Part shown: one piece after another, positions 1 through 64,000 of the stretch | How the letters are laid out: every line of letters begins with the position of its first letter | Numbering within the stretch: position 1 is the first letter of the stretch | Assembly (NCBI RefSeq): GCF_038396635.1 | Contig: NZ_CP121687.1 | Location: forward strand, 2,842,592-2,906,591 | Source: Defluviitalea saccharophila | GTDB taxonomy: Bacteria > Bacillota > Clostridia > Lachnospirales > Defluviitaleaceae | Direction of reading: 5' to 3' | Length of the DNA: 64,000 nucleotides | Translations under genes and position numbers: made by a program | The notes under the pieces: generated by a model | Database searches by the model: none | The model's input: the letters and a program-made list of their open reading frames with translations, nothing else | What the model was told of the DNA's origin: nothing

Positions 1-114
1 TCACAGCAATTAAATGCTCTTTGACAATAAAATAATGTATGATAGCTTATAATTAAACCCAATCAATTCCATTGATTGAAGGATAGTAAATAGCCAGTAA
101 ACTGGCAAGGATTA
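1..114 (+). promoter_or_regulatory. rRNA operon leader with boxA-like antitermination site
   Basis: The leader precedes the 16S gene. TGCTCTTTGACA at 15-26 matches the rrn boxA antitermination motif (consensus TGCTCTTTAACA). Positions 27-46 are complementary to 1653-1672 downstream of 16S and form the left arm of a pre-16S processing stem. Two small hairpins follow: ATCAATTCC/ATTGATTG near 63-80 and CCAGTAAACTGG near 95-106. The true promoters should lie upstream of the window. Confidence 0.75.
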
Positions 115-1644
<1,530 letters not shown>

Positions 1645-1652
1645 AATGAATT

Positions 1653-1672
1653 GCTGTCATACATTATTTTAT
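1653..1672 (+). other. Right arm of pre-16S processing stem
   Basis: These 20 nt are the reverse complement of leader bases 27-46 with a single G-U wobble. The two arms would enclose the whole 16S in a long duplex typical of RNase III processing. The arm ends only a few bases before tRNA-Tyr, so 16S and the tRNAs are very likely on one transcript. An alternative short pairing exists between 4-11 and 1649-1656. Confidence 0.75.
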
Positions 1673-1677
1673 GATAC

Positions 1678-1759
1678 GGAGGGATTCCCGAGTGGCCAAA
1701 GGGGGCAGACTGTAAATCTGTTGTCGGAGACTTCGAAGGTTCGAATCCTTCTCCCTCCA
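1678..1759 (+). tRNA. tRNA-Tyr (anticodon GTA)
   Basis: The acceptor stem GGAGGGA pairs with TCCCTCC and the discriminator base is A. It has a long variable arm and GTTCGAATC in the T-loop. The anticodon loop ACTGTAAATC gives GTA. It starts 5 bases after the 16S processing stem. Confidence 0.96.
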
Positions 1760-1778
1760 TAGTTTTACATATTAATAT

Positions 1779-1864
1779 GCCGGAGTGGCGGAACTGGCAG
1801 ACGCACAGGACTTAAAATCCTGCGGTCCTTACCGACCGTACCGGTTCGATTCCGGTCTCCGGCA
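1779..1864 (+). tRNA. tRNA-Leu (anticodon TAA)
   Basis: This is a class II tRNA. The acceptor GCCGGAG pairs with CTCCGGC, the anticodon loop ACTTAAAAT gives TAA, and there is a long variable arm and a GGTTCGATTCC T-arm. CCA is not directly encoded after the discriminator. Confidence 0.96.
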
Positions 1865-1884
1865 TCCATTTAAAATACATAAAC

Positions 1885-1957
<73 letters not shown>

Positions 1958-1961
1958 CTGT

Positions 1962-2035
1962 GCGGGTGTAGTTCAATGGTAGAACACCAGCCTTCCAAGC
2001 TGGATACGTGGGTTCGATTCCCATCACCCGCTCCA
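1962..2035 (+). tRNA. tRNA-Gly (anticodon TCC)
   Basis: The acceptor GCGGGTG pairs with CACCCGC. The D-arm is AGTTCAATGGTAGAAC and the anticodon loop CTTCCAA gives TCC. The 3' CCA (2033-2035) is encoded, unlike in the preceding tRNAs. It lies 4 bases after tRNA-Phe. Confidence 0.96.
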
Positions 2036-2046
2036 ATAATAATTAT

Positions 2047-2118
2047 GCGCGAGTGGCTCAGTGGTAGAGCATCGCCTTGCCAAGGCGAGGGCCGCGGGTT
2101 CGAATCCCGTCTCGCGCT
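2047..2118 (+). tRNA. tRNA-Gly (anticodon GCC)
   Basis: The acceptor GCGCGAG pairs with CTCGCGC and the anticodon loop CTTGCCAAG gives GCC. It is the last gene of the 16S-tRNA transcript; a T-run and a terminator hairpin follow at once. Confidence 0.96.
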
Positions 2119-2129
2119 TTTTTTATTTT

Positions 2130-2174
2130 AAAGCCATATCATTAGAAAAACGTTCTAATGGTATGGCTTTTTTG
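2130..2174 (+). terminator. Terminator of the 16S-tRNA operon
   Basis: AAGCCATATCATTAGAA and TTCTAATGGTATGGCTT form a 17-bp stem with a short A-rich loop, followed by a T-run. This closes the transcript after tRNA-Gly, so no 23S rRNA is expected on it. Confidence 0.85.
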
Positions 2175-2321
2175 TGTGTACTATATAATTTCCCAGAGAC
2201 ATATAAATTAATGAGAAGAAATAAGACTAGATTCATCATAAATAAGCAGCCATTTGTCAGATGAGTTGGTTTATGAATATAGGAGGGCAGATATAGATTA
2301 ATTTATATGGGAGGGCAAAGA

Positions 2322-3662
2322 ATGGTTCTTTTAGCGGATTTGCGAAAGCATATCAATGTTTTGTTCATATTATTGATTTTGGCAGGAATATTGTTATTTT
2401 TTCAACACTATAATTTACTGCTTGTCGATGTAAAAGATAATACCGCAGTGATAAGAGTCAATTTTTTAGTCCCAATGGAGCAGTACGGCATTGAAAAAAA
2501 TCTTGAAATAAAATCTTCCCTTCCCAATACAAAGTTTCAATGCGATTTGAAATGGGAAGGACCTAATCGGTTAAAAGTTACGATCAACGAGCTTAGCGAA
2601 TTAAAAGGTCAAAAAATCTTATTTAAAATTCATGGTGCAAAATCTCAGTTTCCCTTTTTACACAAATCTTTATCGACTTCCGTCCAATTTCAAGCTGAGC
2701 CGCAATTATTAGAAATAGAAAATAAAGATCATGTTCCAACGGAAGGCCCACTGGTACTTCAATTTAACACCCCCATGGACGCAAAAAATATTCAAAAATT
2801 TATTCAATCCGATGTTAAGTTTGATTTAGAACCCCAAGTATTTGAAGATGATGGAAAAAGTATTGACTACAGCAGATGGAATTTATATCCCAAAGAAAAA
2901 ATGAACAACGAAAGCAATTATCTGCTGCTCATCAAAAAAGGTTTAAAGGCCCAGTGTGGACATATGTTAAAAGAGGATATTCAAATACAAATACGTACCG
3001 CCTCTAAACCTAAGATTGTGGAAACAAATCCTAAGCAGTCGGCGCAATGGGTGGCTTTATATCCTAAGATTTCTGCTAAGATGAACGAAGAAATAAAAGA
3101 TGCAGTTATAACGATTGATGGAGTAAAGCAAAAAGTTTCAGTCAAAGACAATAAATTAGAATTCCTTCCTCATAAGATTTTAGATCCTGGCGAAGAATAT
3201 GAAGTAAGTATTCAAGGCATTTCAAAATATGGTGAAAAAACCGATCCTTATGTATTAAAATTTATGACTATGCCAATTAATGACGACGATCTATGGGTGG
3301 AAGTTTCATTAAAAGGAAAACATGAAGTAATCATCCATAAAGGAAAAGATATCATAAGAAGGATGCCGGCTTCCGGTGGAACGAAAGAAGAACCTACGGT
3401 TCTTGGAACCTTTTTTATTCAGGACAGGGGAACCAGTTTCTTTTCAAAACGTTTTAATGAAGGCGCTACCTATTGGGTAAGAATTATTGACCAATATTTA
3501 TTCCATGGGATTCCAAGGGATAATCATTGGAACATCATAGAATCAGAACGAAAGAAAATAGGTAAACCGGCAAGTCACGGGTGTGTTCGAATGAATGAAG
3601 AAGATGCAAAATGGTTTTATGAAAATATTCCCCATGGCACAATGGTCATTATTCATGAATGA
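2322..3662 (+). CDS. Membrane-anchored L,D-transpeptidase (YkuD fold) with Ig-like region
   Basis: The 446-residue product would crosslink peptidoglycan (3-3 links) or modify it outside the cell. One N-terminal membrane segment (about residues 10-30) anchors it. A beta-rich stretch of about 270 residues with Ig-like or bacterial Big-type features follows. The C-terminus carries the YkuD signature: HG near residue 398, then S-H-G-C-V-R with catalytic Cys421 and His419. I chose the ATG at 2322 because GGAGG at 2310-2314 lies 7 bases upstream; an in-frame ATG at 2307 has no well-placed SD. It stands alone between the tRNA terminator and its own hairpin terminator. Confidence 0.9.
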   Translation: MVLLADLRKHINVLFILLILAGILLFFQHYNLLLVDVKDNTAVIRVNFLVPMEQYGIEKNLEIKSSLPNTKFQCDLKWEGPNRLKVTINELSELKGQKILFKIHGAKSQFPFLHKSLSTSVQFQAEPQLLEIENKDHVPTEGPLVLQFNTPMDAKNIQKFIQSDVKFDLEPQVFEDDGKSIDYSRWNLYPKEKMNNESNYLLLIKKGLKAQCGHMLKEDIQIQIRTASKPKIVETNPKQSAQWVALYPKISAKMNEEIKDAVITIDGVKQKVSVKDNKLEFLPHKILDPGEEYEVSIQGISKYGEKTDPYVLKFMTMPINDDDLWVEVSLKGKHEVIIHKGKDIIRRMPASGGTKEEPTVLGTFFIQDRGTSFFSKRFNEGATYWVRIIDQYLFHGIPRDNHWNIIESERKKIGKPASHGCVRMNEEDAKWFYENIPHGTMVIIHE

Positions 3663-3690
3663 ATTAAAATAAATCATGCTATTCTTCTTG

Positions 3691-3717
3691 GAGTGCCGAT
3701 GACGGCACTCTACTTTT
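3691..3717 (+). terminator. Terminator after L,D-transpeptidase gene
   Basis: GAGTGCCG-ATGA-CGGCACTC is a perfect 8-bp hairpin followed by a weak T-rich run. Confidence 0.7.
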
Positions 3718-3772
3718 ATAATATGAGAAAGTATACTATAATAAAACAAATGATAAAGAATGGAGAATTATT

Positions 3773-5536
3773 ATGAATATTGTTTTGTCTGCATTGAATG
3801 CAAAATACATACATACATCATTGGCCCTTAGATCTCTTAAAGCTTTTTGCAGGGAATATAAGGATAATATCACAATCGCCGAGTATACCATTAATCATGA
3901 GGAAAATTATATTCTGAATGAAATATACAAGCTTAACCCCGATATATTAGGGTTTGCATGCTATATATGGAATATTGAGCAGACTTTAGATTTGGTCAGC
4001 AATATTAAAAAGATACTGCCCAATACGCTTATTGTATTAGGGGGACCTGAAGTATCCTATGACGGAGAAAAGCTGCTTAAAGACTATAAAGAAATAGATG
4101 TCATTATTTATGGAGAAGGGGAAGAAACCTTTTATGAAATCCTTCATAGCTATATAGACGGGAACAAATCCTTAGAAAAAATAGACGGAATCATATATGC
4201 CGCTAATGGACAAATCATTAGAAACAAAGAGCGTGTTCCTCTAAACTTAGATGATATTCCTTTTGTATACGAAGAATTTCAGGACATGGAAAATCAAATT
4301 CTTTATTATGAAAGTACCAGAGGCTGTCCTTATCAATGTCAATACTGCCTGTCTTCAATAGATAAAAAGGTAAGATTTTTGTCTCTTGAAAGGGTATATT
4401 CGGATTTACAGCGTTTTTTAGACGGGAAAGTGAAGCAAGTTAAATTTGTGGATAGAACCTTTAACTGTAATAAAAAACATGCATGGGCAATATGGAGTTA
4501 TTTAATGGAGCACGATAACGGAACTACCAATTTTCACTTTGAGATTTCCGCAGATTTATTAGATGATGAAACCATTGCATTTCTATCTAAGGCAAGACCG
4601 GGCTTATTTCAATTTGAAATAGGTGTTCAAACAACCAATAAGGAAGTTTTAAAAATTATTAATAGAAAAATGGATTTTGAACAGTTAAAAATTATAGTGA
4701 GCAAAATAAAGCAAGCTCAAAATATACATCAGCATTTAGATTTGATTGCAGGGCTTCCAGGAGAAGACTACGCTTCCTTTAAGAATTCTTTTAACGATGT
4801 TTATAGTTTATTTCCGGAGCAGCTTCAATTAGGATTTCTAAAGGTCTTAAAGGGTTCCGGAATGAGGATCAACGCGGAGCAATATGGACTCATTTATAAA
4901 AAGAAAGCCCCCTATGAGATTCTATTTACTAGAGAATTAAATTACGGGGAAATGCTAAAACTTAAAATGATTGAAGAAATGGTAGAAAAATATTATAATT
5001 CCGGTCGTTTTTATTACAGCATCAGATATATCACTCACTTTTTTGATACACCCTTCGATTTTTATGAAGCTTTGGCAGTTTATTGGGAAAGAAAGGGATA
5101 CCATCATGTTCAGCACAATAAAATCCAATTATATACCATATTATTAGAGTTTTTTAAAGAAAAAGCAGAAGAAGGGGCAGAAGTATTTAAAGAGCTGCTG
5201 AAATTTGATATATATTTGCACGAGAAAGCCAAGAAATTGCCGGAATGGATGGATTCCAGCGAAGAAATGTATAAATCTCAAATAAGGGATTTTTATCGAA
5301 ATGAAGAAAATATAAAACATTATTTACCCAAATTAATGGAATATTCATCAAAACAGATTAGCCGCATGGCTCATTTAGAGGTATTTCCCATTGATTTTAC
5401 AGAATGGATTAAAAGTATCGGAAGTGGAGAGGAATCCCTAAAAATAGATAAGAAACCTACGGCGATCTTGTTTGATTATTACTCAAAAAATCAAATTTTA
5501 GGACATGCTGCATTTTACAAAGTAATAATCCAATAA
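3773..5536 (+). CDS. B12-binding-type radical SAM protein (DUF4080-like)
   Basis: The 587-residue product has the layout of cobalamin-dependent radical SAM enzymes. An N-terminal Rossmann-like B12-binding domain (about residues 1-135, with VLGGPEVSYD and YGEGEETF) lacks the classic DxHxxG motif. A radical SAM domain follows with Cys185, Cys189 and Cys192 in STRGCPYQCQYC, then a C-terminal region of about 200 residues that I associate with DUF4080. The substrate is unknown. SD GGAG lies 7 bases before the ATG. The next gene, nth, is 88 bases downstream. Confidence 0.82.
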   Translation: MNIVLSALNAKYIHTSLALRSLKAFCREYKDNITIAEYTINHEENYILNEIYKLNPDILGFACYIWNIEQTLDLVSNIKKILPNTLIVLGGPEVSYDGEKLLKDYKEIDVIIYGEGEETFYEILHSYIDGNKSLEKIDGIIYAANGQIIRNKERVPLNLDDIPFVYEEFQDMENQILYYESTRGCPYQCQYCLSSIDKKVRFLSLERVYSDLQRFLDGKVKQVKFVDRTFNCNKKHAWAIWSYLMEHDNGTTNFHFEISADLLDDETIAFLSKARPGLFQFEIGVQTTNKEVLKIINRKMDFEQLKIIVSKIKQAQNIHQHLDLIAGLPGEDYASFKNSFNDVYSLFPEQLQLGFLKVLKGSGMRINAEQYGLIYKKKAPYEILFTRELNYGEMLKLKMIEEMVEKYYNSGRFYYSIRYITHFFDTPFDFYEALAVYWERKGYHHVQHNKIQLYTILLEFFKEKAEEGAEVFKELLKFDIYLHEKAKKLPEWMDSSEEMYKSQIRDFYRNEENIKHYLPKLMEYSSKQISRMAHLEVFPIDFTEWIKSIGSGEESLKIDKKPTAILFDYYSKNQILGHAAFYKVIIQ

Positions 5537-5624
5537 ACAATATTTCCCAAATAAAGATATAATTTCCCAGGAAATAATATGAAATTTTATAAATTATTTC
5601 CCAAAATGAATGAGGTGAATTTTT

Positions 5625-6281
5625 ATGGAGATAAAAACAAAAGCAAAAAAGATATTAGAACTTTTAGATGAATTTTATCCGAAAGATATCAAATGTTATT
5701 TAAATTATGAAACCCCTTGGCAGCTTTTGATTGCCACCATTTTAAGTGCCCAGTGTACCGATGATCGGGTGAACATGGTAACCAGGGATTTATTTAAGAA
5801 ATACAAATCGGTATCGGATTTTGCCGAGGCGGATTTAGAGGAGTTGGAGCAGGATATAAAATCCACCGGATTCTATAGAAATAAGGCAAAAAATATTATT
5901 CTTTGTACTCGGACGTTACTGGAAAAATATAATGGAGAAGTGCCCAAAAATATTGATGAGTTAACTCAATTAGCAGGGGTTGGAAGAAAAACAGCCAATG
6001 TTATTTTGGGAAATATTTATGGTATCCCTAGTATTGTCGTAGACACCCATGTAAAAAGAGTCTCATATAGATTGGGGCTTACCAAATTTACGGATCCTAC
6101 AAAGATAGAATTTGATTTAATGGAGATTCTTCCTAAAGACCATTGGATTCGATATAATACTCAGATTATTGCCCATGGAAGAGCCATATGTACGGCAAGA
6201 AATCCTAAATGTGCAGAGTGCTTTCTCCTTCCATACTGTCAGTATGGGTTAGAAGAAAGAATGAATGTAATTTCTGACTAG
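5625..6281 (+). CDS. nth: Endonuclease III (DNA glycosylase/AP lyase)
   Basis: This base-excision repair enzyme removes oxidised pyrimidines and cleaves at the abasic site. Its 218 residues match the family length. The helix-hairpin-helix LAGVGRKTANV carries the catalytic Lys122, and VVDTHVKR carries the catalytic Asp140. The 4Fe-4S loop C-x6-C-x2-C-x5-C is complete at Cys189, 196, 199 and 205. SD GAGGTG lies 7 bases before the ATG. Confidence 0.97.
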   Translation: MEIKTKAKKILELLDEFYPKDIKCYLNYETPWQLLIATILSAQCTDDRVNMVTRDLFKKYKSVSDFAEADLEELEQDIKSTGFYRNKAKNIILCTRTLLEKYNGEVPKNIDELTQLAGVGRKTANVILGNIYGIPSIVVDTHVKRVSYRLGLTKFTDPTKIEFDLMEILPKDHWIRYNTQIIAHGRAICTARNPKCAECFLLPYCQYGLEERMNVISD

Positions 6282-6374
6282 GTAAATTATACCTTCATAT
6301 TTTCAATGTAGATGTAAATGAAATCATGCCAAAAAGGGGAAAGTAAGTATAAAAAGCTAATGGAGGAAAGCCTT

Positions 6375-6734
6375 TTGATTAAACATAAATTTAAAATCAT
6401 TCTGGTTGGATTTATTACTGGTTTAACCAATGGCCTTTTTGGGGCGGGAGGAGGAACAATTGTAGTACCTGCCATGGAAAGGATTCTAAAAGTTGAAGAA
6501 CATGAATCCCATGCGACAGCTATTGCAGTGATTTTACCGCTATCTATTATGAGTACCTTTATCTATACAAGGCATCAAATATTGGATTGGAAATCGATCA
6601 TTTATGTGGCTATAGGAGGAGTGGGTGGCGGAATATTAGGAGCAAAGCTATTATGCAAAATTTCACCTCAATGGCTTCATAAAATCTTTGGATTATTTAT
6701 GATTGCTGCCTCGATAAGGATGATTCTGGGATGA
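6375..6734 (+). CDS. TauE/SafE-type transporter, N-terminal half protein
   Basis: The 119-residue protein has about four membrane helices and the glycine-rich FGAGGGT motif of the TSUP (sulfite/organosulfur exporter) family. It covers only one of the two pseudo-repeats of a usual protein of about 250 aa; the other half is the next gene, which overlaps by ATGA. I prefer the TTG at 6375 because GGAGG at 6362-6366 lies 8 bases upstream. In-frame ATGs at 6318 and 6360 would add a hydrophilic N-terminus without an SD. The substrate cannot be read from sequence. Confidence 0.8.
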   Translation: MIKHKFKIILVGFITGLTNGLFGAGGGTIVVPAMERILKVEEHESHATAIAVILPLSIMSTFIYTRHQILDWKSIIYVAIGGVGGGILGAKLLCKISPQWLHKIFGLFMIAASIRMILG

Positions 6735-7102
6735 TTTTATTTATTATAGGATTGTTGTCAGGACTTATAAGCGGAATGGGAATTGGCGGAGGGACGGTTT
6801 TGATTCCTGCTTTAACACTTTTTGTAGGAATGAGCCAGCATAATGCTCAAAGTATCAATTTAATTTATTTTATTCCAACGGCGATTGCAGCTCTGGTGAT
6901 CCATATACGAAATAAAAGAATAAGAAAGGAATTGCTTTGGTTTTTAATTGGCGGCGGCGTCATAGGTGCGGTGATCGGCTCCTTTGTGGCTATTTCTTTA
7001 GATGCTGTATTTTTACGGAGATTATTTGGAGTTTTTCTTTTTTATATGGGTATAAAGGAGATTCGAAAAAATAAAAGGAAAATTAAGGTAAATAGAGAAT
7101 AA
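6731..7102 (+). CDS. TauE/SafE-type transporter, C-terminal half protein
   Basis: The 123-residue protein has about four membrane helices and a MGIGGGTVLIPAL motif equivalent to the FGAGGGT motif of the preceding gene. Its start codon overlaps the upstream stop (ATGA), indicating translational coupling. The two half-proteins probably assemble as a heterodimeric TSUP carrier. Confidence 0.8.
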   Translation: MILFIIGLLSGLISGMGIGGGTVLIPALTLFVGMSQHNAQSINLIYFIPTAIAALVIHIRNKRIRKELLWFLIGGGVIGAVIGSFVAISLDAVFLRRLFGVFLFYMGIKEIRKNKRKIKVNRE

Positions 7103-7149
7103 TAATAAGGAGAAATATTCAAGCATTAAAAGAAATAGTAGGTGAAATG

Positions 7150-7995
7150 ATGGATATAATCAAGAAATGGGTCATTAACTATTACCTATGGCTTATGCTG
7201 GGATGCTCCATACTGGCAATAGGCTTTGCAGGTGTGTCGATTTATCAGGCTTATCAATTGCTTACCCTGGATGTTCCGGCTATTTCTCAAAAGTCTTTTA
7301 GAATTATTCCGAAACCCCAAGAGCAAGCCATCGTTGATACAATTACAGTGAATGTATCCCCAGGAGATACGGTTGAAATGATCAGCCAAAAGCTGGAGCA
7401 GTGTGGGGTTATATCCAGAGAGGATCTATTTGCCTATTTAAAGCAAAGTCAAGTGAATTTAGAGGGAGTAGTATTTGAAGGAGAATATTCTATTCCCGTA
7501 CCTGCAGCGCCGGAGGAAATATATGCCATACTTACAAAACCCTATGAAGCATGGATTCAAAATGAAGCCAATCGGTTTATAAGTTTAGGACGAACCCCTA
7601 TAGAAATTATAACGATTGCCTCTATGATTGAAAAAGAAGCTGCCGAAGACAGTGAAAGGCCGATCATCGCGGGAGTCATTTATAACCGATTAAAAAAGAA
7701 CATGAAGCTTCAAATAGATGCAACGGTGATCTATGCTTTAGGGGAGCATAAATCCAGACTTACTTATGAGGATTTAAAAATAAATTCTCCATATAATACA
7801 TACATTATCGAGGGGCTTCCTCCGAGCCCTATTTGTACCCCAAGGAAAGCTTCAATAGAAGCAGCCTTAAATCCGGATATGCATTCATATTTTTATTATG
7901 TTTTAAGCGCGTATGGAAGCACAAAGCATCTTTTTGCAGAAACTTACGACGAACATTTAAATAACGTCGCAAAATACAAAACAACATTAAATTAG
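7150..7995 (+). CDS. mltG: Endolytic murein transglycosylase MltG-like
   Basis: The enzyme cleaves nascent glycan strands to end their elongation. One N-terminal membrane segment (residues 12-34) is followed by a LysM-like subdomain (VSPGDTVEMISQKL) and the YceG/MltG core. The core contains the catalytic Glu in IASMIEKEA and the motifs NRL, LQID and YNTY-x-GLPPSPI. At about 281 residues it is short for the family. Of two adjacent ATGs (7147, 7150) the second is better spaced from AGGTG. A bidirectional hairpin follows. Confidence 0.92.
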   Translation: MDIIKKWVINYYLWLMLGCSILAIGFAGVSIYQAYQLLTLDVPAISQKSFRIIPKPQEQAIVDTITVNVSPGDTVEMISQKLEQCGVISREDLFAYLKQSQVNLEGVVFEGEYSIPVPAAPEEIYAILTKPYEAWIQNEANRFISLGRTPIEIITIASMIEKEAAEDSERPIIAGVIYNRLKKNMKLQIDATVIYALGEHKSRLTYEDLKINSPYNTYIIEGLPPSPICTPRKASIEAALNPDMHSYFYYVLSAYGSTKHLFAETYDEHLNNVAKYKTTLN

Positions 7996-8019
7996 GGAAG
8001 CATTGATAGAATGCTTCCC
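7995..8019. terminator. Bidirectional terminator between convergent genes
   Basis: GGGAAGCATT-GATAG-AATGCTTCCC forms a perfect 10-bp stem lying exactly between the stop codons of mltG (+) and the glycosyltransferase gene (-). Confidence 0.75.
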
Positions 8020-9173
8020 TAATTTATTAATGATTGATAAATTCTTTCAATGCTTTCTCCAAAATGGGTGGAAGAAAGGGGTTCGACCATTTTAGCAGCA
8101 TTTTCGGCCAATTGCATAGAAACTTCTTTTTGGGTTAATAATTCAAAAAGAATGTCTGATAACTCTTCATCTTGAGTAAATACTCTTCCATTGATATGAT
8201 CTTGAATGATGCCTTCTATGCTTTTGTCTTGCTTTGCAACAACGGGCATTTTGGCTGCCATAGCTTCAGCAAAGGTAAGTCCTTGGGTTTCTGTTACAGA
8301 AGCGCTGACAAATACATCTCCTGCCTGATAGAACTTTCCTATCGAATCCCAGGGCTGTTCGCCGGCAAAAATCACTGAATTTTCAACATTAAGCTCTTTA
8401 CATAATTCTTCTAAGTCTTTTTTTACAGGTCCGTTGCCTACAATTAAGAATTTTGCATTAGGCAGTTTTTGAAGCAGTGCAGGCATTTGGCGAATGACAA
8501 CATCAATACTTTTTTCTTTTGCCACTCTTCCAATGAATAAAACCACAGGATCAGATTCTTGGATTCCAAATTGTTCTCTGAGTTCTATGATTTCTTCTTT
8601 ATTATAATTTTCTCTTTTGAAAGGCTCCAGGTTGATGCCTGTGGGAACAACTTCAATGGGCTTTCTAACTCCGTATTCTTGAAGAAGCTCTTTTACTTTA
8701 TTTGTTGGGGCTATAACTGTATCACATCTGTTGCAGAACAGACGGCTTAAAGTACGAGCCATCTTCGGCGTAAATTCGGTTAATTTTCCTTTTGAAATAT
8801 AATGTACATAATCTTCATACATTGTATGGTATGTATGTACAATAGGAATGCCCATCTGTTTTGAAATCATTTTACCAAATAAGCCCAGGGAAAACTCCGT
8901 TTGAGTATGGATAATGTCCAAATCAAGCTGCTTTACAATTTTCACTGCTTTTGGAGAGTATAATACTCCTACTCTATGAGAAGGAAGAAAAATAAATGGC
9001 ATACTGGGAAGTCTGAAAACTCTGGGAAGAGCTCTCTTAGAATTAGGGTTTGAAGTAGTAAATATATATACCTTGTGACCTCGCTTATTCAGTTCTTTTT
9101 CCAGGGTACGAATAGACGTCACAACACCATTAATTTGTGGATAATAGGTATCGGTAAAAATTCCAATATTCAT
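8019..9173 (-). CDS. Glycosyltransferase family 4 (glycolipid synthase-like)
   Basis: The 384-residue GT-B protein starts with MNIGIFTDTYYPQINGVV. The C-terminal nucleotide-sugar domain has VLFIGRVAKEKS and the E-x7-E motif in TETQGLTFAEAM. The overall pattern resembles 1,2-diacylglycerol 3-glucosyltransferases that make membrane glycolipids. That substrate is inferred from family resemblance only. SD AGGAG precedes the ATG. It lies 18 bases downstream of the TPR gene in the same transcript. Confidence 0.85.
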   Translation of the reverse strand: MNIGIFTDTYYPQINGVVTSIRTLEKELNKRGHKVYIFTTSNPNSKRALPRVFRLPSMPFIFLPSHRVGVLYSPKAVKIVKQLDLDIIHTQTEFSLGLFGKMISKQMGIPIVHTYHTMYEDYVHYISKGKLTEFTPKMARTLSRLFCNRCDTVIAPTNKVKELLQEYGVRKPIEVVPTGINLEPFKRENYNKEEIIELREQFGIQESDPVVLFIGRVAKEKSIDVVIRQMPALLQKLPNAKFLIVGNGPVKKDLEELCKELNVENSVIFAGEQPWDSIGKFYQAGDVFVSASVTETQGLTFAEAMAAKMPVVAKQDKSIEGIIQDHINGRVFTQDEELSDILFELLTQKEVSMQLAENAAKMVEPLSSTHFGESIERIYQSLIN

Positions 9174-9191
9174 AAGAACGCTCCTATTCTT

Positions 9192-9827
9192 TTACATATT
9201 TAATATATGTTCAATATGCTGCAGAACTTTTTTCAGCATAGTATTTTGTCCTTGTTGATTTTCTACTAATTCTTTCAGGTTTAATAATTTGTCTTTTTGA
9301 TTTGTTTCATGATATAAATCAGATAATAAAATATAATTTTGACTTAAATCGGTGCCGATTGATACGGCTTTTTCAAGAACTGCAATAGCATCTTCCGTTC
9401 GATTTGCCTTTTTTAAATATCTCCCCCAATTGAGTAATGATTTTAGAAGATTTTCATAGTTTTGTTCGTAGTTCATTAAGGTTTCCAGATTAGCAGGACC
9501 ATATTGAAATTTTAAATCCGTATTGCTTTTGCCGCTTAAATTGAGCAGCGGTTTTGAAGCCAAATCCAATGCGGTTTTCTGGTGGCGATAGGCCTGTTTT
9601 TCAGCATCAGAAGATAATTCTTCCTCTTTTAGCATAGGAAGGTCATCTAATGAAACCGAAATATAGTCCAGATCCTCCAAGGATTTTTTACGGACAAACA
9701 TGGATTCCCGCTCTCTTTCCAGGAATTTCTTTTTTGAATTTTCGATTTCTTTGCTTACTTTGCGTAATTTCATATTAAAAAATACGATAAAAATAATAAA
9801 AAGACTAAAGAAAAATGGAATTTTCAT
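9192..9827 (-). CDS. Membrane-anchored TPR-type protein of unknown role
   Basis: The 211-residue protein has one N-terminal membrane helix (residues 4-20), a charged coiled-coil stretch, and two to three TPR-like helical repeats at the C-terminus (LLNWGRYLKKANRTEDAIAV and a following unit). The ATG at 9827 is preceded by GAGGAAGG; an in-frame TTG at 9842 overlaps that SD and is less likely. It is cotranscribed with the downstream glycosyltransferase gene and could be a scaffold for it, which is inference only. Confidence 0.75.
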   Translation of the reverse strand: MKIPFFFSLFIIFIVFFNMKLRKVSKEIENSKKKFLERERESMFVRKKSLEDLDYISVSLDDLPMLKEEELSSDAEKQAYRHQKTALDLASKPLLNLSGKSNTDLKFQYGPANLETLMNYEQNYENLLKSLLNWGRYLKKANRTEDAIAVLEKAVSIGTDLSQNYILLSDLYHETNQKDKLLNLKELVENQQGQNTMLKKVLQHIEHILNM

Positions 9828-9906
9828 AAAAACCTTCCTCAAATATTTATTTTCTGCGCTTATTATAGTATATTTTTTCCATAAAGTCTATGACAAAGGT
9901 TTATAT

Positions 9907-9935
9907 ATAGTAATTTTTTGTTTAAAAATTGTCAA
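9907..9935 (-). promoter_or_regulatory. Sigma-A-type promoter for the TPR/glycosyltransferase operon
   Basis: On the minus strand TTGACA (9935-9930) is followed after 17 bases by TACTAT (9912-9907). Transcription would start about 70 bases before the TPR gene. Confidence 0.6.
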
Positions 9936-9982
9936 GGACATCTGCACACACTTGTTTCACCATTGAGGGTAATATATTCATA

Positions 9983-10011
9983 TACAAAGTGCATTTCTCC
10001 TATGGTATAAT
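9983..10011 (+). promoter_or_regulatory. Extended -10 promoter for vanZ-like gene
   Basis: TGGTATAAT is a consensus extended -10 (TATAAT at 10006-10011) with a weak -35 (TACAAA). It lies 22 bases before the ATG. Confidence 0.5.
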
Positions 10012-10032
10012 GTTTTCCAAGGGGAGATGACT

Positions 10033-10410
10033 ATGAAGAAAAAAGACTTTTTATTTTGGATTCCATCCATAGTTTGGATGATCGTTATTTTTATTTTATC
10101 CTCAATGACCGGAAGTGATTTGCAAAATACATTTCCTTTTTTTTCTGATTTTAATTGGGGGCATTTTGTAGCTTATTTTATTTTAGCCATTGCTTATTAT
10201 TTTGCTTTACATAGGAAAGTGAAGCACCCGAAAGTACTTTATATCATTATTGTTTTGTCCATATTATATGGCATTACCGATGAATTTCATCAGTATTTTA
10301 CCCCTTCAAGGGTTCCGGATATAAATGACTTACTGGCAGATGGCATAGGCGCGGCTGTTGCTGCAATTTTATTAAATATATGGTACAAAAAAAGAAACAA
10401 GAGACATTAA
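10033..10410 (+). CDS. VanZ family membrane protein
   Basis: The 125-residue protein has four membrane helices. It shows VanZ family features: WxSIVWMxxIFxLSS at the N-terminus, HFVAYFILA in the second helix, and YGITDEFHQYFTPSR followed by DLLADGIGA. VanZ proteins are linked to lipoglycopeptide resistance or envelope functions, but most are uncharacterised. The ATG at 10033 is correctly spaced from GGGGAG; the in-frame ATG at 10027 abuts the SD. Confidence 0.85.
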   Translation: MKKKDFLFWIPSIVWMIVIFILSSMTGSDLQNTFPFFSDFNWGHFVAYFILAIAYYFALHRKVKHPKVLYIIIVLSILYGITDEFHQYFTPSRVPDINDLLADGIGAAVAAILLNIWYKKRNKRH

Positions 10411-10433
10411 TAATAAAGTCATTAGGAGAAACT

Positions 10434-12644
10434 ATGTTTGAAGCAGATGTAATAGAGGAATTTGTAAAAACAAGAGATAAAATTATTGAAAAAAACTATG
10501 AACATTTAAATGAAAATCAAAGAAAAGCGGTACTGACAGGAGAAGGACCTCAGATGGTCATTGCGGGGCCGGGATCCGGGAAAACCCATGTGATTATGCA
10601 CAGATTGCATTATCTTATATCCTATGGACCTATTTATAATACCTATAAAGTACCTGAAGGGATTACTAAAGAAGACATTGATATACTGAAAAACGATAGC
10701 AATCATCCCAGGGCAAAAGAGTTATTAAGTTATTATGCCATAGATCCTCGAAGTATTTTGGTGATTACTTTTACAAAAGCTGCTGCCGAAGAAATGAAGC
10801 AAAGATTTTACAATATGCAAGATATCAATTCTGCTAAAAGTCAAGGTATATTATTTGGGACTTTTCACTCTGTTTTTTTTAGAATCCTCAGAAGCGCATA
10901 CGGGTATCATATAGATCAAGTGATTAAGGAAGATGAAAAGCGACTGGTTTTAAAGAAGATTACAGAGGAAATGGAAATAGAGTATCAGGATGAGCAGGAG
11001 TTTCTAAATGATTTAGAAAATGAAATCGGTCTTATAAAAAACGATTTAATTCATCTGTCTTACTATAATTCTATGACTTTACCTTCGGAACAATTTAGAA
11101 AAATAGTATCTTATTATGAGCGTTATAAATCCCAGCATCAAAAGATTGATTTTGATGATATGCTTTATCATTGCTATGAACTTCTTCGCAATAACAAGAA
11201 TATTCTTTCCCTTTGGAGCAATCGATATAAATATATATTAATTGATGAGTTTCAGGATATTAATAAAGTTCAGTATGAAACGATTAAGCTTCTAAGTGCT
11301 CCTTATAATCATCTCTTTATTGTAGGGGATGATGATCAAAGCATTTATAAATTTAGAGGGGCAAGGCCGGAGTTTTTGCTTCATTTTCCGCAGGATTTTA
11401 AGAATGCGGGAAGAGTAACCCTGGATATAAATTATCGCTCCACCGGAAGAATTATAGATATTAGCAGCTCTGTTATCAGCAAAAACGTGCATAGATATCA
11501 AAAAGAAATAAAAACGATCAATGAAAAAGGGGATGAACCTGTTTTTATTCAATCTGAAGATGGAGAAGAAGAAGCCCTCCATATTGCAGAATGGATACTC
11601 AATTGGAAGAAGAAGGGCATGGCTTATAGAGATATCGCTGTGATATTTAGAACCAATATCCAGGCGAGAGCTTTGGTAGATATTATGCTGGATTTGAATA
11701 TCCCTTTTTATCTTAGAGATGAAATCCCCAATGTCTACGAGCATTGGGTGGCAAAGGATATTTTGGCATATATCAAACTTTCTAAAGATCTAAAGGATAA
11801 TGAAAGTTTAGAACGAATTATTAATAAGCCGAAGCGATATATAAGCAAGGGAGTAATTTTTGAAGCGAGAAAAAAGAATGGCATTTTGTTTGAAAATATA
11901 TATAAAACACCCTATCTGCAAACATGGCAGGTAAATCGGCTGGAGGAACTTAAATTTCACTTAGACAGTATTAAGAATAAAAAGCCTGGAGAAGCCATTG
12001 CATATATTAGGAAGAATATTGGATATAATGATTATATAATAGAGTATGCCCAATATAGAAATATAAGTTTTAAAGGCTTAAAGGAATTACTGGACGAAAT
12101 TCAAGAGGCAGCCAGGCATTATGAAAGTTACGAGGAATGGATGAACCATATTCAAAATGTAGGAGAAGAGATGAAAGCAGGCAAGCGAAGGATCGTAGGA
12201 GAAATGGATGCAGTTACTTTGTCAACCATGCATGGTGCCAAAGGTCTTGAATTTGAGGCGGTTTGTATTGCAGGAACTGTGGAAGGTGTAATTCCCCATA
12301 ATAAAAGCAGCTCTCCGGCTGAATTGGAAGAAGAGAGAAGATTATTTTATGTCGGGATTACAAGAGCAAAGAAATACCTGGCCATTTCAACGGTTAAAAA
12401 AAGATATGAGGAAGAAGTGGAGCCTTCAAGATTTATTGAAGAAATGACAAAGAAACCTTCCTTGGAAGAATTCCATAAAGGTATAAGCATTTATCATAAA
12501 AAACACGGCAGAGGAAAGATCCAAAGTATCCAGGGAACCATTGCCGCCATTATGTTTGAAAAAGGGATCCTTCCAAGAAAGATCGATTTAAAATATTGTA
12601 TAGACAAGAAAATAATTACTATTGAAAAAGATGCAACAAACTAA
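10434..12644 (+). CDS. UvrD/PcrA-type ATP-dependent DNA helicase
   Basis: The 736-residue superfamily 1A helicase has all expected motifs: Walker A AGPGSGKTH, Walker B with YILIDEFQDIN, VGDDDQSIYKFRGA, LDINYRS, TLSTMHGAKGLEFEAV and FYVGITRAKKYL. The N-terminal 2A/1B layout resembles PcrA. The final 60 residues (GKIQSIQGTIAAIMFEKG) form a short C-terminal domain. The role would be repair or removal of replication blocks. AGGAG precedes the chosen ATG; an in-frame upstream ATG at 10380 overlaps the vanZ-like gene and has no SD. Confidence 0.93.
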   Translation: MFEADVIEEFVKTRDKIIEKNYEHLNENQRKAVLTGEGPQMVIAGPGSGKTHVIMHRLHYLISYGPIYNTYKVPEGITKEDIDILKNDSNHPRAKELLSYYAIDPRSILVITFTKAAAEEMKQRFYNMQDINSAKSQGILFGTFHSVFFRILRSAYGYHIDQVIKEDEKRLVLKKITEEMEIEYQDEQEFLNDLENEIGLIKNDLIHLSYYNSMTLPSEQFRKIVSYYERYKSQHQKIDFDDMLYHCYELLRNNKNILSLWSNRYKYILIDEFQDINKVQYETIKLLSAPYNHLFIVGDDDQSIYKFRGARPEFLLHFPQDFKNAGRVTLDINYRSTGRIIDISSSVISKNVHRYQKEIKTINEKGDEPVFIQSEDGEEEALHIAEWILNWKKKGMAYRDIAVIFRTNIQARALVDIMLDLNIPFYLRDEIPNVYEHWVAKDILAYIKLSKDLKDNESLERIINKPKRYISKGVIFEARKKNGILFENIYKTPYLQTWQVNRLEELKFHLDSIKNKKPGEAIAYIRKNIGYNDYIIEYAQYRNISFKGLKELLDEIQEAARHYESYEEWMNHIQNVGEEMKAGKRRIVGEMDAVTLSTMHGAKGLEFEAVCIAGTVEGVIPHNKSSSPAELEEERRLFYVGITRAKKYLAISTVKKRYEEEVEPSRFIEEMTKKPSLEEFHKGISIYHKKHGRGKIQSIQGTIAAIMFEKGILPRKIDLKYCIDKKIITIEKDATN

Positions 12645-12692
12645 TCCATTTTTACGTTGATATATATAAGAGATTTGTAGAGGAGGGATACT

Positions 12693-15197
12693 ATGCTTTT
12701 CACAAGACGCAATAGAGAAAAGTACAGGAAAATTGCTGCTATTTTAGCATTTCTGCTTATAGGCGCCATGATTATAGGAATTTTACTTCCTTTTGTTACC
12801 TATGCTGCAGAAAGTGAAAATTTTATTATTAATGGTGAAATAGGATTTAACAATAGATATAAAGTGGGAGGAACAACGCCAATTAGTCTAGAAATAACCA
12901 ATGAAGGTGAGGATTTTAAGGGAGAAATTCAAATTAAAATCCTTAGACAGGAATATGGAAATGTTTTAGACAATATCGTGTATGCAAAAGATGTTGAGCT
13001 TCCAAAAGGCTCTACAAAAAAGTTTGACATGGTGGTTAGGACTGCTAATATGCAGCGTTCTTTTAATATTGCGCTTACCAGCGGAGGAAAAACCATTGCT
13101 AAAAAAACGATTTACGCTACAGCTTTTCCTCCTGAAAGAGGATTTGTAGGTGTATTATCTGAAGATCCTCAAAGTCTGAATTACTTAAAAGATCTTGAAT
13201 TAGGTAAAACTGTAGGCAGTAGACTGATCGAATTAAATGAAAATAAATTTCCGACAGATATTAATATATTAAATGATTTTGACGCAGTAATCATTAATAA
13301 TTATGATACATCAAAGCTCAATAAAGAACAGATTGAAATGTTGAATCAGTGGGTATCTGGTGGTGGAACCTTAATTCTTGGAACTGGGCCAAATTCGGAC
13401 AAGGTTTTAAAAGGCTTGGCTTCAGATTTTATTTCTGTAATTCATAAGGGAACAGCCGATGCAACTGATTTTTTTGAAATGGAGCAGTTGGGAGGAAGAA
13501 TATTTGATTCTGATCAGTCTCTTCAAACTGCCCTTTTAGAGATCAAAAACGGGGAGGGCATATTATTTTCTGGGAATTTGCCTATTACTACCTTACTTCA
13601 CCAGGGAAAAGGGTATGTGATTGTTCATCATTTTGATTTAGGCATCAATCCAATTGCACAGTGGGATGGAAATAGGTATATGCTCACAGAATTATATACG
13701 AAGCATATACCTGTTTTTGCACAAAAGAGTAATAATGAAGATCAATATTATGATAATAGTTCTTTTCTAAGTCCCTATGTATTGAGGTTATTTCCCCGAC
13801 CCGAACAAAAAGGTCTTCTGATAGGGACTTTAATTATGATAGTTGTATACATTATCCTTGTAGGTCCCGTGCTTTATTGGATTTTAAAGGTCAAGGACAA
13901 AAGAGAATATGGATGGTTTATTATTCCTTTTCTTGCTTTCGGTTTTTCAGGAGCAGCTTATTTGCTAAGCAGTAATAGTGGCTTCAACTCTCCCATCGGA
14001 AGCAGTGTTGGTATAACCTACTTGAAGTCCGGTGAAACTTCATCTGTAATCGATATTACCGCAGGATTTTTTACTCCTGATACAGGAGAAAGCAAGATTA
14101 CTTTTACCAAAGATATTCATCCACAAATCTCGGATGTAGATCAATCTTTTAATTTTAGAAACAATGGCATTAATAATACGGAAAAGAAAGAAATCATTTC
14201 TGCAAAGATTAAAATAGGACAGCAAGATGAACTGATTTTTTATAATGATCAAAGCTGGGCGATGAATACAGTTACAGGAAGTCACACCGTCAATTTTTCA
14301 GGTCCTATCAACGCATCCATCACTTTTAAAGATAATAAATTAATTGGCAGTATTCAAAATCAACTGGGATTTGATCTTGAAACCTGTATTTTAGTTGCCG
14401 GAGATCATTACTACTATATAGATAACCTTAAGAATAACGATACAATCCATCTTGAAAAAGAGATTTCTTCTTCTAATACAAAGGGCCGATATGAAGCCCT
14501 GGACGAAATATTTGGACCCATATATGACATAAGAGGAATGAATACAAAATGGGGAAGCGAATTGTCTAAAGAAGAGCTTCAAAGTTTAGTACAGAGAAGA
14601 GAAATATTTCAAAACTACACTAATAGATATTATATGATTAAACAAGGAAGTTACGGTATTAATCCTAAAGATCTTCTTAGTGACGAAGGGTCCTCCATTG
14701 TACTTTACGGTTTTAGTGATGAATCTCTTCTTGGAGATGTAAAGATTAATGATATGGCAATCGCCAATTATAGTCAAAATCTATTTGTTATCCCTCTTGA
14801 AATCGACTATTCCAAGGCAGATAAGATTGAAATTCCCTATGGTTTTATAAAGCCTTATATTACAGGAAATATTGGATTTGATATGGATGAATTCGAAAAC
14901 ATCGTATACCTCCACAGCAGTGGAAGCATGGATTTTACCTATTCTATCGATTCTAATATAAAGTTAAGTGAACTCCAAATACAGTTTACGACAAACTCCA
15001 GTGTTGACGGAGCATATATTTTCAATAATGAAAGTGAAATATGGGAAGAACTGACCAATCTACCTTACGAAGGAGACGTGGAGAAGTATAGAAATTCCGA
15101 AGGGAAAATTCAAATTCGTCTTGATGTTTTAGTAGACAATCAAAAGGATAATAGAATCGAGGTTCCGAAATTGCGAATGAAGGGAGATAAACAATAG
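12693..15197 (+). CDS. Large exported membrane protein of the vWA/ABC cluster
   Basis: The 834-residue product has an N-terminal signal/anchor helix (residues 14-36). An extracytoplasmic beta-rich region follows, then a Rossmann-like stretch (about residues 145-340) with VSGGGTLILGTGP that recalls glutamine-amidotransferase-like exported domains. Two membrane helices lie at about 375-425, followed by an outer domain of about 400 residues. I recognise the context type (MoxR/vWA-linked clusters) but not a named family. Its stop codon overlaps the GTG start of the ABC ATPase gene, so the cluster is one operon. Confidence 0.7.
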   Translation: MLFTRRNREKYRKIAAILAFLLIGAMIIGILLPFVTYAAESENFIINGEIGFNNRYKVGGTTPISLEITNEGEDFKGEIQIKILRQEYGNVLDNIVYAKDVELPKGSTKKFDMVVRTANMQRSFNIALTSGGKTIAKKTIYATAFPPERGFVGVLSEDPQSLNYLKDLELGKTVGSRLIELNENKFPTDINILNDFDAVIINNYDTSKLNKEQIEMLNQWVSGGGTLILGTGPNSDKVLKGLASDFISVIHKGTADATDFFEMEQLGGRIFDSDQSLQTALLEIKNGEGILFSGNLPITTLLHQGKGYVIVHHFDLGINPIAQWDGNRYMLTELYTKHIPVFAQKSNNEDQYYDNSSFLSPYVLRLFPRPEQKGLLIGTLIMIVVYIILVGPVLYWILKVKDKREYGWFIIPFLAFGFSGAAYLLSSNSGFNSPIGSSVGITYLKSGETSSVIDITAGFFTPDTGESKITFTKDIHPQISDVDQSFNFRNNGINNTEKKEIISAKIKIGQQDELIFYNDQSWAMNTVTGSHTVNFSGPINASITFKDNKLIGSIQNQLGFDLETCILVAGDHYYYIDNLKNNDTIHLEKEISSSNTKGRYEALDEIFGPIYDIRGMNTKWGSELSKEELQSLVQRREIFQNYTNRYYMIKQGSYGINPKDLLSDEGSSIVLYGFSDESLLGDVKINDMAIANYSQNLFVIPLEIDYSKADKIEIPYGFIKPYITGNIGFDMDEFENIVYLHSSGSMDFTYSIDSNIKLSELQIQFTTNSSVDGAYIFNNESEIWEELTNLPYEGDVEKYRNSEGKIQIRLDVLVDNQKDNRIEVPKLRMKGDKQ

Positions 15198-16132
15198 TGT
15201 TAGAAATACAGAATTTAGTAAAAAAATATGGCAAATTTACTGCTGTTGACGGTTTATCTCTTACGATCAATGAAGGAGAAATATTCGGGTTTGTTGGACC
15301 GAACGGGGCAGGGAAAACGACTACAATGAAAATTATGGCGGGACTTTTAAGCGCTACTTCAGGCAAAGTATTCATCAACGGGGTGGATGTTACGGCGCAT
15401 CCAAGAAAATTAAGAGAAAAGATAGGATATATGCCTGATTTTTTTGGAGTATATGATAATCTAAAAGTGGATGAATATATGGATTTCTATGCAGGAACCT
15501 ACAACATTCCCTATAGTGAACGAGAAGCCATTATTGACAATTTATTGGAGCTAGTAGATTTATCCCATAAAAAGGATGCTTATGTAGACACATTATCCAG
15601 AGGTATGAAGCAAAGATTATGTCTTGCCAGAAGTCTTGTACATGATCCGGATATTCTTATTCTGGATGAACCTGCATCGGGTTTAGATCCGAGAGCCCGA
15701 GTAGAAATGAAAGAAGTATTAAAGCAGCTAAAAACTTTAGGGAAGACCATTATTATCAGTTCTCATATTCTTCCGGAATTAGCCGAGTTATGTACCGTCA
15801 TTGGTATTATTGAAAAAGGAAAGATTGCGGCTTATGGCACGGTTGCTCAGATTATGAAGCAGTTAACCCAAAAAAGAATGATTAAAATCAAAACCATGGG
15901 AAATATGGATCAACTGGTTACGATTTTAAAAGAGCAGCCCAATATCCATGATATTATTGAAAAAATAGATGAAGTTGAAGTTGAATTTGATGGAGACGAT
16001 ACTCAGCTTTCATATCTACTGAAAAAAATCATCCAACAAGATATACCGCTTATTTCATTTTCAGAAAAAGAAGGCAATCTAGAAGATATCTTTATGCAGA
16101 TTACTCAAGGAGGCGAAAGCGAAAATGATTAA
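15197..16132 (+). CDS. ABC transporter ATP-binding protein (ABC-2 type)
   Basis: The 311-residue ATPase has Walker A GPNGAGKTT, signature LSRGMKQRL, Walker B ILILDEPASGLD and switch His in IISSHIL. A C-terminal extension of about 90 residues is typical of DrrA/NatA-like exporters. The GTG start overlaps the upstream stop by one base; AGGGAG lies 10 bases before it. It pairs with the permease encoded next (8-bp overlap). The substrate is unknown. It probably exports or tethers envelope components together with the vWA proteins. Confidence 0.92.
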   Translation: MLEIQNLVKKYGKFTAVDGLSLTINEGEIFGFVGPNGAGKTTTMKIMAGLLSATSGKVFINGVDVTAHPRKLREKIGYMPDFFGVYDNLKVDEYMDFYAGTYNIPYSEREAIIDNLLELVDLSHKKDAYVDTLSRGMKQRLCLARSLVHDPDILILDEPASGLDPRARVEMKEVLKQLKTLGKTIIISSHILPELAELCTVIGIIEKGKIAAYGTVAQIMKQLTQKRMIKIKTMGNMDQLVTILKEQPNIHDIIEKIDEVEVEFDGDDTQLSYLLKKIIQQDIPLISFSEKEGNLEDIFMQITQGGESEND

Positions 16133-16982
16133 CCCTGTGCTTCGTCGTGAACTCAAAACAAAGCTAAGATCCTGGAAAGCACCTACTTTATTGATTGTAT
16201 ATTTAGTCATATTGGCTTCCTTTGGAGGGCTTATTATGGCAATCAATGAATTTGATTCTTATACCAGCGGCTTTGATCCAAGGAGTGCACTGACTATATA
16301 TTCCCTTCTGGCAGGCTGTCAATTGGGACTAATAATTTTACTCGTTCCTGCATTAACTTCAGGAACCATAAGCGGCGAAAGAGAAAGGCAAACTTTAGAT
16401 CTCCTTCTTGTTACTAAATTATCTCCTTTTTCAATTATTATAGGAAAGTTAATGGCGTCTATTAGTCAGATTATTTTGCTTATAATAGCTTCAATGCCTA
16501 TTTTTAGTATTATCTTTATTTTTGGAGGCGTTTCTTTAGCAAATATTCTACTATTATTTCTCTTTTTTATTGCCACGGCGATTATGGTTGGCAGCGTGGG
16601 GATATTTTGCTCGACCTTTTTTAAAAAAACAACGACTGCTACAGTGATTTCATATCTCTTTATCCTTAATCTTTGCATTGGTACAATTGTAGCATTGGCG
16701 ATGTTTCATGAATATTCCTTTGCCATTAGGCATCAAGGCTTGACCTACGGCGAATCCCTATTAGTTGCCGGTGCCAATCCTTTTATAGGGTTTTTATCCG
16801 TCCTGCAAAATCAAGTAATGAGCTATAATATCATCGGCGATATACTCAGTATCCACAATAATAACGCTAAAATATTACTCCAGCCCTGGCAGGTGAATAT
16901 AATATTTGACGCAGTCATTACGTTTATAATGATTTTACTTAGTGTCATTAGAATACAGCCGGTAGTAGGAAGACGAAAATAA
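16125..16982 (+). CDS. ABC-2 type transporter permease
   Basis: The 285-residue protein has six predicted membrane helices. The SGTISGERERQTLDLLLVTKLS motif after helix 2 is typical of ABC-2 permeases. GGAGGCG precedes the ATG, which lies inside the end of the ATPase gene. Confidence 0.88.
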   Translation: MINPVLRRELKTKLRSWKAPTLLIVYLVILASFGGLIMAINEFDSYTSGFDPRSALTIYSLLAGCQLGLIILLVPALTSGTISGERERQTLDLLLVTKLSPFSIIIGKLMASISQIILLIIASMPIFSIIFIFGGVSLANILLLFLFFIATAIMVGSVGIFCSTFFKKTTTATVISYLFILNLCIGTIVALAMFHEYSFAIRHQGLTYGESLLVAGANPFIGFLSVLQNQVMSYNIIGDILSIHNNNAKILLQPWQVNIIFDAVITFIMILLSVIRIQPVVGRRK

Positions 16983-17022
16983 GCAGGTTATTTATAAATT
17001 AAACTATAAGGAAGTGAATGTT

Positions 17023-18579
17023 TTGACAGAACTTTATAAAGCATTAAAACCTCTGCGAAAGAAAATGATTCTGGAAAAATGGATTCACTATGTCCTAATT
17101 GGCAGTATCGCTGGAATGACTTTGGATATCGGAATTATACTATTATCCAAATGGATATTGCTTCCCAATCTGCTTATAATTCTTGGGAGTGTAATGCTGT
17201 TTTCATGGTTTAGTGCCAGTGTAAGCCTATTGCTTAGACTGCCTGGAATAGAGGAGGCAGCTAAAAAAGGAGATGCTTTAGGATATAAAGAACGGTTTAT
17301 TACTGCTTTTGAGCTATCAAAAGACGAGGGGAATCTTTCAAATCCCATGTACAAATTAGTACTGGAGGATGCAGTGAGCAGTGCTAAAAAAGCAGAGTTT
17401 GATAAAAGATATTCCATTTCACTTCCTAAGAAAAAATTATGGATCATAGGTATCTTGATGGTTGGAGCTATCGCAGCAGGGTTTGCCCCTAGTCCTGTAA
17501 ACTCCAGATTGGAATTACAGCGTGAAACAAAAGAAAAAGCGAAGACAGAGATTGAAAAAATAGAAAAAGTCCAAGAAGAACTAAAAAATAATCCCAAATT
17601 ATCTTCGGAAGAAATAAATAAGATCAATAAAGCTCTGGATTCATTAAAAGCCGAATTAAAGAAGGCAAATAATGAAGGAGACATCCTCCGTGCTTCACAA
17701 AAAACGCAGCAGCAGCTTAAGAAAGTCTCAAAGGAATCCGTTCAAGGAGATTTAAAGAAGCTGGGAGAAAAACTATCCAATCATGAACTGACCAGAGCCC
17801 TGGGTGATCAGCTTCAACAGGGCAATGTATCCGAGATTAGAAAGAATTTAGATGAACTTCAAGAGAATTTAAAGAAAATGGATGAGAACCAAATCCAAGA
17901 ACTGGCGGAGATATTAAAAGATGCAGCCAACGAAATCCAAAACAGTCAGGAGTTACAGCAGGCTCTAAATGATTATCAGCAGGCATTAACTGATGGCGAT
18001 CTTGAAGGATTAGCCGAGCAGTATGATCAATTAGCCCAAGCATTAGAAAATTTAGCTATGGAAAACCAGGATCTAAGAGAGGCTATTGAAGCAGTCAATG
18101 AGGCGATGGCATCCAATAATCAAAACAATAATGCAGCAAACCAACAGCAAAATCAAGGCAGTGGAACTGGTGAAGGCCAGGGAGAAAACAGTGGAGCTGG
18201 TCAAGGAGAAGGTCAGAGTCAAGGCCAGGGAGCAAGTCAAGGGGAAGGTCAGGGACAAGGCAGCGGAACTGGTCAAGGGCAAGGTCAGGGCCAGGGAAGT
18301 GGCCAAGGTCGAGGTCAAGGCCATAAGCCCAATGAAAAGATTTATTCAAGACAAGCTCAGGATAAAAAAGATTATGATGCACAAGTAGACGGGATGAAAA
18401 ACCAGTCTAGAGATATGCATAAAGTAGATCAAAAAACAATTGGGGACAGAGGGGAATCTGTTCCCTATCACGAAGTTTATCAGCAGTATAAACAAGATGC
18501 GATTCAATTTTTAGAAGACGACAGTGTTCCGTATGGAATCAAGAATTTAGTGGAAGAATACTTCTCCTCCCTAGAATAA
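17023..18579 (+). CDS. Membrane coiled-coil protein with Gly/Gln-rich linker (DUF4175-like context)
   Basis: The 518-residue protein has two N-terminal membrane helices (about residues 22-70), a third near 145-165, and a long charged coiled coil of about 200 residues rich in K, E, L and Q. A low-complexity segment of G, Q, S, E and T follows (about residues 378-434), then a conserved-looking tail (KIYSRQAQDKKDYDAQ and YHEVYQQYKQDAIQFLEDD). The layout resembles DUF4175-type proteins found beside BatA/vWA genes. The TTG at 17023 is about 10 bases after AAGGA; a GTG at 17014 overlaps the SD. Confidence 0.7.
   Translation: MTELYKALKPLRKKMILEKWIHYVLIGSIAGMTLDIGIILLSKWILLPNLLIILGSVMLFSWFSASVSLLLRLPGIEEAAKKGDALGYKERFITAFELSKDEGNLSNPMYKLVLEDAVSSAKKAEFDKRYSISLPKKKLWIIGILMVGAIAAGFAPSPVNSRLELQRETKEKAKTEIEKIEKVQEELKNNPKLSSEEINKINKALDSLKAELKKANNEGDILRASQKTQQQLKKVSKESVQGDLKKLGEKLSNHELTRALGDQLQQGNVSEIRKNLDELQENLKKMDENQIQELAEILKDAANEIQNSQELQQALNDYQQALTDGDLEGLAEQYDQLAQALENLAMENQDLREAIEAVNEAMASNNQNNNAANQQQNQGSGTGEGQGENSGAGQGEGQSQGQGASQGEGQGQGSGTGQGQGQGQGSGQGRGQGHKPNEKIYSRQAQDKKDYDAQVDGMKNQSRDMHKVDQKTIGDRGESVPYHEVYQQYKQDAIQFLEDDSVPYGIKNLVEEYFSSLE
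18154..18323 (+). repeat. In-frame low-complexity repeat (GGTCAAGGxCAGGG units)
   Basis: Short direct repeats of GGTCAAGG/GGCCAGGG encode alternating Gly-Gln/Ser/Thr/Glu residues inside the coiled-coil protein. The same repeat opens reading frames in other phases, which are artefacts. The tract is a likely site of length variation by slippage. Confidence 0.8.
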
Positions 18580-18595
18580 AGAATGAGGTGTGTCC

Positions 18596-21500
18596 ATGAA
18601 TTTTTACAATCCGTGGGGGTTTTTAGGCCTTATTGCTATACCCATCATTATATTGATGTATTTGTTAAAGCAAAAGTATGAAGAAGTCAAGGTTCCAAGT
18701 TTATTTCTTTGGGAGCAGGCTTTAAGTCATTCCGAAGCCTATAAACCATGGCAAAAGCTCAGGAAGAATCTTTTGCTTTTTATACAGCTTCTTGCGGCAG
18801 CTTTGCTTGTAATGGCTTTGGCAAAACCCTATTTATACGGAAAAGGGGAAATGGCAGGAAGTTATATTCTTATTCTTGACAGCTCCATGAGTATGCAGGC
18901 AGAGGACGAAAAACCTAACAGATTTGAAAATGCAAAGAATAAGATGGAACACTTTATTAACACTTTAGAACCCGATGCTGAGATCTCTCTTATTGTTATG
19001 GAGAAAGAACCTTATATTCTGGTGAATAAGTCCACTGAAAAAAATACAGTAATCAAAAAGCTGAAGGAAGTAGAGGTATCCAATACAGAGGGTAACAGTG
19101 AAGATACAGCTTCCTTGGTACAGGCCATTTATGAGCAGACAAAAGGAAAAATCTATTTGTTTTCCGATGAGGCTATGTCTGTTCCTAATTTAGACATGGA
19201 GTTCGTACAGGTAGGTCAAAGTTCCGATAATTGTGGGATTGTATTACTATCCCACTCAAAGGAAGAAGAACAAATAGCCGTATTGGTTAGGGTGAAAAAC
19301 TTTGGAAAGGCCCCAAGAAAAATATCCGTATCCCTTTATGGAGACGAAGAATTAATAGATGTAAAGGACGTAGAGCTTTTTGCTGGTAAAGAAGAAAATG
19401 TCTTTTTTGCAGGGATTCCGAAAGGAATAGAAATATTAAAAGCTGAAATAGATTCTGATGATATTTTAAAAACAGATAATACCATGTATGATGTGGTACA
19501 TGAAGATGTCAAGCAAAAGGTTTTATTGGTGACGGAACAGAATATCTTTTTAGAGCAGATTCTGTCTATTCTTCCTCAAGTGGAATTATATAAAGGTAAT
19601 TTAGAAAACGAAGAACTCCCTACGGGATATTATTTATATATCTTTGACGGGAAAATGCCTCCTGCTTTACCAAAGGACGGGCACATTTTGGCATTTAATC
19701 CGGAAGAGAATAATCCTTTGGTAAAAGTTGAAGGAGAAGTCACAGTAGATACTATTTTACCATCGGAAAGCAAACTCTTTGAACTGATCAGGGAAATGGA
19801 TTTTGCAATCGCTAAAACAAAGAAGATGGTTCTTCCTGAATGGGGAGAAGAAATCCTTAGCTCGGAAAAAACACCTTTAATCTTCTCTGGTGAATTACAG
19901 AAACAGAAGGTTATTGTGTGCGGCTTTGATTTACATGATACAGACTTACCTATAAAAAAAGAATTTCCTATTTTTATATATAATATCATGCAGTGGTTTA
20001 TCCCTTCTGATGTTAATAATTTAAAGAACATTATCGCAGGAGATACGATTGAGTTTGAAATATTGCCTGAAGCTCAGGAAGTAAGTTTAGTTGACCCAAA
20101 AGGAAATGTAGAGAAACTGGCACCTCCTTTTCCGGCGCAGCCCTATAAAAACACCGATACATTGGGAATATATGTCCTTAAACAAAAGGGTAAAAATGAA
20201 GACAACTTTTATTCTTTTGCAGTCAATCCGCCTGTAGAATCGGAATCTGACTTAAATCGGACGGATCAAGATAATATTACAGTTGAAGACCATGCTGCAA
20301 AAGAAGAGATTACCTCAGGAAATCGAAGTTTAAAAAATATATTCATCCTTTTAGTACTGCTTTTGCTTATCCTTGAATGGTGGATATACATTCGGAGGGA
20401 TAAACAATTTTTTCTCACAAGTATCAGATGTATAGTTGTGATACTGCTCATTTTTTCTTTATTGGGACTTGAAATTAAGCAGAGTATAGATACAACAACC
20501 ACTATCTTTGCCGTAGATTTATCCGATAGCTCTAAGGCATCTTTAGAAGAAGTGGAGGATTTTATTCAAGAATCCATCGGATTCAAAAGTGATAAAGATG
20601 AAGTGGGAATCGTTAGCTTTGGAGGCAATGCGGTCGTTGAAATCAGCCCAAAGTTAGAGCCGGATTTTTCAGGCTTTGATACGATTGTCAATGCTCATTC
20701 TACGGATATTTCCCAGGGAATAAAACTATCCGCTTCCTTGATTCCGGAAGAATCAAAAAAGCGTATTGTACTCATTTCAGACGGACAAGAAAATATGGGG
20801 GATGCCTTAAGCCAAGCTAAAACAATGGCTGGACAGAACATAAAGGTAGATGTAGTCCAAACTAAGAATTCTATTTCTGATGAAGTACAACTAACGGATT
20901 TAACGATTCCCCAGTATTTAAATCTACATCAGGAATTTACTGCTCAAATTAGAGTGGACAGTTTAGTAGATACCCAAGGGGTTCTTAAAATATATAATGG
21001 AAAGAATTTAGTAGAAACCCAAACTATAAATATAAGAAAGGGACAAAATAGATTCGTTTTCTCCGACAAAGCAGAAGAAGGGGGAGGCAGAATTTATCGT
21101 GTCGAGCTGGAGGCGGACATAGATAGCATTCGTGAAAATAACGTAGCTTACGGGTATACTTACGTAGAAGATATCCCTCATATACTTTTGATTGAGAAAA
21201 ATAACAGCGGAGAAGAAATTGAAAAATTATTAGAAGGGACCAAGGTTGAAATCAATACCATAGAACCACATATTGCTCCTGCTCAAATGGATGAATTATC
21301 CCAGTATGACGGAGTTATTTTAGCCAATATCTCAGGAGACGATTTAGATGAAAAGTTTCTTAGTAATTTAGAAAATTATGTGAGCCATTTGGGAGGAGGT
21401 TTAGTAGTAACCGGCGGAGAAAATGCCTATGCCCTGGGAAACTATTTTGATACCCCTTTAGAAACACTACTGCCGGTAGAAATGGAGTTAAAGGATAAAA

Positions 21501-23065
21501 ATAATATTCCGGATATGGGGCTTATGATTGTTACCGACAGATCCGGAAGTATGGAGGAAGCTCCTTATGGCATTTCAAAGCTGGAATTAGCCAAGGAAGC
21601 GGCCATCCGTGCAGCAGAGGTTTTACATTCCTTTGATAAAATTGGGGTTATTGCATTTGATGATCTGCCTCAAGACATTGTAAAATTTCAAGCTATAGAC
21701 AATAATCTCGAAAACATTAAGAAGGATATTGCAAGCATCTCTCCTGGAGGCGGAACCAGCATCATACCTGCTCTTAGAGACGCTTATGAGGTTCTTCGTA
21801 GTGGAGACACGAAGGTTAAGCATATTATTCTTCTTACAGACGGCCAAGCAGAACGATCAGGCTATAACGAGCTCATTGGACTGATGAAAGCATCGGGTAT
21901 CACTTTATCCACAGTGGCTGTGGGCAGATCCTCTGACACGGCTTTATTGGAGGAATTAGCACAAAAGGGGAGCGGAAGGTATTATTATACCGATGAGTTT
22001 TCCGATTTGCCCAAAATCTTTATGAAAGAAACAATGATGGCAGGTAAAACTTATATCAACAATGAAACCTTCTATCCCAAAGTAAGCGGATTCTCTCCTA
22101 TATTGGGGGATATAGAGGAAGTGGCGCCACTCAACGGATATATTGCCACTACCCCTAAAAACCGTGGAGAAGTCCTTTTAAAAAGTGAAAAGGACGATCC
22201 TATTTTAGCGGTTTGGAGATATGGTTTAGGAAAGGCGGCAGCCTGGACTTCGGATGTACACAATCAGTGGAGCTCAGACTGGTTGTCCTCAGATTCCGGA
22301 GTTAAAATTCTAAGGAATATGATTTCATGGGTGCTCAGAAAGCCAATGAGTGATACTATTGAAGTAGAGGGAAAAGTTATTGGAGACCAGATCGAAGTCA
22401 ACGCCCAAGTTCAAAATTCAGATTTAGCTGAAGAAATAGAAGTCAATGTAGTAAAGCCGGATTTAACCCAGCAGACTATGGTACTTAAACCTACTGCACC
22501 CGGTCGATATACAGGCAGATTTGATGGCAGTGACTTAGGCGCTTATATGCTGAACTTCCAAATTAACAGGAATGGAGAAACAGAATCCATTCATACGGGA
22601 ATTAATATCCCTTATTCGCCGGAATACGATATTCGTAAAATCACTTCAGAAACAACCCTATTAAATAAAATCGCTCAAATAACAGGGGGGAAGGTTCTAA
22701 AGGATGCTAAAGAAGTCTTTAGGCCTATGGACGAATCGATTTATGGGAAAAAAGACATTACTTGGATTCTTCTTGTTCTAAGTCTACTGCTTTACCTTTT
22801 AGATATTGCTTATAGAAGGATAGGATTTATTCGGGGCACAATAGATAGCGGAATACTTTTAGCAGCCGGAAAGCTGAAAAACGTAAAAAGAGAACAGAGC
22901 AATCAGGAGATTATTAAGCAGGAAAGAAAAAGGCCTAAAAAAGAAAAACCAAAGGATAATAAAGCAGTGGATACAGAAAAGCAAAAAGCTGTTATTCAGG
23001 AACAAAAACGTGAAAATACAACTGCAGCTTTATTAAATCAAAAGAGAAAAAGAATAAAGAAATAA
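18596..23065 (+). CDS. 1489-residue BatA-like protein with three vWA domains and a GATase-like domain
   Basis: Order: BatA-type N-terminus with two helices (GFLGLIAIPIIILMYLLKQK), vWA1 near residue 90 (LDSSMSM), and two membrane helices at about 578-628. Then vWA2 near 637 (VDLSDSS), a Rossmann/GATase-like stretch at about 860-960 (GGGLVVTGGENA), vWA3 near 974 (TDRSGSM), an Ig-like region, a membrane helix at about 1386-1405 and a Lys-rich tail. All three vWA domains keep DxSxS-type metal-site residues. It looks like a fusion of two proteins usually encoded separately: a BatA-like one and a vWA/GATase one. GAGGTG precedes the ATG at 18596. No MoxR ATPase gene is nearby. Confidence 0.82.
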   Translation: MNFYNPWGFLGLIAIPIIILMYLLKQKYEEVKVPSLFLWEQALSHSEAYKPWQKLRKNLLLFIQLLAAALLVMALAKPYLYGKGEMAGSYILILDSSMSMQAEDEKPNRFENAKNKMEHFINTLEPDAEISLIVMEKEPYILVNKSTEKNTVIKKLKEVEVSNTEGNSEDTASLVQAIYEQTKGKIYLFSDEAMSVPNLDMEFVQVGQSSDNCGIVLLSHSKEEEQIAVLVRVKNFGKAPRKISVSLYGDEELIDVKDVELFAGKEENVFFAGIPKGIEILKAEIDSDDILKTDNTMYDVVHEDVKQKVLLVTEQNIFLEQILSILPQVELYKGNLENEELPTGYYLYIFDGKMPPALPKDGHILAFNPEENNPLVKVEGEVTVDTILPSESKLFELIREMDFAIAKTKKMVLPEWGEEILSSEKTPLIFSGELQKQKVIVCGFDLHDTDLPIKKEFPIFIYNIMQWFIPSDVNNLKNIIAGDTIEFEILPEAQEVSLVDPKGNVEKLAPPFPAQPYKNTDTLGIYVLKQKGKNEDNFYSFAVNPPVESESDLNRTDQDNITVEDHAAKEEITSGNRSLKNIFILLVLLLLILEWWIYIRRDKQFFLTSIRCIVVILLIFSLLGLEIKQSIDTTTTIFAVDLSDSSKASLEEVEDFIQESIGFKSDKDEVGIVSFGGNAVVEISPKLEPDFSGFDTIVNAHSTDISQGIKLSASLIPEESKKRIVLISDGQENMGDALSQAKTMAGQNIKVDVVQTKNSISDEVQLTDLTIPQYLNLHQEFTAQIRVDSLVDTQGVLKIYNGKNLVETQTINIRKGQNRFVFSDKAEEGGGRIYRVELEADIDSIRENNVAYGYTYVEDIPHILLIEKNNSGEEIEKLLEGTKVEINTIEPHIAPAQMDELSQYDGVILANISGDDLDEKFLSNLENYVSHLGGGLVVTGGENAYALGNYFDTPLETLLPVEMELKDKNNIPDMGLMIVTDRSGSMEEAPYGISKLELAKEAAIRAAEVLHSFDKIGVIAFDDLPQDIVKFQAIDNNLENIKKDIASISPGGGTSIIPALRDAYEVLRSGDTKVKHIILLTDGQAERSGYNELIGLMKASGITLSTVAVGRSSDTALLEELAQKGSGRYYYTDEFSDLPKIFMKETMMAGKTYINNETFYPKVSGFSPILGDIEEVAPLNGYIATTPKNRGEVLLKSEKDDPILAVWRYGLGKAAAWTSDVHNQWSSDWLSSDSGVKILRNMISWVLRKPMSDTIEVEGKVIGDQIEVNAQVQNSDLAEEIEVNVVKPDLTQQTMVLKPTAPGRYTGRFDGSDLGAYMLNFQINRNGETESIHTGINIPYSPEYDIRKITSETTLLNKIAQITGGKVLKDAKEVFRPMDESIYGKKDITWILLVLSLLLYLLDIAYRRIGFIRGTIDSGILLAAGKLKNVKREQSNQEIIKQERKRPKKEKPKDNKAVDTEKQKAVIQEQKRENTTAALLNQKRKRIKK

Positions 23066-23104
23066 ATAACGGAAATTTTTTGTTGAAAACCAGGGGTGAG
23101 GAGA

Positions 23105-24766
23105 TTGGGTCATTTTGTAAACACATGTGAAAGATATATGGATGAAATTCTATTTGGCTGGGAAAAAAATATGATTGATCGAGAATACATCGATCAGCAA
23201 AATAGAATCATAGAGGCACCTTTAATTACAATAAAAAATGTTTTGATTGCATTGGGATATTTTATTGATAATGAGAAGGAATCCTATTTGAATCCATCGG
23301 ATAAATGCAAAAAGATGATTAGGGATTTGGTCTTTCATATCGTGCAAAAGCATAGCCTTAGGGGAACGAAAATTCATTATATTCAGGACAGGATTCTTCT
23401 CTTAAAGTATTCGATTATGGAAGTCATCAATAAAGTAAAGATTTTAGAGGAATATGAGTTAAAGTATGTGGCTGCCTTTTTTGATCATGTCATCAATCAG
23501 TTTACAGATATTGCTATGAAAAACTTTCAAACAGCCTTTGAAACCTTGGCAAAGCCTATTTTAAATCTCAATTCCTATGATGAATTATGCGAAGAAATAG
23601 TATCAAAAGCCTGTTCACTGCTGGCGCAGGATTACTGTTCTCTAGTCACTTTTTATAAAGATACGCATAATGTTCGTATCTCAGACTATACAGGAGAATT
23701 GTACACTGAACAGATGCATCCTATTGATTGGGATCTGATTCATAAAGTAAGAAAAGAAAAAATAACATACATGAAAACTGTCAGAAAAAAGGACAGACTG
23801 CAGGATTGGGCGCAAATTTCAGGCCCTATTGAAATCAATAACAGGGTTGTGGGAGTTATTAGCCTTCATTTTAGGTACGCCCATCAGTTTGATTATGATG
23901 AGCAAAAAATGCTGGAAATCATATGCAGGCAGGCGGCAGTTTCTATCCATACGCTTAAATTGTATAAAAAGGTCTCCTACGCCTATCAGAATTCTAAATT
24001 TGTGAATGAAGAATTAAGATTGACCAAAAGCCGACTGGAAGAAAGCAATAAAAACCTTTTAGAATTAGACCGTTTAAAATCCATGTTTATTGCCAATATA
24101 TCTCATGAATTAAAGACCCCTTTAAATACGATTATTGGTTTTTCAGAACTTTTAATATCCAGTCTGGAAGATAAAGTTTCCGAGCAAAACATGAAAGACC
24201 TTAATAATATTTATCAAAGCGGTAAATATCTTCTAAGAATAATAAACGATATTTTGGACTTATCAAAGATTGAAGCCGGAAAAGTTGAGTTTGAAAATGA
24301 AGAAGTGGATTTATATGAAATTGTATTAAATGGAGCAATGACCTTAAGATCTTTGATAGGGGATAAAAATATTGAGATCAAATATAATTTTGACCCCAAT
24401 TTGCCCAAAATAATAGGAGATGAAACGAGAATTCAGCAGGTACTTTACAATATTATTGGAAACGCAGCGAAGTTTACCAATGAGGGCAGTATTACGATTT
24501 CTGCCTGGGCAGATTTTGAAAACCAAAGAGCAATTTTTTCTGTTGAAGATACGGGAATAGGTATTAAAAAAGAAGATCAAAATAAAGTATTCGAACGCTT
24601 TGCTCAGATATCCAATAAACAATATAATATCGAAGAAAAGGGCAGTGGCTTAGGCATGACGATTACAAAAGAGCTTCTTAGCAGAATGGGTGGAGAGATT
24701 TGGTTTAAAAGTACTTATAAAAAAGGAACAACATTTTATTTTTCTTTGCCTTTGAATAAACAATAA
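23105..24766 (+). CDS. GAF-domain sensor histidine kinase (soluble)
   Basis: The product of about 553 residues has no membrane helix. An N-terminal helical region is followed by a GAF domain (about residues 150-290), a short coiled coil, a HisKA domain with the H-box FIANISHELKTPLN (His near 334) and HATPase_c boxes NAAKFTNEG, DTGIGI and GSGLGMTI. No response-regulator gene is adjacent, so it is an orphan kinase. The start is uncertain: TTG 23105 fits SD AGGGG at 23092-23096, and GTG 23096 is the alternative. Confidence 0.85.
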   Translation: MGHFVNTCERYMDEILFGWEKNMIDREYIDQQNRIIEAPLITIKNVLIALGYFIDNEKESYLNPSDKCKKMIRDLVFHIVQKHSLRGTKIHYIQDRILLLKYSIMEVINKVKILEEYELKYVAAFFDHVINQFTDIAMKNFQTAFETLAKPILNLNSYDELCEEIVSKACSLLAQDYCSLVTFYKDTHNVRISDYTGELYTEQMHPIDWDLIHKVRKEKITYMKTVRKKDRLQDWAQISGPIEINNRVVGVISLHFRYAHQFDYDEQKMLEIICRQAAVSIHTLKLYKKVSYAYQNSKFVNEELRLTKSRLEESNKNLLELDRLKSMFIANISHELKTPLNTIIGFSELLISSLEDKVSEQNMKDLNNIYQSGKYLLRIINDILDLSKIEAGKVEFENEEVDLYEIVLNGAMTLRSLIGDKNIEIKYNFDPNLPKIIGDETRIQQVLYNIIGNAAKFTNEGSITISAWADFENQRAIFSVEDTGIGIKKEDQNKVFERFAQISNKQYNIEEKGSGLGMTITKELLSRMGGEIWFKSTYKKGTTFYFSLPLNKQ

Positions 24767-24839
24767 AGTAATCTATACGTATTTATTAATAGGTATATAA
24801 AAATACTATTAGCAATTGTTTTATGAGGAGGCCAAGGAC

Positions 24840-25916
24840 ATGAGTGAAGAAAAGATGATGATATTAAAAATGTTAGAGCAAGGCAAGATTACCCCTAATG
24901 AAGCCTCAGAGCTTTTGAATGCAATAAAAGATAGAGAATCCGGAAAAACTTCTTCCACCCAATCAGACTTTGGGAAAAAAGTTGAAATACTATCAAAAGA
25001 TTTAGAGCCTAAGATCAGAACGGCGGCTAAAACATTGTTAGATAAAACTGCTTCTTTTGCAGACAAACTTTCGAAATCTTTATCAGACTCCAATACCTTT
25101 TCAGCTTTTATTGGTGGGAAAGAAAAGACTTTGGAACTTTATGCAGGAGGCAGACCTAATGCTGAACTCAGATTAAATGCTAAAAATGGCATAATCTATA
25201 TTAAAGGATATAACGGGGATAAGATTACTGCAAAAATAAACTATGTTCCTAAGGATGCCGCTCATGATATTGAATTAGTCGAATCAGGCAATACATTCTA
25301 TTTAAATTATGATGAGGCATACTTTAATAGGGTAGCAGTGGAGGCCTTTGTTCCGGAGAGATTGTTTCCAAAACTTTATTTGGAAACCTATAATGAAAAA
25401 ATACTGGTTGACGGATTTAAGGCAGAGGAAATGAATATTTATACCTCTAAAGGATCTATAGAGCTTAGGAATCTTACAGCGGGGAAATTAGATCTGGAAA
25501 CCAATAATGGAAAAGTGATTTTAGAGAATATAACAGGAAAATCTATGAAAGCAGTAACCTCAAACGGAACGATCGAATTAAAGCAGTGTGATGTTGAAAA
25601 AATTGACCTTACAACCTCTGAAGCCTCGATCATATTGGATTCCGGTTCAAAAGAATTAAGAGAATCCGATTTTTATCAATGGCATGCGGAAACCTCCAAT
25701 GCAGCGATTAAAATAAATACTTTAAAAGATCCACGGGTAGGATATGATTTGAAGGCAAATACATCATTAAATGGCGTTCAAATCAATATTGGCAATATGA
25801 ATTATAAAGTCAATGAAAAAAATTATGTCAAAGGACTTTCGAATAATTATTCCATAGCACATAAAAAGGTATGTTTAGACTTAGAAACCTCCAATGCCCC
25901 CATTATTATTGATTAG
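24840..25916 (+). CDS. DUF4097-type beta-repeat protein with YvlB-like N-terminal helix pair
   Basis: The 358-residue protein begins with a short helical module (ILKMLEQGKITPNEASELLNAI) like the YvlB N-terminus. The C-terminal 230 residues are beta-helix-like repeats of DUF4097 type, with recurring phrases such as TSKGSIELRNLTAGKLDLETNNGKV. In Bacillus such proteins belong to envelope-stress regulons. GAGGAGG lies 8 bases before the ATG. It is followed by a strong terminator. Confidence 0.78.
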   Translation: MSEEKMMILKMLEQGKITPNEASELLNAIKDRESGKTSSTQSDFGKKVEILSKDLEPKIRTAAKTLLDKTASFADKLSKSLSDSNTFSAFIGGKEKTLELYAGGRPNAELRLNAKNGIIYIKGYNGDKITAKINYVPKDAAHDIELVESGNTFYLNYDEAYFNRVAVEAFVPERLFPKLYLETYNEKILVDGFKAEEMNIYTSKGSIELRNLTAGKLDLETNNGKVILENITGKSMKAVTSNGTIELKQCDVEKIDLTTSEASIILDSGSKELRESDFYQWHAETSNAAIKINTLKDPRVGYDLKANTSLNGVQINIGNMNYKVNEKNYVKGLSNNYSIAHKKVCLDLETSNAPIIID

Positions 25917-25919
25917 TTT

Positions 25920-25950
25920 AAAGCTTCTATTTTCTATAGAAGCTTTTTTT
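25920..25950 (+). terminator. Terminator after DUF4097-type gene
   Basis: AAGCTTCTAT and ATAGAAGCTT pair and are followed by a T-run. Confidence 0.88.
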
Positions 25951-26035
25951 GTGAAAAATTTTCCAGTGGTAGAAGGAGTTCTTTATTTTATGTTATAATT
26001 ATAATAAAGTAGACATAAATATTAGGGGGATACAT

Positions 26036-26596
26036 ATGCTTAAAAAGATTCAAATTATCCTTTTTGTGATTGTATTGTCTGTTGTATCTTTTAAACCTTC
26101 TTTTGCCGCCACAGATAGCCAAATACAAGCTGGAAATAAACTTCGTACACTAAAAATTTTGGCTGGATATGAAGACGGTTCTCTTCGTTTGGACAATCAT
26201 ATAACCAGAGCTGAAATTGCAACGATTTTAGTCCGAGTGTTGGGATACGAAAATACTATTATCGTTGGTATGGAGGAACAAAAATTCAAAGATGTTAAAG
26301 ACAGTCATTGGGCCTCAAGCAACATCAAGAAGGCAGCTAAACTGGGATTAATTACAGGATATCCTGACGGAAGCTTTAAACCGAATCAAGATATAACTTA
26401 CGCAGAAATTACGGCAATGATGGTGAGAATTACGAAGCAAGATAAAAATCTTGAAGGAGTCTGGCCCAATAATTATATTAATAAAGGAAGACAGCTCGGC
26501 ATTGTTCAGGAAGAAAATATTAATTTTAATCAAAAAGTTACCAGAGGCACAGTAGCTGAACTCCTGTGGAATACGTTGCTCGTAAAAATAAAATAA
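26036..26596 (+). CDS. Small secreted SLH-domain protein
   Basis: The 186-residue protein has a signal peptide (KKIQIILFVIVLSVVSF, cleaved near SFAA) followed by three S-layer homology repeats. Visible motifs are ITRAEIATILVRVLG, the central GLITGYPDGSFKPNQDITYAEITAMMVRI, and KVTRGTVAELLWNTL. SLH modules bind pyruvylated secondary wall polymer. There is no other domain, so it may be an anchoring or scaffold protein. SD GGGGG precedes the ATG. Confidence 0.9.
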   Translation: MLKKIQIILFVIVLSVVSFKPSFAATDSQIQAGNKLRTLKILAGYEDGSLRLDNHITRAEIATILVRVLGYENTIIVGMEEQKFKDVKDSHWASSNIKKAAKLGLITGYPDGSFKPNQDITYAEITAMMVRITKQDKNLEGVWPNNYINKGRQLGIVQEENINFNQKVTRGTVAELLWNTLLVKIK

Positions 26597-26610
26597 ATAC
26601 AATTGAACTT

Positions 26611-26640
26611 AAAGCCATTCATTGAATGGTTTTTTCTTTT
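26611..26640 (+). terminator. Terminator after SLH gene
   Basis: AAAGCCATTC-ATT-GAATGGTTTT hairpin with a T-rich tail. Confidence 0.85.
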
Positions 26641-26765
26641 TTAAATGAAATATATCTAATAATTTTTGCACGCCGAAATACAATAATAATAGAATAAACC
26701 TTTTGAATTGTTGTAAAACAATATAAGATCATATATAATAAATAATCATAAAGGAGGCTCCATTC

Positions 26766-28181
26766 ATGGATGGAGACAATCTGAATATAAGGCCAAGAAA
26801 ACTTGTGCTTTTTTTAAAAGTTCTGATAGTCATTCTCCTAGCTATTGGAGTCCTGGTCATTGGGGCTTATTTTTATATACGAAAAGTTGTATGCTCTTAT
26901 AAAGATACTATATGCCAAGGGATATGGATTGAAAACATATCGGTAGGAGGATTGACTAAGGAAGAGGCTAAAGAGAAATTAATAAAAGAAGTACAAAAAA
27001 ATGAATACAATAAGAAAATAGTACTTTTTTATGAAGACAAGAAATGGATTTTACCTTATAATAAATGGGACGGTAATTATGATTATGATGAAATCCTTCA
27101 TAAAGCATTTTCCATAGGTCATACGGGAAGCCTTATAGAAAGATATAAAGACATTAGATTTAATAAAAATAGACTATTGTTCCTATCCTATACATTTGAT
27201 GAGGAAACTGTTTACAATCAAATAGAAGCTTTAGCAAAAGAGATTAATAAAGAACCAAGAAATGCGATTCTAAAAAGACAAAATGATCGTTTTCAAATAG
27301 AAAATGAAGTTTTAGGAATAGAAATGGATGTTGAAAGTACGGCTAAAAAAGTGATAAGATTAATTTCAGAAAAAAGAGAAGGCGTTGTAGAAGTAATCGT
27401 CAATAAGACTGATCCCATATACACTAAAGAGATTTTATCAAAAGTTAAGGATCTAGTAGGTTCCTTTTCAACAGAATTTGATTTGAATAATACCGAAAGA
27501 GTTAATAACCTGACAGTAGCAGCTCAAAAGTTAAATGGGCAGGTTATCAATGTTGATGAAGTTTTTTCATTAAATAAAGTTATTTCTCCTTTTACTGTTG
27601 AAGAGGGCTATACAGAAGCGCCGGCCATTGTTAATGGAGAGCTGGTTCCTGATATTGGAGGCGGAGTGTGTCAAATTGCCAGCACATTATATAATGCAGT
27701 TCTTTTTGCAGATTTAGAAATCTTGGAACGAACAAATCATTCTCTTCCAGTTTCATATGTTGAACTGGGAAGAGACGCAACAATAGCAGGGGACCAGATT
27801 GATTTTAAATTTAAAAATACAACTTCATTTCCAATTTATATAGAAAGCTATGTTAGAGGGAATAAAGTGTATGTTAATTTATATGGGTGTAAAGAAGAAG
27901 AATCACCATATACTATTGAGTTTGAATCCGTTGTTGTTGAAACGACTCCACCACCGGAGGATAAAATAGTATACGATTCCACCCTTGAGAAAGGAAAAGA
28001 AATTGTTACAGTAAAACCTTTAGAAGGAAAGAAGGTTGAACTATACAAAAAAATTTACGAAAATGGTCAATTGATAAGCAAAACATTAGTGAACACCAGT
28101 TATTATCGCCCAAGGGGTGCTGAAATACATATAGGTACTTGGGAGAATAAAGTTTTTATATCGGAGAGTGAAGATCAATGA
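26766..28181 (+). CDS. VanW family membrane-anchored protein
   Basis: The 471-residue protein has an N-terminal membrane helix (residues 12-36), a putative peptidoglycan-binding module (VGGLTKEEAKEKL), and a VanW domain (about residues 235-370) with TVAAQKLNGQVINVDEVFSLN and IGGGVCQIASTLYNAV. A G5-like tail follows (about 385-460). The family is named for its vancomycin-resistance context, but most members have general wall roles. GGAGG precedes the ATG. It is coupled to the next gene by an ATGA overlap. Confidence 0.9.
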   Translation: MDGDNLNIRPRKLVLFLKVLIVILLAIGVLVIGAYFYIRKVVCSYKDTICQGIWIENISVGGLTKEEAKEKLIKEVQKNEYNKKIVLFYEDKKWILPYNKWDGNYDYDEILHKAFSIGHTGSLIERYKDIRFNKNRLLFLSYTFDEETVYNQIEALAKEINKEPRNAILKRQNDRFQIENEVLGIEMDVESTAKKVIRLISEKREGVVEVIVNKTDPIYTKEILSKVKDLVGSFSTEFDLNNTERVNNLTVAAQKLNGQVINVDEVFSLNKVISPFTVEEGYTEAPAIVNGELVPDIGGGVCQIASTLYNAVLFADLEILERTNHSLPVSYVELGRDATIAGDQIDFKFKNTTSFPIYIESYVRGNKVYVNLYGCKEEESPYTIEFESVVVETTPPPEDKIVYDSTLEKGKEIVTVKPLEGKKVELYKKIYENGQLISKTLVNTSYYRPRGAEIHIGTWENKVFISESEDQ

Positions 28182-28864
28182 GTTTAGAAGATTATCTTTA
28201 TGAGAAAACTGTGGAATGCCCCGTATGCGGCAATACATTTACAGTGATTGCTGTAAAGCAAAAGGCATATGTTGTTGAAAGCAGAGATACTGACTTTTGT
28301 GTACGCTACAAAGAAATTAATCCCTTACTTTATGATGTTTGGATTTGTCAGTTGTGCGGATATGCGGCTCAAAAAAGTACTTTCCCGGACATTTCCTTTA
28401 AAAGAGCAAAATTAATTCAGGAATACATTACACCAAAATGGGTTGCCAGGGAATCTGAAAAGATCATAGATTATGACAAAGCCATCAGCAGATTTAAGCT
28501 GGCATTAATAAGTGCTCAAATCAGCAAGGCAAAAGCAAGTGAAGTAGCTGGATTATGCCTAAAAATAGCATGGACTTACCGCTTTATGGGAGAGACTGAA
28601 AAAGAAAAGAATTTTCTTACCAATGCTCTGGATAAATATTTAGAAGCCTATGCAAAGGAAAGATTCCCTTTGGAAAATATGGATGAACCTACGGTAACTT
28701 ATTTAATTGGAGAATTGTATAGAAGACTTGGTAACTTAGAGGAAGCAGCTACGTGGTACTCTAAAGTTATCAATACCAGAGCGGGTTCTGAAAGGGTCCA
28801 AAAGCTTGCCAGAGAACAATGGCATTTAGTTAAAGAGGAACTAAAGAAAAACTCGGCATCTTAG
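28178..28864 (+). CDS. DUF2225 family zinc-ribbon/TPR protein
   Basis: The 228-residue protein has two CxxC knuckles near the N-terminus (CPVCG at 14-18 and CQLCGYAA), consistent with metal binding. A helical C-terminal half has TPR-like units (YLIGELYRRLGNLEEAATWY). This matches DUF2225 proteins common in Clostridia, whose role is unknown. The start overlaps the VanW stop by four bases. Confidence 0.88.
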   Translation: MSLEDYLYEKTVECPVCGNTFTVIAVKQKAYVVESRDTDFCVRYKEINPLLYDVWICQLCGYAAQKSTFPDISFKRAKLIQEYITPKWVARESEKIIDYDKAISRFKLALISAQISKAKASEVAGLCLKIAWTYRFMGETEKEKNFLTNALDKYLEAYAKERFPLENMDEPTVTYLIGELYRRLGNLEEAATWYSKVINTRAGSERVQKLAREQWHLVKEELKKNSAS

Positions 28865-28895
28865 GAAGCCCTTATTTTGAGAGGAGTTTAATGGA

Positions 28896-29882
28896 ATGAA
28901 AATTGGAAAGGTTCCCCCTTATGTATTAAGGGAACTTGTATTTAACACGATAAAAAATCAACGAAACGAAATTATCCTTGGACCGGGGATTGGAGAAGAC
29001 TGTTCTGCCATTCGTTTAAAAGACGATGAGATATTTCTTGTTTCAACGGATCCTATTACAGGAGCTGTAGAAGATGCTGGATATCTGGCAGTTCATGTTT
29101 CTTGCAATGATATTGCATCCAGCGGAGGAGAACCGATAGGGATTTTATTAACCATACTGCTCCCGGAAACATCTTCTGCAGAGCAACTTCATAGATTCAT
29201 GAAAGACGCAGAAAAAGCCGCAAATGAAGTGAATATTGAAATCATCGGAGGGCATACCGAAATAACCGATGCCGTCAATCGCCCTGTGATTTCATCAACG
29301 GCAATAGGAAAGGTACACAAGGATCAAATCGTTTATACGAATAATGCTAAAATAGGACAAGATATCATCATGACCAAATGGGCAGGACTGGAAGGAACGA
29401 CTATTTTGGCTAAGGACTTCGAGAAAGAATTATCGAGCCAATTTTCAAAGGAATTTTTAGAAAATGCGCAGAGTTTAAATAAATCTTTATCTGTAGTACC
29501 TGAAGGAAGGATTGCAGCTCAGTACGGGGCAACTTCCATGCATGATGCAACAGAAGGCGGAATCCTGGGTGCTGTTTGGGAAATAGCTGAAGCTTCTAAT
29601 GTTGGGGTTGAAATATTCTTAGATGAAGTGCCCGTAAAAAAAGAGACAGTGGACATCTGCAAACACTTTGGCATTTCTCCTTATAAATTAATTTCCAGCG
29701 GATGTATGATTATTACTGCTTTTGAAGGTCAAAAACTGATTGACATACTTAAAAAGAATGATATTGATGCAAAGATTATAGGCAGGATCACTCATAAAGA
29801 CAGGGTATATAGACATAATAATCTTATTATACCTTTAGAACAACCGGATACAGATGAACTTTACAAAGTTATAGCGAAATAA
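28896..29882 (+). CDS. AIR synthase/HypE-like protein
   Basis: The 328-residue protein has the PurM/HypE fold pattern: GIGEDCSAI and VSTDPITGAVEDAGYLAVHVSCNDIASSGGEP at the N-terminus, IIGGHTEI, then MHDATEGGILGAVWEIAE. It lacks an evident HypE C-terminal PRxC motif, so it is not a standard hydrogenase maturation factor. The same HypE-like type occurs widely in Clostridia without known function. GAGGAG precedes the ATG. Confidence 0.82.
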   Translation: MKIGKVPPYVLRELVFNTIKNQRNEIILGPGIGEDCSAIRLKDDEIFLVSTDPITGAVEDAGYLAVHVSCNDIASSGGEPIGILLTILLPETSSAEQLHRFMKDAEKAANEVNIEIIGGHTEITDAVNRPVISSTAIGKVHKDQIVYTNNAKIGQDIIMTKWAGLEGTTILAKDFEKELSSQFSKEFLENAQSLNKSLSVVPEGRIAAQYGATSMHDATEGGILGAVWEIAEASNVGVEIFLDEVPVKKETVDICKHFGISPYKLISSGCMIITAFEGQKLIDILKKNDIDAKIIGRITHKDRVYRHNNLIIPLEQPDTDELYKVIAK

Positions 29883-29907
29883 TAAGAATGGAAGAGGTGG
29901 ATCAGGA

Positions 29908-30390
29908 ATGCGCGAAGAAATTTTGGAAATATTAGAAAAAAATAGTCGTATAGAAACCAAAGATATAGCCATTATGTTAAATACAACTGAAGAAGAAATC
30001 GAAAAAGAAATTAAGCAAATGGAAAAAGAACAAATTATCTGTGGCTACAATACCCTGATTAATTGGGATAAGACCCAAAAAGATTTAGTAACCGCTCTTA
30101 TTGAAGTAAAAGTAACTCCTCAAAGAGGAGAAGGTTTTGATAAAATAGCCGAGAGAATTTATCGTTTTAACGAAGTTAAATCCGTATACCTAATGTCCGG
30201 AGGGTTTGACCTGACTGTGATCATTGAAGGAAGAACAATGAAGGAAGTTGCTTTATTTGTGGCACAAAAATTGGCGCCCCTGGAAGCAGTATTAAGTACG
30301 GCAACCCATTTTGTCCTTAAAAAATATAAAGACCATGGTAATCCTTTTGAAGAGCCCCATAAGGACGAAAGGATGGTTGTTTCTCCATGA
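29908..30390 (+). CDS. Lrp/AsnC-family transcriptional regulator
   Basis: The 160-residue protein has an N-terminal winged HTH (ILEILEKNSRIETKDIAIMLN) and a C-terminal RAM/AsnC ligand domain (VKSVYLMSGGFDLTVIIEG). It overlaps the aminotransferase start by four bases, so it probably controls or senses amino acids handled by that enzyme. AGAGGTGG precedes the ATG. Confidence 0.9.
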   Translation: MREEILEILEKNSRIETKDIAIMLNTTEEEIEKEIKQMEKEQIICGYNTLINWDKTQKDLVTALIEVKVTPQRGEGFDKIAERIYRFNEVKSVYLMSGGFDLTVIIEGRTMKEVALFVAQKLAPLEAVLSTATHFVLKKYKDHGNPFEEPHKDERMVVSP

Positions 30391-31550
30391 AGTCAGAAAT
30401 GATCGCAAAGACTATAAGAGATATTCCTCCGTCCGGCATACGTAAATTTTTCGATATAGCCAACGAAATGAAGGATGCTATTTCCTTGGGGGTAGGGGAA
30501 CCGGACTTTGACACCCCATGGCATATACGAGAAGAGGGAATATACAATTTAGAAAAAGGAAAGACGGTATACACTTCTAATTCAGGAATGATGGAATTAA
30601 GGAAGGAAATTAGTACATATCTCTCAAGACGCTTTAATATTAGCTATAATCCCGGCACACAAATTCTGGTTACTGTAGGCGCCAGTGAAGCTATTGATTT
30701 GGCGCTTCGAGCACTCCTAAATCCGGGAGATGAAGTATTAATACCTGAACCCTCATATGTTTCCTATAAACCTTGTACCATTATGGCAGGAGGCGTCCCT
30801 GTTACGATTACAACAAAAGCGGAAGATGAATTTCGCTTAACACCTGAGCAGTTAGAAGCCCATATTACGGATAAAACTAAAGTGCTTATACTTCCTTATC
30901 CTAATAATCCAACCGGTGGAATTATGGAAAAAGAGGATCTTGAAAAAATAGCCAATATCTTAAGAGACAAAGATATTTTAGTGATTTCTGATGAAATTTA
31001 TGCTGAATTAACATATGACAGGGAGCATGTTTCCATTGCTTCTATACCCGGCATGTATGAAAATACTTTAGTAATCAACGGGTTTTCAAAGGCTTATGCC
31101 ATGACAGGATGGAGACTTGGCTATGCGGCAGGCCCTGAAGAATTAATTGCCATGATGACTAAAATTCATCAGTATGCTATTATGTGTGCTCCGACCACCA
31201 GTCAATATGCAGCTGTAGAAGCCCTCAGAAACGGAGACCCAGATGTTGCTGAAATGAGAAATTCTTTTAATCGCAGAAGAAGAGTTATGGTTGACGGCTT
31301 TAGAAAGATGGGAATGGATTGTTTCGAACCCTTGGGGGCATTTTATGTTTTCCCATCTATTGAAAAAACGGGAATGTCTTCGGAAGAGTTCTGCAAAAAA
31401 CTTTTGTATGAACAAAAAGTAGCCGTGGTACCGGGAACTGCTTTTGGAGAAAGTGGAGAAGGGTTTATAAGATGTTCTTATGCCTACTCAATTGATAATA
31501 TTAAAGAAGCGTTAAGAAGAATAGAAAAATTTATGGAGCAATATAAATAA
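30387..31550 (+). CDS. Class I/II PLP-dependent aminotransferase
   Basis: The 387-residue fold type I aminotransferase has GVGEPDFDTP, the cofactor-contacting PYPNNPTGG and SDEIYAEL, the PLP lysine in NGFSKAYAMTGWRLGY, and a C-terminal Arg in FIRCSYA. It is close to the PatA/AspC-like group. The substrate cannot be fixed from sequence. It is coupled to the Lrp-type regulator gene. Confidence 0.92.
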   Translation: MKSEMIAKTIRDIPPSGIRKFFDIANEMKDAISLGVGEPDFDTPWHIREEGIYNLEKGKTVYTSNSGMMELRKEISTYLSRRFNISYNPGTQILVTVGASEAIDLALRALLNPGDEVLIPEPSYVSYKPCTIMAGGVPVTITTKAEDEFRLTPEQLEAHITDKTKVLILPYPNNPTGGIMEKEDLEKIANILRDKDILVISDEIYAELTYDREHVSIASIPGMYENTLVINGFSKAYAMTGWRLGYAAGPEELIAMMTKIHQYAIMCAPTTSQYAAVEALRNGDPDVAEMRNSFNRRRRVMVDGFRKMGMDCFEPLGAFYVFPSIEKTGMSSEEFCKKLLYEQKVAVVPGTAFGESGEGFIRCSYAYSIDNIKEALRRIEKFMEQYK

Positions 31551-31590
31551 CCTCAAAAGAACAGCCTGGGCTGTTCTTTTGAGGTTATTT
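31549..31590 (+). terminator. Strong terminator after aminotransferase gene
   Basis: The arms AACCTCAAAAGAACAGC and GCTGTTCTTTTGAGGTT form a stem of about 17 bp with a T-rich tail. Confidence 0.9.
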
Positions 31591-31662
31591 ATTGTGTTTA
31601 AGAATACTACCTGCTGTGCAGGTAGTTCTGAAAAGCTTTTAGCGGTAAGTATGACATAAAAA

Positions 31663-31720
31663 ACCTCCTTTTGTTACAATAGAATTGGTTTCGCCAGCCA
31701 ATCTAAAAACAAAAGGAGGT
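31663..31720 (+). promoter_or_regulatory. Hairpin sequestering the tnpA ribosome binding site
   Basis: ACCTCCTTTTGTT (31663-31675) is a perfect complement of AACAAAAGGAGGT (31708-31720), which contains the SD of tnpA. An inner ATTGG/CCAAT pairing strengthens it. The known IS200 system uses such a leader stem to keep transposase translation low. Confidence 0.8.
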
Positions 31721-31727
31721 CATCCAC

Positions 31728-32183
31728 ATGGATGAAAATAGTTTATCACACACCAAATGGGATTGCAAATATCATATAGTATTTGCACCAAAGTATAGAA
31801 GACAAGAAATATATGGAAAGAAAAAGAAAGAGATAGGAAAGATATTACGGGAGTTATGTGATTGGAAAGGAGTGCAGATAATAGAAGCCAATGCATGCCC
31901 AGACCATATACATATGCTAGTAGCAATTCCACCAAAATTAAGTATATCAAGCTTTATGGGATTTCTAAAAGGGAAAAGTAGTTTAAGGATATTTGAGAAG
32001 TTCGGGAATCTCAAATATAAATATGGAAATAGACACTTTTGGTGCAGAGGATATTATGTGAGTACGGTAGGGAGAAATAAAAAGGCAATAGAACAATATA
32101 TAAAAAATCAATTACACGAAGATATGATGTCAGATCAAATAAGTCTAAAAGAATACATGGACCCTTTTAAGGGTAGCAAGTAG
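31728..32183 (+). CDS. tnpA: IS200/IS605 family transposase TnpA
   Basis: The 151-residue Y1 HUH transposase has the KYHIVFAPKYRR N-terminus, the metal-binding HUH motif in PDHIHM and the catalytic tyrosine region GYYVSTVGRNKKAIEQYIKNQ. The length is normal and the frame is intact, so it may be active. AGGAGGT precedes the ATG but sits in a stem. Confidence 0.96.
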   Translation: MDENSLSHTKWDCKYHIVFAPKYRRQEIYGKKKKEIGKILRELCDWKGVQIIEANACPDHIHMLVAIPPKLSISSFMGFLKGKSSLRIFEKFGNLKYKYGNRHFWCRGYYVSTVGRNKKAIEQYIKNQLHEDMMSDQISLKEYMDPFKGSK

Positions 32184-32281
32184 AGAACTTTATGCAGCTG
32201 GCGGAATCAAAGAGTGCCTTAAGGCACAGCAGGTACCATGCCCTTATAGGGCTAAAGAAATACCACCAGCTAAGCTGGTGG
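32184..32281 (+). other. Structured right end of the IS (possible omega-RNA remnant)
   Basis: The 100 bases after tnpA hold successive hairpins: GTGCCTTAAGGCAC (32214-32227), GCCCTTATAGGGC (32240-32252) and the terminal CCACCAGC/GCTGGTGG. In tnpB-bearing relatives this part encodes the guide (omega) RNA. Here no tnpB is present, so this may be a remnant or simply the transposition end. Confidence 0.5.
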
Positions 32282-32698
32282 ATATTTATTATTCTGGCAT
32301 TTTGGACAAATACCATAAAAGTATAGTCTCTCATCTACTAATTGAAAGTTTGTTTCTTTTTGGATTTTTGAACGAACATCGTCTAAATCAATTGAATCCA
32401 TATCATATACTTCATGACAAGAAATACAAACTATATGAGGATGAGAATTGGTATTTGCATCATATCTGAAACAATCTTCCCCTACGTTTAACTCCTGGAT
32501 AAGATGAACCTTTTTTAAAGCATCCAAAGTTTTATATACCGTTGCCAAACTCATAGTCGGATGCGTGGTTTCTAAGGATTTATAAATGGTTTCGGCACTG
32601 GGATGCTCTTCTGTTTTAGAAAGCATTTGAAAAATAGCCAGCCTTTGAGGAGTTACTTTGAGGTTCTTTTCCTTTAGACGTTGTGCAAGCTCTTTCAT
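32270..32698 (-). CDS. perR: Fur-family regulator, PerR-type
   Basis: The 142-residue metal-dependent repressor of peroxide-stress genes has a winged HTH (KVTPQRLAIFQML, ATVYKTLDAL) and a structural Zn site from CISC and CPKC. The stretch CFRYDANTNSHPH holds the Asp and His residues of PerR-type sensing sites. The ATG at 32698 follows AAGGTGG. The last residues (KYPPA) and the stop codon come from or abut the end of the adjacent insertion sequence, so the native C-terminus was probably altered. Confidence 0.88.
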   Translation of the reverse strand: MKELAQRLKEKNLKVTPQRLAIFQMLSKTEEHPSAETIYKSLETTHPTMSLATVYKTLDALKKVHLIQELNVGEDCFRYDANTNSHPHIVCISCHEVYDMDSIDLDDVRSKIQKETNFQLVDERLYFYGICPKCQNNKYPPA

Positions 32699-32737
32699 CG
32701 GAATGACCACCTTATTAATAATGATTTTTATATAGTA

Positions 32738-32766
32738 ATAATAAAAGATTTTTGACATTTCGTCAA
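32738..32766 (-). promoter_or_regulatory. Promoter of perR
   Basis: On the minus strand TTGACG (32766-32761), 17 bases, then TATTAT (32743-32738). The AT-rich palindromic surroundings could hold a degenerate PerR box, but I cannot show one. Confidence 0.55.
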
Positions 32767-32932
32767 GTGACAAATCAGAAACTGCGACATTTTGATTTCA
32801 AAATAGAAATCAATTGCGACCAGAATAAATTTTATTATAATATTGTATTTGAGATTTTAATATGCTAAAATAGAAAAAACATTATAACAAATTGAATTGG
32901 CAAATTTATTCTAATAAAGGTGGGGATCTTTA

Positions 32933-33409
32933 ATGTCTATAAATGTCGATCTTATTAATCCTTTCATTCAAGGAACACAGTCAATTTTAAGGGATGTATG
33001 TCATGAAGAGTCAAAACTTGGCAAGATATACCTGAAAAAATCTCCTTACGCTAGTAATTCTATTGCTATTATTATTGGTGTTACCGGAGACATTAAAGGT
33101 CAGATTATATTTAGTATGGGGATAGACACAGCGTGTTCAATTGCATCTAAAATGATGATGGGAATGCCGGTTCCAGAATTAGATGAAATGGCAAAGAGTG
33201 CTATTTCTGAATTGACGAATATGATTTTAGGAAATACGGCAACCATATTCTATAATAATGGAGTTTCAGTTGATATTACACCTCCATCTTTATTAATGGG
33301 AGATAATATTCAAATTTCTACATCAAAAATGCAGACCATTTGTATCCCATTACAATTAAACGAAGGTTCAACTTTTGAAATCGATGTATCAATCCAAGAC
33401 AATAAATAG
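32933..33409 (+). CDS. cheX: CheX-type chemotaxis phosphatase
   Basis: The 158-residue protein has the CheC/CheX/FliY catalytic pattern E-x2-N in SAISELTNMILGN and the alternation of strands typical of CheX. The role would be dephosphorylation of CheY-P. No other chemotaxis gene is in the window, so its partner lies elsewhere. An SD of the AAGGTGGGG type precedes the ATG. Confidence 0.85.
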   Translation: MSINVDLINPFIQGTQSILRDVCHEESKLGKIYLKKSPYASNSIAIIIGVTGDIKGQIIFSMGIDTACSIASKMMMGMPVPELDEMAKSAISELTNMILGNTATIFYNNGVSVDITPPSLLMGDNIQISTSKMQTICIPLQLNEGSTFEIDVSIQDNK

Positions 33410-33425
33410 AAAATGAGTGAGTGCT

Positions 33426-33917
33426 ATGCATATTGTTCTTTTAGAGCCAGAAATCCCTCAAAATACGGGAAATATTGCAAGAACTTGTGCTGCCATTGGA
33501 GCTGACTTGCATCTAATTAAACCCTTGGGATTTTCTGTAGACGATAAGTATCTAAAAAGAGCCGGATTAGATTATTGGCATTTATTAAATATTCACTACC
33601 ATGAAAATTTTGAGGATTTTAAATCTAAATATCCGGATGCATTGCTTTTTATGGCTACGACGAAGGCAAAGCATACCTATACCGAAGTATCTTATACTAA
33701 GGATTGTTTTATAGTTTTTGGGAAAGAAACGTCAGGGATTCCGGAGAGCATTTTAAAAGACTATCCTGATACCTGTATACGAATACCTATGAGAAGTGAA
33801 GCCCGTTCGCTAAACTTATCTAATTCGGTTGCAATTGTTGCTTATGAAGCAATGAGGCAAATGAATTTTGACGGATTATTATCCGAAGGTAATTTAAGAG
33901 AATATACTTGGGACTAG
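33426..33917 (+). CDS. trmL: tRNA (cytidine(34)-2'-O)-methyltransferase TrmL
   Basis: The 163-residue SPOUT methyltransferase acts on the wobble base of Leu tRNAs. Motifs: EPEIPQNTGNIARTCAA, FGKETSGIPE and RIPMRSEARSLNLSNSVAIVAYEA with the knot. I chose ATG 33426; an in-frame GTG at 33417 is the alternative. It is 17 bases after cheX and ends in a terminator. Confidence 0.95.
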   Translation: MHIVLLEPEIPQNTGNIARTCAAIGADLHLIKPLGFSVDDKYLKRAGLDYWHLLNIHYHENFEDFKSKYPDALLFMATTKAKHTYTEVSYTKDCFIVFGKETSGIPESILKDYPDTCIRIPMRSEARSLNLSNSVAIVAYEAMRQMNFDGLLSEGNLREYTWD

Positions 33918-33944
33918 AGCTCGGCTAATTTTTGGCCGAGCTTT
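33918..33944 (+). terminator. Terminator after trmL
   Basis: AGCTCGGC-TAATTTTTG-GCCGAGCT hairpin followed by TTTAACT. Confidence 0.8.
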
Positions 33945-34042
33945 AACTCTATTATAGCTTAATAAGTATAAACTGTTTGAATGAAACACTCAAAAAAAGC
34001 ATACCCTAAAATATAATCAGGTAGAAAGAAAGAGGGTTGCTT

Positions 34043-34237
34043 ATGTTCTGGACTGGAATTATCATTGGAATTTTTATTGGCGCTGCTCTTGGAATTCTTG
34101 TAATGTCCATGGCAGTTTCAGCAGCGAGAAATAATACTGAAGATCAAAGAAGAGCTGCTTATAGCATGGAAGCTTCAGAAGAACTTACTCCAAATGTTAA
34201 TTATCAAAAAGAAAATGAAAAGGATAAAAATGTTTAA
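34043..34237 (+). CDS. Small single-pass membrane protein (DUF3789-like)
   Basis: The 64-residue protein has one N-terminal helix (FWTGIIIGIFIGAALGILVMSMAV) with GxxxG spacing and a charged tail, as in DUF3789-type small proteins. AGAGGG lies 6 bases before the ATG at 34043. Function unknown. Confidence 0.7.
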   Translation: MFWTGIIIGIFIGAALGILVMSMAVSAARNNTEDQRRAAYSMEASEELTPNVNYQKENEKDKNV

Positions 34238-34266
34238 AAGTTTATGGTTTTGCCATGAACTTTTTT

Positions 34267-34330
34267 AATTACATAGAAAATTCGGAAGAATTTCCTATGT
34301 AATTAAAAGCCCTCCGGGTAGAATGCACAT
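34267..34330 (+). repeat. Dispersed 64-bp hairpin repeat, copy A
   Basis: A 17-bp hairpin (AATTACATAGAAAATTC / GAATTTCCTATGTAATT, loop GGAA, one mismatch) is followed by a conserved tail containing CCTCCGGG and ATGCACAT. A second copy of the same length lies at 41998-42061. It occupies most of the gap between the small membrane protein gene and the GNAT gene. Confidence 0.8.
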
Positions 34331-34408
34331 GAAGTAGGCCCTTTCTTGATAGAAAATAAAAGATATGCTAGTATTAAGGTAGTTTTTAGGGATATAAGGG
34401 GAAAAATT

Positions 34409-34927
34409 ATGTTAGATCGAAGGATTTATTCCAACAGACTGCTCATTAGAGATATTGAGAAAGAGGATTTTCCTTTTATAAATGATATGTATAAAGATAT
34501 GGACTTTTATTTTTATGCCATCGGTCATAATACAAATTTATGTGAAAAATATTTTAAACAGTTAATAAAAGGCGAAAAACGACTTAATTTTTTTTGTATT
34601 GCAAAACTTCTTTCAGACAGTCGTTCCATAGGATGCATTGAAGGAAGTGCTCATTTGGGAAGTAAAAAAATACTATGGATCAATTCTATTATGATTCATA
34701 AAGAATTTTGCAGGAATAAATATGGTACAGAATTAGTGATGGCAACTATAGATTATTTTAAGTCACAATATCAAATTGAGTATGTATGTGTCAGTGTTGC
34801 CGAGAAGAACGAAGCTGGTAAAAAATTTTGGGCAAAGCTCGGTTTTTCTACGATAAAAACCATTTCTCGATATGATACTCAGCAGATTATGTACGGAAAT
34901 ATTCATGTTTATTGTAAAAGTGCTTAA
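34409..34927 (+). CDS. GNAT family N-acetyltransferase
   Basis: The 172-residue acetyltransferase has the RimJ/RimL-like start (RIYSNRLLIRDIEKEDFPFI), the acetyl-CoA region HKEFCRNKYGTELVMATIDYF and a C-terminal VAEKNEAGKKFWAKLGF. The substrate is unknown. ATG 34409 is 7 bases after AAGGGG; an upstream in-frame TTG at 34346 overlaps no SD. Confidence 0.85.
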   Translation: MLDRRIYSNRLLIRDIEKEDFPFINDMYKDMDFYFYAIGHNTNLCEKYFKQLIKGEKRLNFFCIAKLLSDSRSIGCIEGSAHLGSKKILWINSIMIHKEFCRNKYGTELVMATIDYFKSQYQIEYVCVSVAEKNEAGKKFWAKLGFSTIKTISRYDTQQIMYGNIHVYCKSA

Positions 34928-34962
34928 TAAACTTTAAAATTCCACAACATTTTTAAAAGTAA

Positions 34963-34991
34963 TTGACAAACACCATTTATATTTATATAAT
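34963..34991 (+). promoter_or_regulatory. Consensus sigma-A promoter for the NlpC/P60 gene
   Basis: TTGACA, 17 bases, TATAAT: a perfect match to consensus, 43 bases before the ATG. High expression is expected. Confidence 0.85.
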
Positions 34992-35034
34992 AATATTGTA
35001 ACAATTACGTAACAAAATTAATGGGGGACTTAAG

Positions 35035-35913
35035 ATGATTAAATGGGGTAGGTTAGCGTCAATTACTTTTGTTTTAGGATTGTTTTCGATTTTAAATGTT
35101 ACAAATACATATGCAAAAACAACAGCAGTAAGTGTAGAGAATAATGTAGATGTTTGGGGAAAAGCGAGTCAAACCGAAGAAGTGGTGACGACTTTAGATA
35201 AGAATGATCAAGTAGAAGTGATTGGTGTTGAAGGCGATTATTATATCATTGCATTAAATGATGGCGTTGCAGGATATGTCGTAAAAGATTTATTAAAGAT
35301 TGCATCTGTAGATGGAGTATCTACAGGAGATCATGTCAATATCAGACAAAAACCTAATACAAGCTGTGCAGTTTTGGGACAAGTTAACAAAGGTGATGCT
35401 TTAATTCTTACAGGAAAATCCGGAGATTGGTATCAGATTGAATATAATAATGGCGAAGCTTGGATTCATGGAGATTATGTTAAAACGATGGAGGGTGCTT
35501 TCCTTACGGAAAAAAAGGTACAAGCTTCTTCTAATAAATCAGGTGAAGAGATTGTTGAATACGCTAAAAGATTTATAGGTACCCCCTATAGATATGCTGG
35601 AACGGATTTAACAAGGGGAGTTGATTGTTCAGGATTTACTCAAGCAGTAATGAAGAACTTTGGGATTTACCTTAGCAGACCTTCAAGTGCGCAAGCAAGA
35701 GACGGTGTTACTATTTCTAAGCAAGACTTGCAAGCTGGGGATTTAGTATTTTTTGATACGTCGGGAAGTAATAACGGTGGAATCTCCCATGTTGGAATAT
35801 ACATTGGAAACAATAAATTCATCCATTCTGAAAGCAGCAGGGGCGTAATGATCAGCAGTTTAAGTGAAGGGTATTATACCCGTACATATGTAAAAGCAGT
35901 TAGAGTATTATAA
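35035..35913 (+). CDS. Secreted SH3-NlpC/P60 endopeptidase
   Basis: The 292-residue cell-wall hydrolase has a signal peptide (residues 1-27), two bacterial SH3 modules (about 30-85 and 95-152, the second with VNIRQKPN and WIHGDYV), a short linker and a C-terminal NlpC/P60 domain. The catalytic Cys198 is in VDCSGF and the His is in ISHVGIYIG. It would cleave peptide stems of peptidoglycan during separation or turnover. Confidence 0.94.
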   Translation: MIKWGRLASITFVLGLFSILNVTNTYAKTTAVSVENNVDVWGKASQTEEVVTTLDKNDQVEVIGVEGDYYIIALNDGVAGYVVKDLLKIASVDGVSTGDHVNIRQKPNTSCAVLGQVNKGDALILTGKSGDWYQIEYNNGEAWIHGDYVKTMEGAFLTEKKVQASSNKSGEEIVEYAKRFIGTPYRYAGTDLTRGVDCSGFTQAVMKNFGIYLSRPSSAQARDGVTISKQDLQAGDLVFFDTSGSNNGGISHVGIYIGNNKFIHSESSRGVMISSLSEGYYTRTYVKAVRVL

Positions 35914-35921
35914 AAGAAAAA

Positions 35922-35950
35922 GAAAAGAGTGACGAAAGTCACTCTTTTTT
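35922..35950. terminator. Bidirectional terminator between convergent genes
   Basis: AAAAGAGTGAC-GAAA-GTCACTCTTTT has A- and T-runs on both sides. It overlaps the stop of the minus-strand lytic transglycosylase gene. Confidence 0.88.
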
Positions 35951-36526
35951 AAATGCATCATATTGTTTTTTATAAGCAAGAACTTTTGGAACGTAGTTTT
36001 GAGTTTCGCTAAAAGGCGGAATACCATTATACTTTTCTACGTTTCCAGGACCTGCATTATAGGCAGCTAAAGCCAAAGAAGTATTCCCATTAAATTTTAT
36101 CAGCATATCTTTAAGGTAGCGGGAACCGGCATCCACATTTTCTTCTACGTCATAGATATCTTCAACCCCAAGCATTTTGGCAGTTCCAGGCATTAATTGC
36201 ATAAGACCTCGGGCTCCGGCAGAAGAAATAGCATTGGGATTATAGTTACTTTCCTGCTTAATGACAGCTCTAATAAGATTCTCATCAATATTGTATTTTT
36301 TAGCCGCTTCTTTAATTGCTTTATCAATTTCCTCTGTACTTATATTTATATTTTTATCAATAGAGGTGTTTATTTTATCTGTCTCGTTTATCTCTTCCTG
36401 AAGTACTTCATTAAAGGAAGTCGAATCAACTTTGGTTTTTTGAGGCATCCTAATAGGAATGGTAAAGTTCGATTGAATTGTAGACAGTATTTCATTATAC
36501 ATAGATTTTGGATTAATAAAACCCAT
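35939..36526 (-). CDS. Lytic transglycosylase (SLT/Slt70-type)
   Basis: The 195-residue protein has an N-terminal unstructured region of about 80 residues and a C-terminal SLT domain. The catalytic Glu is in [12 protein letters not shown], with [15 protein letters not shown] and [16 protein letters not shown]. No signal peptide is evident, which is common for this clostridial type. AAGGAGG precedes the ATG on the minus strand. Confidence 0.92.
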
Positions 36527-36655
36527 AAATATCCTCCTTAAACCATGATTTGTGGTGGTTGGACAGGTAATTTAATGATATAATTAAACAAGTCGGTAGT
36601 CAATGGTATTTTTTTATTAACGGAAAGAGACAGTGAGGTTAGAAAGGATTTAATT

Positions 36656-39040
36656 ATGGAAGATAGAACATTAAAAACCCTTGAATATAATAAAATTATC
36701 CAAAAGTTAGCAAACTATGCCGTTTCTCCTATGGCAAAGGAAATGGCAGAGCATTTAAGGCCTTCTTCAGAGTATAGTGAAGTGATTCGAATGCAGAAGG
36801 AAACCAGTGATGCGGTTAGCATGATTTTACGAAAAGGCAGTATTCCGCTGGGAGGCTTCAGAGATACGAGAAGTGCCTTAAGGAGAGTAAAAATTGGGGG
36901 AATACTTTCCACTACAGAATTAATTCATATTGCAGATTTACTCAGAGTGTGTAAAAAGGTTAAGAATTATTCGAAAGATGAGAGAAAGCAAGAAACTTAT
37001 GAGACATTAGATCCCCTTTTTGAAGGAATCGTAACTCTTCCGGCTGTGGAAAGCGAGATCACAAGATGTATTGTATCTGAAGAGGAAATAGCAGATGAAG
37101 CAAGTACCACCCTTCATAACCTGCGTCGAGAAATGAAGCTGACCAATGAAAGAATAAGAGAGCAGCTTCAAAAAATAATTCATTCTTCCAGCAACCAATC
37201 CATGCTCCAGGAATCGGTTATTACCATGAGAGGAGACAGATATTGCGTTCCTGTAAAACAAGAATATAGAAATAATTTTCCGGGAATTATTCACGACCAA
37301 TCCTCTACAGGGGCTACATTATTTATAGAGCCTATGGCGGTTGTACAGATGAATAATCAATTGAGGGAATTGCAAGTTAAAGAAAACTTAGAAATAGAAA
37401 GAATTCTGTCTTGGCTTACTTCCATGGTAGAAGAAAATTTAGAAGTCATACAATCGAATATGGAACTTCTTACCCAACTGGATTTTATCTTTTCTAAAGC
37501 ACAATTGGCCTTGGAAATGAGAGCTGTAGAGCCTAAATTCAACCAAGAAGGAAGAATCGTCATTAAGAAAGGCAGACACCCTCTCTTAGATCCTAAAACC
37601 GTCGTACCCATAGATATATATTTAGGAGATCAATTTACTACGCTTCTTATTACAGGGCCTAATACCGGAGGAAAGACGGTATCGTTAAAAACCCTTGGAC
37701 TTTTTACTTTAATGGGGCAGGCGGGGCTTCATATTCCGGCCTTTGACAATTCCGAGCTGGCAGTATTTGATCAGGTTTTTGCAGATATTGGAGATGAACA
37801 AAGCATTGAGCAGAGTCTTAGTACCTTTTCCAGTCATATGACGAATATCGTTCATATTCTAAAACAAGTTACTCCAAAATCTTTGGTGCTTTTTGACGAA
37901 TTGGGAGCAGGTACTGACCCTACAGAGGGCGCGGCCCTTGCCATGGCAATCCTGGATTATCTTCTTAAGATGGGCGTGCGTACTGCAGCAACCACCCACT
38001 ATAGTGAATTAAAGATTTATGCTTTGTCTACAGAAGGGATAGAAAATGCTTCTTCTGAATTTGATATTGAAACTCTTCGACCCACCTATAAGCTGCTTAT
38101 AGGCATTCCGGGGAAAAGTAATGCCTTTTCTATTTCCAAGAGATTGGGTCTCCCGGATTTTATCATTGATAATGCAAAGCAGCTTATTGCAAAAGAGGAT
38201 AAAAAGTTTGAAGACTTGATTATGGATTTAGAAATCAGCAAAAAAAGTGCTCTGTATGAACAGGACAGGGCTGCCCAATACCGCAGAGAAGCGGAAGAAT
38301 TAAAGAAACAGTTGGAAAAACAAAAAGAAAAACTAGAGGCTCAAAAAGAAAAAATATTATTGGAAGCAAAACAGGAAGCAAGAAAAATTTTGCAGGAATC
38401 TAAAGATGAAGCCGATAAAATTATTAAAGAACTTCAAAAATCAGCAAGAGAAGCACAGATTGTCATCAGCCAAAAAGAAATGGAAGATGCGAGAGGACAG
38501 CTTAGAGGAAAACTTCAGGATATAGAAGACGATTTAACAAAAGCGGCCCTTCCTAAGAAAACCCTTAAGAAATTGCCGAAAACCCTGAAAAAGGGAGATA
38601 AGGTATTTATCTCTTCTTTAAATCAAAGTGGAACCATTGTTAATCCTCCGGACCAAAATGGAGATGTCATGGTACAGGCAGGAATTATGAAGATCAAGGT
38701 ACATTTATCTAATTTAGCATTGGATGAGTCAGAGGAAAAGCCAGCGCAAAAAACGAAAAAAATCAGTGCTTCTGGGAAACCTGTAAAAGCCCTTAATATC
38801 AAGCCTGAAATTGATCTTAGAGGGCAGATGGTAGATGAAGCCATTAGCAATGTGGATAAATACTTGGATGATGCGTATTTGGCTAATTTACCGCAGGTTA
38901 CGATTATCCACGGAAAAGGTACCGGGGCTTTAAGACAGGCGATTCACCAGCACCTGAAAAGACATCCCCATGTAAAATCCTTTAGATTAGGGAAGTACGG
39001 AGAAGGAGAAACAGGTGTAACAATAGTTGAATTCCAGTAA
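36656..39040 (+). CDS. mutS2: Endonuclease MutS2 with Smr domain
   Basis: The 794-residue protein has MutS core and clamp regions, Walker A TGPNTGGKTVS near residue 332, Walker B LVLFDELGAGTDPTEGAA, a long coiled coil (about 520-640), and a C-terminal Smr nuclease domain (about 715-794) with DLRGQMVDEA and IIHGKGTGALR. Homologues suppress homologous recombination and rescue collided ribosomes (RqcU). The neighbours pspA and the two-component genes follow. Confidence 0.97.
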   Translation: MEDRTLKTLEYNKIIQKLANYAVSPMAKEMAEHLRPSSEYSEVIRMQKETSDAVSMILRKGSIPLGGFRDTRSALRRVKIGGILSTTELIHIADLLRVCKKVKNYSKDERKQETYETLDPLFEGIVTLPAVESEITRCIVSEEEIADEASTTLHNLRREMKLTNERIREQLQKIIHSSSNQSMLQESVITMRGDRYCVPVKQEYRNNFPGIIHDQSSTGATLFIEPMAVVQMNNQLRELQVKENLEIERILSWLTSMVEENLEVIQSNMELLTQLDFIFSKAQLALEMRAVEPKFNQEGRIVIKKGRHPLLDPKTVVPIDIYLGDQFTTLLITGPNTGGKTVSLKTLGLFTLMGQAGLHIPAFDNSELAVFDQVFADIGDEQSIEQSLSTFSSHMTNIVHILKQVTPKSLVLFDELGAGTDPTEGAALAMAILDYLLKMGVRTAATTHYSELKIYALSTEGIENASSEFDIETLRPTYKLLIGIPGKSNAFSISKRLGLPDFIIDNAKQLIAKEDKKFEDLIMDLEISKKSALYEQDRAAQYRREAEELKKQLEKQKEKLEAQKEKILLEAKQEARKILQESKDEADKIIKELQKSAREAQIVISQKEMEDARGQLRGKLQDIEDDLTKAALPKKTLKKLPKTLKKGDKVFISSLNQSGTIVNPPDQNGDVMVQAGIMKIKVHLSNLALDESEEKPAQKTKKISASGKPVKALNIKPEIDLRGQMVDEAISNVDKYLDDAYLANLPQVTIIHGKGTGALRQAIHQHLKRHPHVKSFRLGKYGEGETGVTIVEFQ

Positions 39041-39138
39041 ATTTCATTAATTCAAATGTTATGTTGCATTAAGGGATGTTCTTTATATATAATATAAATT
39101 ACAGGCAGTACAAAATAAAATCAAATGGGAGTGGTATC

Positions 39139-39825
39139 ATGGGAATCTTAAATAGAATGGTAACTATCATTAAGTCAAATCTTAATGACTTACTGGATAA
39201 GGCAGAAGATCCAGAAAAAATGCTGGAACAGCTTATCCTGGATATGCAAGAGCAATATACTGAAGCAAAGGCACAAATTGCACAGGCAATAGCAGACGAA
39301 AAGAAACTGGAAAGAGAATATGAAGAACAGCTAAAACTTCAAAATGAGTGGGCCGAGAAGGCTGAACTGGCTGTTCGTCAACAAAATGATGATTTAGCAA
39401 TTAAAGCATTAAAAAGAAAGAACGAACATCAAAAGCTTGCTGAAGACTATAAAGTACATTTAGATGAACAAAAACAAGTGACAGAAAAGCTTAAGAATTC
39501 TCTTCGAGAACTGAATGATAAAATTGAAGAAGCAAAGAGGAAAAAAGAATTACTTATTGCAAGATCCAAGAGAGCTAAGGCACAGGAATCTGTGAATAAA
39601 ACCTTTTCAGAATTAAATGATACCAGTGCATTTGATACATTTGCCAGAATGGAATCTAAAATTGAAGCTATAGAAGATAAGGTAAAAGCTCATGAGGAAC
39701 TCAATGAAGAGGTATCTGGAGATGCCTTGAATAGAGAATTTGAGCAATTAGAAAAAACAAAACAAGATTTAGATGTAATGGACGAATTGGCTGCACTAAA
39801 AGCAAAAATGGGAAAAGCAGAATAA
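39139..39825 (+). CDS. pspA: PspA/IM30 family phage-shock protein
   Basis: The 228-residue all-helical protein has the PspA/Vipp1 start (MGILNRMVTIIKSNLNDLLDKAEDPEKMLEQL, an amphipathic helix) and a long coiled coil. It would oligomerise on stressed membranes. ATG 39139 follows GGGAGTGG; the in-frame ATG at 39076 gives an AT-rich non-homologous extension. It sits just before a two-component system and htrA, a coherent envelope-stress set. Confidence 0.94.
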   Translation: MGILNRMVTIIKSNLNDLLDKAEDPEKMLEQLILDMQEQYTEAKAQIAQAIADEKKLEREYEEQLKLQNEWAEKAELAVRQQNDDLAIKALKRKNEHQKLAEDYKVHLDEQKQVTEKLKNSLRELNDKIEEAKRKKELLIARSKRAKAQESVNKTFSELNDTSAFDTFARMESKIEAIEDKVKAHEELNEEVSGDALNREFEQLEKTKQDLDVMDELAALKAKMGKAE

Positions 39826-39832
39826 TCTAAAG

Positions 39833-39860
39833 AACCCCTACACTTTGTAGGGGTTTAATC
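39833..39860 (+). terminator. Terminator after pspA
   Basis: AACCCCTAC-ACTTT-GTAGGGGTT hairpin with a short T-rich tail. Confidence 0.78.
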
Positions 39861-39883
39861 TATAAAGGAAAGGTGGGGAAATA

Positions 39884-40567
39884 TTGTCTTCCAAAATAAA
39901 AATTCTAATCGTCGATGATGATGTTCACATTGCTGAGTTGATTTCCCTTTATCTGAATAAAGAAGGATATGAAACCAAGGAAGTATACAGCGGAAAAAGT
40001 GCCTTGCAGGCATTTTCATCTTTTGCGCCGCATCTGGTTCTTCTGGACATTATGCTTCCTGAAATAGATGGCTATGATGTCTGCAGAGAAATACGAAAAA
40101 TGAGCAATATTCCTATTATCATGCTGACAGCAAAAGGAGAAACCTTCGATAAAGTTTTGGGTCTGGAATTGGGTGCAGACGATTACATCGTAAAGCCTTT
40201 TGAACCAAAGGAACTGGTTGCCAGAGTTAAAGCTGTATTAAGAAGATATGAGCCCCGGGAAGAAAGCGGTAAAAAAATCATTGTCCCCAATCTAACGATC
40301 GATTTAGGGAATTACTCTGTGACTTACCATGGCAAACAGATGGAACTTCCACCGAAAGAATTGGAGCTTTTATACTTTCTGGCATCTAATCCGAATCAGG
40401 TATTTACAAGAGAGCAGCTCTTAGACCGTATTTGGGGCTATGATTATATAGGAGACACTAGAACAGTAGATGTACATATAAAAAGAATCAGAGAAAAATT
40501 AAATCAACAAGAAACCTGGAGCATCAAAACGGTTTGGGGGGTAGGCTATAAATTTGAAAATGTTTAA
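39884..40567 (+). CDS. OmpR/PhoB-family response regulator
   Basis: The 227-residue regulator has a receiver domain (acidic DDD, phospho-Asp in LLDIMLP, Lys in IVKPFEP) and a winged-helix DNA-binding domain (LPPKELELLYFLASNPNQVFTREQLL, DTRTVDVHIKRIREKL). It starts with TTG at 39884, 5 bases after a GGTGGGG SD. It is coupled to the histidine kinase gene and is a candidate regulator of the downstream htrA. Confidence 0.94.
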   Translation: MSSKIKILIVDDDVHIAELISLYLNKEGYETKEVYSGKSALQAFSSFAPHLVLLDIMLPEIDGYDVCREIRKMSNIPIIMLTAKGETFDKVLGLELGADDYIVKPFEPKELVARVKAVLRRYEPREESGKKIIVPNLTIDLGNYSVTYHGKQMELPPKELELLYFLASNPNQVFTREQLLDRIWGYDYIGDTRTVDVHIKRIREKLNQQETWSIKTVWGVGYKFENV

Positions 40568-41972
40568 AACCCTCTTTGGAAAGCTTTTTACTGCATATAT
40601 GGGAATTATTTTAGGAAGTTTTGTTCTGTTGGCTGCGATTTTATCCCAAGCCTTTGAAACTTACTTTATAAAACAAAAAGAAGATATTATGCTTGAGCAA
40701 GGTGAAAAAATAACCAAGCAGTATGCAAAGGCATATTATACCGGCATCATGGATCTAGATCAGCTAAGATTTGAAATGGAAGTATTGGATAAATATTTAG
40801 ATTCTATGATTTGGATTGTTGATGCCAATGGAAGAATTTATGTAGTATCTAGAACCGAAAATAAATCCTGGTTAGGCCAAAAGCTAACCTACGAACAGAT
40901 TAATGAAGTGTTCGAAGGGAAAATTGTAACCATCAAAGGAAATTTCGGTGGGTACTTTAAAGATCCTGTCCTCACTGTAGGGTATCCGATTCAAATAGAT
41001 GGCAAAGCCTATGGGGCACTTTTTATGCATACCCCCATCCCTGAAATTCAAAGAACGGTAAAAGAATTATACAAAATCACTTTGTTATGCTTAAGTTTAT
41101 CCGGACTATGTGCTTTTTTCTTTATATATTATTTATCAAGGCGAATCACCAATCCTCTGAAAGAAATGAATGAAGTTGCCAAGGTTATTGCTGGAGGAGA
41201 TTTTCATAAAAAGCTTGATATTGTTGGCTATGATGAAGTAGCCGAATTAGCAAGCAGTTTTAATTACATGGCGGAAGAATTGAATAAGCTAGAAGAATTA
41301 AGAAGAGGATTTATCGCGAATATTTCCCATGATCTTCGTTCACCGCTTACATCGATTAAAGGGTTTGTACAAGCCATACTGGATGGGACCATTCCTCCGG
41401 AAAAGCAGTCAAAATACCTTGAAATCGTATTAGACGAAACCCGAAGGCTTACAAAAATGACTAATGACATCATGGATTTAACTAAGATGGAAAGTGGACA
41501 AATGGAGTTAAAGAAAGATCAATTTGAAATCAATGATGTTATTAGAATAGTACTGGATAGATTTGAACAGAGAATTCTGGATAAAAAAATAGACCTTAAT
41601 TTAATCTTAGCAGAAGAAAGAACTATGGTTTTTGCGGATCGGGAACAAATTCAAAGAGTCATATATAATCTTTTAGACAATGCGGTAAAATTTGTTCCGG
41701 AAGCAGGAAAGATATGGATTGAAACTACGCTTTCCTATAATAAAGTATTAATATCCATAAAGAATAATGGAGAGGGTATTCCCCAGGAAGAACTGTTATA
41801 TATTTGGGACAGGTTTCATAAAGGAGATAAATCCAGAGGAAAAGATAAAACAGGAATGGGTTTGGGTCTTTCGATCGTTAAGCAGATTCTTAAGAATCAT
41901 GGAGAAAGTATTAAGGTAGAAAATCAGGAGGATGGAGTAGCGTTTATATTTACTCTGGAATTGAAAATCTAA
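40560..41972 (+). CDS. Membrane sensor histidine kinase
   Basis: The kinase of about 470 residues has two membrane helices (about residues 9-30 and 173-195) bracketing an extracellular sensor domain of about 140 residues. HAMP, HisKA (FIANISHDLRSPLTSIKGF) and HATPase_c (NLLDNAVKFVP, GMGLGLSIVKQI) domains follow. The ATG at 40560 overlaps the response-regulator stop; a TTG at 40554 is possible. The pair is a standard OmpR-type two-component system. Confidence 0.94.
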   Translation: MFKTLFGKLFTAYMGIILGSFVLLAAILSQAFETYFIKQKEDIMLEQGEKITKQYAKAYYTGIMDLDQLRFEMEVLDKYLDSMIWIVDANGRIYVVSRTENKSWLGQKLTYEQINEVFEGKIVTIKGNFGGYFKDPVLTVGYPIQIDGKAYGALFMHTPIPEIQRTVKELYKITLLCLSLSGLCAFFFIYYLSRRITNPLKEMNEVAKVIAGGDFHKKLDIVGYDEVAELASSFNYMAEELNKLEELRRGFIANISHDLRSPLTSIKGFVQAILDGTIPPEKQSKYLEIVLDETRRLTKMTNDIMDLTKMESGQMELKKDQFEINDVIRIVLDRFEQRILDKKIDLNLILAEERTMVFADREQIQRVIYNLLDNAVKFVPEAGKIWIETTLSYNKVLISIKNNGEGIPQEELLYIWDRFHKGDKSRGKDKTGMGLGLSIVKQILKNHGESIKVENQEDGVAFIFTLELKI

Positions 41973-41996
41973 AGCGTGCGTTTTGCACGCTTTTTA
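41971..41996 (+). terminator. Terminator after the two-component operon
   Basis: AAAGCGTGCG-TTTT-GCACGCTTTTTAT. The hairpin begins in the stop codon of the kinase gene. Confidence 0.88.
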
Positions 41997-41997
41997 T

Positions 41998-42061
41998 AAT
42001 TACATAGGAAATCCTTCCGGATTTCCTATGTAATTATAAGTCCTCCGGGCAGGATGCACAT
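41998..42061 (+). repeat. Dispersed 64-bp hairpin repeat, copy B
   Basis: A perfect 17-bp hairpin (AATTACATAGGAAATCC / GGATTTCCTATGTAATT, loop TTCC) is followed by the same tail as copy A (CCTCCGGG then ATGCACAT). Differences from copy A in the stem keep or improve pairing, which suggests selection on structure. It lies between the kinase terminator and htrA. Confidence 0.8.
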
Positions 42062-42194
42062 TCGCACATATTGTATTTTGTCGGCTTTACCGTTTTTATA
42101 ATTTTTATAAAGATTTACAAATAGTTCATATTTTATTCAAAAGTGATCGATATAATATAACCATCAACCAACAATTATTGGAGGAGGTTATGAA

Positions 42195-43544
42195 ATGGAC
42201 GAATTTAATGAAATGGATAGAGATAAAGAAATCGATGACGGCATTGTAGAAGTCAGTGATATGCATACTGTGGAAAGTGAGTCTCACTATTATACACAAA
42301 CCATTAAAACTGCTCCTAAAAAACCAAGGTTTAATAAGATGTCTGCATTTTTGATTGTCCTTGGAATTTTTGTAGGAGGAGCTTCAATAGGCCTGGGTAT
42401 AGGACTAGCCAAACCCTTTAATGAACTCTTTCTGCAGCCTGGATTACAAGTGCTTAATGAAAGATTTTTTGGTGGGGAGCCAATAGAAGAAGAAGTGACT
42501 GAAGAAAAGTTTTCGTTTGAAGATGCTGAAGCAGAAGAAGTTGCAAGTGAGGCACAGCCTACCGCATATACTGCGGGAGGAATCAGTATCCCGGAAATTG
42601 CAAAAAAGGTAGGTCCTTCTGTAGTATCTATTAGAAGTCGCTTTACTGTAACCGATTGGTGGAATGAGCAATATCAAAAGGAAGGCACTGGTTCAGGTAT
42701 TGTTTTCAATGTTACTTCAAAGGAAATAATGATTGTAACGAATTATCATGTAATAGAAAATGCACAAAGTCTTGTAGTTACCTTTTTAGGCAATTACTCC
42801 GCACCGGCATCCGTAGTAGGGATAGATTCTCAAACCGATTTAGCAGTAGTAAAAGTAGCCCATGCTGATATTCCAGATGAAATAAAAGGAAAGATAAAAG
42901 CCGCTCCTTTTGGGGATTCTGACAAATTAGAGGTAGGTGAGCTTGCGGTAGCGATAGGAAATCCTTTGGGAGAAGCTTATAGCAATACGGTTACGGCAGG
43001 GGTAATCAGTGCATTAAATCGTACCATTCAGCTTACAGATAAAGAAATGACCTTAATTCAGACAGATGCGGCAATTAACCCCGGAAATAGTGGTGGAGCC
43101 TTAGTTGGAAGCAAAGGAACAGTTATAGGCATTAATACAATTAAATTAGTCGATACCAGTGTTGAGGGCATGGGATTTGCGATTCCAATCAATGTGGCAA
43201 AACCGATTATTGAAGAATTAGTGAATAAGGGTGCTGTTTCAAGACCATATCTTGGTATTCTTGGTCAAGACATAACGGAAGATACAGCACAATTATATGA
43301 AATTCCTATTGGAATTTTGGTTCGTGAAGTATATCAAGGAAGTGGAGCCTATATTGCAGGAATCAGAGCTGGAGATATCATTATTGAATTTGATGGACAA
43401 AAGGTTACAACCATGGAACAACTGACAAAGATTATCGAATCTCATAAAGTAGGGGATAAAATTCAGGTTAAGCTTATTAGAGGAGGAACGACTAAGAAAA
43501 CCGTTACGGTTCAACTCCAAGATAAGAGTAAAATCAAGTATTAA
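42195..43544 (+). CDS. htrA: HtrA/DegP-like S1C serine protease
   Basis: The 449-residue quality-control protease acts outside the membrane. A cytoplasmic acidic N-terminus and one membrane helix (about residues 50-72) are followed by an acidic linker, then the trypsin-like domain. The triad is His185 (TNYHVIENA), Asp215 (SQTDLAVVKV) and Ser299 (NPGNSGGALV). One PDZ domain lies at about 350-440. GGAGGAGG precedes the ATG. A TATAAT -10 at 42151-42156 lacks a canonical -35, consistent with an activator such as the upstream regulator. Confidence 0.95.
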   Translation: MDEFNEMDRDKEIDDGIVEVSDMHTVESESHYYTQTIKTAPKKPRFNKMSAFLIVLGIFVGGASIGLGIGLAKPFNELFLQPGLQVLNERFFGGEPIEEEVTEEKFSFEDAEAEEVASEAQPTAYTAGGISIPEIAKKVGPSVVSIRSRFTVTDWWNEQYQKEGTGSGIVFNVTSKEIMIVTNYHVIENAQSLVVTFLGNYSAPASVVGIDSQTDLAVVKVAHADIPDEIKGKIKAAPFGDSDKLEVGELAVAIGNPLGEAYSNTVTAGVISALNRTIQLTDKEMTLIQTDAAINPGNSGGALVGSKGTVIGINTIKLVDTSVEGMGFAIPINVAKPIIEELVNKGAVSRPYLGILGQDITEDTAQLYEIPIGILVREVYQGSGAYIAGIRAGDIIIEFDGQKVTTMEQLTKIIESHKVGDKIQVKLIRGGTTKKTVTVQLQDKSKIKY

Positions 43545-43566
43545 TAAGTAGAATATCAAAAACTTA

Positions 43567-43601
43567 GGCTACTGACATATTAAAAATGTCAGCAGCCTTT
43601 G
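43567..43601. terminator. Terminator between convergent htrA and lipoprotein genes
   Basis: GGCTACTGACAT and ATGTCAGCAGCC pair with one mismatch and are followed by TTTGTC. Confidence 0.7.
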
Positions 43602-43638
43602 TCATTCTAAGCCATTTTATTGGATTGAGTTTGATTGT

Positions 43639-44196
43639 TTAATTTTCTTCTACTTTTTCAAGAATTATTGTGGTAAATCCGTCAGCCAAACGTACAAATG
43701 CGACTTGTTGATCGCCTTTTATTCCTATATAGGAAATAATTTCGTCAGTAACGATATCATCTCCGCTTTTTGATTCATAACCTAAGTCAATTAATGATTG
43801 ATAGTAACTTTTAGCATCTTCGATACTCATACCTGCAAATTGTACACTGCTTTTTACAGGAGATGAAATGACAGCCACAAAATTGTAACCCTTAGGTTCT
43901 GGGATATCTCCCATATAATCTGCAGGCCATTCTAAATTTTCTCCAGTAGATATCGATGTTTTTCCATCTTCACCATGGATAGTAATGCCTTCATCGGAGA
44001 AATTCGTTTCTCCCTCCGAAGTCTTAATAGTTAGATTGCCATCATCAGAGTCAAAATCTACATCTGCCCCTGTTGCTTGTTCTATAATGCCTTCCATCAT
44101 TTTTTCTGCAGCCATTTCAGATGGAGATTTGCAGGCAGTTAATGCAAATACCAGTGCGATTATCGTCATAACTACACATATTCTTTTCAGCATCAT
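43639..44196 (-). CDS. Putative lipoprotein of unknown function
   Basis: The 185-residue protein has a lipoprotein signal peptide (MLKRICVVMTIIALVFALTAC) whose Cys in LTAC is the lipidation site. The mature part is acidic: an amphipathic helix, a short beta repeat (GNLTIKTSEGETNFSDEG) and a C-terminal domain. SD AAAGGAACG precedes the ATG at 44196; an upstream in-frame extension would bury the signal peptide. Confidence 0.78.
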   Translation of the reverse strand: MMLKRICVVMTIIALVFALTACKSPSEMAAEKMMEGIIEQATGADVDFDSDDGNLTIKTSEGETNFSDEGITIHGEDGKTSISTGENLEWPADYMGDIPEPKGYNFVAVISSPVKSSVQFAGMSIEDAKSYYQSLIDLGYESKSGDDIVTDEIISYIGIKGDQQVAFVRLADGFTTIILEKVEEN

Positions 44197-44610
44197 ATCG
44201 TTCCTTTCAAAAGATATATTTTTGACTTCTCTGTTATAATATTCTATTTCTCCTCTATTTGTCAATACACTATTAAGAATTTTATAAAAAGACTGAATAG
44301 TTAAGAAAAATCACCCGGAGACATTATTTATGAGAAAATTTATTCATTTATAAATTCAAGAGATTTATGCAGGCATTCTTGTGAATAGGTTTGTCTTCAA
44401 GGATTTTTCAATGACATATAGCATTTAAGTTCAATATTATGTATAATCATAATCATATGGAGAAACAAATTTTAATTGGAGCTATATTCATTGATTTTGT
44501 TTTTCTAAAATAGATTACATATTCTAAGCTGTAAATAAATTATATCTATAAGTGTGTAGTCTATAAGAAGCTTTGACACTGGGTCAAAGGATTTTGAATG
44601 GAGGATTTGG
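44197..44610. other. 414-bp intergenic region with an inverted repeat near its right end
   Basis: This AT-rich gap separates divergent genes. I see no coding potential. The only clear structure is CTTTGAC-ACTGG-GTCAAAG at 44571-44589, a perfect 7-bp inverted repeat just upstream of the SD of the YhaM gene, which could be an operator or leader hairpin. Confidence 0.5.
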
Positions 44611-45552
44611 ATGCGGTATTTAAAGGACATTAGAGATGGAGAACAAGTGATAGGACATTATCTTTGCAAACAGAAACAGACCTTAAAATCAAGAACAGGG
44701 AAGCCCTATATATCATTAAAGCTGCAAGATAAAACTGGTTTGGTGGATGCAAAGATTTGGGATATACACAATGAGATAGATGAGTTTGAGGAAAACTCTT
44801 TTATAAAGATAGACGGCGTTGTCAGTGTATTTCAAGGAGAATATCAAATTAGCATACGTAGGTTAAGAGTGAGTATGGAAGGAGAATATGATCCCATGGA
44901 TTATATTCCCTGTACGGACAAAGATATCAATGGAATGCTTGAAAAATTGAGAGCGTATATAGATCAGGTAGAAAACACATATATTAAAAAGCTCCTTCAA
45001 GGTTTTTTTGTAAATGATGAAGTTTTTTTAAGTAAATTCACCTATCATTCTGCTGCACGCAGTGTACATCACAGCTATATGGGAGGACTGCTGGAGCATA
45101 CATTATCAGTTGTGGAATACGCTAACTTTTTAGCGCATTATTATTCCAGTGCCAATCCAGATATTGTTGTTGCCGGAGCAATGCTCCATGATATTGGAAA
45201 GATAGAAGAATTATCTGATTTCCCAATGAACGATTACACAGATCTTGGACAGCTTTTAGGACATATTATGATTGGGGCAGAAATGGTAGGGAAGAAAATC
45301 AGTGAAATAAAAGATTTTCCTCCTAATTTGGAGGCTTTGATAAAGCATTGTATTTTGGCCCATCATGGGGAATTTGAATACGGTTCACCTAAGCGTCCGA
45401 AAACGATTGAAGCGATGATTATTCATTGTGCAGATAACACGGATGCTAAGATTAAGCTGTTTGATGAAGCCATCATGGGAGACCATTCAAAGGGTAGCTG
45501 GGTTGGTTTTAACAGAATGTTGGGAAGAAATATAAGAAAAAGCGATTTTTAA
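44611..45552 (+). CDS. yhaM: 3'-5' exoribonuclease YhaM-like
   Basis: The 313-residue protein has an N-terminal OB-fold (KPYISLKLQDKTGLVDAKIWD) and an HD phosphohydrolase domain with HH, then MLHDIGK, and AHHGEFEYGSPKRPKTIEAM. This matches the YhaM/Cbf1 family, which trims RNA and single-stranded DNA 3' ends. GGAGG precedes the ATG. It is followed closely by the Cas4-like pair, so the cluster may form a nucleic-acid processing operon. Confidence 0.93.
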   Translation: MRYLKDIRDGEQVIGHYLCKQKQTLKSRTGKPYISLKLQDKTGLVDAKIWDIHNEIDEFEENSFIKIDGVVSVFQGEYQISIRRLRVSMEGEYDPMDYIPCTDKDINGMLEKLRAYIDQVENTYIKKLLQGFFVNDEVFLSKFTYHSAARSVHHSYMGGLLEHTLSVVEYANFLAHYYSSANPDIVVAGAMLHDIGKIEELSDFPMNDYTDLGQLLGHIMIGAEMVGKKISEIKDFPPNLEALIKHCILAHHGEFEYGSPKRPKTIEAMIIHCADNTDAKIKLFDEAIMGDHSKGSWVGFNRMLGRNIRKSDF

Positions 45553-45564
45553 TCGGGTGATGCT

Positions 45565-45861
45565 ATGCATAATGACAGCAAGACCATATCAGCAGGAGAG
45601 ATTAATAAATATGTTTACTGCTCTTATCAATGGTATTATACCAGGCTGTACGGCACCAGGAAATTAAGAGAATTAGTAAAGATAAGAAATGAAGAATACG
45701 GATACGAGGATACGGATATGAGCCATTTCCAGAAAGGAAATCGCTTTCATAGCCGTTATCATTTTGGATATAAACTTAAGAAAATAGTTTTAACTGTGTT
45801 GGGGATTGTTTGTTTGCTGGCTTTTATAGCTATTATTTTTTGGGTGATGGGATATGAATAG
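45565..45861 (+). CDS. N-terminal half of a split Cas4-like protein (Cys motif plus membrane helix)
   Basis: The 98-residue protein begins with ISAGEINKYVYCSYQWYY, the form of the N-terminal Cys motif (here Cys19) of Cas4/RecB-like Fe-S exonucleases. A short charged region and one membrane helix (IVLTVLGIVCLLAFIAIIFWV) end the protein. The nuclease active site is absent here and is found in the next gene, which overlaps by 8 bases in another frame. This could be a genuine two-subunit enzyme, or one gene joined by a frameshift. Confidence 0.65.
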   Translation: MHNDSKTISAGEINKYVYCSYQWYYTRLYGTRKLRELVKIRNEEYGYEDTDMSHFQKGNRFHSRYHFGYKLKKIVLTVLGIVCLLAFIAIIFWVMGYE

Positions 45862-46429
45862 TTTAGATATGATATGGGGGGTATCTTTTTTACTAGGCAT
45901 ATCCCTTTTATTTCTGGTATTCAAAAAGCCGGAGATTCAAATTAAAAGACCGAAATTAGGGGTCTTTGGTGCGGACATTATTTATACGGACCAAAAGGAA
46001 AAGTATAAAGCTCCGGATATTGAATATGGGAAAATATTATATTCGGAAAAGTACGATCTTCAAGGGAAACCGGATTATATTTTCCAAAAAAGATGGAGCA
46101 AAAACTTGATTCCTGTTGAATTAAAAAGCGGTACAATTAATGAAGATGATATTAGGCCCCATGAAGGGGATATGATGCAGCTGGCAGCGTATTTTTTGAT
46201 TATTGAAGATGTGTATAACAAAAGACCTAAAGAGGGACGACTAATCTATAGCAATTATATGTTTATTATAAGAAATACATGGAAATTAAGACGAAAAACC
46301 AAGCAAATTCTTGCTGAGATGCGAGATATGCTAAAAACTGGAGAGCAAAATGTCAATCCTTCCTTTGTAAAATGCCGATATTGTATATGTAGGGATACTG
46401 TTTGTGAACATTACAATGGAGAGGATTGA
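45854..46429 (+). CDS. C-terminal half of a split Cas4-like PD-(D/E)XK nuclease
   Basis: The 191-residue protein has an N-terminal membrane helix (MIWGVSFLLGISLLFLVF) and then a RecB/Cas4-type nuclease core: GKPDYIF with the active-site Asp, the E-x-K motif in IPVELKSG, and the Gln motif MMQLAAYFLI. The C-terminal Cys cluster CRYCICRDTVC completes the Fe-S site with the Cys of the upstream half. No cas genes or CRISPR array are near. The start lies within the stop region of the upstream half. Confidence 0.72.
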   Translation: MNSLDMIWGVSFLLGISLLFLVFKKPEIQIKRPKLGVFGADIIYTDQKEKYKAPDIEYGKILYSEKYDLQGKPDYIFQKRWSKNLIPVELKSGTINEDDIRPHEGDMMQLAAYFLIIEDVYNKRPKEGRLIYSNYMFIIRNTWKLRRKTKQILAEMRDMLKTGEQNVNPSFVKCRYCICRDTVCEHYNGED

Positions 46430-46433
46430 TATT

Positions 46434-46607
46434 GTGAAGGAAAATAAAACTCAATCAAACCTTAAGAAGTTAATAAATAAAGTAGAAAAACCATCAGATT
46501 CTATATGGGACAAAAAGAATCCTTTAGAAGAAGCCTTAAGAAAAAGTGACGATGAAGTACTGGCAAAAGCTATCCGGGAGCTTCTTAACAAGGATTTGCT
46601 TAACTAG
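46434..46607 (+). CDS. Small charged protein of unknown function
   Basis: The 57-residue Lys/Glu/Asp-rich, probably helical protein lies between the Cas4-like gene and rlmD. I prefer the GTG at 46434, 9 bases after GGAGAGG. A longer frame from 46404 would overlap the Cas4-like C-terminus. No family recognised. Confidence 0.5.
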   Translation: MKENKTQSNLKKLINKVEKPSDSIWDKKNPLEEALRKSDDEVLAKAIRELLNKDLLN

Positions 46608-46628
46608 AAACAACGGAGGATCAGTACA

Positions 46629-47996
46629 ATGGATGAATTGCCAATCAGCAAAAATATGCATTTTGAGATGACAATAGAAGATATAGGCTCAAAAGGTGAG
46701 GGCATAGGAAAAATCAATGACTTTACGGTCTTTGTTGAAGGGGGCTTACCGGGAGATAAAATTGAAGTTAGAATTGTTAAGGTAAAGAAAACCTATGGAT
46801 ACGGGAAACTAATTCGTATCATCGAAGCTTCTCCTATGAGAGTTACTCCTGCCTGTCCCCATGCTAAAAGATGCGGGGGATGCCAGATTCAGCATTTTGA
46901 CTATCAAGCCCAACTGGATTTTAAAAGAAAAAAAGTTGCAGACAATATCGAGCGGATAGGAAAACTTACAGATGTGGTTGTACATCCTACCCTAGGGATG
47001 AAAGAACCCTTTTATTATAGAAATAAGGCACAATTTCCGGTAAAAATGAAAGACGGAAAAGTTCAAATAGGTTTTTATGCTCAAAGAAGTCATGACATTG
47101 TAGATATCCCCAAATGTTATATACAGGACCCTGTTAATGACGAAATCATTAAGATCATGAGAAATTATATAGAAATTTATAATGTATCTGTTTATGATGA
47201 GGAAAATCATAAAGGCCTTATCCGCCATATATTAACAAGAGCAGGTTTTCAAACAAAAGAAGTAATGGTTTGCATTATTATAAATGGAAAAGATATTCCC
47301 CATAAGGATAAGCTGATAGCCCAGCTGACCAAAATTCCTAATATGAAGAGCATTGTCCTAAATCACAATACTCAAAAAACCAATGTCATATTAGGAGATA
47401 AAATTACGACATTATGGGGACAGGATTATATAACCGACTATATTGGTGATGTAAAATTTGAAATATCTCCTTTGTCGTTTTTTCAAGTAAACCCCATGCA
47501 GACAAAGGTGCTTTATGATAAAGCTTTGGAATATGCCCAGCTTAATGGGGACGAAGTCGTATGGGATGCATACTGCGGCATTGGAACGATTTCCTTATTC
47601 CTTGCCAAAAAAGCAAAGAAAGTGTACGGTGTTGAAATCGTCGAAGCAGCCATAGAAGATGCAAGAAGAAACGCAAAAATTAATAATATCGATAACGTAG
47701 AATTTTTCGTAGGAAAAGCTGAAGAAGTCATCCCTGCACTCTATGAAGAAAAAGGCATCAAAGCGGACGTCATTGTCGTAGATCCTCCAAGAAAAGGCTG
47801 CGACGAAGCCCTGCTTGAGACCATGGCAAAAATGGAGCCCAAGCGCATCGTCTATGTCTCCTGCGACCCGGGAACCCTTGCAAGGGACTTAAAAATACTC
47901 AGTGAACAAGGATATAAAGTGGAAGAAGCCCAACCAGTAGACATGTTTGCCCATAGCGTACATGTGGAAACGGTAGTGAGACTTTCCCGTAAATAA
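46629..47996 (+). CDS. rlmD: 23S rRNA (uracil-C5)-methyltransferase, RlmD/RlmCD type
   Basis: The 455-residue methyltransferase has an N-terminal TRAM domain (about 8-66), the Fe-S Cys cluster CPHAKRCGGCQ, and a Rossmann methyltransferase domain with DAYCGIGTISLFLA and DPPRKGCD. The catalytic Cys is in YVSCDPGTLARDL. GGAGG precedes the ATG. The last 500 bases are visibly more GC-rich than the rest of the gene. Confidence 0.95.
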   Translation: MDELPISKNMHFEMTIEDIGSKGEGIGKINDFTVFVEGGLPGDKIEVRIVKVKKTYGYGKLIRIIEASPMRVTPACPHAKRCGGCQIQHFDYQAQLDFKRKKVADNIERIGKLTDVVVHPTLGMKEPFYYRNKAQFPVKMKDGKVQIGFYAQRSHDIVDIPKCYIQDPVNDEIIKIMRNYIEIYNVSVYDEENHKGLIRHILTRAGFQTKEVMVCIIINGKDIPHKDKLIAQLTKIPNMKSIVLNHNTQKTNVILGDKITTLWGQDYITDYIGDVKFEISPLSFFQVNPMQTKVLYDKALEYAQLNGDEVVWDAYCGIGTISLFLAKKAKKVYGVEIVEAAIEDARRNAKINNIDNVEFFVGKAEEVIPALYEEKGIKADVIVVDPPRKGCDEALLETMAKMEPKRIVYVSCDPGTLARDLKILSEQGYKVEEAQPVDMFAHSVHVETVVRLSRK

Positions 47997-48244
47997 GCGG
48001 GATTGAGAGATGTTTTATTTATATAATAAGTGTATTGCTTACGATTTGCCAATGTAAAAATTTTAATACCATTTTCCATTCAAGTGCACCACTCTTTTAT
48101 AGATGGTTTTCATGTAGGAAAATTTGTTGAGCACTTGCAAAAAAATCTTTGAAATCCACAAAACAATTAAACTAACGGAGAACAATAGAAAATGGAGGAT
48201 GGATCCGTGAAAACATAAAGAAGAGTTATACAGGATTCGTAATT

Positions 48245-48622
48245 ATGATGTTTGTGTTTTTCGGGATCCTGTTTCTTTTGCCTCACGTACCGAATGTCAA
48301 TGCGAAAACAATGTCCCTCTTGCTTTTTAATCTTACAAATATCTGGTTAATGCTTCTGACGTGGGTCATTTACAAAACAGAAAAAATCTACTGGTATACC
48401 GGATTATCTTACGAGGAAGCAGCAAAGGCAAGTTCAGAAATGCGAAAAAAATATGCAATAAGGCATTTCCTGAGATTTGCAATTTTCACAGCAGGATACG
48501 GTTTATATTCTGTTATCTCATATGTGGCCGACATTCATCTTGCTATTGACATTGTAATTGAAATAATATGCATTGTTGCAGCGGTTGTCAGCACGGTAAA
48601 TATAAAGTTAAAATCTGATTAA
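48245..48622 (+). CDS. Small membrane protein, start region probably frameshifted
   Basis: The 125-residue frame encodes about four membrane helices and has no family I recognise. The best translation signal is upstream: GGAGG at 48194-48198 and GTG at 48207, but that frame stops after three codons (GTG AAA ACA TAA). One extra A in the run AAAA would join GTG to this frame, giving a natural signal-like start (M-K-N-I-K-K-S-Y-T-G-F). The gene is therefore either disrupted, subject to slippage, or affected by a base-calling error. A weak internal start at 48245 is the fallback. Confidence 0.6.
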   Translation: MMFVFFGILFLLPHVPNVNAKTMSLLLFNLTNIWLMLLTWVIYKTEKIYWYTGLSYEEAAKASSEMRKKYAIRHFLRFAIFTAGYGLYSVISYVADIHLAIDIVIEIICIVAAVVSTVNIKLKSD

Positions 48623-48714
48623 CAATCAAAATTTCGAATAAGACAAATATCTATTTTCACTTACAGCACGATGGTTTTTAAAAAACTGAACTAATTGAGG
48701 GGAGAAGCGAGTGC

Positions 48715-49206
48715 ATGGCAAATATCATAACAAGTGTTAGAAGCCTGTGCAGTGTTGCATTGTTGTTTTGTACAGCACTTTCTCCCACGTTCTATATTCT
48801 GTATCTATTGGCAGGGGTCACTGATATGGTTGATGGGACAGTAGCAAGAAAGACAAATACCGTCAGTGAATTTGGCTCTAAGCTAGATACCATTGCAGAT
48901 TTTGCTTTTGTTGTAGTGTGCCTTATAAAGCTGATTTCAGTATTGGATATTCCAGTGTGGCTTTATTTATGGATCGGTGTAATTGCAGCAATAAAGGTTA
49001 TCAACTTGGTTTTTGGATTAATTGAACAGAAGAAGCTTGTGGCAGAGCATACCATTATGAATAAAGTTACCGGTTTCATGCTATTTATCCTTCCGCTGAT
49101 CTTAAGCATTGCCGATTTGAAATACAGTTCAATTGTGGTTTGCACTGTTGCAACATTTGCAGCTATTCAGGAAGGCCGTTTTATTAGAAGCAAGAGAAGG
49201 AGATAA
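48715..49206 (+). CDS. CDP-alcohol phosphatidyltransferase family protein
   Basis: The 163-residue membrane enzyme has the family signature D-x2-D-G-x2-A-R-x8-G-x3-D-x3-D in TDMVDGTVARKTNTVSEFGSKLDTIAD. It makes a phospholipid head group, but which one cannot be read. It lies 92 bases after the small membrane protein gene, probably in one operon. Confidence 0.9.
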   Translation: MANIITSVRSLCSVALLFCTALSPTFYILYLLAGVTDMVDGTVARKTNTVSEFGSKLDTIADFAFVVVCLIKLISVLDIPVWLYLWIGVIAAIKVINLVFGLIEQKKLVAEHTIMNKVTGFMLFILPLILSIADLKYSSIVVCTVATFAAIQEGRFIRSKRRR

Positions 49207-49290
49207 AATCTTGATAATCAGTAGGGACGGTTCTTTTTGATTGCAGATCAGTATAAAATTACTATTTAAAGATATTAGTTATGAATAGAT

Positions 49291-49328
49291 CGCCTCTTGT
49301 CAATATTTCGACAAGAGGTGTTTCTTTG
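49291..49328 (+). terminator. Terminator before the agr locus
   Basis: CGCCTCTTGTC-AATATTTC-GACAAGAGGTG is an 11-bp stem followed by TTTCTTT. Confidence 0.85.
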
Positions 49329-49389
49329 CCAAGAACTGCAAGAAAAGAAAGTGAAACAGGGTACAAGAGAGAGGGAATATTGTTTGTTT

Positions 49390-49418
49390 TTGTAAATTAT
49401 ATATTTTTATGATAAAAT
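49390..49418 (+). promoter_or_regulatory. Promoter of the agrA-like/agrC-like operon
   Basis: TTGTAA, 17 bases, TAAAAT, about 40 bases before the ATG of the response-regulator gene. Confidence 0.6.
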
Positions 49419-49460
49419 AGCTTAATATTAGGGGGTATAAGTTTAGAGGGGGAGAGATAT

Positions 49461-50174
49461 ATGTTAACCATAGCCATTTGTGAAGATGAAATATTTCAAC
49501 AACAGCAATTAGAAAAAATGATATTTAATATGGGACTAAAAGAATCTATAAATCTTCATAAATTTGAATCTGGAGAAGAGCTTATTCAAGCTTATGAAGG
49601 TGGAGAAAGGTATTCTATTATTTTTCTTGATATGCGGATGAATGAACTTGATGGCATTCAAACCGCGGAGATTATCAGGAAATGGGATAAGACCTGCCTA
49701 ATCATTATTATTACATCAATCATGGAATATGCCATTAAAGGATATAGTATTCATGCTTATGATTTTATTCTTAAACCTGTAGATAAGGAGAAATTTAGTA
49801 AAGTATTTAGAAAAGCAATAAAAGAGATACAGGTAATAATGAATAAGACGTATACTATCCAAACAAGAGACAAAACGATCGTATTAAGACTGGCAAATAT
49901 TATCTACATTGAAAGTGATAAAAAACGAGTGATTATACATACAACAGAAAAATCTTATGTTGGCAATGAGAATATCACTAAAACAGAGAGTATTCTGATG
50001 CATGATGGTTTCATAAGAATCAGTCGATACTATTTAGTGAATATTAACCACATCAAGGAAATTGGTGTTAAAACACTTATGCTTACATCGGGAGTAGAAC
50101 TAAATTATAGTGATAAGTATCGTGATATTATAAAAAAGGAATACATGAAGTATATGATGGGGGATATGTCATGA
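49461..50174 (+). CDS. agrA: AgrA-like LytTR response regulator
   Basis: The 237-residue protein has a receiver domain (CEDE, phospho-Asp in IIFLDMRM, Lys in ILKPVDK) and a LytTR DNA-binding domain (IIYIESDKKRVIIHT, FIRISRYYLVNINHI). It is coupled to the sensor by a 4-base overlap and belongs to a full agr set. LytTR regulators bind tandem sites of about 21-bp period, and such a site precedes agrB here. Confidence 0.92.
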   Translation: MLTIAICEDEIFQQQQLEKMIFNMGLKESINLHKFESGEELIQAYEGGERYSIIFLDMRMNELDGIQTAEIIRKWDKTCLIIIITSIMEYAIKGYSIHAYDFILKPVDKEKFSKVFRKAIKEIQVIMNKTYTIQTRDKTIVLRLANIIYIESDKKRVIIHTTEKSYVGNENITKTESILMHDGFIRISRYYLVNINHIKEIGVKTLMLTSGVELNYSDKYRDIIKKEYMKYMMGDMS

Positions 50175-51505
50175 TACAAGAATATGCATCAGACTTACTT
50201 TTGCTAGTCAATAATACTGTAGGTTTGTTTCTTGTGATTCGTTTTTTGAATCATCTGTTAGATAAAAGAGATATTGAAAAAATAAGGCGAAGATGGGAAA
50301 AGATTTTAATTCTCATTGTTTCAGTTACTATTAATATTTTGGTTGAAAACCTTGGGGTAAGTTTGTTATGGGGGATAATTATCTTTTTTCTTGTTGGAGA
50401 CTTATTTTATCAGGGGAAAAAACATGTAAAATTAGTAGTAGCGATTTTCATCGTAGTATTTTCTTTTGCCGTCGAATTGACAACCGCTGTTTTGTCTGGA
50501 TTGTTATTTGAGACAAGCATTTTAGATGTTCGAAATAATGTCATGCATCTTTTTTTAGGCGGGATTATTTCAAAGCTTTTGCTCATGCTATTAGTAGAAG
50601 TTATTATTAGGTTCAGGAGAAGTAATGCTTCTAAAATATCACTTGGTTCGTGGTTGTTAATCATCTCTATACCCATTATCAGTATTGTATTAGCAGTAAT
50701 TAGCGTTTACGAACCGATGATTAATAATTCTGCTAGTAATATGTCCATTTTATCTTGTATATCCATTATCTACATCAATCTCATCGCTTTTTATCTTTTT
50801 GACAATATCATTACTCAGATTGATGAAAATCATCAGATAAGATTAAGAGAAGAGCAGTTACTATTACAACAGTATCAATATAAAAATATTATATCAGGTC
50901 ATAATAAAGTAAAAATGATACGTCATGATATGTTAGGGCATTTAATTGCAATCGATGGATATTTGACAAATAATAAAATTGAGGAAGCAAAAAGCTATAT
51001 TAAAAAGTTGCATAACGAACTTGATTTTTCAAGACAAGGAATATTATCAGAGAATGTTGCTGTGGATGCAATCATCAATAATAGAAAGACTATAGCAAAG
51101 GAACTTGGCATTGAAATGAATCATGATATAATGATACCTCAAAACATGAAGATTAATGATATGGATATATGCGTAGTTCTTGGCAATGCTTTAAATAATT
51201 CAATTGAGGCTTGCCAACGTATTGGTGAGGATATCCAAAAGTATATTAATTTAAAAATGAGGTATAAAAAAGAGGTACTATTAATTGACGTAAGAAATCC
51301 ATATAATATCGACACAATTAAAGTGAGAAATGGACATTTTGTGTCGTCAAAGCCATTTAGAAGAAAAGAGGAAATAGGAACAGGTATTGGAAATATCAAA
51401 GCAGTCGCAGAGAAATACAATGGATTATGTGAAACAGAGATGCTATCAGATGTCTTTGTTCTTAAAGTGATGATACCTGACAAAATTATAGGCATAAATT
51501 TATAA
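50171..51505 (+). CDS. agrC: AgrC-like sensor histidine kinase (GHKL)
   Basis: The 444-residue sensor has six to seven membrane helices in the N-terminal 215 residues, a coiled coil, the His motif MIRHDMLGHL, the N-box VVLGNALNNSIEAC and the G-box GTGIGNIKAVAEKYNG. This is the HPK10 type that senses cyclic peptides. The predicted ligand is the product of the AgrD-like gene 700 bases downstream. Confidence 0.92.
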   Translation: MIQEYASDLLLLVNNTVGLFLVIRFLNHLLDKRDIEKIRRRWEKILILIVSVTINILVENLGVSLLWGIIIFFLVGDLFYQGKKHVKLVVAIFIVVFSFAVELTTAVLSGLLFETSILDVRNNVMHLFLGGIISKLLLMLLVEVIIRFRRSNASKISLGSWLLIISIPIISIVLAVISVYEPMINNSASNMSILSCISIIYINLIAFYLFDNIITQIDENHQIRLREEQLLLQQYQYKNIISGHNKVKMIRHDMLGHLIAIDGYLTNNKIEEAKSYIKKLHNELDFSRQGILSENVAVDAIINNRKTIAKELGIEMNHDIMIPQNMKINDMDICVVLGNALNNSIEACQRIGEDIQKYINLKMRYKKEVLLIDVRNPYNIDTIKVRNGHFVSSKPFRRKEEIGTGIGNIKAVAEKYNGLCETEMLSDVFVLKVMIPDKIIGINL

Positions 51506-51522
51506 TTCAATCATAGGCATTC

Positions 51523-51587
51523 TTTCGTTGCTTTTGGAGGGTATTTCATTCCTTTTCTATTGAAAAATTATGTGAAGATGTTATAGT
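51523..51587 (+). promoter_or_regulatory. agrBD promoter with tandem AgrA-like binding sites
   Basis: Two direct repeats, TTTCGTTGCTTTT (51523-51535) and TTTCATTCCTTTT (51544-51556), have a period of exactly 21 bases, two helical turns. The second ends 3 bases before a -35 TTGAAA (51560-51565), with a 16-base spacer and -10 TATAGT (51582-51587). This geometry matches LytTR regulators acting as class II activators. Confidence 0.72.
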
Positions 51588-51613
51588 AAACTCAAATTGT
51601 TGGAGGGATTATA

Positions 51614-52225
51614 ATGATAAAACAATTTGCAGGAATTATAACATCTTTTTTAGTGCACGAAAATATTATTAGGGATGATGATTATGAGATATATCAATAT
51701 GGAACAGAGCAGATATTAATAAATCTAACGATGTTATTGGTTATTATCATTATTGCTACTATAGTAAATATGTGGGCAGAAACGATATTTTTTCTTGTTA
51801 GTATGTTACCAATTCGAGCAGTTGCAGGAGGTTTTCATGCAAGCACACCTCTAAAATGCAATGTTTTAACTGTATCCGTATATATATTAAATATTATTTT
51901 TATCAATTTCTTTAAAAATCATATGACTATCTATATACTTCTTGCATTATTGAGCTTTGTGATGTTTAGCATATTTCGATATGCTCCAGTTGATCATAAA
52001 AATAAAGTGTTACATCAAGATGAATTTATAATCGTAAAGAAAAAAAGTCGTATTCTTGGAATGCTAATCATTGGAACTTGTACGGGAGTTGCATTTGCAA
52101 TAAGTCCAACCAATGTCTTTGTAATTAGCACTATGATGGGTGCCTTGACAGCATCTGTTTCATTATTCATAGGAAGTATAATAAGAGGGGGTGAAAAGTA
52201 TGAAAACAGTGGATATACTTCGTAA
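51614..52225 (+). CDS. agrB: AgrB-like pheromone-processing membrane endopeptidase
   Basis: The 203-residue protein is of usual AgrB length, with several membrane helices. The catalytic pair lies in PIRAVAGGFHASTPLKC: His75 and Cys82, equivalent to His77 and Cys84 of S. aureus AgrB. It cleaves and cyclises the AgrD precursor. GGAGG precedes the ATG. Its end overlaps agrD by 26 bases. Confidence 0.94.
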   Translation: MIKQFAGIITSFLVHENIIRDDDYEIYQYGTEQILINLTMLLVIIIIATIVNMWAETIFFLVSMLPIRAVAGGFHASTPLKCNVLTVSVYILNIIFINFFKNHMTIYILLALLSFVMFSIFRYAPVDHKNKVLHQDEFIIVKKKSRILGMLIIGTCTGVAFAISPTNVFVISTMMGALTASVSLFIGSIIRGGEKYENSGYTS

Positions 52226-52346
52226 ATATGTTGGTACTGCTTTTGCTATTGCAGCTTTTGTAGTTGCTCAATCAGCATCGACACAATTTAGCTTCATTTA
52301 TTACCAAGACATTGTACCTGAAAAAGTCAAAAACTTAACAAAGTAA
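52200..52346 (+). CDS. agrD: AgrD-like cyclic pheromone precursor without cysteine
   Basis: The 48-residue peptide begins inside agrB after SD GAGGGGGTG. It has an amphipathic N-terminal helix (residues 4-24), a core STQFSFIYY and an acidic/charged tail QDIVPEKVKNL with the Pro that AgrD tails carry. The peptide contains no Cys. By position, Ser31 of S-F-I-Y-Y (31-35) takes the place of the ring-forming Cys, predicting a five-residue lactone rather than a thiolactone. Ser-type lactones are known in S. intermedius and in the Enterococcus Fsr system. Confidence 0.85.
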   Translation: MKTVDILRKYVGTAFAIAAFVVAQSASTQFSFIYYQDIVPEKVKNLTK

Positions 52347-52470
52347 GAATCTGAATTTTGACTTGGATAACAGCCTGAATTAGTTACAGAAGATAATCTT
52401 GAATATATAGCAGCACACCGTACATTAATATAAAACTTACTGATAAAATTAAAAAATAAAAGGAGTATTT

Positions 52471-52653
52471 ATGAAATTATTAAGCGCCGTGATATCTTTA
52501 AATTCTAGTTTTTGGATGATGATATACCTGTATGGATTAAAAAAGACATATTCATCACAATATAACCCTATATTCACTATCCTAGTAATAATATTGCTTT
52601 CACAATCAATATACTGCTTTTATTTACATCTCAAAGAGCAAAAAAATATATAA
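52471..52653 (+). CDS. Small hydrophobic protein in agr locus
   Basis: The 60-residue protein has two membrane helices (residues 3-22 and 32-52). AAAGGAG lies 8 bases before the ATG. No family recognised. Its place between agrD and the secreted protein suggests agr-controlled expression or immunity. Confidence 0.6.
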   Translation: MKLLSAVISLNSSFWMMIYLYGLKKTYSSQYNPIFTILVIILLSQSIYCFYLHLKEQKNI

Positions 52654-52717
52654 AATACATTTTTGTTTTCAGTACCGAAATTTTATAAGATTAAATTTTA
52701 AGAGGGAGGAAATCCGT

Positions 52718-53365
52718 ATGCGTAAATTCACAAGTAGATTTTCTGTTCTGTTTTTTGCAGTATTACTTTCATTAACTAGTCTGGTACCTGTTAATGCTAA
52801 AGTTGCATCTGATAAAAAATATGATGGAAACAATCAAGTTTATGTGATTGACGAGATTGTTACTTCTACAGAGGATAATCCATATCATATAAAACTTGAA
52901 GACGGAAAAGTTATGTATTTTAGAAATAAAAATGATTTCAATAAATATCTTAATTCAAGAAAATCCTCTAAGTTAGGTGATATGGTAATTCTTAGTGGTT
53001 ATACATATGACTCTGTTGTGCTTTCTGAAAAATATGAAGGTATGCTTTGGATAGGATATCATAGCTATACACCAGATTGGTCCATGGCTGATAACTATAC
53101 TCTTAGTGCTGGTAAAACGTGGTCAGCTAACGGTAGTTATGAATATAAAGGATTTACAGTTGATACCGGATTTTCATATCAGACTAGTGTTTCCATAAGT
53201 TATCCTGCTGATCCAACTAGATGGAGTAAGCTTGGTGCCTATGGTGATTTTACTTTTCAATATGTGAAATTAGTTGAAAAGTATTATGGTATGCCTACTG
53301 GTAACGAATATTATACCGTCATTAAAATCACTCATAATAGATACATAAAAACTGTATACAAATAA
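52718..53365 (+). CDS. Secreted protein of unknown function, agr-linked
   Basis: The 215-residue protein has a clear signal peptide (FSVLFFAVLLSLTSLVPVNA, cleavage near residue 27). The mature part is rich in Tyr, Ser, Gly and aromatic residues with beta character (SAGKTWSANGSYEYKGFTV). No family recognised and no Cys present. GGGAGGA precedes the ATG. It is likely an effector regulated by the agr system upstream. Confidence 0.7.
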   Translation: MRKFTSRFSVLFFAVLLSLTSLVPVNAKVASDKKYDGNNQVYVIDEIVTSTEDNPYHIKLEDGKVMYFRNKNDFNKYLNSRKSSKLGDMVILSGYTYDSVVLSEKYEGMLWIGYHSYTPDWSMADNYTLSAGKTWSANGSYEYKGFTVDTGFSYQTSVSISYPADPTRWSKLGAYGDFTFQYVKLVEKYYGMPTGNEYYTVIKITHNRYIKTVYK

Positions 53366-53376
53366 GAGTAAATTTT

Positions 53377-53571
53377 AAGTCGGCTTATGGCATTCCCCGA
53401 GATGAATGTTACGGGGTTCGACTTGCCTATGATTATAATGGTGTAGGGCTAGAGCAAATGCTTTTGATAGATGATGCTGAAGCCGAGGAGTACATTGCCT
53501 TTGAACATGGGGCATTTGATTATGAGCAAGAAAATCTCAGTTATTTTTTTCATCTCCAAGAGAGTTTGTAA
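53377..53571 (+). pseudogene. 5'-truncated gene remnant
   Basis: A frame of 64 codons reads KSAYGIPRDECYGVRLAYDYNG and ends at 53571. It has protein-like composition but no start codon or SD, and is cut off by a stop (TAA at 53368) just upstream. It looks like the C-terminal part of a lost gene. Family not recognised. It may mark the right edge of the agr cassette. Confidence 0.45.
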
Positions 53572-53651
53572 GATTATCAGACCTGTATGGGAAAAACTAT
53601 TGACTAATAATATAAGGATATACCAATATAATAAGACCATAATTTACATTC

Positions 53652-53707
53652 AAATAAATCTCCTTCTTATGTGTGTTGAAATGACCACATATTAGGAGAT
53701 TTATTTT
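53652..53707. terminator. Large hairpin/terminator before DHFR-like gene
   Basis: AAATAAATCTCCT (53652-53664) pairs with AGGAGATTTATTT (53694-53706), with further imperfect pairing (TATGTG/CACATA) inside. It is followed by T-rich sequence and is symmetric enough to act in both directions. Confidence 0.6.
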
Positions 53708-53802
53708 ATAAGTGAATTAATTATATAAATAAATCCAGTGATATATGAATTTTTGTTAAAATAAATGTAAAAATAAAAACTAACCAAAGGAGGTAAATTC
53801 GA

Positions 53803-54363
53803 ATGCCTAGTAATCACTCAAGAAAAGTAGTTTTAGATTTAGCAGTTTCTTTAGATGGATTTATTGAAGGCATAAATGGAGAAATTGATTGGTGTATCAT
53901 GGATGAAGAAATGAACTTTGCTGAATTTTTAAATAGGATTGATACGATTTTATACGGAAGGAAGTCCTATGAGTTATGGGGTAAGTATACTCCTGGGAAT
54001 GAAGCGAGTGATGAGGAAAAAGAGCTTTGGGATTTGGTGAATGGTAAGAAGAAGTATGTATTTTCAAAGACACAAACCATAAAAGGTAATAATGTGGTGA
54101 CCATAAGTGATAATATCGCAGAGGAAATCAATAAATTAAAGAAAGAACCGGGAAAGGATATTTGGCTGTATGGAGGAGCTAATCTAATCACAACATTTAT
54201 GAACCTAGAACTCATTGACGAGTATAGACTTTCTATCCACCCAGTTATTTTAGGTGCTGGAAAACCTTTATTTACTGATATAAAACAAAGACACAATCTC
54301 AAATTAGTTGACACGAAGAGATACTCTTCAGGCGTTGTTCAGCTCTGTTATCTTCATCAGTAG
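53803..54363 (+). CDS. Dihydrofolate reductase/RibD C-terminal family protein
   Basis: The 186-residue protein has the RibD-C/DHFR-like fold: VVLDLAVSLDGFIEG at the N-terminus, LYGRKSYE, KDIWLYGGANLITTFM and HPVILGAGKPLF. This group (YyaP/YwjB type) binds NADPH; its substrate is unknown. AAAGGAGG precedes the ATG. A REP-like element begins 2 bases after the stop. Confidence 0.88.
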   Translation: MPSNHSRKVVLDLAVSLDGFIEGINGEIDWCIMDEEMNFAEFLNRIDTILYGRKSYELWGKYTPGNEASDEEKELWDLVNGKKKYVFSKTQTIKGNNVVTISDNIAEEINKLKKEPGKDIWLYGGANLITTFMNLELIDEYRLSIHPVILGAGKPLFTDIKQRHNLKLVDTKRYSSGVVQLCYLHQ

Positions 54364-54404
54364 CATGGTGCCTGTTTGTCTACATTTCCACATTTGAATA
54401 TAAT

Positions 54405-54439
54405 CACCTCCTAATGACAATAATTTGTAGTAGGAGGTG
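54405..54439 (+). promoter_or_regulatory. Hairpin sequestering the transposase ribosome binding site
   Basis: CACCTCCTA (54405-54413) pairs with TAGGAGGTG (54431-54439). The latter is the SD, 7 bases before the ATG. The inner ACAAT/ATTTGT lengthens the stem. This would repress translation and also resembles a terminator (T-run after the stem). Confidence 0.75.
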
Positions 54440-54446
54440 TTTTTTT

Positions 54447-55295
54447 ATGGGAAGAAAGTGTAGGATTGAACCAGTTGGTGCAATATATCATGTCATTCAA
54501 CGAGGAAATAACAAAAAATCAATTTTTGAAAATGAAGAAGACAAAAAATTTTTTATGAAACTAGTAAAAAAATACAAAGAAGGCTTAGGCTATAAGATTT
54601 ACGGATTTGTTCTAATGGACAACCATTATCATTTTATAATTCAGACATTTCATCAGCCTTTACATAAGATTATGCATAGATGGAATAGTAATTATAGCAA
54701 ATATTATAATTATAAACATGATGGAGTTGGACATGTATTTCAAGCTAGATATAAATCTATATTGGTACAGGATGAAAGATATCTTTTATCATTACTTAGA
54801 TATATACATAATAACCCAGTAAGAGCAGGAATAGTTAAAAATATTGCTGATTATAAATGGAGCAGCGATGTTTATTATCGAACTTATATTCAGGATGGGA
54901 TTGTAGACATATATTTAATTTTAAGTATGTTATCTTTATCAGTAGAAAATAGCATAAAGCAATATAGAGAATATATGGCTGAAATAGTTAGCGAATCTAA
55001 AAAAGAATATGAAAATACTATGGTTTTAGGAAAAGAAGCCTATAGCATTATGGATAGGACAGAGGAAAAACCTAACAAAAGAAAATCGTTAGAAGAAATA
55101 TTAAATGAAACAGGAGCAGAACAAGAAAAAATAATATTAATTAAAAAAGGTTCAAAAAAGAGAGAATTAACGACATATAAGCTACAATATATTAAAAAAG
55201 CGCAAGAGTTAAACTATACTTTACAAGAAATAGGAGAAGTAATTGGTATGAACAAGAGTGGCATATACAATCTTATTCAAAGGTATAAATTGTAA
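54447..55295 (+). CDS. REP-associated tyrosine transposase (Y1 HUH family)
   Basis: The 282-residue protein opens with RIEPVGAIYHVIQRGNNKKSIF and has the HUH motif NHYHF in GFVLMDNHYHFIIQT, then HVFQARYKSILVQDERYLLSLLRYIHNNPVRAGIV with the catalytic Tyr. A C-terminal HTH-like end follows (YTLQEIGEVIGMNKSGIYNLIQRY). The frame is intact. ATG 54447 is used; upstream in-frame codons belong to the leader hairpin. Confidence 0.92.
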   Translation: MGRKCRIEPVGAIYHVIQRGNNKKSIFENEEDKKFFMKLVKKYKEGLGYKIYGFVLMDNHYHFIIQTFHQPLHKIMHRWNSNYSKYYNYKHDGVGHVFQARYKSILVQDERYLLSLLRYIHNNPVRAGIVKNIADYKWSSDVYYRTYIQDGIVDIYLILSMLSLSVENSIKQYREYMAEIVSESKKEYENTMVLGKEAYSIMDRTEEKPNKRKSLEEILNETGAEQEKIILIKKGSKKRELTTYKLQYIKKAQELNYTLQEIGEVIGMNKSGIYNLIQRYKL

Positions 55296-55354
55296 ATGTG
55301 GAAATATGGACAAACAGGCACCATTTTATATCCCTTAATAAGGAGAGCTAGGAT

Positions 55355-56422
55355 ATGAAAAAGAAGAAAAGAAAAATAATATTAGGTGGAGTTCTTGCAA
55401 TTATTTTATTTTTGGTAGGTTCTTATTTTTATAACAATATCACATATATTGAGAAGCCTCTTAAAGAAATGTATCGTGCGGGATTTGTTGAAAAGCAAAT
55501 AGAGCTAAAGGATGGCACGATTTTAAATTATGGCGAAGGACCGGACAATGGGAAAACACCCTTGCTGCTTCTTCATGGTCAAGGGATGACTTGGGAGGAT
55601 TATGCAAAAGTACTGCCTGAGCTATCAAAGTATTACCATATATACGCTGTTGACTATCACGGACATGGAGAATCGGATTGGAATCCTAAGAAATATAAAG
55701 CTAAAGTAATAGCAGAAGATTTGATAGAATTTATTGATACAGAAATTGGGGAAAAAACAGTGCTATCAGGGCATTCATCAGGAGGAATGATTGCTGCATG
55801 GATGGCTGCCCATGCACCGGATCGCATACTGGGAACAGTGATTGAGGATTCTCCTTTCTTCTCAACTGAACCGGGAAGAAGAGAAAAGACCTACGTATGG
55901 GTATATGGTTTTAAACTATATGAGGATTTTAAAAATCAGGATCAAGAAAAAGATTACTTTAAATATAGCATGGAAAGAAGTTATTGGAGAAAGATTTTTG
56001 GAGATTTTCTTTGGAACAAGTTTACCAAAGATGCAGTAGCCTATCATAAAAAATATCCTAATGAGCCTGTACACCTAAAGTATCTCCCCCCTCAGATCAA
56101 TAGAATGTTTGAATCAGCGACTTATCCATATGACCACAGGTTTGGAGAAACGTTTTATGATAATTCATGGTTTGAGAATTATAATCAAGCAGAAGTGTTA
56201 TCAAAAATCAAAAGTCCTACCGTATTTATAAAAGCAGAGACAAGGTATGATGGAGAGTTGCTTGTAGCAGCATTATCGGATGAAGATGCTGATCGCGTGG
56301 TTGAATTACTAGAAAATGGGAAACGAATTGATGTCGATTCTCCGGGACATGATATACACTATGATAAGCCAGAAGAGTTTGTAAAAATTATGGTTGATTT
56401 TTTGGATGAAGTTCAGGAATAA
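55355..56422 (+). CDS. Membrane-anchored alpha/beta hydrolase
   Basis: The 355-residue protein has an N-terminal membrane helix (residues 7-25), LLLLHGQGMTWEDYAKVLPEL (oxyanion region), AVDYHGHGES, the nucleophile elbow SGHSSGGMIAA with the Ser, and a C-terminal His in SPGHDIHYDKPEEF. Substrate unknown. GGAGAG precedes the ATG. It sits immediately right of the RAYT element. Confidence 0.88.
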   Translation: MKKKKRKIILGGVLAIILFLVGSYFYNNITYIEKPLKEMYRAGFVEKQIELKDGTILNYGEGPDNGKTPLLLLHGQGMTWEDYAKVLPELSKYYHIYAVDYHGHGESDWNPKKYKAKVIAEDLIEFIDTEIGEKTVLSGHSSGGMIAAWMAAHAPDRILGTVIEDSPFFSTEPGRREKTYVWVYGFKLYEDFKNQDQEKDYFKYSMERSYWRKIFGDFLWNKFTKDAVAYHKKYPNEPVHLKYLPPQINRMFESATYPYDHRFGETFYDNSWFENYNQAEVLSKIKSPTVFIKAETRYDGELLVAALSDEDADRVVELLENGKRIDVDSPGHDIHYDKPEEFVKIMVDFLDEVQE

Positions 56423-56790
56423 ACTGTTAACGAGATTATGTAAAGAACTCGAGAGTGAATTTTTGTTTAAAAATAAAATTTAGGAATGGGTTAGCATTGA
56501 AATGTTATAGCTGAGGGATCACACTTATACAATAGATGCATAAAAAAATCTAAAAATAAAAAATTTTATTGAAAGTTAGAAGAATTTTCGGTATAATGTT
56601 ATTTAAGAAATAGTCATTCGTAGAAAATAAGAAACTTATATTGATAAAAGCTATCATTTCTATGAAATCAATTGGGACATGCTTTATTTACATTAAAAAT
56701 TTTCAATGCAAATATTCCCAGAGTTTTTTTAAAGTGAAGGCAGAAAACTATTTTTTAGAATAGAAAAAGAGACATAGGAGGATGAGTATA
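56423..56790 (+). promoter_or_regulatory. Intergenic region with the ferritin promoter
   Basis: This 368-bp AT-rich gap holds a strong promoter: TTGAAA (56569-56574), 17 bases, TATAAT (56592-56597). It would give a ferritin leader of about 185 bases without an obvious conserved fold. No PerR or Fur box that I can defend and no other gene. Confidence 0.65.
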
Positions 56791-57306
56791 ATGTTAAATC
56801 CAGAGGTAGCGAAACTGTTAAATGAGCAAATTAATAAAGAGTTTTATTCAGCGTATCTGTATATGGCAATGGCAAACTATTATTCAGATCAAGGCCTAGA
56901 GGGATTTGAAAACTGGTTTTTCATACAAACCCAGGAAGAACGAGATCATGCATTATTATTTAGAAAGTATCTCTTAAATAATGGTGAAAAAGTTGTTTTA
57001 AAAGAAATAGCTGCGCCAAATGTGGAGTATGAAAATTTTAGAGAGCCTTTGGTACAGTCATTAGAACATGAAAGATATGTAACGGATTCTATCAATAGAA
57101 TCTATGAAGCTGCTTATAAAATAAACGATTTCAGAACAATGCAGTTTCTTGACTGGTTTATAAAGGAGCAGGGAGAAGAAGAAAAAAATGCAGATGACAA
57201 TATCAAAAAGTATGATCTTTTTGCCGGAGACTCCAAGGGACTATATATGCTGGACAACGAAATGAAAGCAAGAATATATGCTCCACCTTCTTTAGTATTA
57301 GATTAA
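56791..57306 (+). CDS. ftnA: Ferritin (bacterial non-haem type)
   Basis: The 171-residue iron-storage protein has ferroxidase-site residues in EQINKEFYSAYLYMAM (Glu), TQEERDHALLF (Glu and His), LEHERYVTD and KEQGEEEKNAD. ATG 56791 is 9 bases after AGGAGG; an in-frame ATG at 56782 abuts the SD. The perR gene in the same window is a candidate regulator. Confidence 0.95.
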   Translation: MLNPEVAKLLNEQINKEFYSAYLYMAMANYYSDQGLEGFENWFFIQTQEERDHALLFRKYLLNNGEKVVLKEIAAPNVEYENFREPLVQSLEHERYVTDSINRIYEAAYKINDFRTMQFLDWFIKEQGEEEKNADDNIKKYDLFAGDSKGLYMLDNEMKARIYAPPSLVLD

Positions 57307-57314
57307 ATTTATCC

Positions 57315-57410
57315 ATGACTATCTGTTATCCCCCCATTTTTACATTTATTTTGTCACCTCCTGTTGAGAATCATTAACAGGAGGTGTTTTTGTGGAAAGA
57401 AATAGGTTTG
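57315..57410 (+). repeat. Solo REP-like derivative of the RAYT left end, degenerate copy
   Basis: It starts 9 bases after the ferritin stop. It keeps the 40-base distance from ATG-like start to CACCTCC seen in the full element, a perfect hairpin CACCTCCTGTT / AACAGGAGGTG (57355-57386), a T-run, and then GTGGAAAGAAAT, similar to the first codons of the transposase gene (ATGGGAAGAAAG). The outer REP part is diverged. The hairpin can serve as the ferritin terminator. Confidence 0.65.
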
Positions 57411-57500
57411 AATTCTTATCAATAGGATAATATAATAAACTCTAGTATGTATAAACTTCTAAAATATTATAAATTTATATGCCAGATTGTAGGTGTTAAC

Positions 57501-58901
57501 GTGCTAACATATGATTTTGAAAATGTGAAAGAACCCCTTTATGAATACATCTATAAACGTATCAAATCTGATATCATAGCCGGCAATTTGAAAGCAGGAG
57601 AAAAGCTTCCATCTAAAAGAACCTTCGCCAGTAATAATGGGATTAGCACAATTACGATTCAAAATGCGTATGACCAGTTAATTAGTGAAGGATATATATT
57701 TAGTCTGCCGAAGAAAGGATATTATGTCTCCAATATTGACATTATGTCAAGAATTTCAAAAGAAGCCAGAATTACATTGGATATTCAATTGCCAGAAGAA
57801 AAAGTATCCTATGATATTGATTTATCAAATAATCAAATCAATCCTGAAAACTTTCCTTTTTCTATTTGGGCAAAACTGTCCCGGGAAATCATAGCCAACA
57901 GGAAGAAAGAGTTAATGGAGGCATCTCCGACAGGAGGGAAACTTGAAGTCAGGACTGCGATAGCAGAGCATTTGAGATCTTATAGGGGAATGCTGGTAGA
58001 TCCTAATCAAATTGTAATTGGGGCTGGAACGGAGTACTTATACGGACTATTAATTCAACTTCTGGGAAGGGATAAAAATTACTGTATAGAAAATCCAGGC
58101 TATAAGAAACTTGTCCGAATTTATAAGCAATACAATATAGAGTGTAACTTCGCAGATATGGATGACAAAGGAATTACTCTGGATGGATTGCGCCAATCAG
58201 GAGCGGAGGTGGCCCATATTAGTCCTAATCATCATTTCCCTACTGGAATAACAATGCCGGCAAGCAGAAGATATGAAGTACTGGCCTGGGCAAATGAAAA
58301 AAGCAATAGATACATTATTGAAGACGATTATGACAGCGAATTCAGATATAATGGAAAGCCTATTCCTACACTTTTCAGTATTGATGCCTGCGAAAAGGTC
58401 ATTTATATGAATACATTTTCTAAATCCCTTACACCCACAATCCGTATCAGTTACATGGTATTGCCTGTACATCTTGCTAATAAATTTTATGAACAGCTGT
58501 CCTTTTATTCTTGTACGGTTTCAAACTTTGAGCAATATACGTTAGCAGCATTTATTAATAAAGGATTTTTTGAAAAACATATTAATAGAATGAGGCTTTA
58601 TTATACAAGGCAAAGAAAACAGATTATAGAAACCATAACTAAAAGCAAATTAGGAAAGAAGTGCGAAATAATAGAAAACGATTCGGGATTACATTTTTTA
58701 ATTAAGCTCCATACTCATTTATCAGATGCAGAAATGACAAACAGGCTAAAGAAAAGAGGCATTCAAATTAAAGCTTTATCTGAATACTATCTGGAACGGG
58801 ATAAAAGTAAACCTCATTATTTTATTATCAATTATTCCAATATTAATGTGGATAAAATGGCTGAGGCTTGTGAGGCAATTTATTCTGTTTTAAATAAGTA
58901 A
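57501..58901 (+). CDS. MocR-type (GntR-aminotransferase) transcriptional regulator
   Basis: The 466-residue fusion regulator has an N-terminal GntR winged HTH (SDIIAGNLKAGEKLPSKRTFA, TITIQNAYDQLISEGYI) and a C-terminal aminotransferase-like domain with the PLP lysine in NTFSKSLTPTIRISYM. Such proteins sense PLP or amino compounds (PdxR, GabR). The target is unknown. GTG 57501 is 5 bases after AGGTG; an in-frame ATG at 57447 has no SD. Confidence 0.9.
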   Translation: MLTYDFENVKEPLYEYIYKRIKSDIIAGNLKAGEKLPSKRTFASNNGISTITIQNAYDQLISEGYIFSLPKKGYYVSNIDIMSRISKEARITLDIQLPEEKVSYDIDLSNNQINPENFPFSIWAKLSREIIANRKKELMEASPTGGKLEVRTAIAEHLRSYRGMLVDPNQIVIGAGTEYLYGLLIQLLGRDKNYCIENPGYKKLVRIYKQYNIECNFADMDDKGITLDGLRQSGAEVAHISPNHHFPTGITMPASRRYEVLAWANEKSNRYIIEDDYDSEFRYNGKPIPTLFSIDACEKVIYMNTFSKSLTPTIRISYMVLPVHLANKFYEQLSFYSCTVSNFEQYTLAAFINKGFFEKHINRMRLYYTRQRKQIIETITKSKLGKKCEIIENDSGLHFLIKLHTHLSDAEMTNRLKKRGIQIKALSEYYLERDKSKPHYFIINYSNINVDKMAEACEAIYSVLNK

Positions 58902-58910
58902 CCGAAGTAA

Positions 58911-58992
58911 CCGTGCCTGTTTGTACACATTTCCACATTTAAAGATACTGCCTCCTGTGGATCATCACTGATCTCAGGAGGTAGTTTTCATG
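58911..58992 (+). repeat. Solo REP-like derivative of the RAYT left end
   Basis: GTGCCTGTTTGT then ACATTTCCACATTT (58913-58940) matches the RAYT element end. The hairpin CTGCCTCCTG / CAGGAGGTAG (58948-58984) and a short ATG-bearing tail follow. It begins 9 bases after the MocR stop codon. Confidence 0.78.
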
Positions 58993-59121
58993 TGAAATAT
59001 CATGTCCTTTAACGATAGAATAACTATCTTAATTAATCCGTACGATTAGAAAATATTCATGGAATAAAAATGAAAAATGTGGAAAAGATTTAGTTAACAA
59101 TAAATACGGAGGGATGTAAAA

Positions 59122-59796
59122 ATGAAAATTACGCCGAGTCTAGTTATTGCTGATTTGGAAGAATATTTACGATTATTTCATATTTCATTATCACAGCAAG
59201 CCCGACAGACTTTACTTGATGTAGAAGAATTTGCGTACAAATGCGATCATCCTGTTAACGAAAATCTTTTCTTTAGTAAAATTATAAGAAACTATGATAC
59301 AGTTCAGGACATACTATTGGATAAAGGAATTAACCCTACCTTAGCAGCATTGATTTTAGAAAAAAGGTACTATGACACTATAGAGGATGAAGTAAGATAT
59401 AGAGAAGAAGATTTTAGTTATTCTCAGATATATAGGAGAAGAGCTAATCCAAAAACGGATATTATCGACAGAGCGTTAGAATATTGTGTGCTGGAAAACA
59501 GAAATTTCATAGAGAATAAAGATATTCTTTTGGCTGCTATGGATTATTTTGAAGATTCTATTGATGAGGAACATAGCCATTGGACAGATAAAACCTTAGA
59601 GAAATCTCCTGTAACATTATCCCATGTATACGGACAGTATAATGAAAATCTTTGGATAAAATTCGAAGATATAAGAAAAGGATTGCAAAATTCTAAAGTA
59701 CCAGAAGATAATATAGAGCTTGAAAGAAACGATATCAATATATTTTTGCATTATGAGCATGAAGAATTACATAATAGCTCAACCCATACTGCATGA
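59122..59796 (+). CDS. Hypothetical acidic helical protein
   Basis: The 224-residue cytoplasmic protein is rich in Asp, Glu, Tyr and His. The stretch IIDRALEYCVLENRNFIENKDILLAAMDYF faintly recalls a Clp N-terminal-type repeat, but I cannot assign it. GGAGGG precedes the ATG. It is convergent with the Cys-rich repeat-protein operon and shares its terminator. Confidence 0.65.
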   Translation: MKITPSLVIADLEEYLRLFHISLSQQARQTLLDVEEFAYKCDHPVNENLFFSKIIRNYDTVQDILLDKGINPTLAALILEKRYYDTIEDEVRYREEDFSYSQIYRRRANPKTDIIDRALEYCVLENRNFIENKDILLAAMDYFEDSIDEEHSHWTDKTLEKSPVTLSHVYGQYNENLWIKFEDIRKGLQNSKVPEDNIELERNDINIFLHYEHEELHNSSTHTA

Positions 59797-59833
59797 TCTT
59801 TTGCAAAATTCACTTCATACAAGTATGTAATAA

Positions 59834-59865
59834 AAATTCTTCCTCACTGATTGAGGAAGAATTTT
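59834..59865. terminator. Bidirectional terminator
   Basis: AAATTCTTCCTCA-CTGA-TTGAGGAAGAATTT with A- and T-runs on both sides. It serves the hypothetical gene (+) and the repeat-protein operon (-). Confidence 0.88.
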
Positions 59866-59885
59866 TGCTTTTAGGAGAAAAATAA

Positions 59886-60560
59886 CTAACATTTTTCTTT
59901 TTCACTTACCTGGTCGATTAAACAGAATTCAACAGAAATTCCTGGAGGGTCTGCCACGGCACCTGGTATATTGATGAGTAGTGCTTTCATATCTGATGTA
60001 TGCAGGGCGGTACCTTGTTTAATTTTCTGTGTTAAGTCCGGCTTATTAAATTTTTTAATAATGATATTTATTTCTCCTCCTGAAAATGCATCAGGATTAA
60101 TTATCAAAGATCCTGTGACAGGAATTGTTGATTCCCACAGAAGAAAGTTTTCATCAAGAGGGATATTGTTATAAGTTGCAGCTGCTTCGCATTGTAAATA
60201 TTCAGGACAGCATTTATCTTTCCATTTACAGTTTGAATCCAATAGTTCCTGTGTGCAATGTCTAAATGTTATGTTTGAGGAACCGTTTGGGACGTAGATC
60301 TCAATTCTTCTGATATTATCTCCAGTGAATACAAAAGATTGGCCAGGCAGCAGGCTGCGGGTAATTATTTTTCCATCAAATAAATAAATTCTGATTGTTG
60401 CTGTGGTGGTGTTTTGGCTGCCATCAAAGGTAAATGTTCCTTTAACCGGCACATAGCTTTCCCATATTGTACCTCTTCTTACTATAAAAAAGTTACCTTC
60501 ACATTCTAAGGGAGCAGGGCAGCATGATTTAGGAGTACTTGTTAATAATTGCATTGACAT
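59886..60560 (-). CDS. Two-repeat Cys-rich beta protein, downstream gene of unit A
   Basis: The 224-residue protein has no signal peptide. Two tandem units of about 100 residues each open with CCPAPLEC or CCPEYLQC, followed by (I/L)WES-x-x-PV-(K/T)-G, a beta-rich core, and end with F-x-x-C. The phrase GQSFVFTGDN, then I and S-N, resembles what I recall of Ena/DUF3992 endospore-appendage subunits. That family link is an unverified inference. SD AAGGGAGATG precedes the ATG, which lies 19 bases inside the end of the upstream gene. It is closely similar to 62838-63512. Confidence 0.72.
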   Translation of the reverse strand: MSMQLLTSTPKSCCPAPLECEGNFFIVRRGTIWESYVPVKGTFTFDGSQNTTTATIRIYLFDGKIITRSLLPGQSFVFTGDNIRRIEIYVPNGSSNITFRHCTQELLDSNCKWKDKCCPEYLQCEAAATYNNIPLDENFLLWESTIPVTGSLIINPDAFSGGEINIIIKKFNKPDLTQKIKQGTALHTSDMKALLINIPGAVADPPGISVEFCLIDQVSEKEKC

Positions 60561-62683
60561 GGATTTTCATCTCCCTTCAAAAGAAATTCTTCCTGCATGC
60601 AGACGTCTATAAAAGCAGAGCCAACGCCTGATGCATTATCCACTTTTATAAATACATTTTTGATATGATCTGCAGTCAATATCCTAGCGATATTTGAAGG
60701 AATGGTTTCTGTGATTGTGCTTTTGCCGTATCGTTCTATAATAACCGTTGCAGATTCACCGGCAAACAGGAAAACTTCAATCATTGCCTTTACAGGAAAT
60801 GCTGAATGCCATAATAAATATTTCTGATTGCTTGGTATATTTTGTGCTTCTGCAGATATAGACTGGCATACAAGGGGTTCTGGACAGCAGCAGTCTTTTT
60901 CACACGGTTCAATAATATTCTGTGTACAAAGTTCAAAGTCCAGGTCTCCCATTGCTTCTGGATCTTCGCTGGAAAATCGTACACTTACTGATACAATTCC
61001 CTCATCGGTTATCATAAATCCTTCTAAAGGTTTTAGAGTTCGTGAATAGATGGGTCCATTTTTATATCGAATTTTTACAGTCATATCTGTATCGCCTTCA
61101 GAGATATTGCGCAGCGAAAATGTTCCTTTTATTAGTTCTGTAGATTCCCATAAAACCATTTCTCTATTTAAAGGTAAAGATGCTGCTAAAGGGAATATTA
61201 TAGAAAAATCAGGATCGAATTCGCATTTTACAGGTTCCGGGCAGCAAATCTCATTTTTATTACAATAATTTTTGATTTCAGGATTGTATGAGGATACTTG
61301 TTCTTGTATACAGAGACTTGTAACAATTGAATTATTACTCGGGTCACCATTATTCAGTTCAACGAATAATCCCTCAAAATCTGTAGTTCTTTCAATCAAT
61401 ATTCGGTTTCCTTCAAAAGTTCTTATAATGTCTGGCTTTTCGAAGCGTTTGATAATTACTTTTGTTATTTGCTCTGGTTGGCCTTCTACTGAGATTAATA
61501 TTTCACCGTCTACGGGAATTTTAGAAATCCATAATGGGATTGTCTGGTTTTGAGGATTATTATCGGATGCAAACGTAATATTATTACAGTGCAGGGGGGT
61601 GGGGCAGCAAGAAGGTTTGAGGTTTTTTTGCAGATGTCCTTCCTGTATACAATATTGGAAGAAAAGGGACCCCATTTGTGTACCTGGTTGATTAAAGCTT
61701 AATGTAATATCTTTTATACCTTTTGCAGTAATAGCAAATCCTCCGAAAGGCGCTATAGTTTTTTCTAATGTTTTTTTATTATTAAACTGTATACGTACCG
61801 TTAACGCTTCATCGTACCCATTGAGAATGGCATAAGTACCTTTTACATCCAGAAGGGATTCCCATATTTTTATACTTTCAATGATTGGTGGCTCTCCAAA
61901 ACTATGGATATGCTCACAGCTAAAAGGTTCATCGCAGCAAAGACTATTGTTTTCTTCCTGATGACAAGAGAGTATACTAACGAATGAAAGGACTGGGTCT
62001 ATTTCTGCAGTAGTGATTGTAACTTTCTTAATATCATCAACCACTAGGGTGAAAGGCACAACAGAGTTATTAGTGTTCGTTACATCCAGCGGAATCGTTC
62101 TTATCACATCTGGTTTTTTAAAGCGCTCTACCTTAACCGTAGCGGTTGGATGATCTGCTGGATTAGATGTTGTTAAAAAGATAATATTCAGAATTCCTTT
62201 GATTGGGAAGAAAGATTCCCATATAAATAAAGGTTCTGTTTCCCAATCCATTGCTTGACTTATAAGGCCGGGACATGAAAAAGCAGGAGAACAGCAAGTT
62301 CCTTTATTTGTTTTTGTTTTCATGATGTCCAGGCTGCAATAATCAAAAAAGACTGAGGCTGTTTGATCCGATGGAGCATTTATTACTCGAACAGTTGCTT
62401 CAACAGCATTATCAACGGTAAGTGCATAGGATGCTCCTCGTCCTATATTTCTTGAAATCACTGTACCATTCGCTCGTTTAATTGAGAAGACGGCAATAGC
62501 TCCTACTGGTGTTCCTGATGCATTCAACTCTAAAACAAAGCTTCCTTTGACAGGTTCTGTTGACTTCCATAGGGTTACGGTTTCATTAATGTTCACAGTG
62601 GTGCCAAATCTTCCGCTGCATTTTATTGGCTCTGGGGGGCAAAATTTTTTTGTAAGTTCCGGGCTGAAGAATTGTAGCGCCAT
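60542..62683 (-). CDS. Six-repeat Cys-rich beta protein, upstream gene of unit A
   Basis: The 713-residue protein is built of six tandem units of about 100-115 residues. They begin at about residues 15 (CPPEPIKC), 130 (CCSPAFSC), 248 (CCDEPFSC), 356 (CCPTPLHC), 478 (CCPEPVKC) and 598 (CCCPEPLVC). Each has an (L/I)W-x-S motif about 15-30 residues on and a closing Cys followed by a polar pair (CSLD, CHQE, CIQE, CTQN, CMQE). No signal peptide or membrane helix. A structural polymer crosslinked by disulfides is the likely role; Ena/DUF3992-like folding is inferred. AGAGGTG precedes the ATG. Confidence 0.74.
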   Translation of the reverse strand: MALQFFSPELTKKFCPPEPIKCSGRFGTTVNINETVTLWKSTEPVKGSFVLELNASGTPVGAIAVFSIKRANGTVISRNIGRGASYALTVDNAVEATVRVINAPSDQTASVFFDYCSLDIMKTKTNKGTCCSPAFSCPGLISQAMDWETEPLFIWESFFPIKGILNIIFLTTSNPADHPTATVKVERFKKPDVIRTIPLDVTNTNNSVVPFTLVVDDIKKVTITTAEIDPVLSFVSILSCHQEENNSLCCDEPFSCEHIHSFGEPPIIESIKIWESLLDVKGTYAILNGYDEALTVRIQFNNKKTLEKTIAPFGGFAITAKGIKDITLSFNQPGTQMGSLFFQYCIQEGHLQKNLKPSCCPTPLHCNNITFASDNNPQNQTIPLWISKIPVDGEILISVEGQPEQITKVIIKRFEKPDIIRTFEGNRILIERTTDFEGLFVELNNGDPSNNSIVTSLCIQEQVSSYNPEIKNYCNKNEICCPEPVKCEFDPDFSIIFPLAASLPLNREMVLWESTELIKGTFSLRNISEGDTDMTVKIRYKNGPIYSRTLKPLEGFMITDEGIVSVSVRFSSEDPEAMGDLDFELCTQNIIEPCEKDCCCPEPLVCQSISAEAQNIPSNQKYLLWHSAFPVKAMIEVFLFAGESATVIIERYGKSTITETIPSNIARILTADHIKNVFIKVDNASGVGSAFIDVCMQEEFLLKGDENPCQCNY

Positions 62684-62750
62684 AGTACTTCACCTCTTTA
62701 TAGTGTTCTACTATCAATATATGTCGAATGAGGTCAAATTGGACATAATA

Positions 62751-62840
62751 ATGGTGCCTGTTTGTCAACATTTCCACATTAAAAAAAACACCTCCTGTTG
62801 ATGATTTTCAACAGGAGGTGTTTTATATGGGAAATAACTA
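62751..62840 (+). repeat. Solo REP-like derivative of the RAYT left end
   Basis: ATGGTGCCTGTTTGTC then AACATTTCCACATT (62751-62780) is nearly identical to the RAYT element end. A perfect hairpin CACCTCCTGTTGA / TCAACAGGAGGTG (62789-62820) and ATGGGAAATAAC, matching the transposase start region, follow. It separates the two copies of the repeat-protein operon. Confidence 0.85.
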
Positions 62841-63512
62841 AAATGCAATCTTTTTATTTAATTGGTCTTTTATACAGTATTGAACAGACATGTCAGGTGG
62901 ATCCGCCAGGTTTCTGGGTATACAGACGAGGAGTGCTTTCATATCTGATGCATGGATGACAGTGTTTTGTGTAATGGTTTTTACTAAATCGGGATTGTTA
63001 AATCGCTTGATAATTATTTTGACCGATCCTCCTGCAAAGGAAAATAGGTTGATTTCTAGGAACCCCCTCACAGGAAGGGTTGATTGCCATAAAAGAAAGT
63101 CTTCACCTACAGGGATGTTCCGATATGTTACAGGTAATTCGCATTGTAAGGATTGCGGGCAGCATTTATTCCGCAGCTTGCAGTTCAAATCTATGAGTTC
63201 CTGGGCGCAATGTCTGAATAAAATATTTGAAGGAATTTCTGAGACGAAAGCCTCGATTTTCTTGACATTATCTCCAGTAAAAGCAAAGGATTGCTCCGGC
63301 TGTAAGTTGCGAGTAACTACTTTTCCATTAAATAAATGAATTCTAATGGTTGCACTGGTCGAGTTAGTGCTGCCATCGAAAGTAAATGTTCCTTTTACCG
63401 GTACATAGCTTTCCCATATTGTGCCTCCTCTTTCTATGACAAATCCACCGCTGCATTCCAAGGGAGCAGGGCAGCATAATTTAGGATTTTTGGTTAACAC
63501 TTGGAGTGACAT
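62838..63512 (-). CDS. Two-repeat Cys-rich beta protein, downstream gene of unit B
   Basis: The 224-residue paralogue of 59886-60560 has the same length, the same two units (CCPAPLEC, CCPQSLQC) and well over half its residues identical by eye, including GTIWESYVPVKGTFTFDGS. It overlaps the upstream gene by 19 bases, exactly as in unit A. SD AAAGGAGATG precedes the ATG. The stop abuts the REP-like element. Confidence 0.72.
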   Translation of the reverse strand: MSLQVLTKNPKLCCPAPLECSGGFVIERGGTIWESYVPVKGTFTFDGSTNSTSATIRIHLFNGKVVTRNLQPEQSFAFTGDNVKKIEAFVSEIPSNILFRHCAQELIDLNCKLRNKCCPQSLQCELPVTYRNIPVGEDFLLWQSTLPVRGFLEINLFSFAGGSVKIIIKRFNNPDLVKTITQNTVIHASDMKALLVCIPRNLADPPDMSVQYCIKDQLNKKIAF

Positions 63513-64000
63513 AGATTTTCATCTCCTTTCAATGGCAGTTCTTCCTGCATACATATTTCCATAACAACACGTTCTGTTCCTAATTCAGAATTCATATTTA
63601 TAAAAACATTTTTGATATGATCTACAACCAATATTCTGGAGCTATTAGTTGGAAGGGTTTCTGTAATTGTGTTTTCATTGTATCGTTCGATAATAAGTGT
63701 TGCAGGTTCAATGGCATCTTGGAGAATTTCTATCATTGCTTTTACTGGAAATCCTGCATGCCACAATAAATAATTCTGATTGCCTGGTATACCTGTGGCT
63801 TCTGTAGATAAAAACTGGCATATAAGGGGTTGAGGACAGCAAAGATTATTTTTATTTTTTTCTAAAATATTTTGTGTGCAAGATTCAATGACTACCTGAC
63901 CCCGTGCCTCTGCAATTGTACTGGAAAATCGTACACTTAATGATACGATTCCCTCAGCGGTTATCATAAACCCTTCAGATGGTCTTAGTATTCGTGTATC
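63494..64000 (-). CDS. Cys-rich repeat protein, upstream gene of unit B (partial, 5' end beyond window)
   Basis: The visible 168 residues are the C-terminal end of a paralogue of the six-repeat protein. The end of one unit (RFSS, ESCTQN) is followed by a last unit starting CCPQPLIC, with LLWHAGFPVKAMIEI and CMQEELPLKGDENLC, matching the last unit of 60542-62683. The frame stays open to base 64000, so the start lies outside. Confidence 0.72.
   Translation of the reverse strand, partial: DTRILRPSEGFMITAEGIVSLSVRFSSTIAEARGQVVIESCTQNILEKNKNNLCCPQPLICQFLSTEATGIPGNQNYLLWHAGFPVKAMIEILQDAIEPATLIIERYNENTITETLPTNSSRILVVDHIKNVFINMNSELGTERVVMEICMQEELPLKGDENLCHSKC

Follow-up and report, generated by a model that had tools for sequence, protein, structure and literature searches.

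The stretch of DNA analyzed here (the window) comprises 64,000 nt of contig NZ_CP121687.1 of Defluviitalea saccharophila, and all coordinates are positions within it unless stated otherwise. Two gene units lie in tandem on the minus strand, each consisting of a long gene and a short gene that encode repeated Ena-like domains (PF13157, that is DUF3992, the Ena domain; curated Pfam cut-off 22 bits). The features are as follows:

59886..60560, minus strand: unit 1 short gene, 224 aa, two Ena-like domains (AB) at 60222-60533 and 59889-60221; PF13157 E=5.3e-8, 33.3 bits; structure model with fold match
60542..62683, minus strand: unit 1 long gene, 713 aa, six Ena-like domains ((AB)3) at 62306-62650, 61949-62305, 61619-61948, 61256-61618, 60902-61255, and 60545-60901; PF13157 22.0 bits against the cut-off of 22; structure model with fold match
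62690..62697, minus strand: Shine-Dalgarno-like AGAGGTGA 5' of the unit 1 long gene, kept in the alignment
62712..62727, minus strand: conserved promoter-like block TCGACATATATTGATA with mother-cell-type -10 candidate CATATATT; five exact copies in the genome
62785..62824, minus strand: terminator-like hairpin (17 pairs, then a T run) 3' of the unit 2 short gene, between the units
62838..63512, minus strand: unit 2 short gene, 224 aa, two Ena-like domains; PF13157 20.9 bits as a protein, 22.1 bits as a genome place
63494..64000, minus strand: unit 2 long gene, only its 3' part within the window; full length 711 aa, running to the equivalent of 65629

As originally predicted, both units in the window are tandem pairs in which the long and short genes overlap by 19 nt (60542-60560 and 63494-63512). 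The count of two units holds for the window, whereas the genome carries five, in each of which a gene of six domains overlaps one of two domains (by 19, 19, 19, 4, and 10 nt), with six repeats in the unbroken long genes and two in the short ones. The reading frame of the unit 3 long gene is interrupted by an in-frame TAA, and a remnant domain sits between units 4 and 5. All 41 domain copies found in the genome fall in this five-unit cluster, and no stand-alone single-domain Ena gene turned up in the genome. The five short proteins are 51-63% identical to one another; for the four unbroken long proteins the range is 54-68%. Over the 16 pairs of paralogues among these nine genes, dN/dS lies between 0.23 and 0.50, which is purifying selection on the unit genes. 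Given these identities and dN/dS values, the repeats go beyond chance.

Domains were compared in an alignment of 62 repeats from three genomes. Three domains were left out of it: the fifth of unit 3, which the stop codon interrupts; the remnant between units 4 and 5; and the first of genome G001's second long gene, whose frame is disrupted. The tandem repeats are real, with up to six units fused per chain. The statement that every repeat starts with a CC connector applies to 56 of the 62 aligned domains and fails in six first domains of long proteins, which carry one Cys; put by gene, the first connector has a single Cys in 6/7 long genes with an aligned first domain across the three genomes. 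The Pro of the proposed CCxxP connector is likewise absent from some repeats. Three Cys columns are invariant in the 62 domains, and the second connector Cys, one Trp, and one Pro are each at least 90% conserved. The repeats split into two alternating classes, A and B (support 99/95), and the long chain is therefore (AB)3 and the short chain (AB)1.

The unit 1 short protein lies above the Pfam cut-off for PF13157, the unit 1 long protein scores at it, and the unit 2 short protein falls just under it. Across the genome, the same model marked 10 places, all above the cut-off, one of them only together with its neighbors; when domains were taken singly, 22/62 matched at E<=0.01 and 40/62 did not. 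Comparison of the 62-repeat profile with 16 single-domain Enas using hhalign returned a probability of 96.6%, with the connector and last-strand cysteines in register, and the repeat profile also picked up the single-domain Ena of genome G020 (E=3.7e-4). The best PDB sequence match of the profile was the L-ENA subunit Ena3A (PDB 8pdz), a single-domain protein, at a weak E=0.013. The NCBIfam search gave one irrelevant weak match, far below its cut-off, and no DUF4183 match of the window proteins was obtained at E<=0.1.

Structures were predicted with AlphaFold for both unit 1 proteins. The short-protein model has a pLDDT of 82.8, and the model of the 713-aa long protein is weak (pTM 0.56), with domain packing that is unreadable. 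In a second-look fold ranking, four Ena structures stood above all other chains for the short model (987 chains, Z 6.7-8.5, which is middling) and for the long model (982 chains, Z 10.3-11.8). Ena1C (PDB 9t3p) was the top match of the long model (Z 11.8) and the second of the short model (8.1); further down the short-model list, Ena3A is level with one unrelated row at 6.3. Plain Foldseek placed Ena3A at rank 12, Ena2A at 16, and Ena1C at 24 (E ~3e-4), with unrelated two-domain proteins (cupins, vicilins) among and above the Enas. With four Enas opening each second-look list, the Ena-like jelly roll anticipated by the original prediction is supported by these predicted models.

Should the repeats be unrelated Cys-rich jelly rolls that merely resemble Ena, the weak PDB sequence match and the numerous unrelated jelly rolls among the fold matches would be in keeping. 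Opposing this are the profile-profile match with cysteines in register, the Pfam match above cut-off, the recovery of the G020 single-domain Ena, and the first four fold places held by Enas in both second-look lists, and we regard it as barely credible; convergence on a generic jelly roll was rejected on the first and last of these grounds. Family model, profile-profile comparison, predicted fold, and Cys pattern all agree, and Ena homology of the repeats is well supported.

The S-ENA subunits Ena1A, Ena1B, and Ena2A of the B. cereus group (PDB 7a02, 9i0y) have the jelly roll, the CC connector, and the last-strand Cys in common with the repeats described here, and a hydrophobic N-terminus is absent there and here alike. 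They differ in being single domains of ~110-120 residues, whereas the present proteins, from Clostridia, fuse two or six domains of two alternating classes; S- and L-ENA fibre subunits alike have one domain per chain. According to PMC8619143, Ena1B is stapled from Cys10/Cys11 to Cys109/Cys24. The last-strand Cys, invariant in 62/62 domains, is in register with that of single-domain Enas and is a candidate partner of the connector (compare Ena1B Cys109), and the third invariant Cys is 5-6 residues closer to the connector than in the single-domain Enas compared (compare Ena1B Cys24).

Ena1C, among the best fold matches, is described in PMC12921279 as a ring, a nonamer built from separate chains that forms no fibres and carries its own N-terminal linker, and differs from the fused chains in these respects. 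The F-ENA/F-Anchor system (DUF4183) is also a spore appendage system in Clostridia, and its anchor too joins several domains of the fibre type in one chain. In Clostridium aceticum, F-Anchor-3 carries three DUF4183 domains per chain and is the predicted docking site of an F-ENA trimer (PMC11952670). The system differs in its domain family and its C3-symmetric trimers. The genome studied here has a DUF4183 locus of its own (~2685.6-2687.3 kb of the genome), where a three-DUF4183 protein lies beside a single-DUF4183 protein.

These precedents raise a serious, if unlikely, rival explanation, in which the fused chains are an anchor, ring, or coat component and not the shaft, perhaps a fixed pseudo-ring (e.g., six plus two domains) in the coat or exosporium, in the manner of the nonameric Ena1C or of F-anchors with their DUF4183 triad. 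The high rank of the non-fibre-forming Ena1C ring and the F-Anchor-3 arrangement, paralleled at the DUF4183 locus, favor such a fused anchor ring or coat protein. However, the genome search gave no separate Ena shaft subunit for it to carry, CC is kept in nearly all connectors, which is the stapling feature of fibre subunits, and five units look many for an anchor.

The promoter-like block TCGACATATATTGATA occurs as one copy upstream of each of the five long genes, and its core is also present upstream of the F-ENA-type (DUF4183) gene of the genome at a similar distance. As to the sigma-E/K promoters that the original prediction proposed to look for, this shared block contains a mother-cell-type -10 candidate, but the SigK -35 AC is properly positioned in unit 2 alone among the five units. 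Spo0A and SigK genes are present in the genome. In agreement with the earlier reading that a signal peptide is absent, no hydrophobic N-terminal stretch was seen in the proteins. At unit 1, the block overlaps with a sigma-70-like site (9 of 12), as might be expected of vegetative-cell surface or intracellular structural proteins with no spore link; Ena homology, the lack of a hydrophobic N-terminus, and the promoter core common to the F-ENA-type gene argue against that role, which we judge very improbable.

Among the genomes searched, fused Ena chains were seen in Defluviitalea alone (the multi-genome repeat searches scored up to 11 candidates per genome, and their match numbers are minima, to be read as "at least"), and no fused frame was present at the 35 loci scanned outside the genus. 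Absence from spore-forming relatives had been named as a point against the original prediction, and it bites in part: 0/4 genomes of other Defluviitaleaceae genera match the repeat profile, these being taken as relatives and not as established spore formers. A phage or plasmid origin was rejected: tblastn with the unit 1 short protein gave no match among 50,697 phage records and 72,556 plasmid records, and scanning viral contigs for the pattern yielded no confirmed relative. A defence system was likewise rejected, with no PADLOC match for the two unit 1 proteins. No description of multi-domain Enas was found by title or abstract opening in the literature searched, which was mostly non-subscription.

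The best reading, and one we consider fairly probable, is that of a pre-concatenated Ena polymer, made by the mother cell and stapled by disulfides, on the spore. Each unit encodes a long chain with three A-B jelly-roll pairs and a short one with a single such pair, and both would be made by the mother cell during sporulation. The domains would pack edge to edge like Ena subunits, and the CC connector of one domain would be disulfide-locked to cysteines of a second domain, either within its own chain or in a neighboring one. The product would be a highly resistant spore polymer, either a fibre or a stack of rings. From sequence and predicted models we infer the mother-cell expression, disulfide partners, packing, polymerization, and spore location. 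Since no separate single-domain Ena was found, an Ena polymer, if there is one, must consist of the fused chains. A more specific version, held tentatively and at slightly less than an even chance, is a concatenated disulfide pilus in which the order of subunits, the alternation of A and B, and a 6+2 stoichiometry of domains are all set by the gene. Part of the fibre or ring neighborhood would then be encoded as one chain and not self-assembled from single-domain subunits, and the five paralogous units would equip one Clostridia genus with spore surface polymers whose surfaces vary.

The "new class" of fibre proposed originally is overstated; what is present is a new architecture inside a known superfamily. 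Known from the B. cereus group as single-domain fibre subunits, the Ena superfamily now appears in a Clostridia genus in genetically fused form. The promoter core common with the F-ENA-type gene suggests that two unrelated appendage systems may share one spore. A fused chain shows which domains must be neighbors, and Ena packing rules and disulfide partners therefore become directly testable. Such chains would be pre-linked, ready-made blocks for highly resistant protein fibres.

The genome carrying the window (3.01 Mb, single contig) contains a unit of two genes, a six-domain long gene overlapping a two-domain short gene; the window itself spans positions 2842592-2906591 of this contig:

59886-60560, minus strand: unit 1 short gene, 224 aa, overlapping the 713-aa gene by 19 nt
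60542-62683, minus strand: unit 1 long gene, 713 aa, at the right edge of the window

A second long/short pair adjoins unit 1, its long gene running out past the window edge. The repeat gene pairs described in the original prediction were recovered with small corrections: five units were found at 2902477-2921744 when the array was read beyond the window (units 1-3 stand in tandem and are separated from units 4 and 5 by five other ORFs of opposite orientation), and the long chain's first connector holds a single Cys in 6 of the 7 aligned long genes. Searching the whole genome with a repeat profile (E ≤ 0.1) returned 41 copies, every one inside the array, that is, eight in each of the five units, the interrupted copy in unit 3 included, plus a remnant lying between units 4 and 5. 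Facing the array is a 224-aa gene (59122-59796) that had no Pfam match at E ≤ 0.1 and stays beside the array in G001 and G002, two further genomes with such units. Elsewhere in the window, an agr-like quorum-sensing locus (49461-52346) comprises a LytTR response regulator and AgrB (Pfam) and, by eye, a likely sensor kinase and a 51-aa AgrD-like ORF (52191-52346); a Y1 (IS200-like) transposase-family protein at 54414-55295 is possibly, at a guess, of the REP-associated kind.

Most repeats start with C-C-x-x-P-x-x-C or a motif near it, and most domains have an early-strand W and a closing last-strand Cys; three Cys columns are invariant in the 62-domain alignment. The Ena (endospore appendage) family PF13157 matched the unit 1 short protein at E = 5.3e-8, the unit 1 long protein exactly at the 22-bit cut-off and the unit 2 short protein slightly under it (20.9 bits), with 22 of 62 single domains matching at E ≤ 0.01. 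The 62-domain profile was aligned using hhalign (probability 96.6%, E 5.3e-10) to one built from 16 single-domain Enas (12 of them belonging to the order of the compared genome G366, four to G020), and the CC connector and last-strand Cys were in register. The best PDB sequence match of the repeats was Ena3A (8pdz), at only E = 0.013. In Ena1B, as described in PMC8619143, Cys10 and Cys11 of the connector are bonded to Cys109 and Cys24 in the subunits that lie nine and ten positions back. The connector pair and last-strand Cys of the repeats correspond to those of Ena1B, and their third Cys, 5-6 residues closer to the connector than in the single-domain Enas compared, is a candidate counterpart of Cys24.

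The short protein was modelled as two beta domains (pLDDT 82.8, pTM 0.81, a fair model). In a second-look alignment, Ena2A, Ena1C, Ena1B and Ena3A topped 987 chains (Z 8.5, 8.1, 7.8 and 6.7), the next and unrelated row (Z 6.3) being a tie with Ena3A. For the long chain the same four structures topped 982 chains (Z 11.8, 11.7, 11.5 and 10.3), the fourth-ranked Ena (Z 10.3) tied with a p24 GOLD domain. Plain Foldseek, in which both domains were aligned together, ranked unrelated proteins over Enas. Because the full model of the long protein was weak (pLDDT 63.5, pTM 0.56), its domain arrangement was not interpreted. The original assignment to the Ena family proved right, given the PF13157 and hhalign matches and the Ena structures at the top of both lists.

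Odd and even domains formed two classes, A and B, in a maximum-likelihood tree (ultrafast bootstrap 99, SH-aLRT 95; 99% of 200 bootstrap trees), for which the program flagged a low number of columns and the presence of long branches; the long chain is therefore (AB)3 and the short chain (AB)1. Each of the eight domain positions formed one separate group across the three genomes in the tree, so the 6+2 layout predates both the duplication of units and the divergence of these genomes. The MAG record JAAYPH010000139 has the same in-frame TAA as unit 3 and is without the last domain of the unit 3 long gene and without the unit 3 short gene. In the single unit of G002, domains 1-4 group with unit 3, domains 5-6 with unit 2 and the short gene with unit 1, so that it looks like a recombinant. 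The array thus expands, recombines and decays. Its unbroken copies are under purifying selection (dN/dS 0.23-0.50 in 16 paralogue pairs).

The repeat profile matched 7 of 392 genomes of the order. Four belong to the genus (the window genome, one of the same species and two of other species), all with fused chains; the others are G020, with single-domain Enas, and G012 and G783, with short marginal matches. None of four genomes from other genera of the family matched. In the class (391 genomes), matches were confined to the window genome and G411, the latter through a relative with the WxSxxPVxG motif and without the CC connector:

L104:4906-5268: single-domain relative in G411 (other family of the class), 120 aa, matching PF13157 and the repeat profile

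PF13157 was found in 5 of 398 genomes across the phylum (counting the window genome) and in 79 of 397 across the order of G366. In an all-frame scan of 41 loci, frames with at least two domains all lay within six loci of the genus, with none among the 35 other loci. Among named records, the nearest are MAGs that carry the label Candidatus Epulonipiscium sp. In G020, from another family of the order, five single-domain Ena genes are clustered (L026:7555-10001) beside genes that by eye resemble radical-SAM proteins.

The window genome encodes two Spo0A C-terminal domains and a SigK (347.5 bits against an NCBIfam cut-off of 298.65), and a hydrophobic N-terminal segment was found in none of the nine unbroken array proteins. 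Five exact copies of TCGACATATATTGATA occur genome-wide, one before each unit's long gene, with CATA 40-46 nt upstream of the ATG; allowing ≤ 2 mismatches added three sites, against four for a reversed control pattern. The block likewise lies upstream of the long genes in G001 and G002. C. difficile mother-cell promoters are described as having -10 boxes that include CATATAAT and CATATTAT, with AC at -35 for SigK and ATA for SigE (PMC3789822); the array block fits at -10, but has the -35 AC in place in unit 2 only. A sigma-70-like 9-of-12 site overlaps the unit 1 block, such sites being not above chance in that region. Outside the window, the same genome also has:

L103:3086-4841 (G000:C1, about 2685.6-2687.3 kb): F-ENA-type locus

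Its proteins are of 122 aa with DUF4183, a family distinct from PF13157, and of 426 aa with three DUF4183 domains. A core common to the array promoters, TCGACATA, precedes the 122-aa gene; its CATA stands 39 nt upstream of the ATG, and ACC occupies the position of the SigK -35. Across three stretches of this genome (the window, a 34 kb array region and an 8 kb F-ENA region), TCGACATA was found at six promoters (the five units and the 122-aa gene) and once more elsewhere in the F-ENA region.

In Ena fibres, single jelly rolls are described as extending sheets sideways while connector disulfides staple them lengthwise (PMC12921279, PMC8619143); neighbouring jelly rolls are separate there, whereas here they are fused in one chain. 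The main rival reading is that the fused chains are an anchor ring or coat piece, as the docking base of F-anchors consists of fused appendage domains (PMC11952670) and the Ena1C ring forms no fibre (PMC12921279), but PF13157 and repeat-profile searches found no separate Ena shaft subunit in the window genome. One long and one short chain would together give eight domains, and ring closure is speculative; the short chain perhaps completes or caps what the long chain starts. We infer that the fused chains may form fibres located on the spore, the simplest reading being a polymer of A-B pairs that would be stapled by disulfides and produced by the mother cell.
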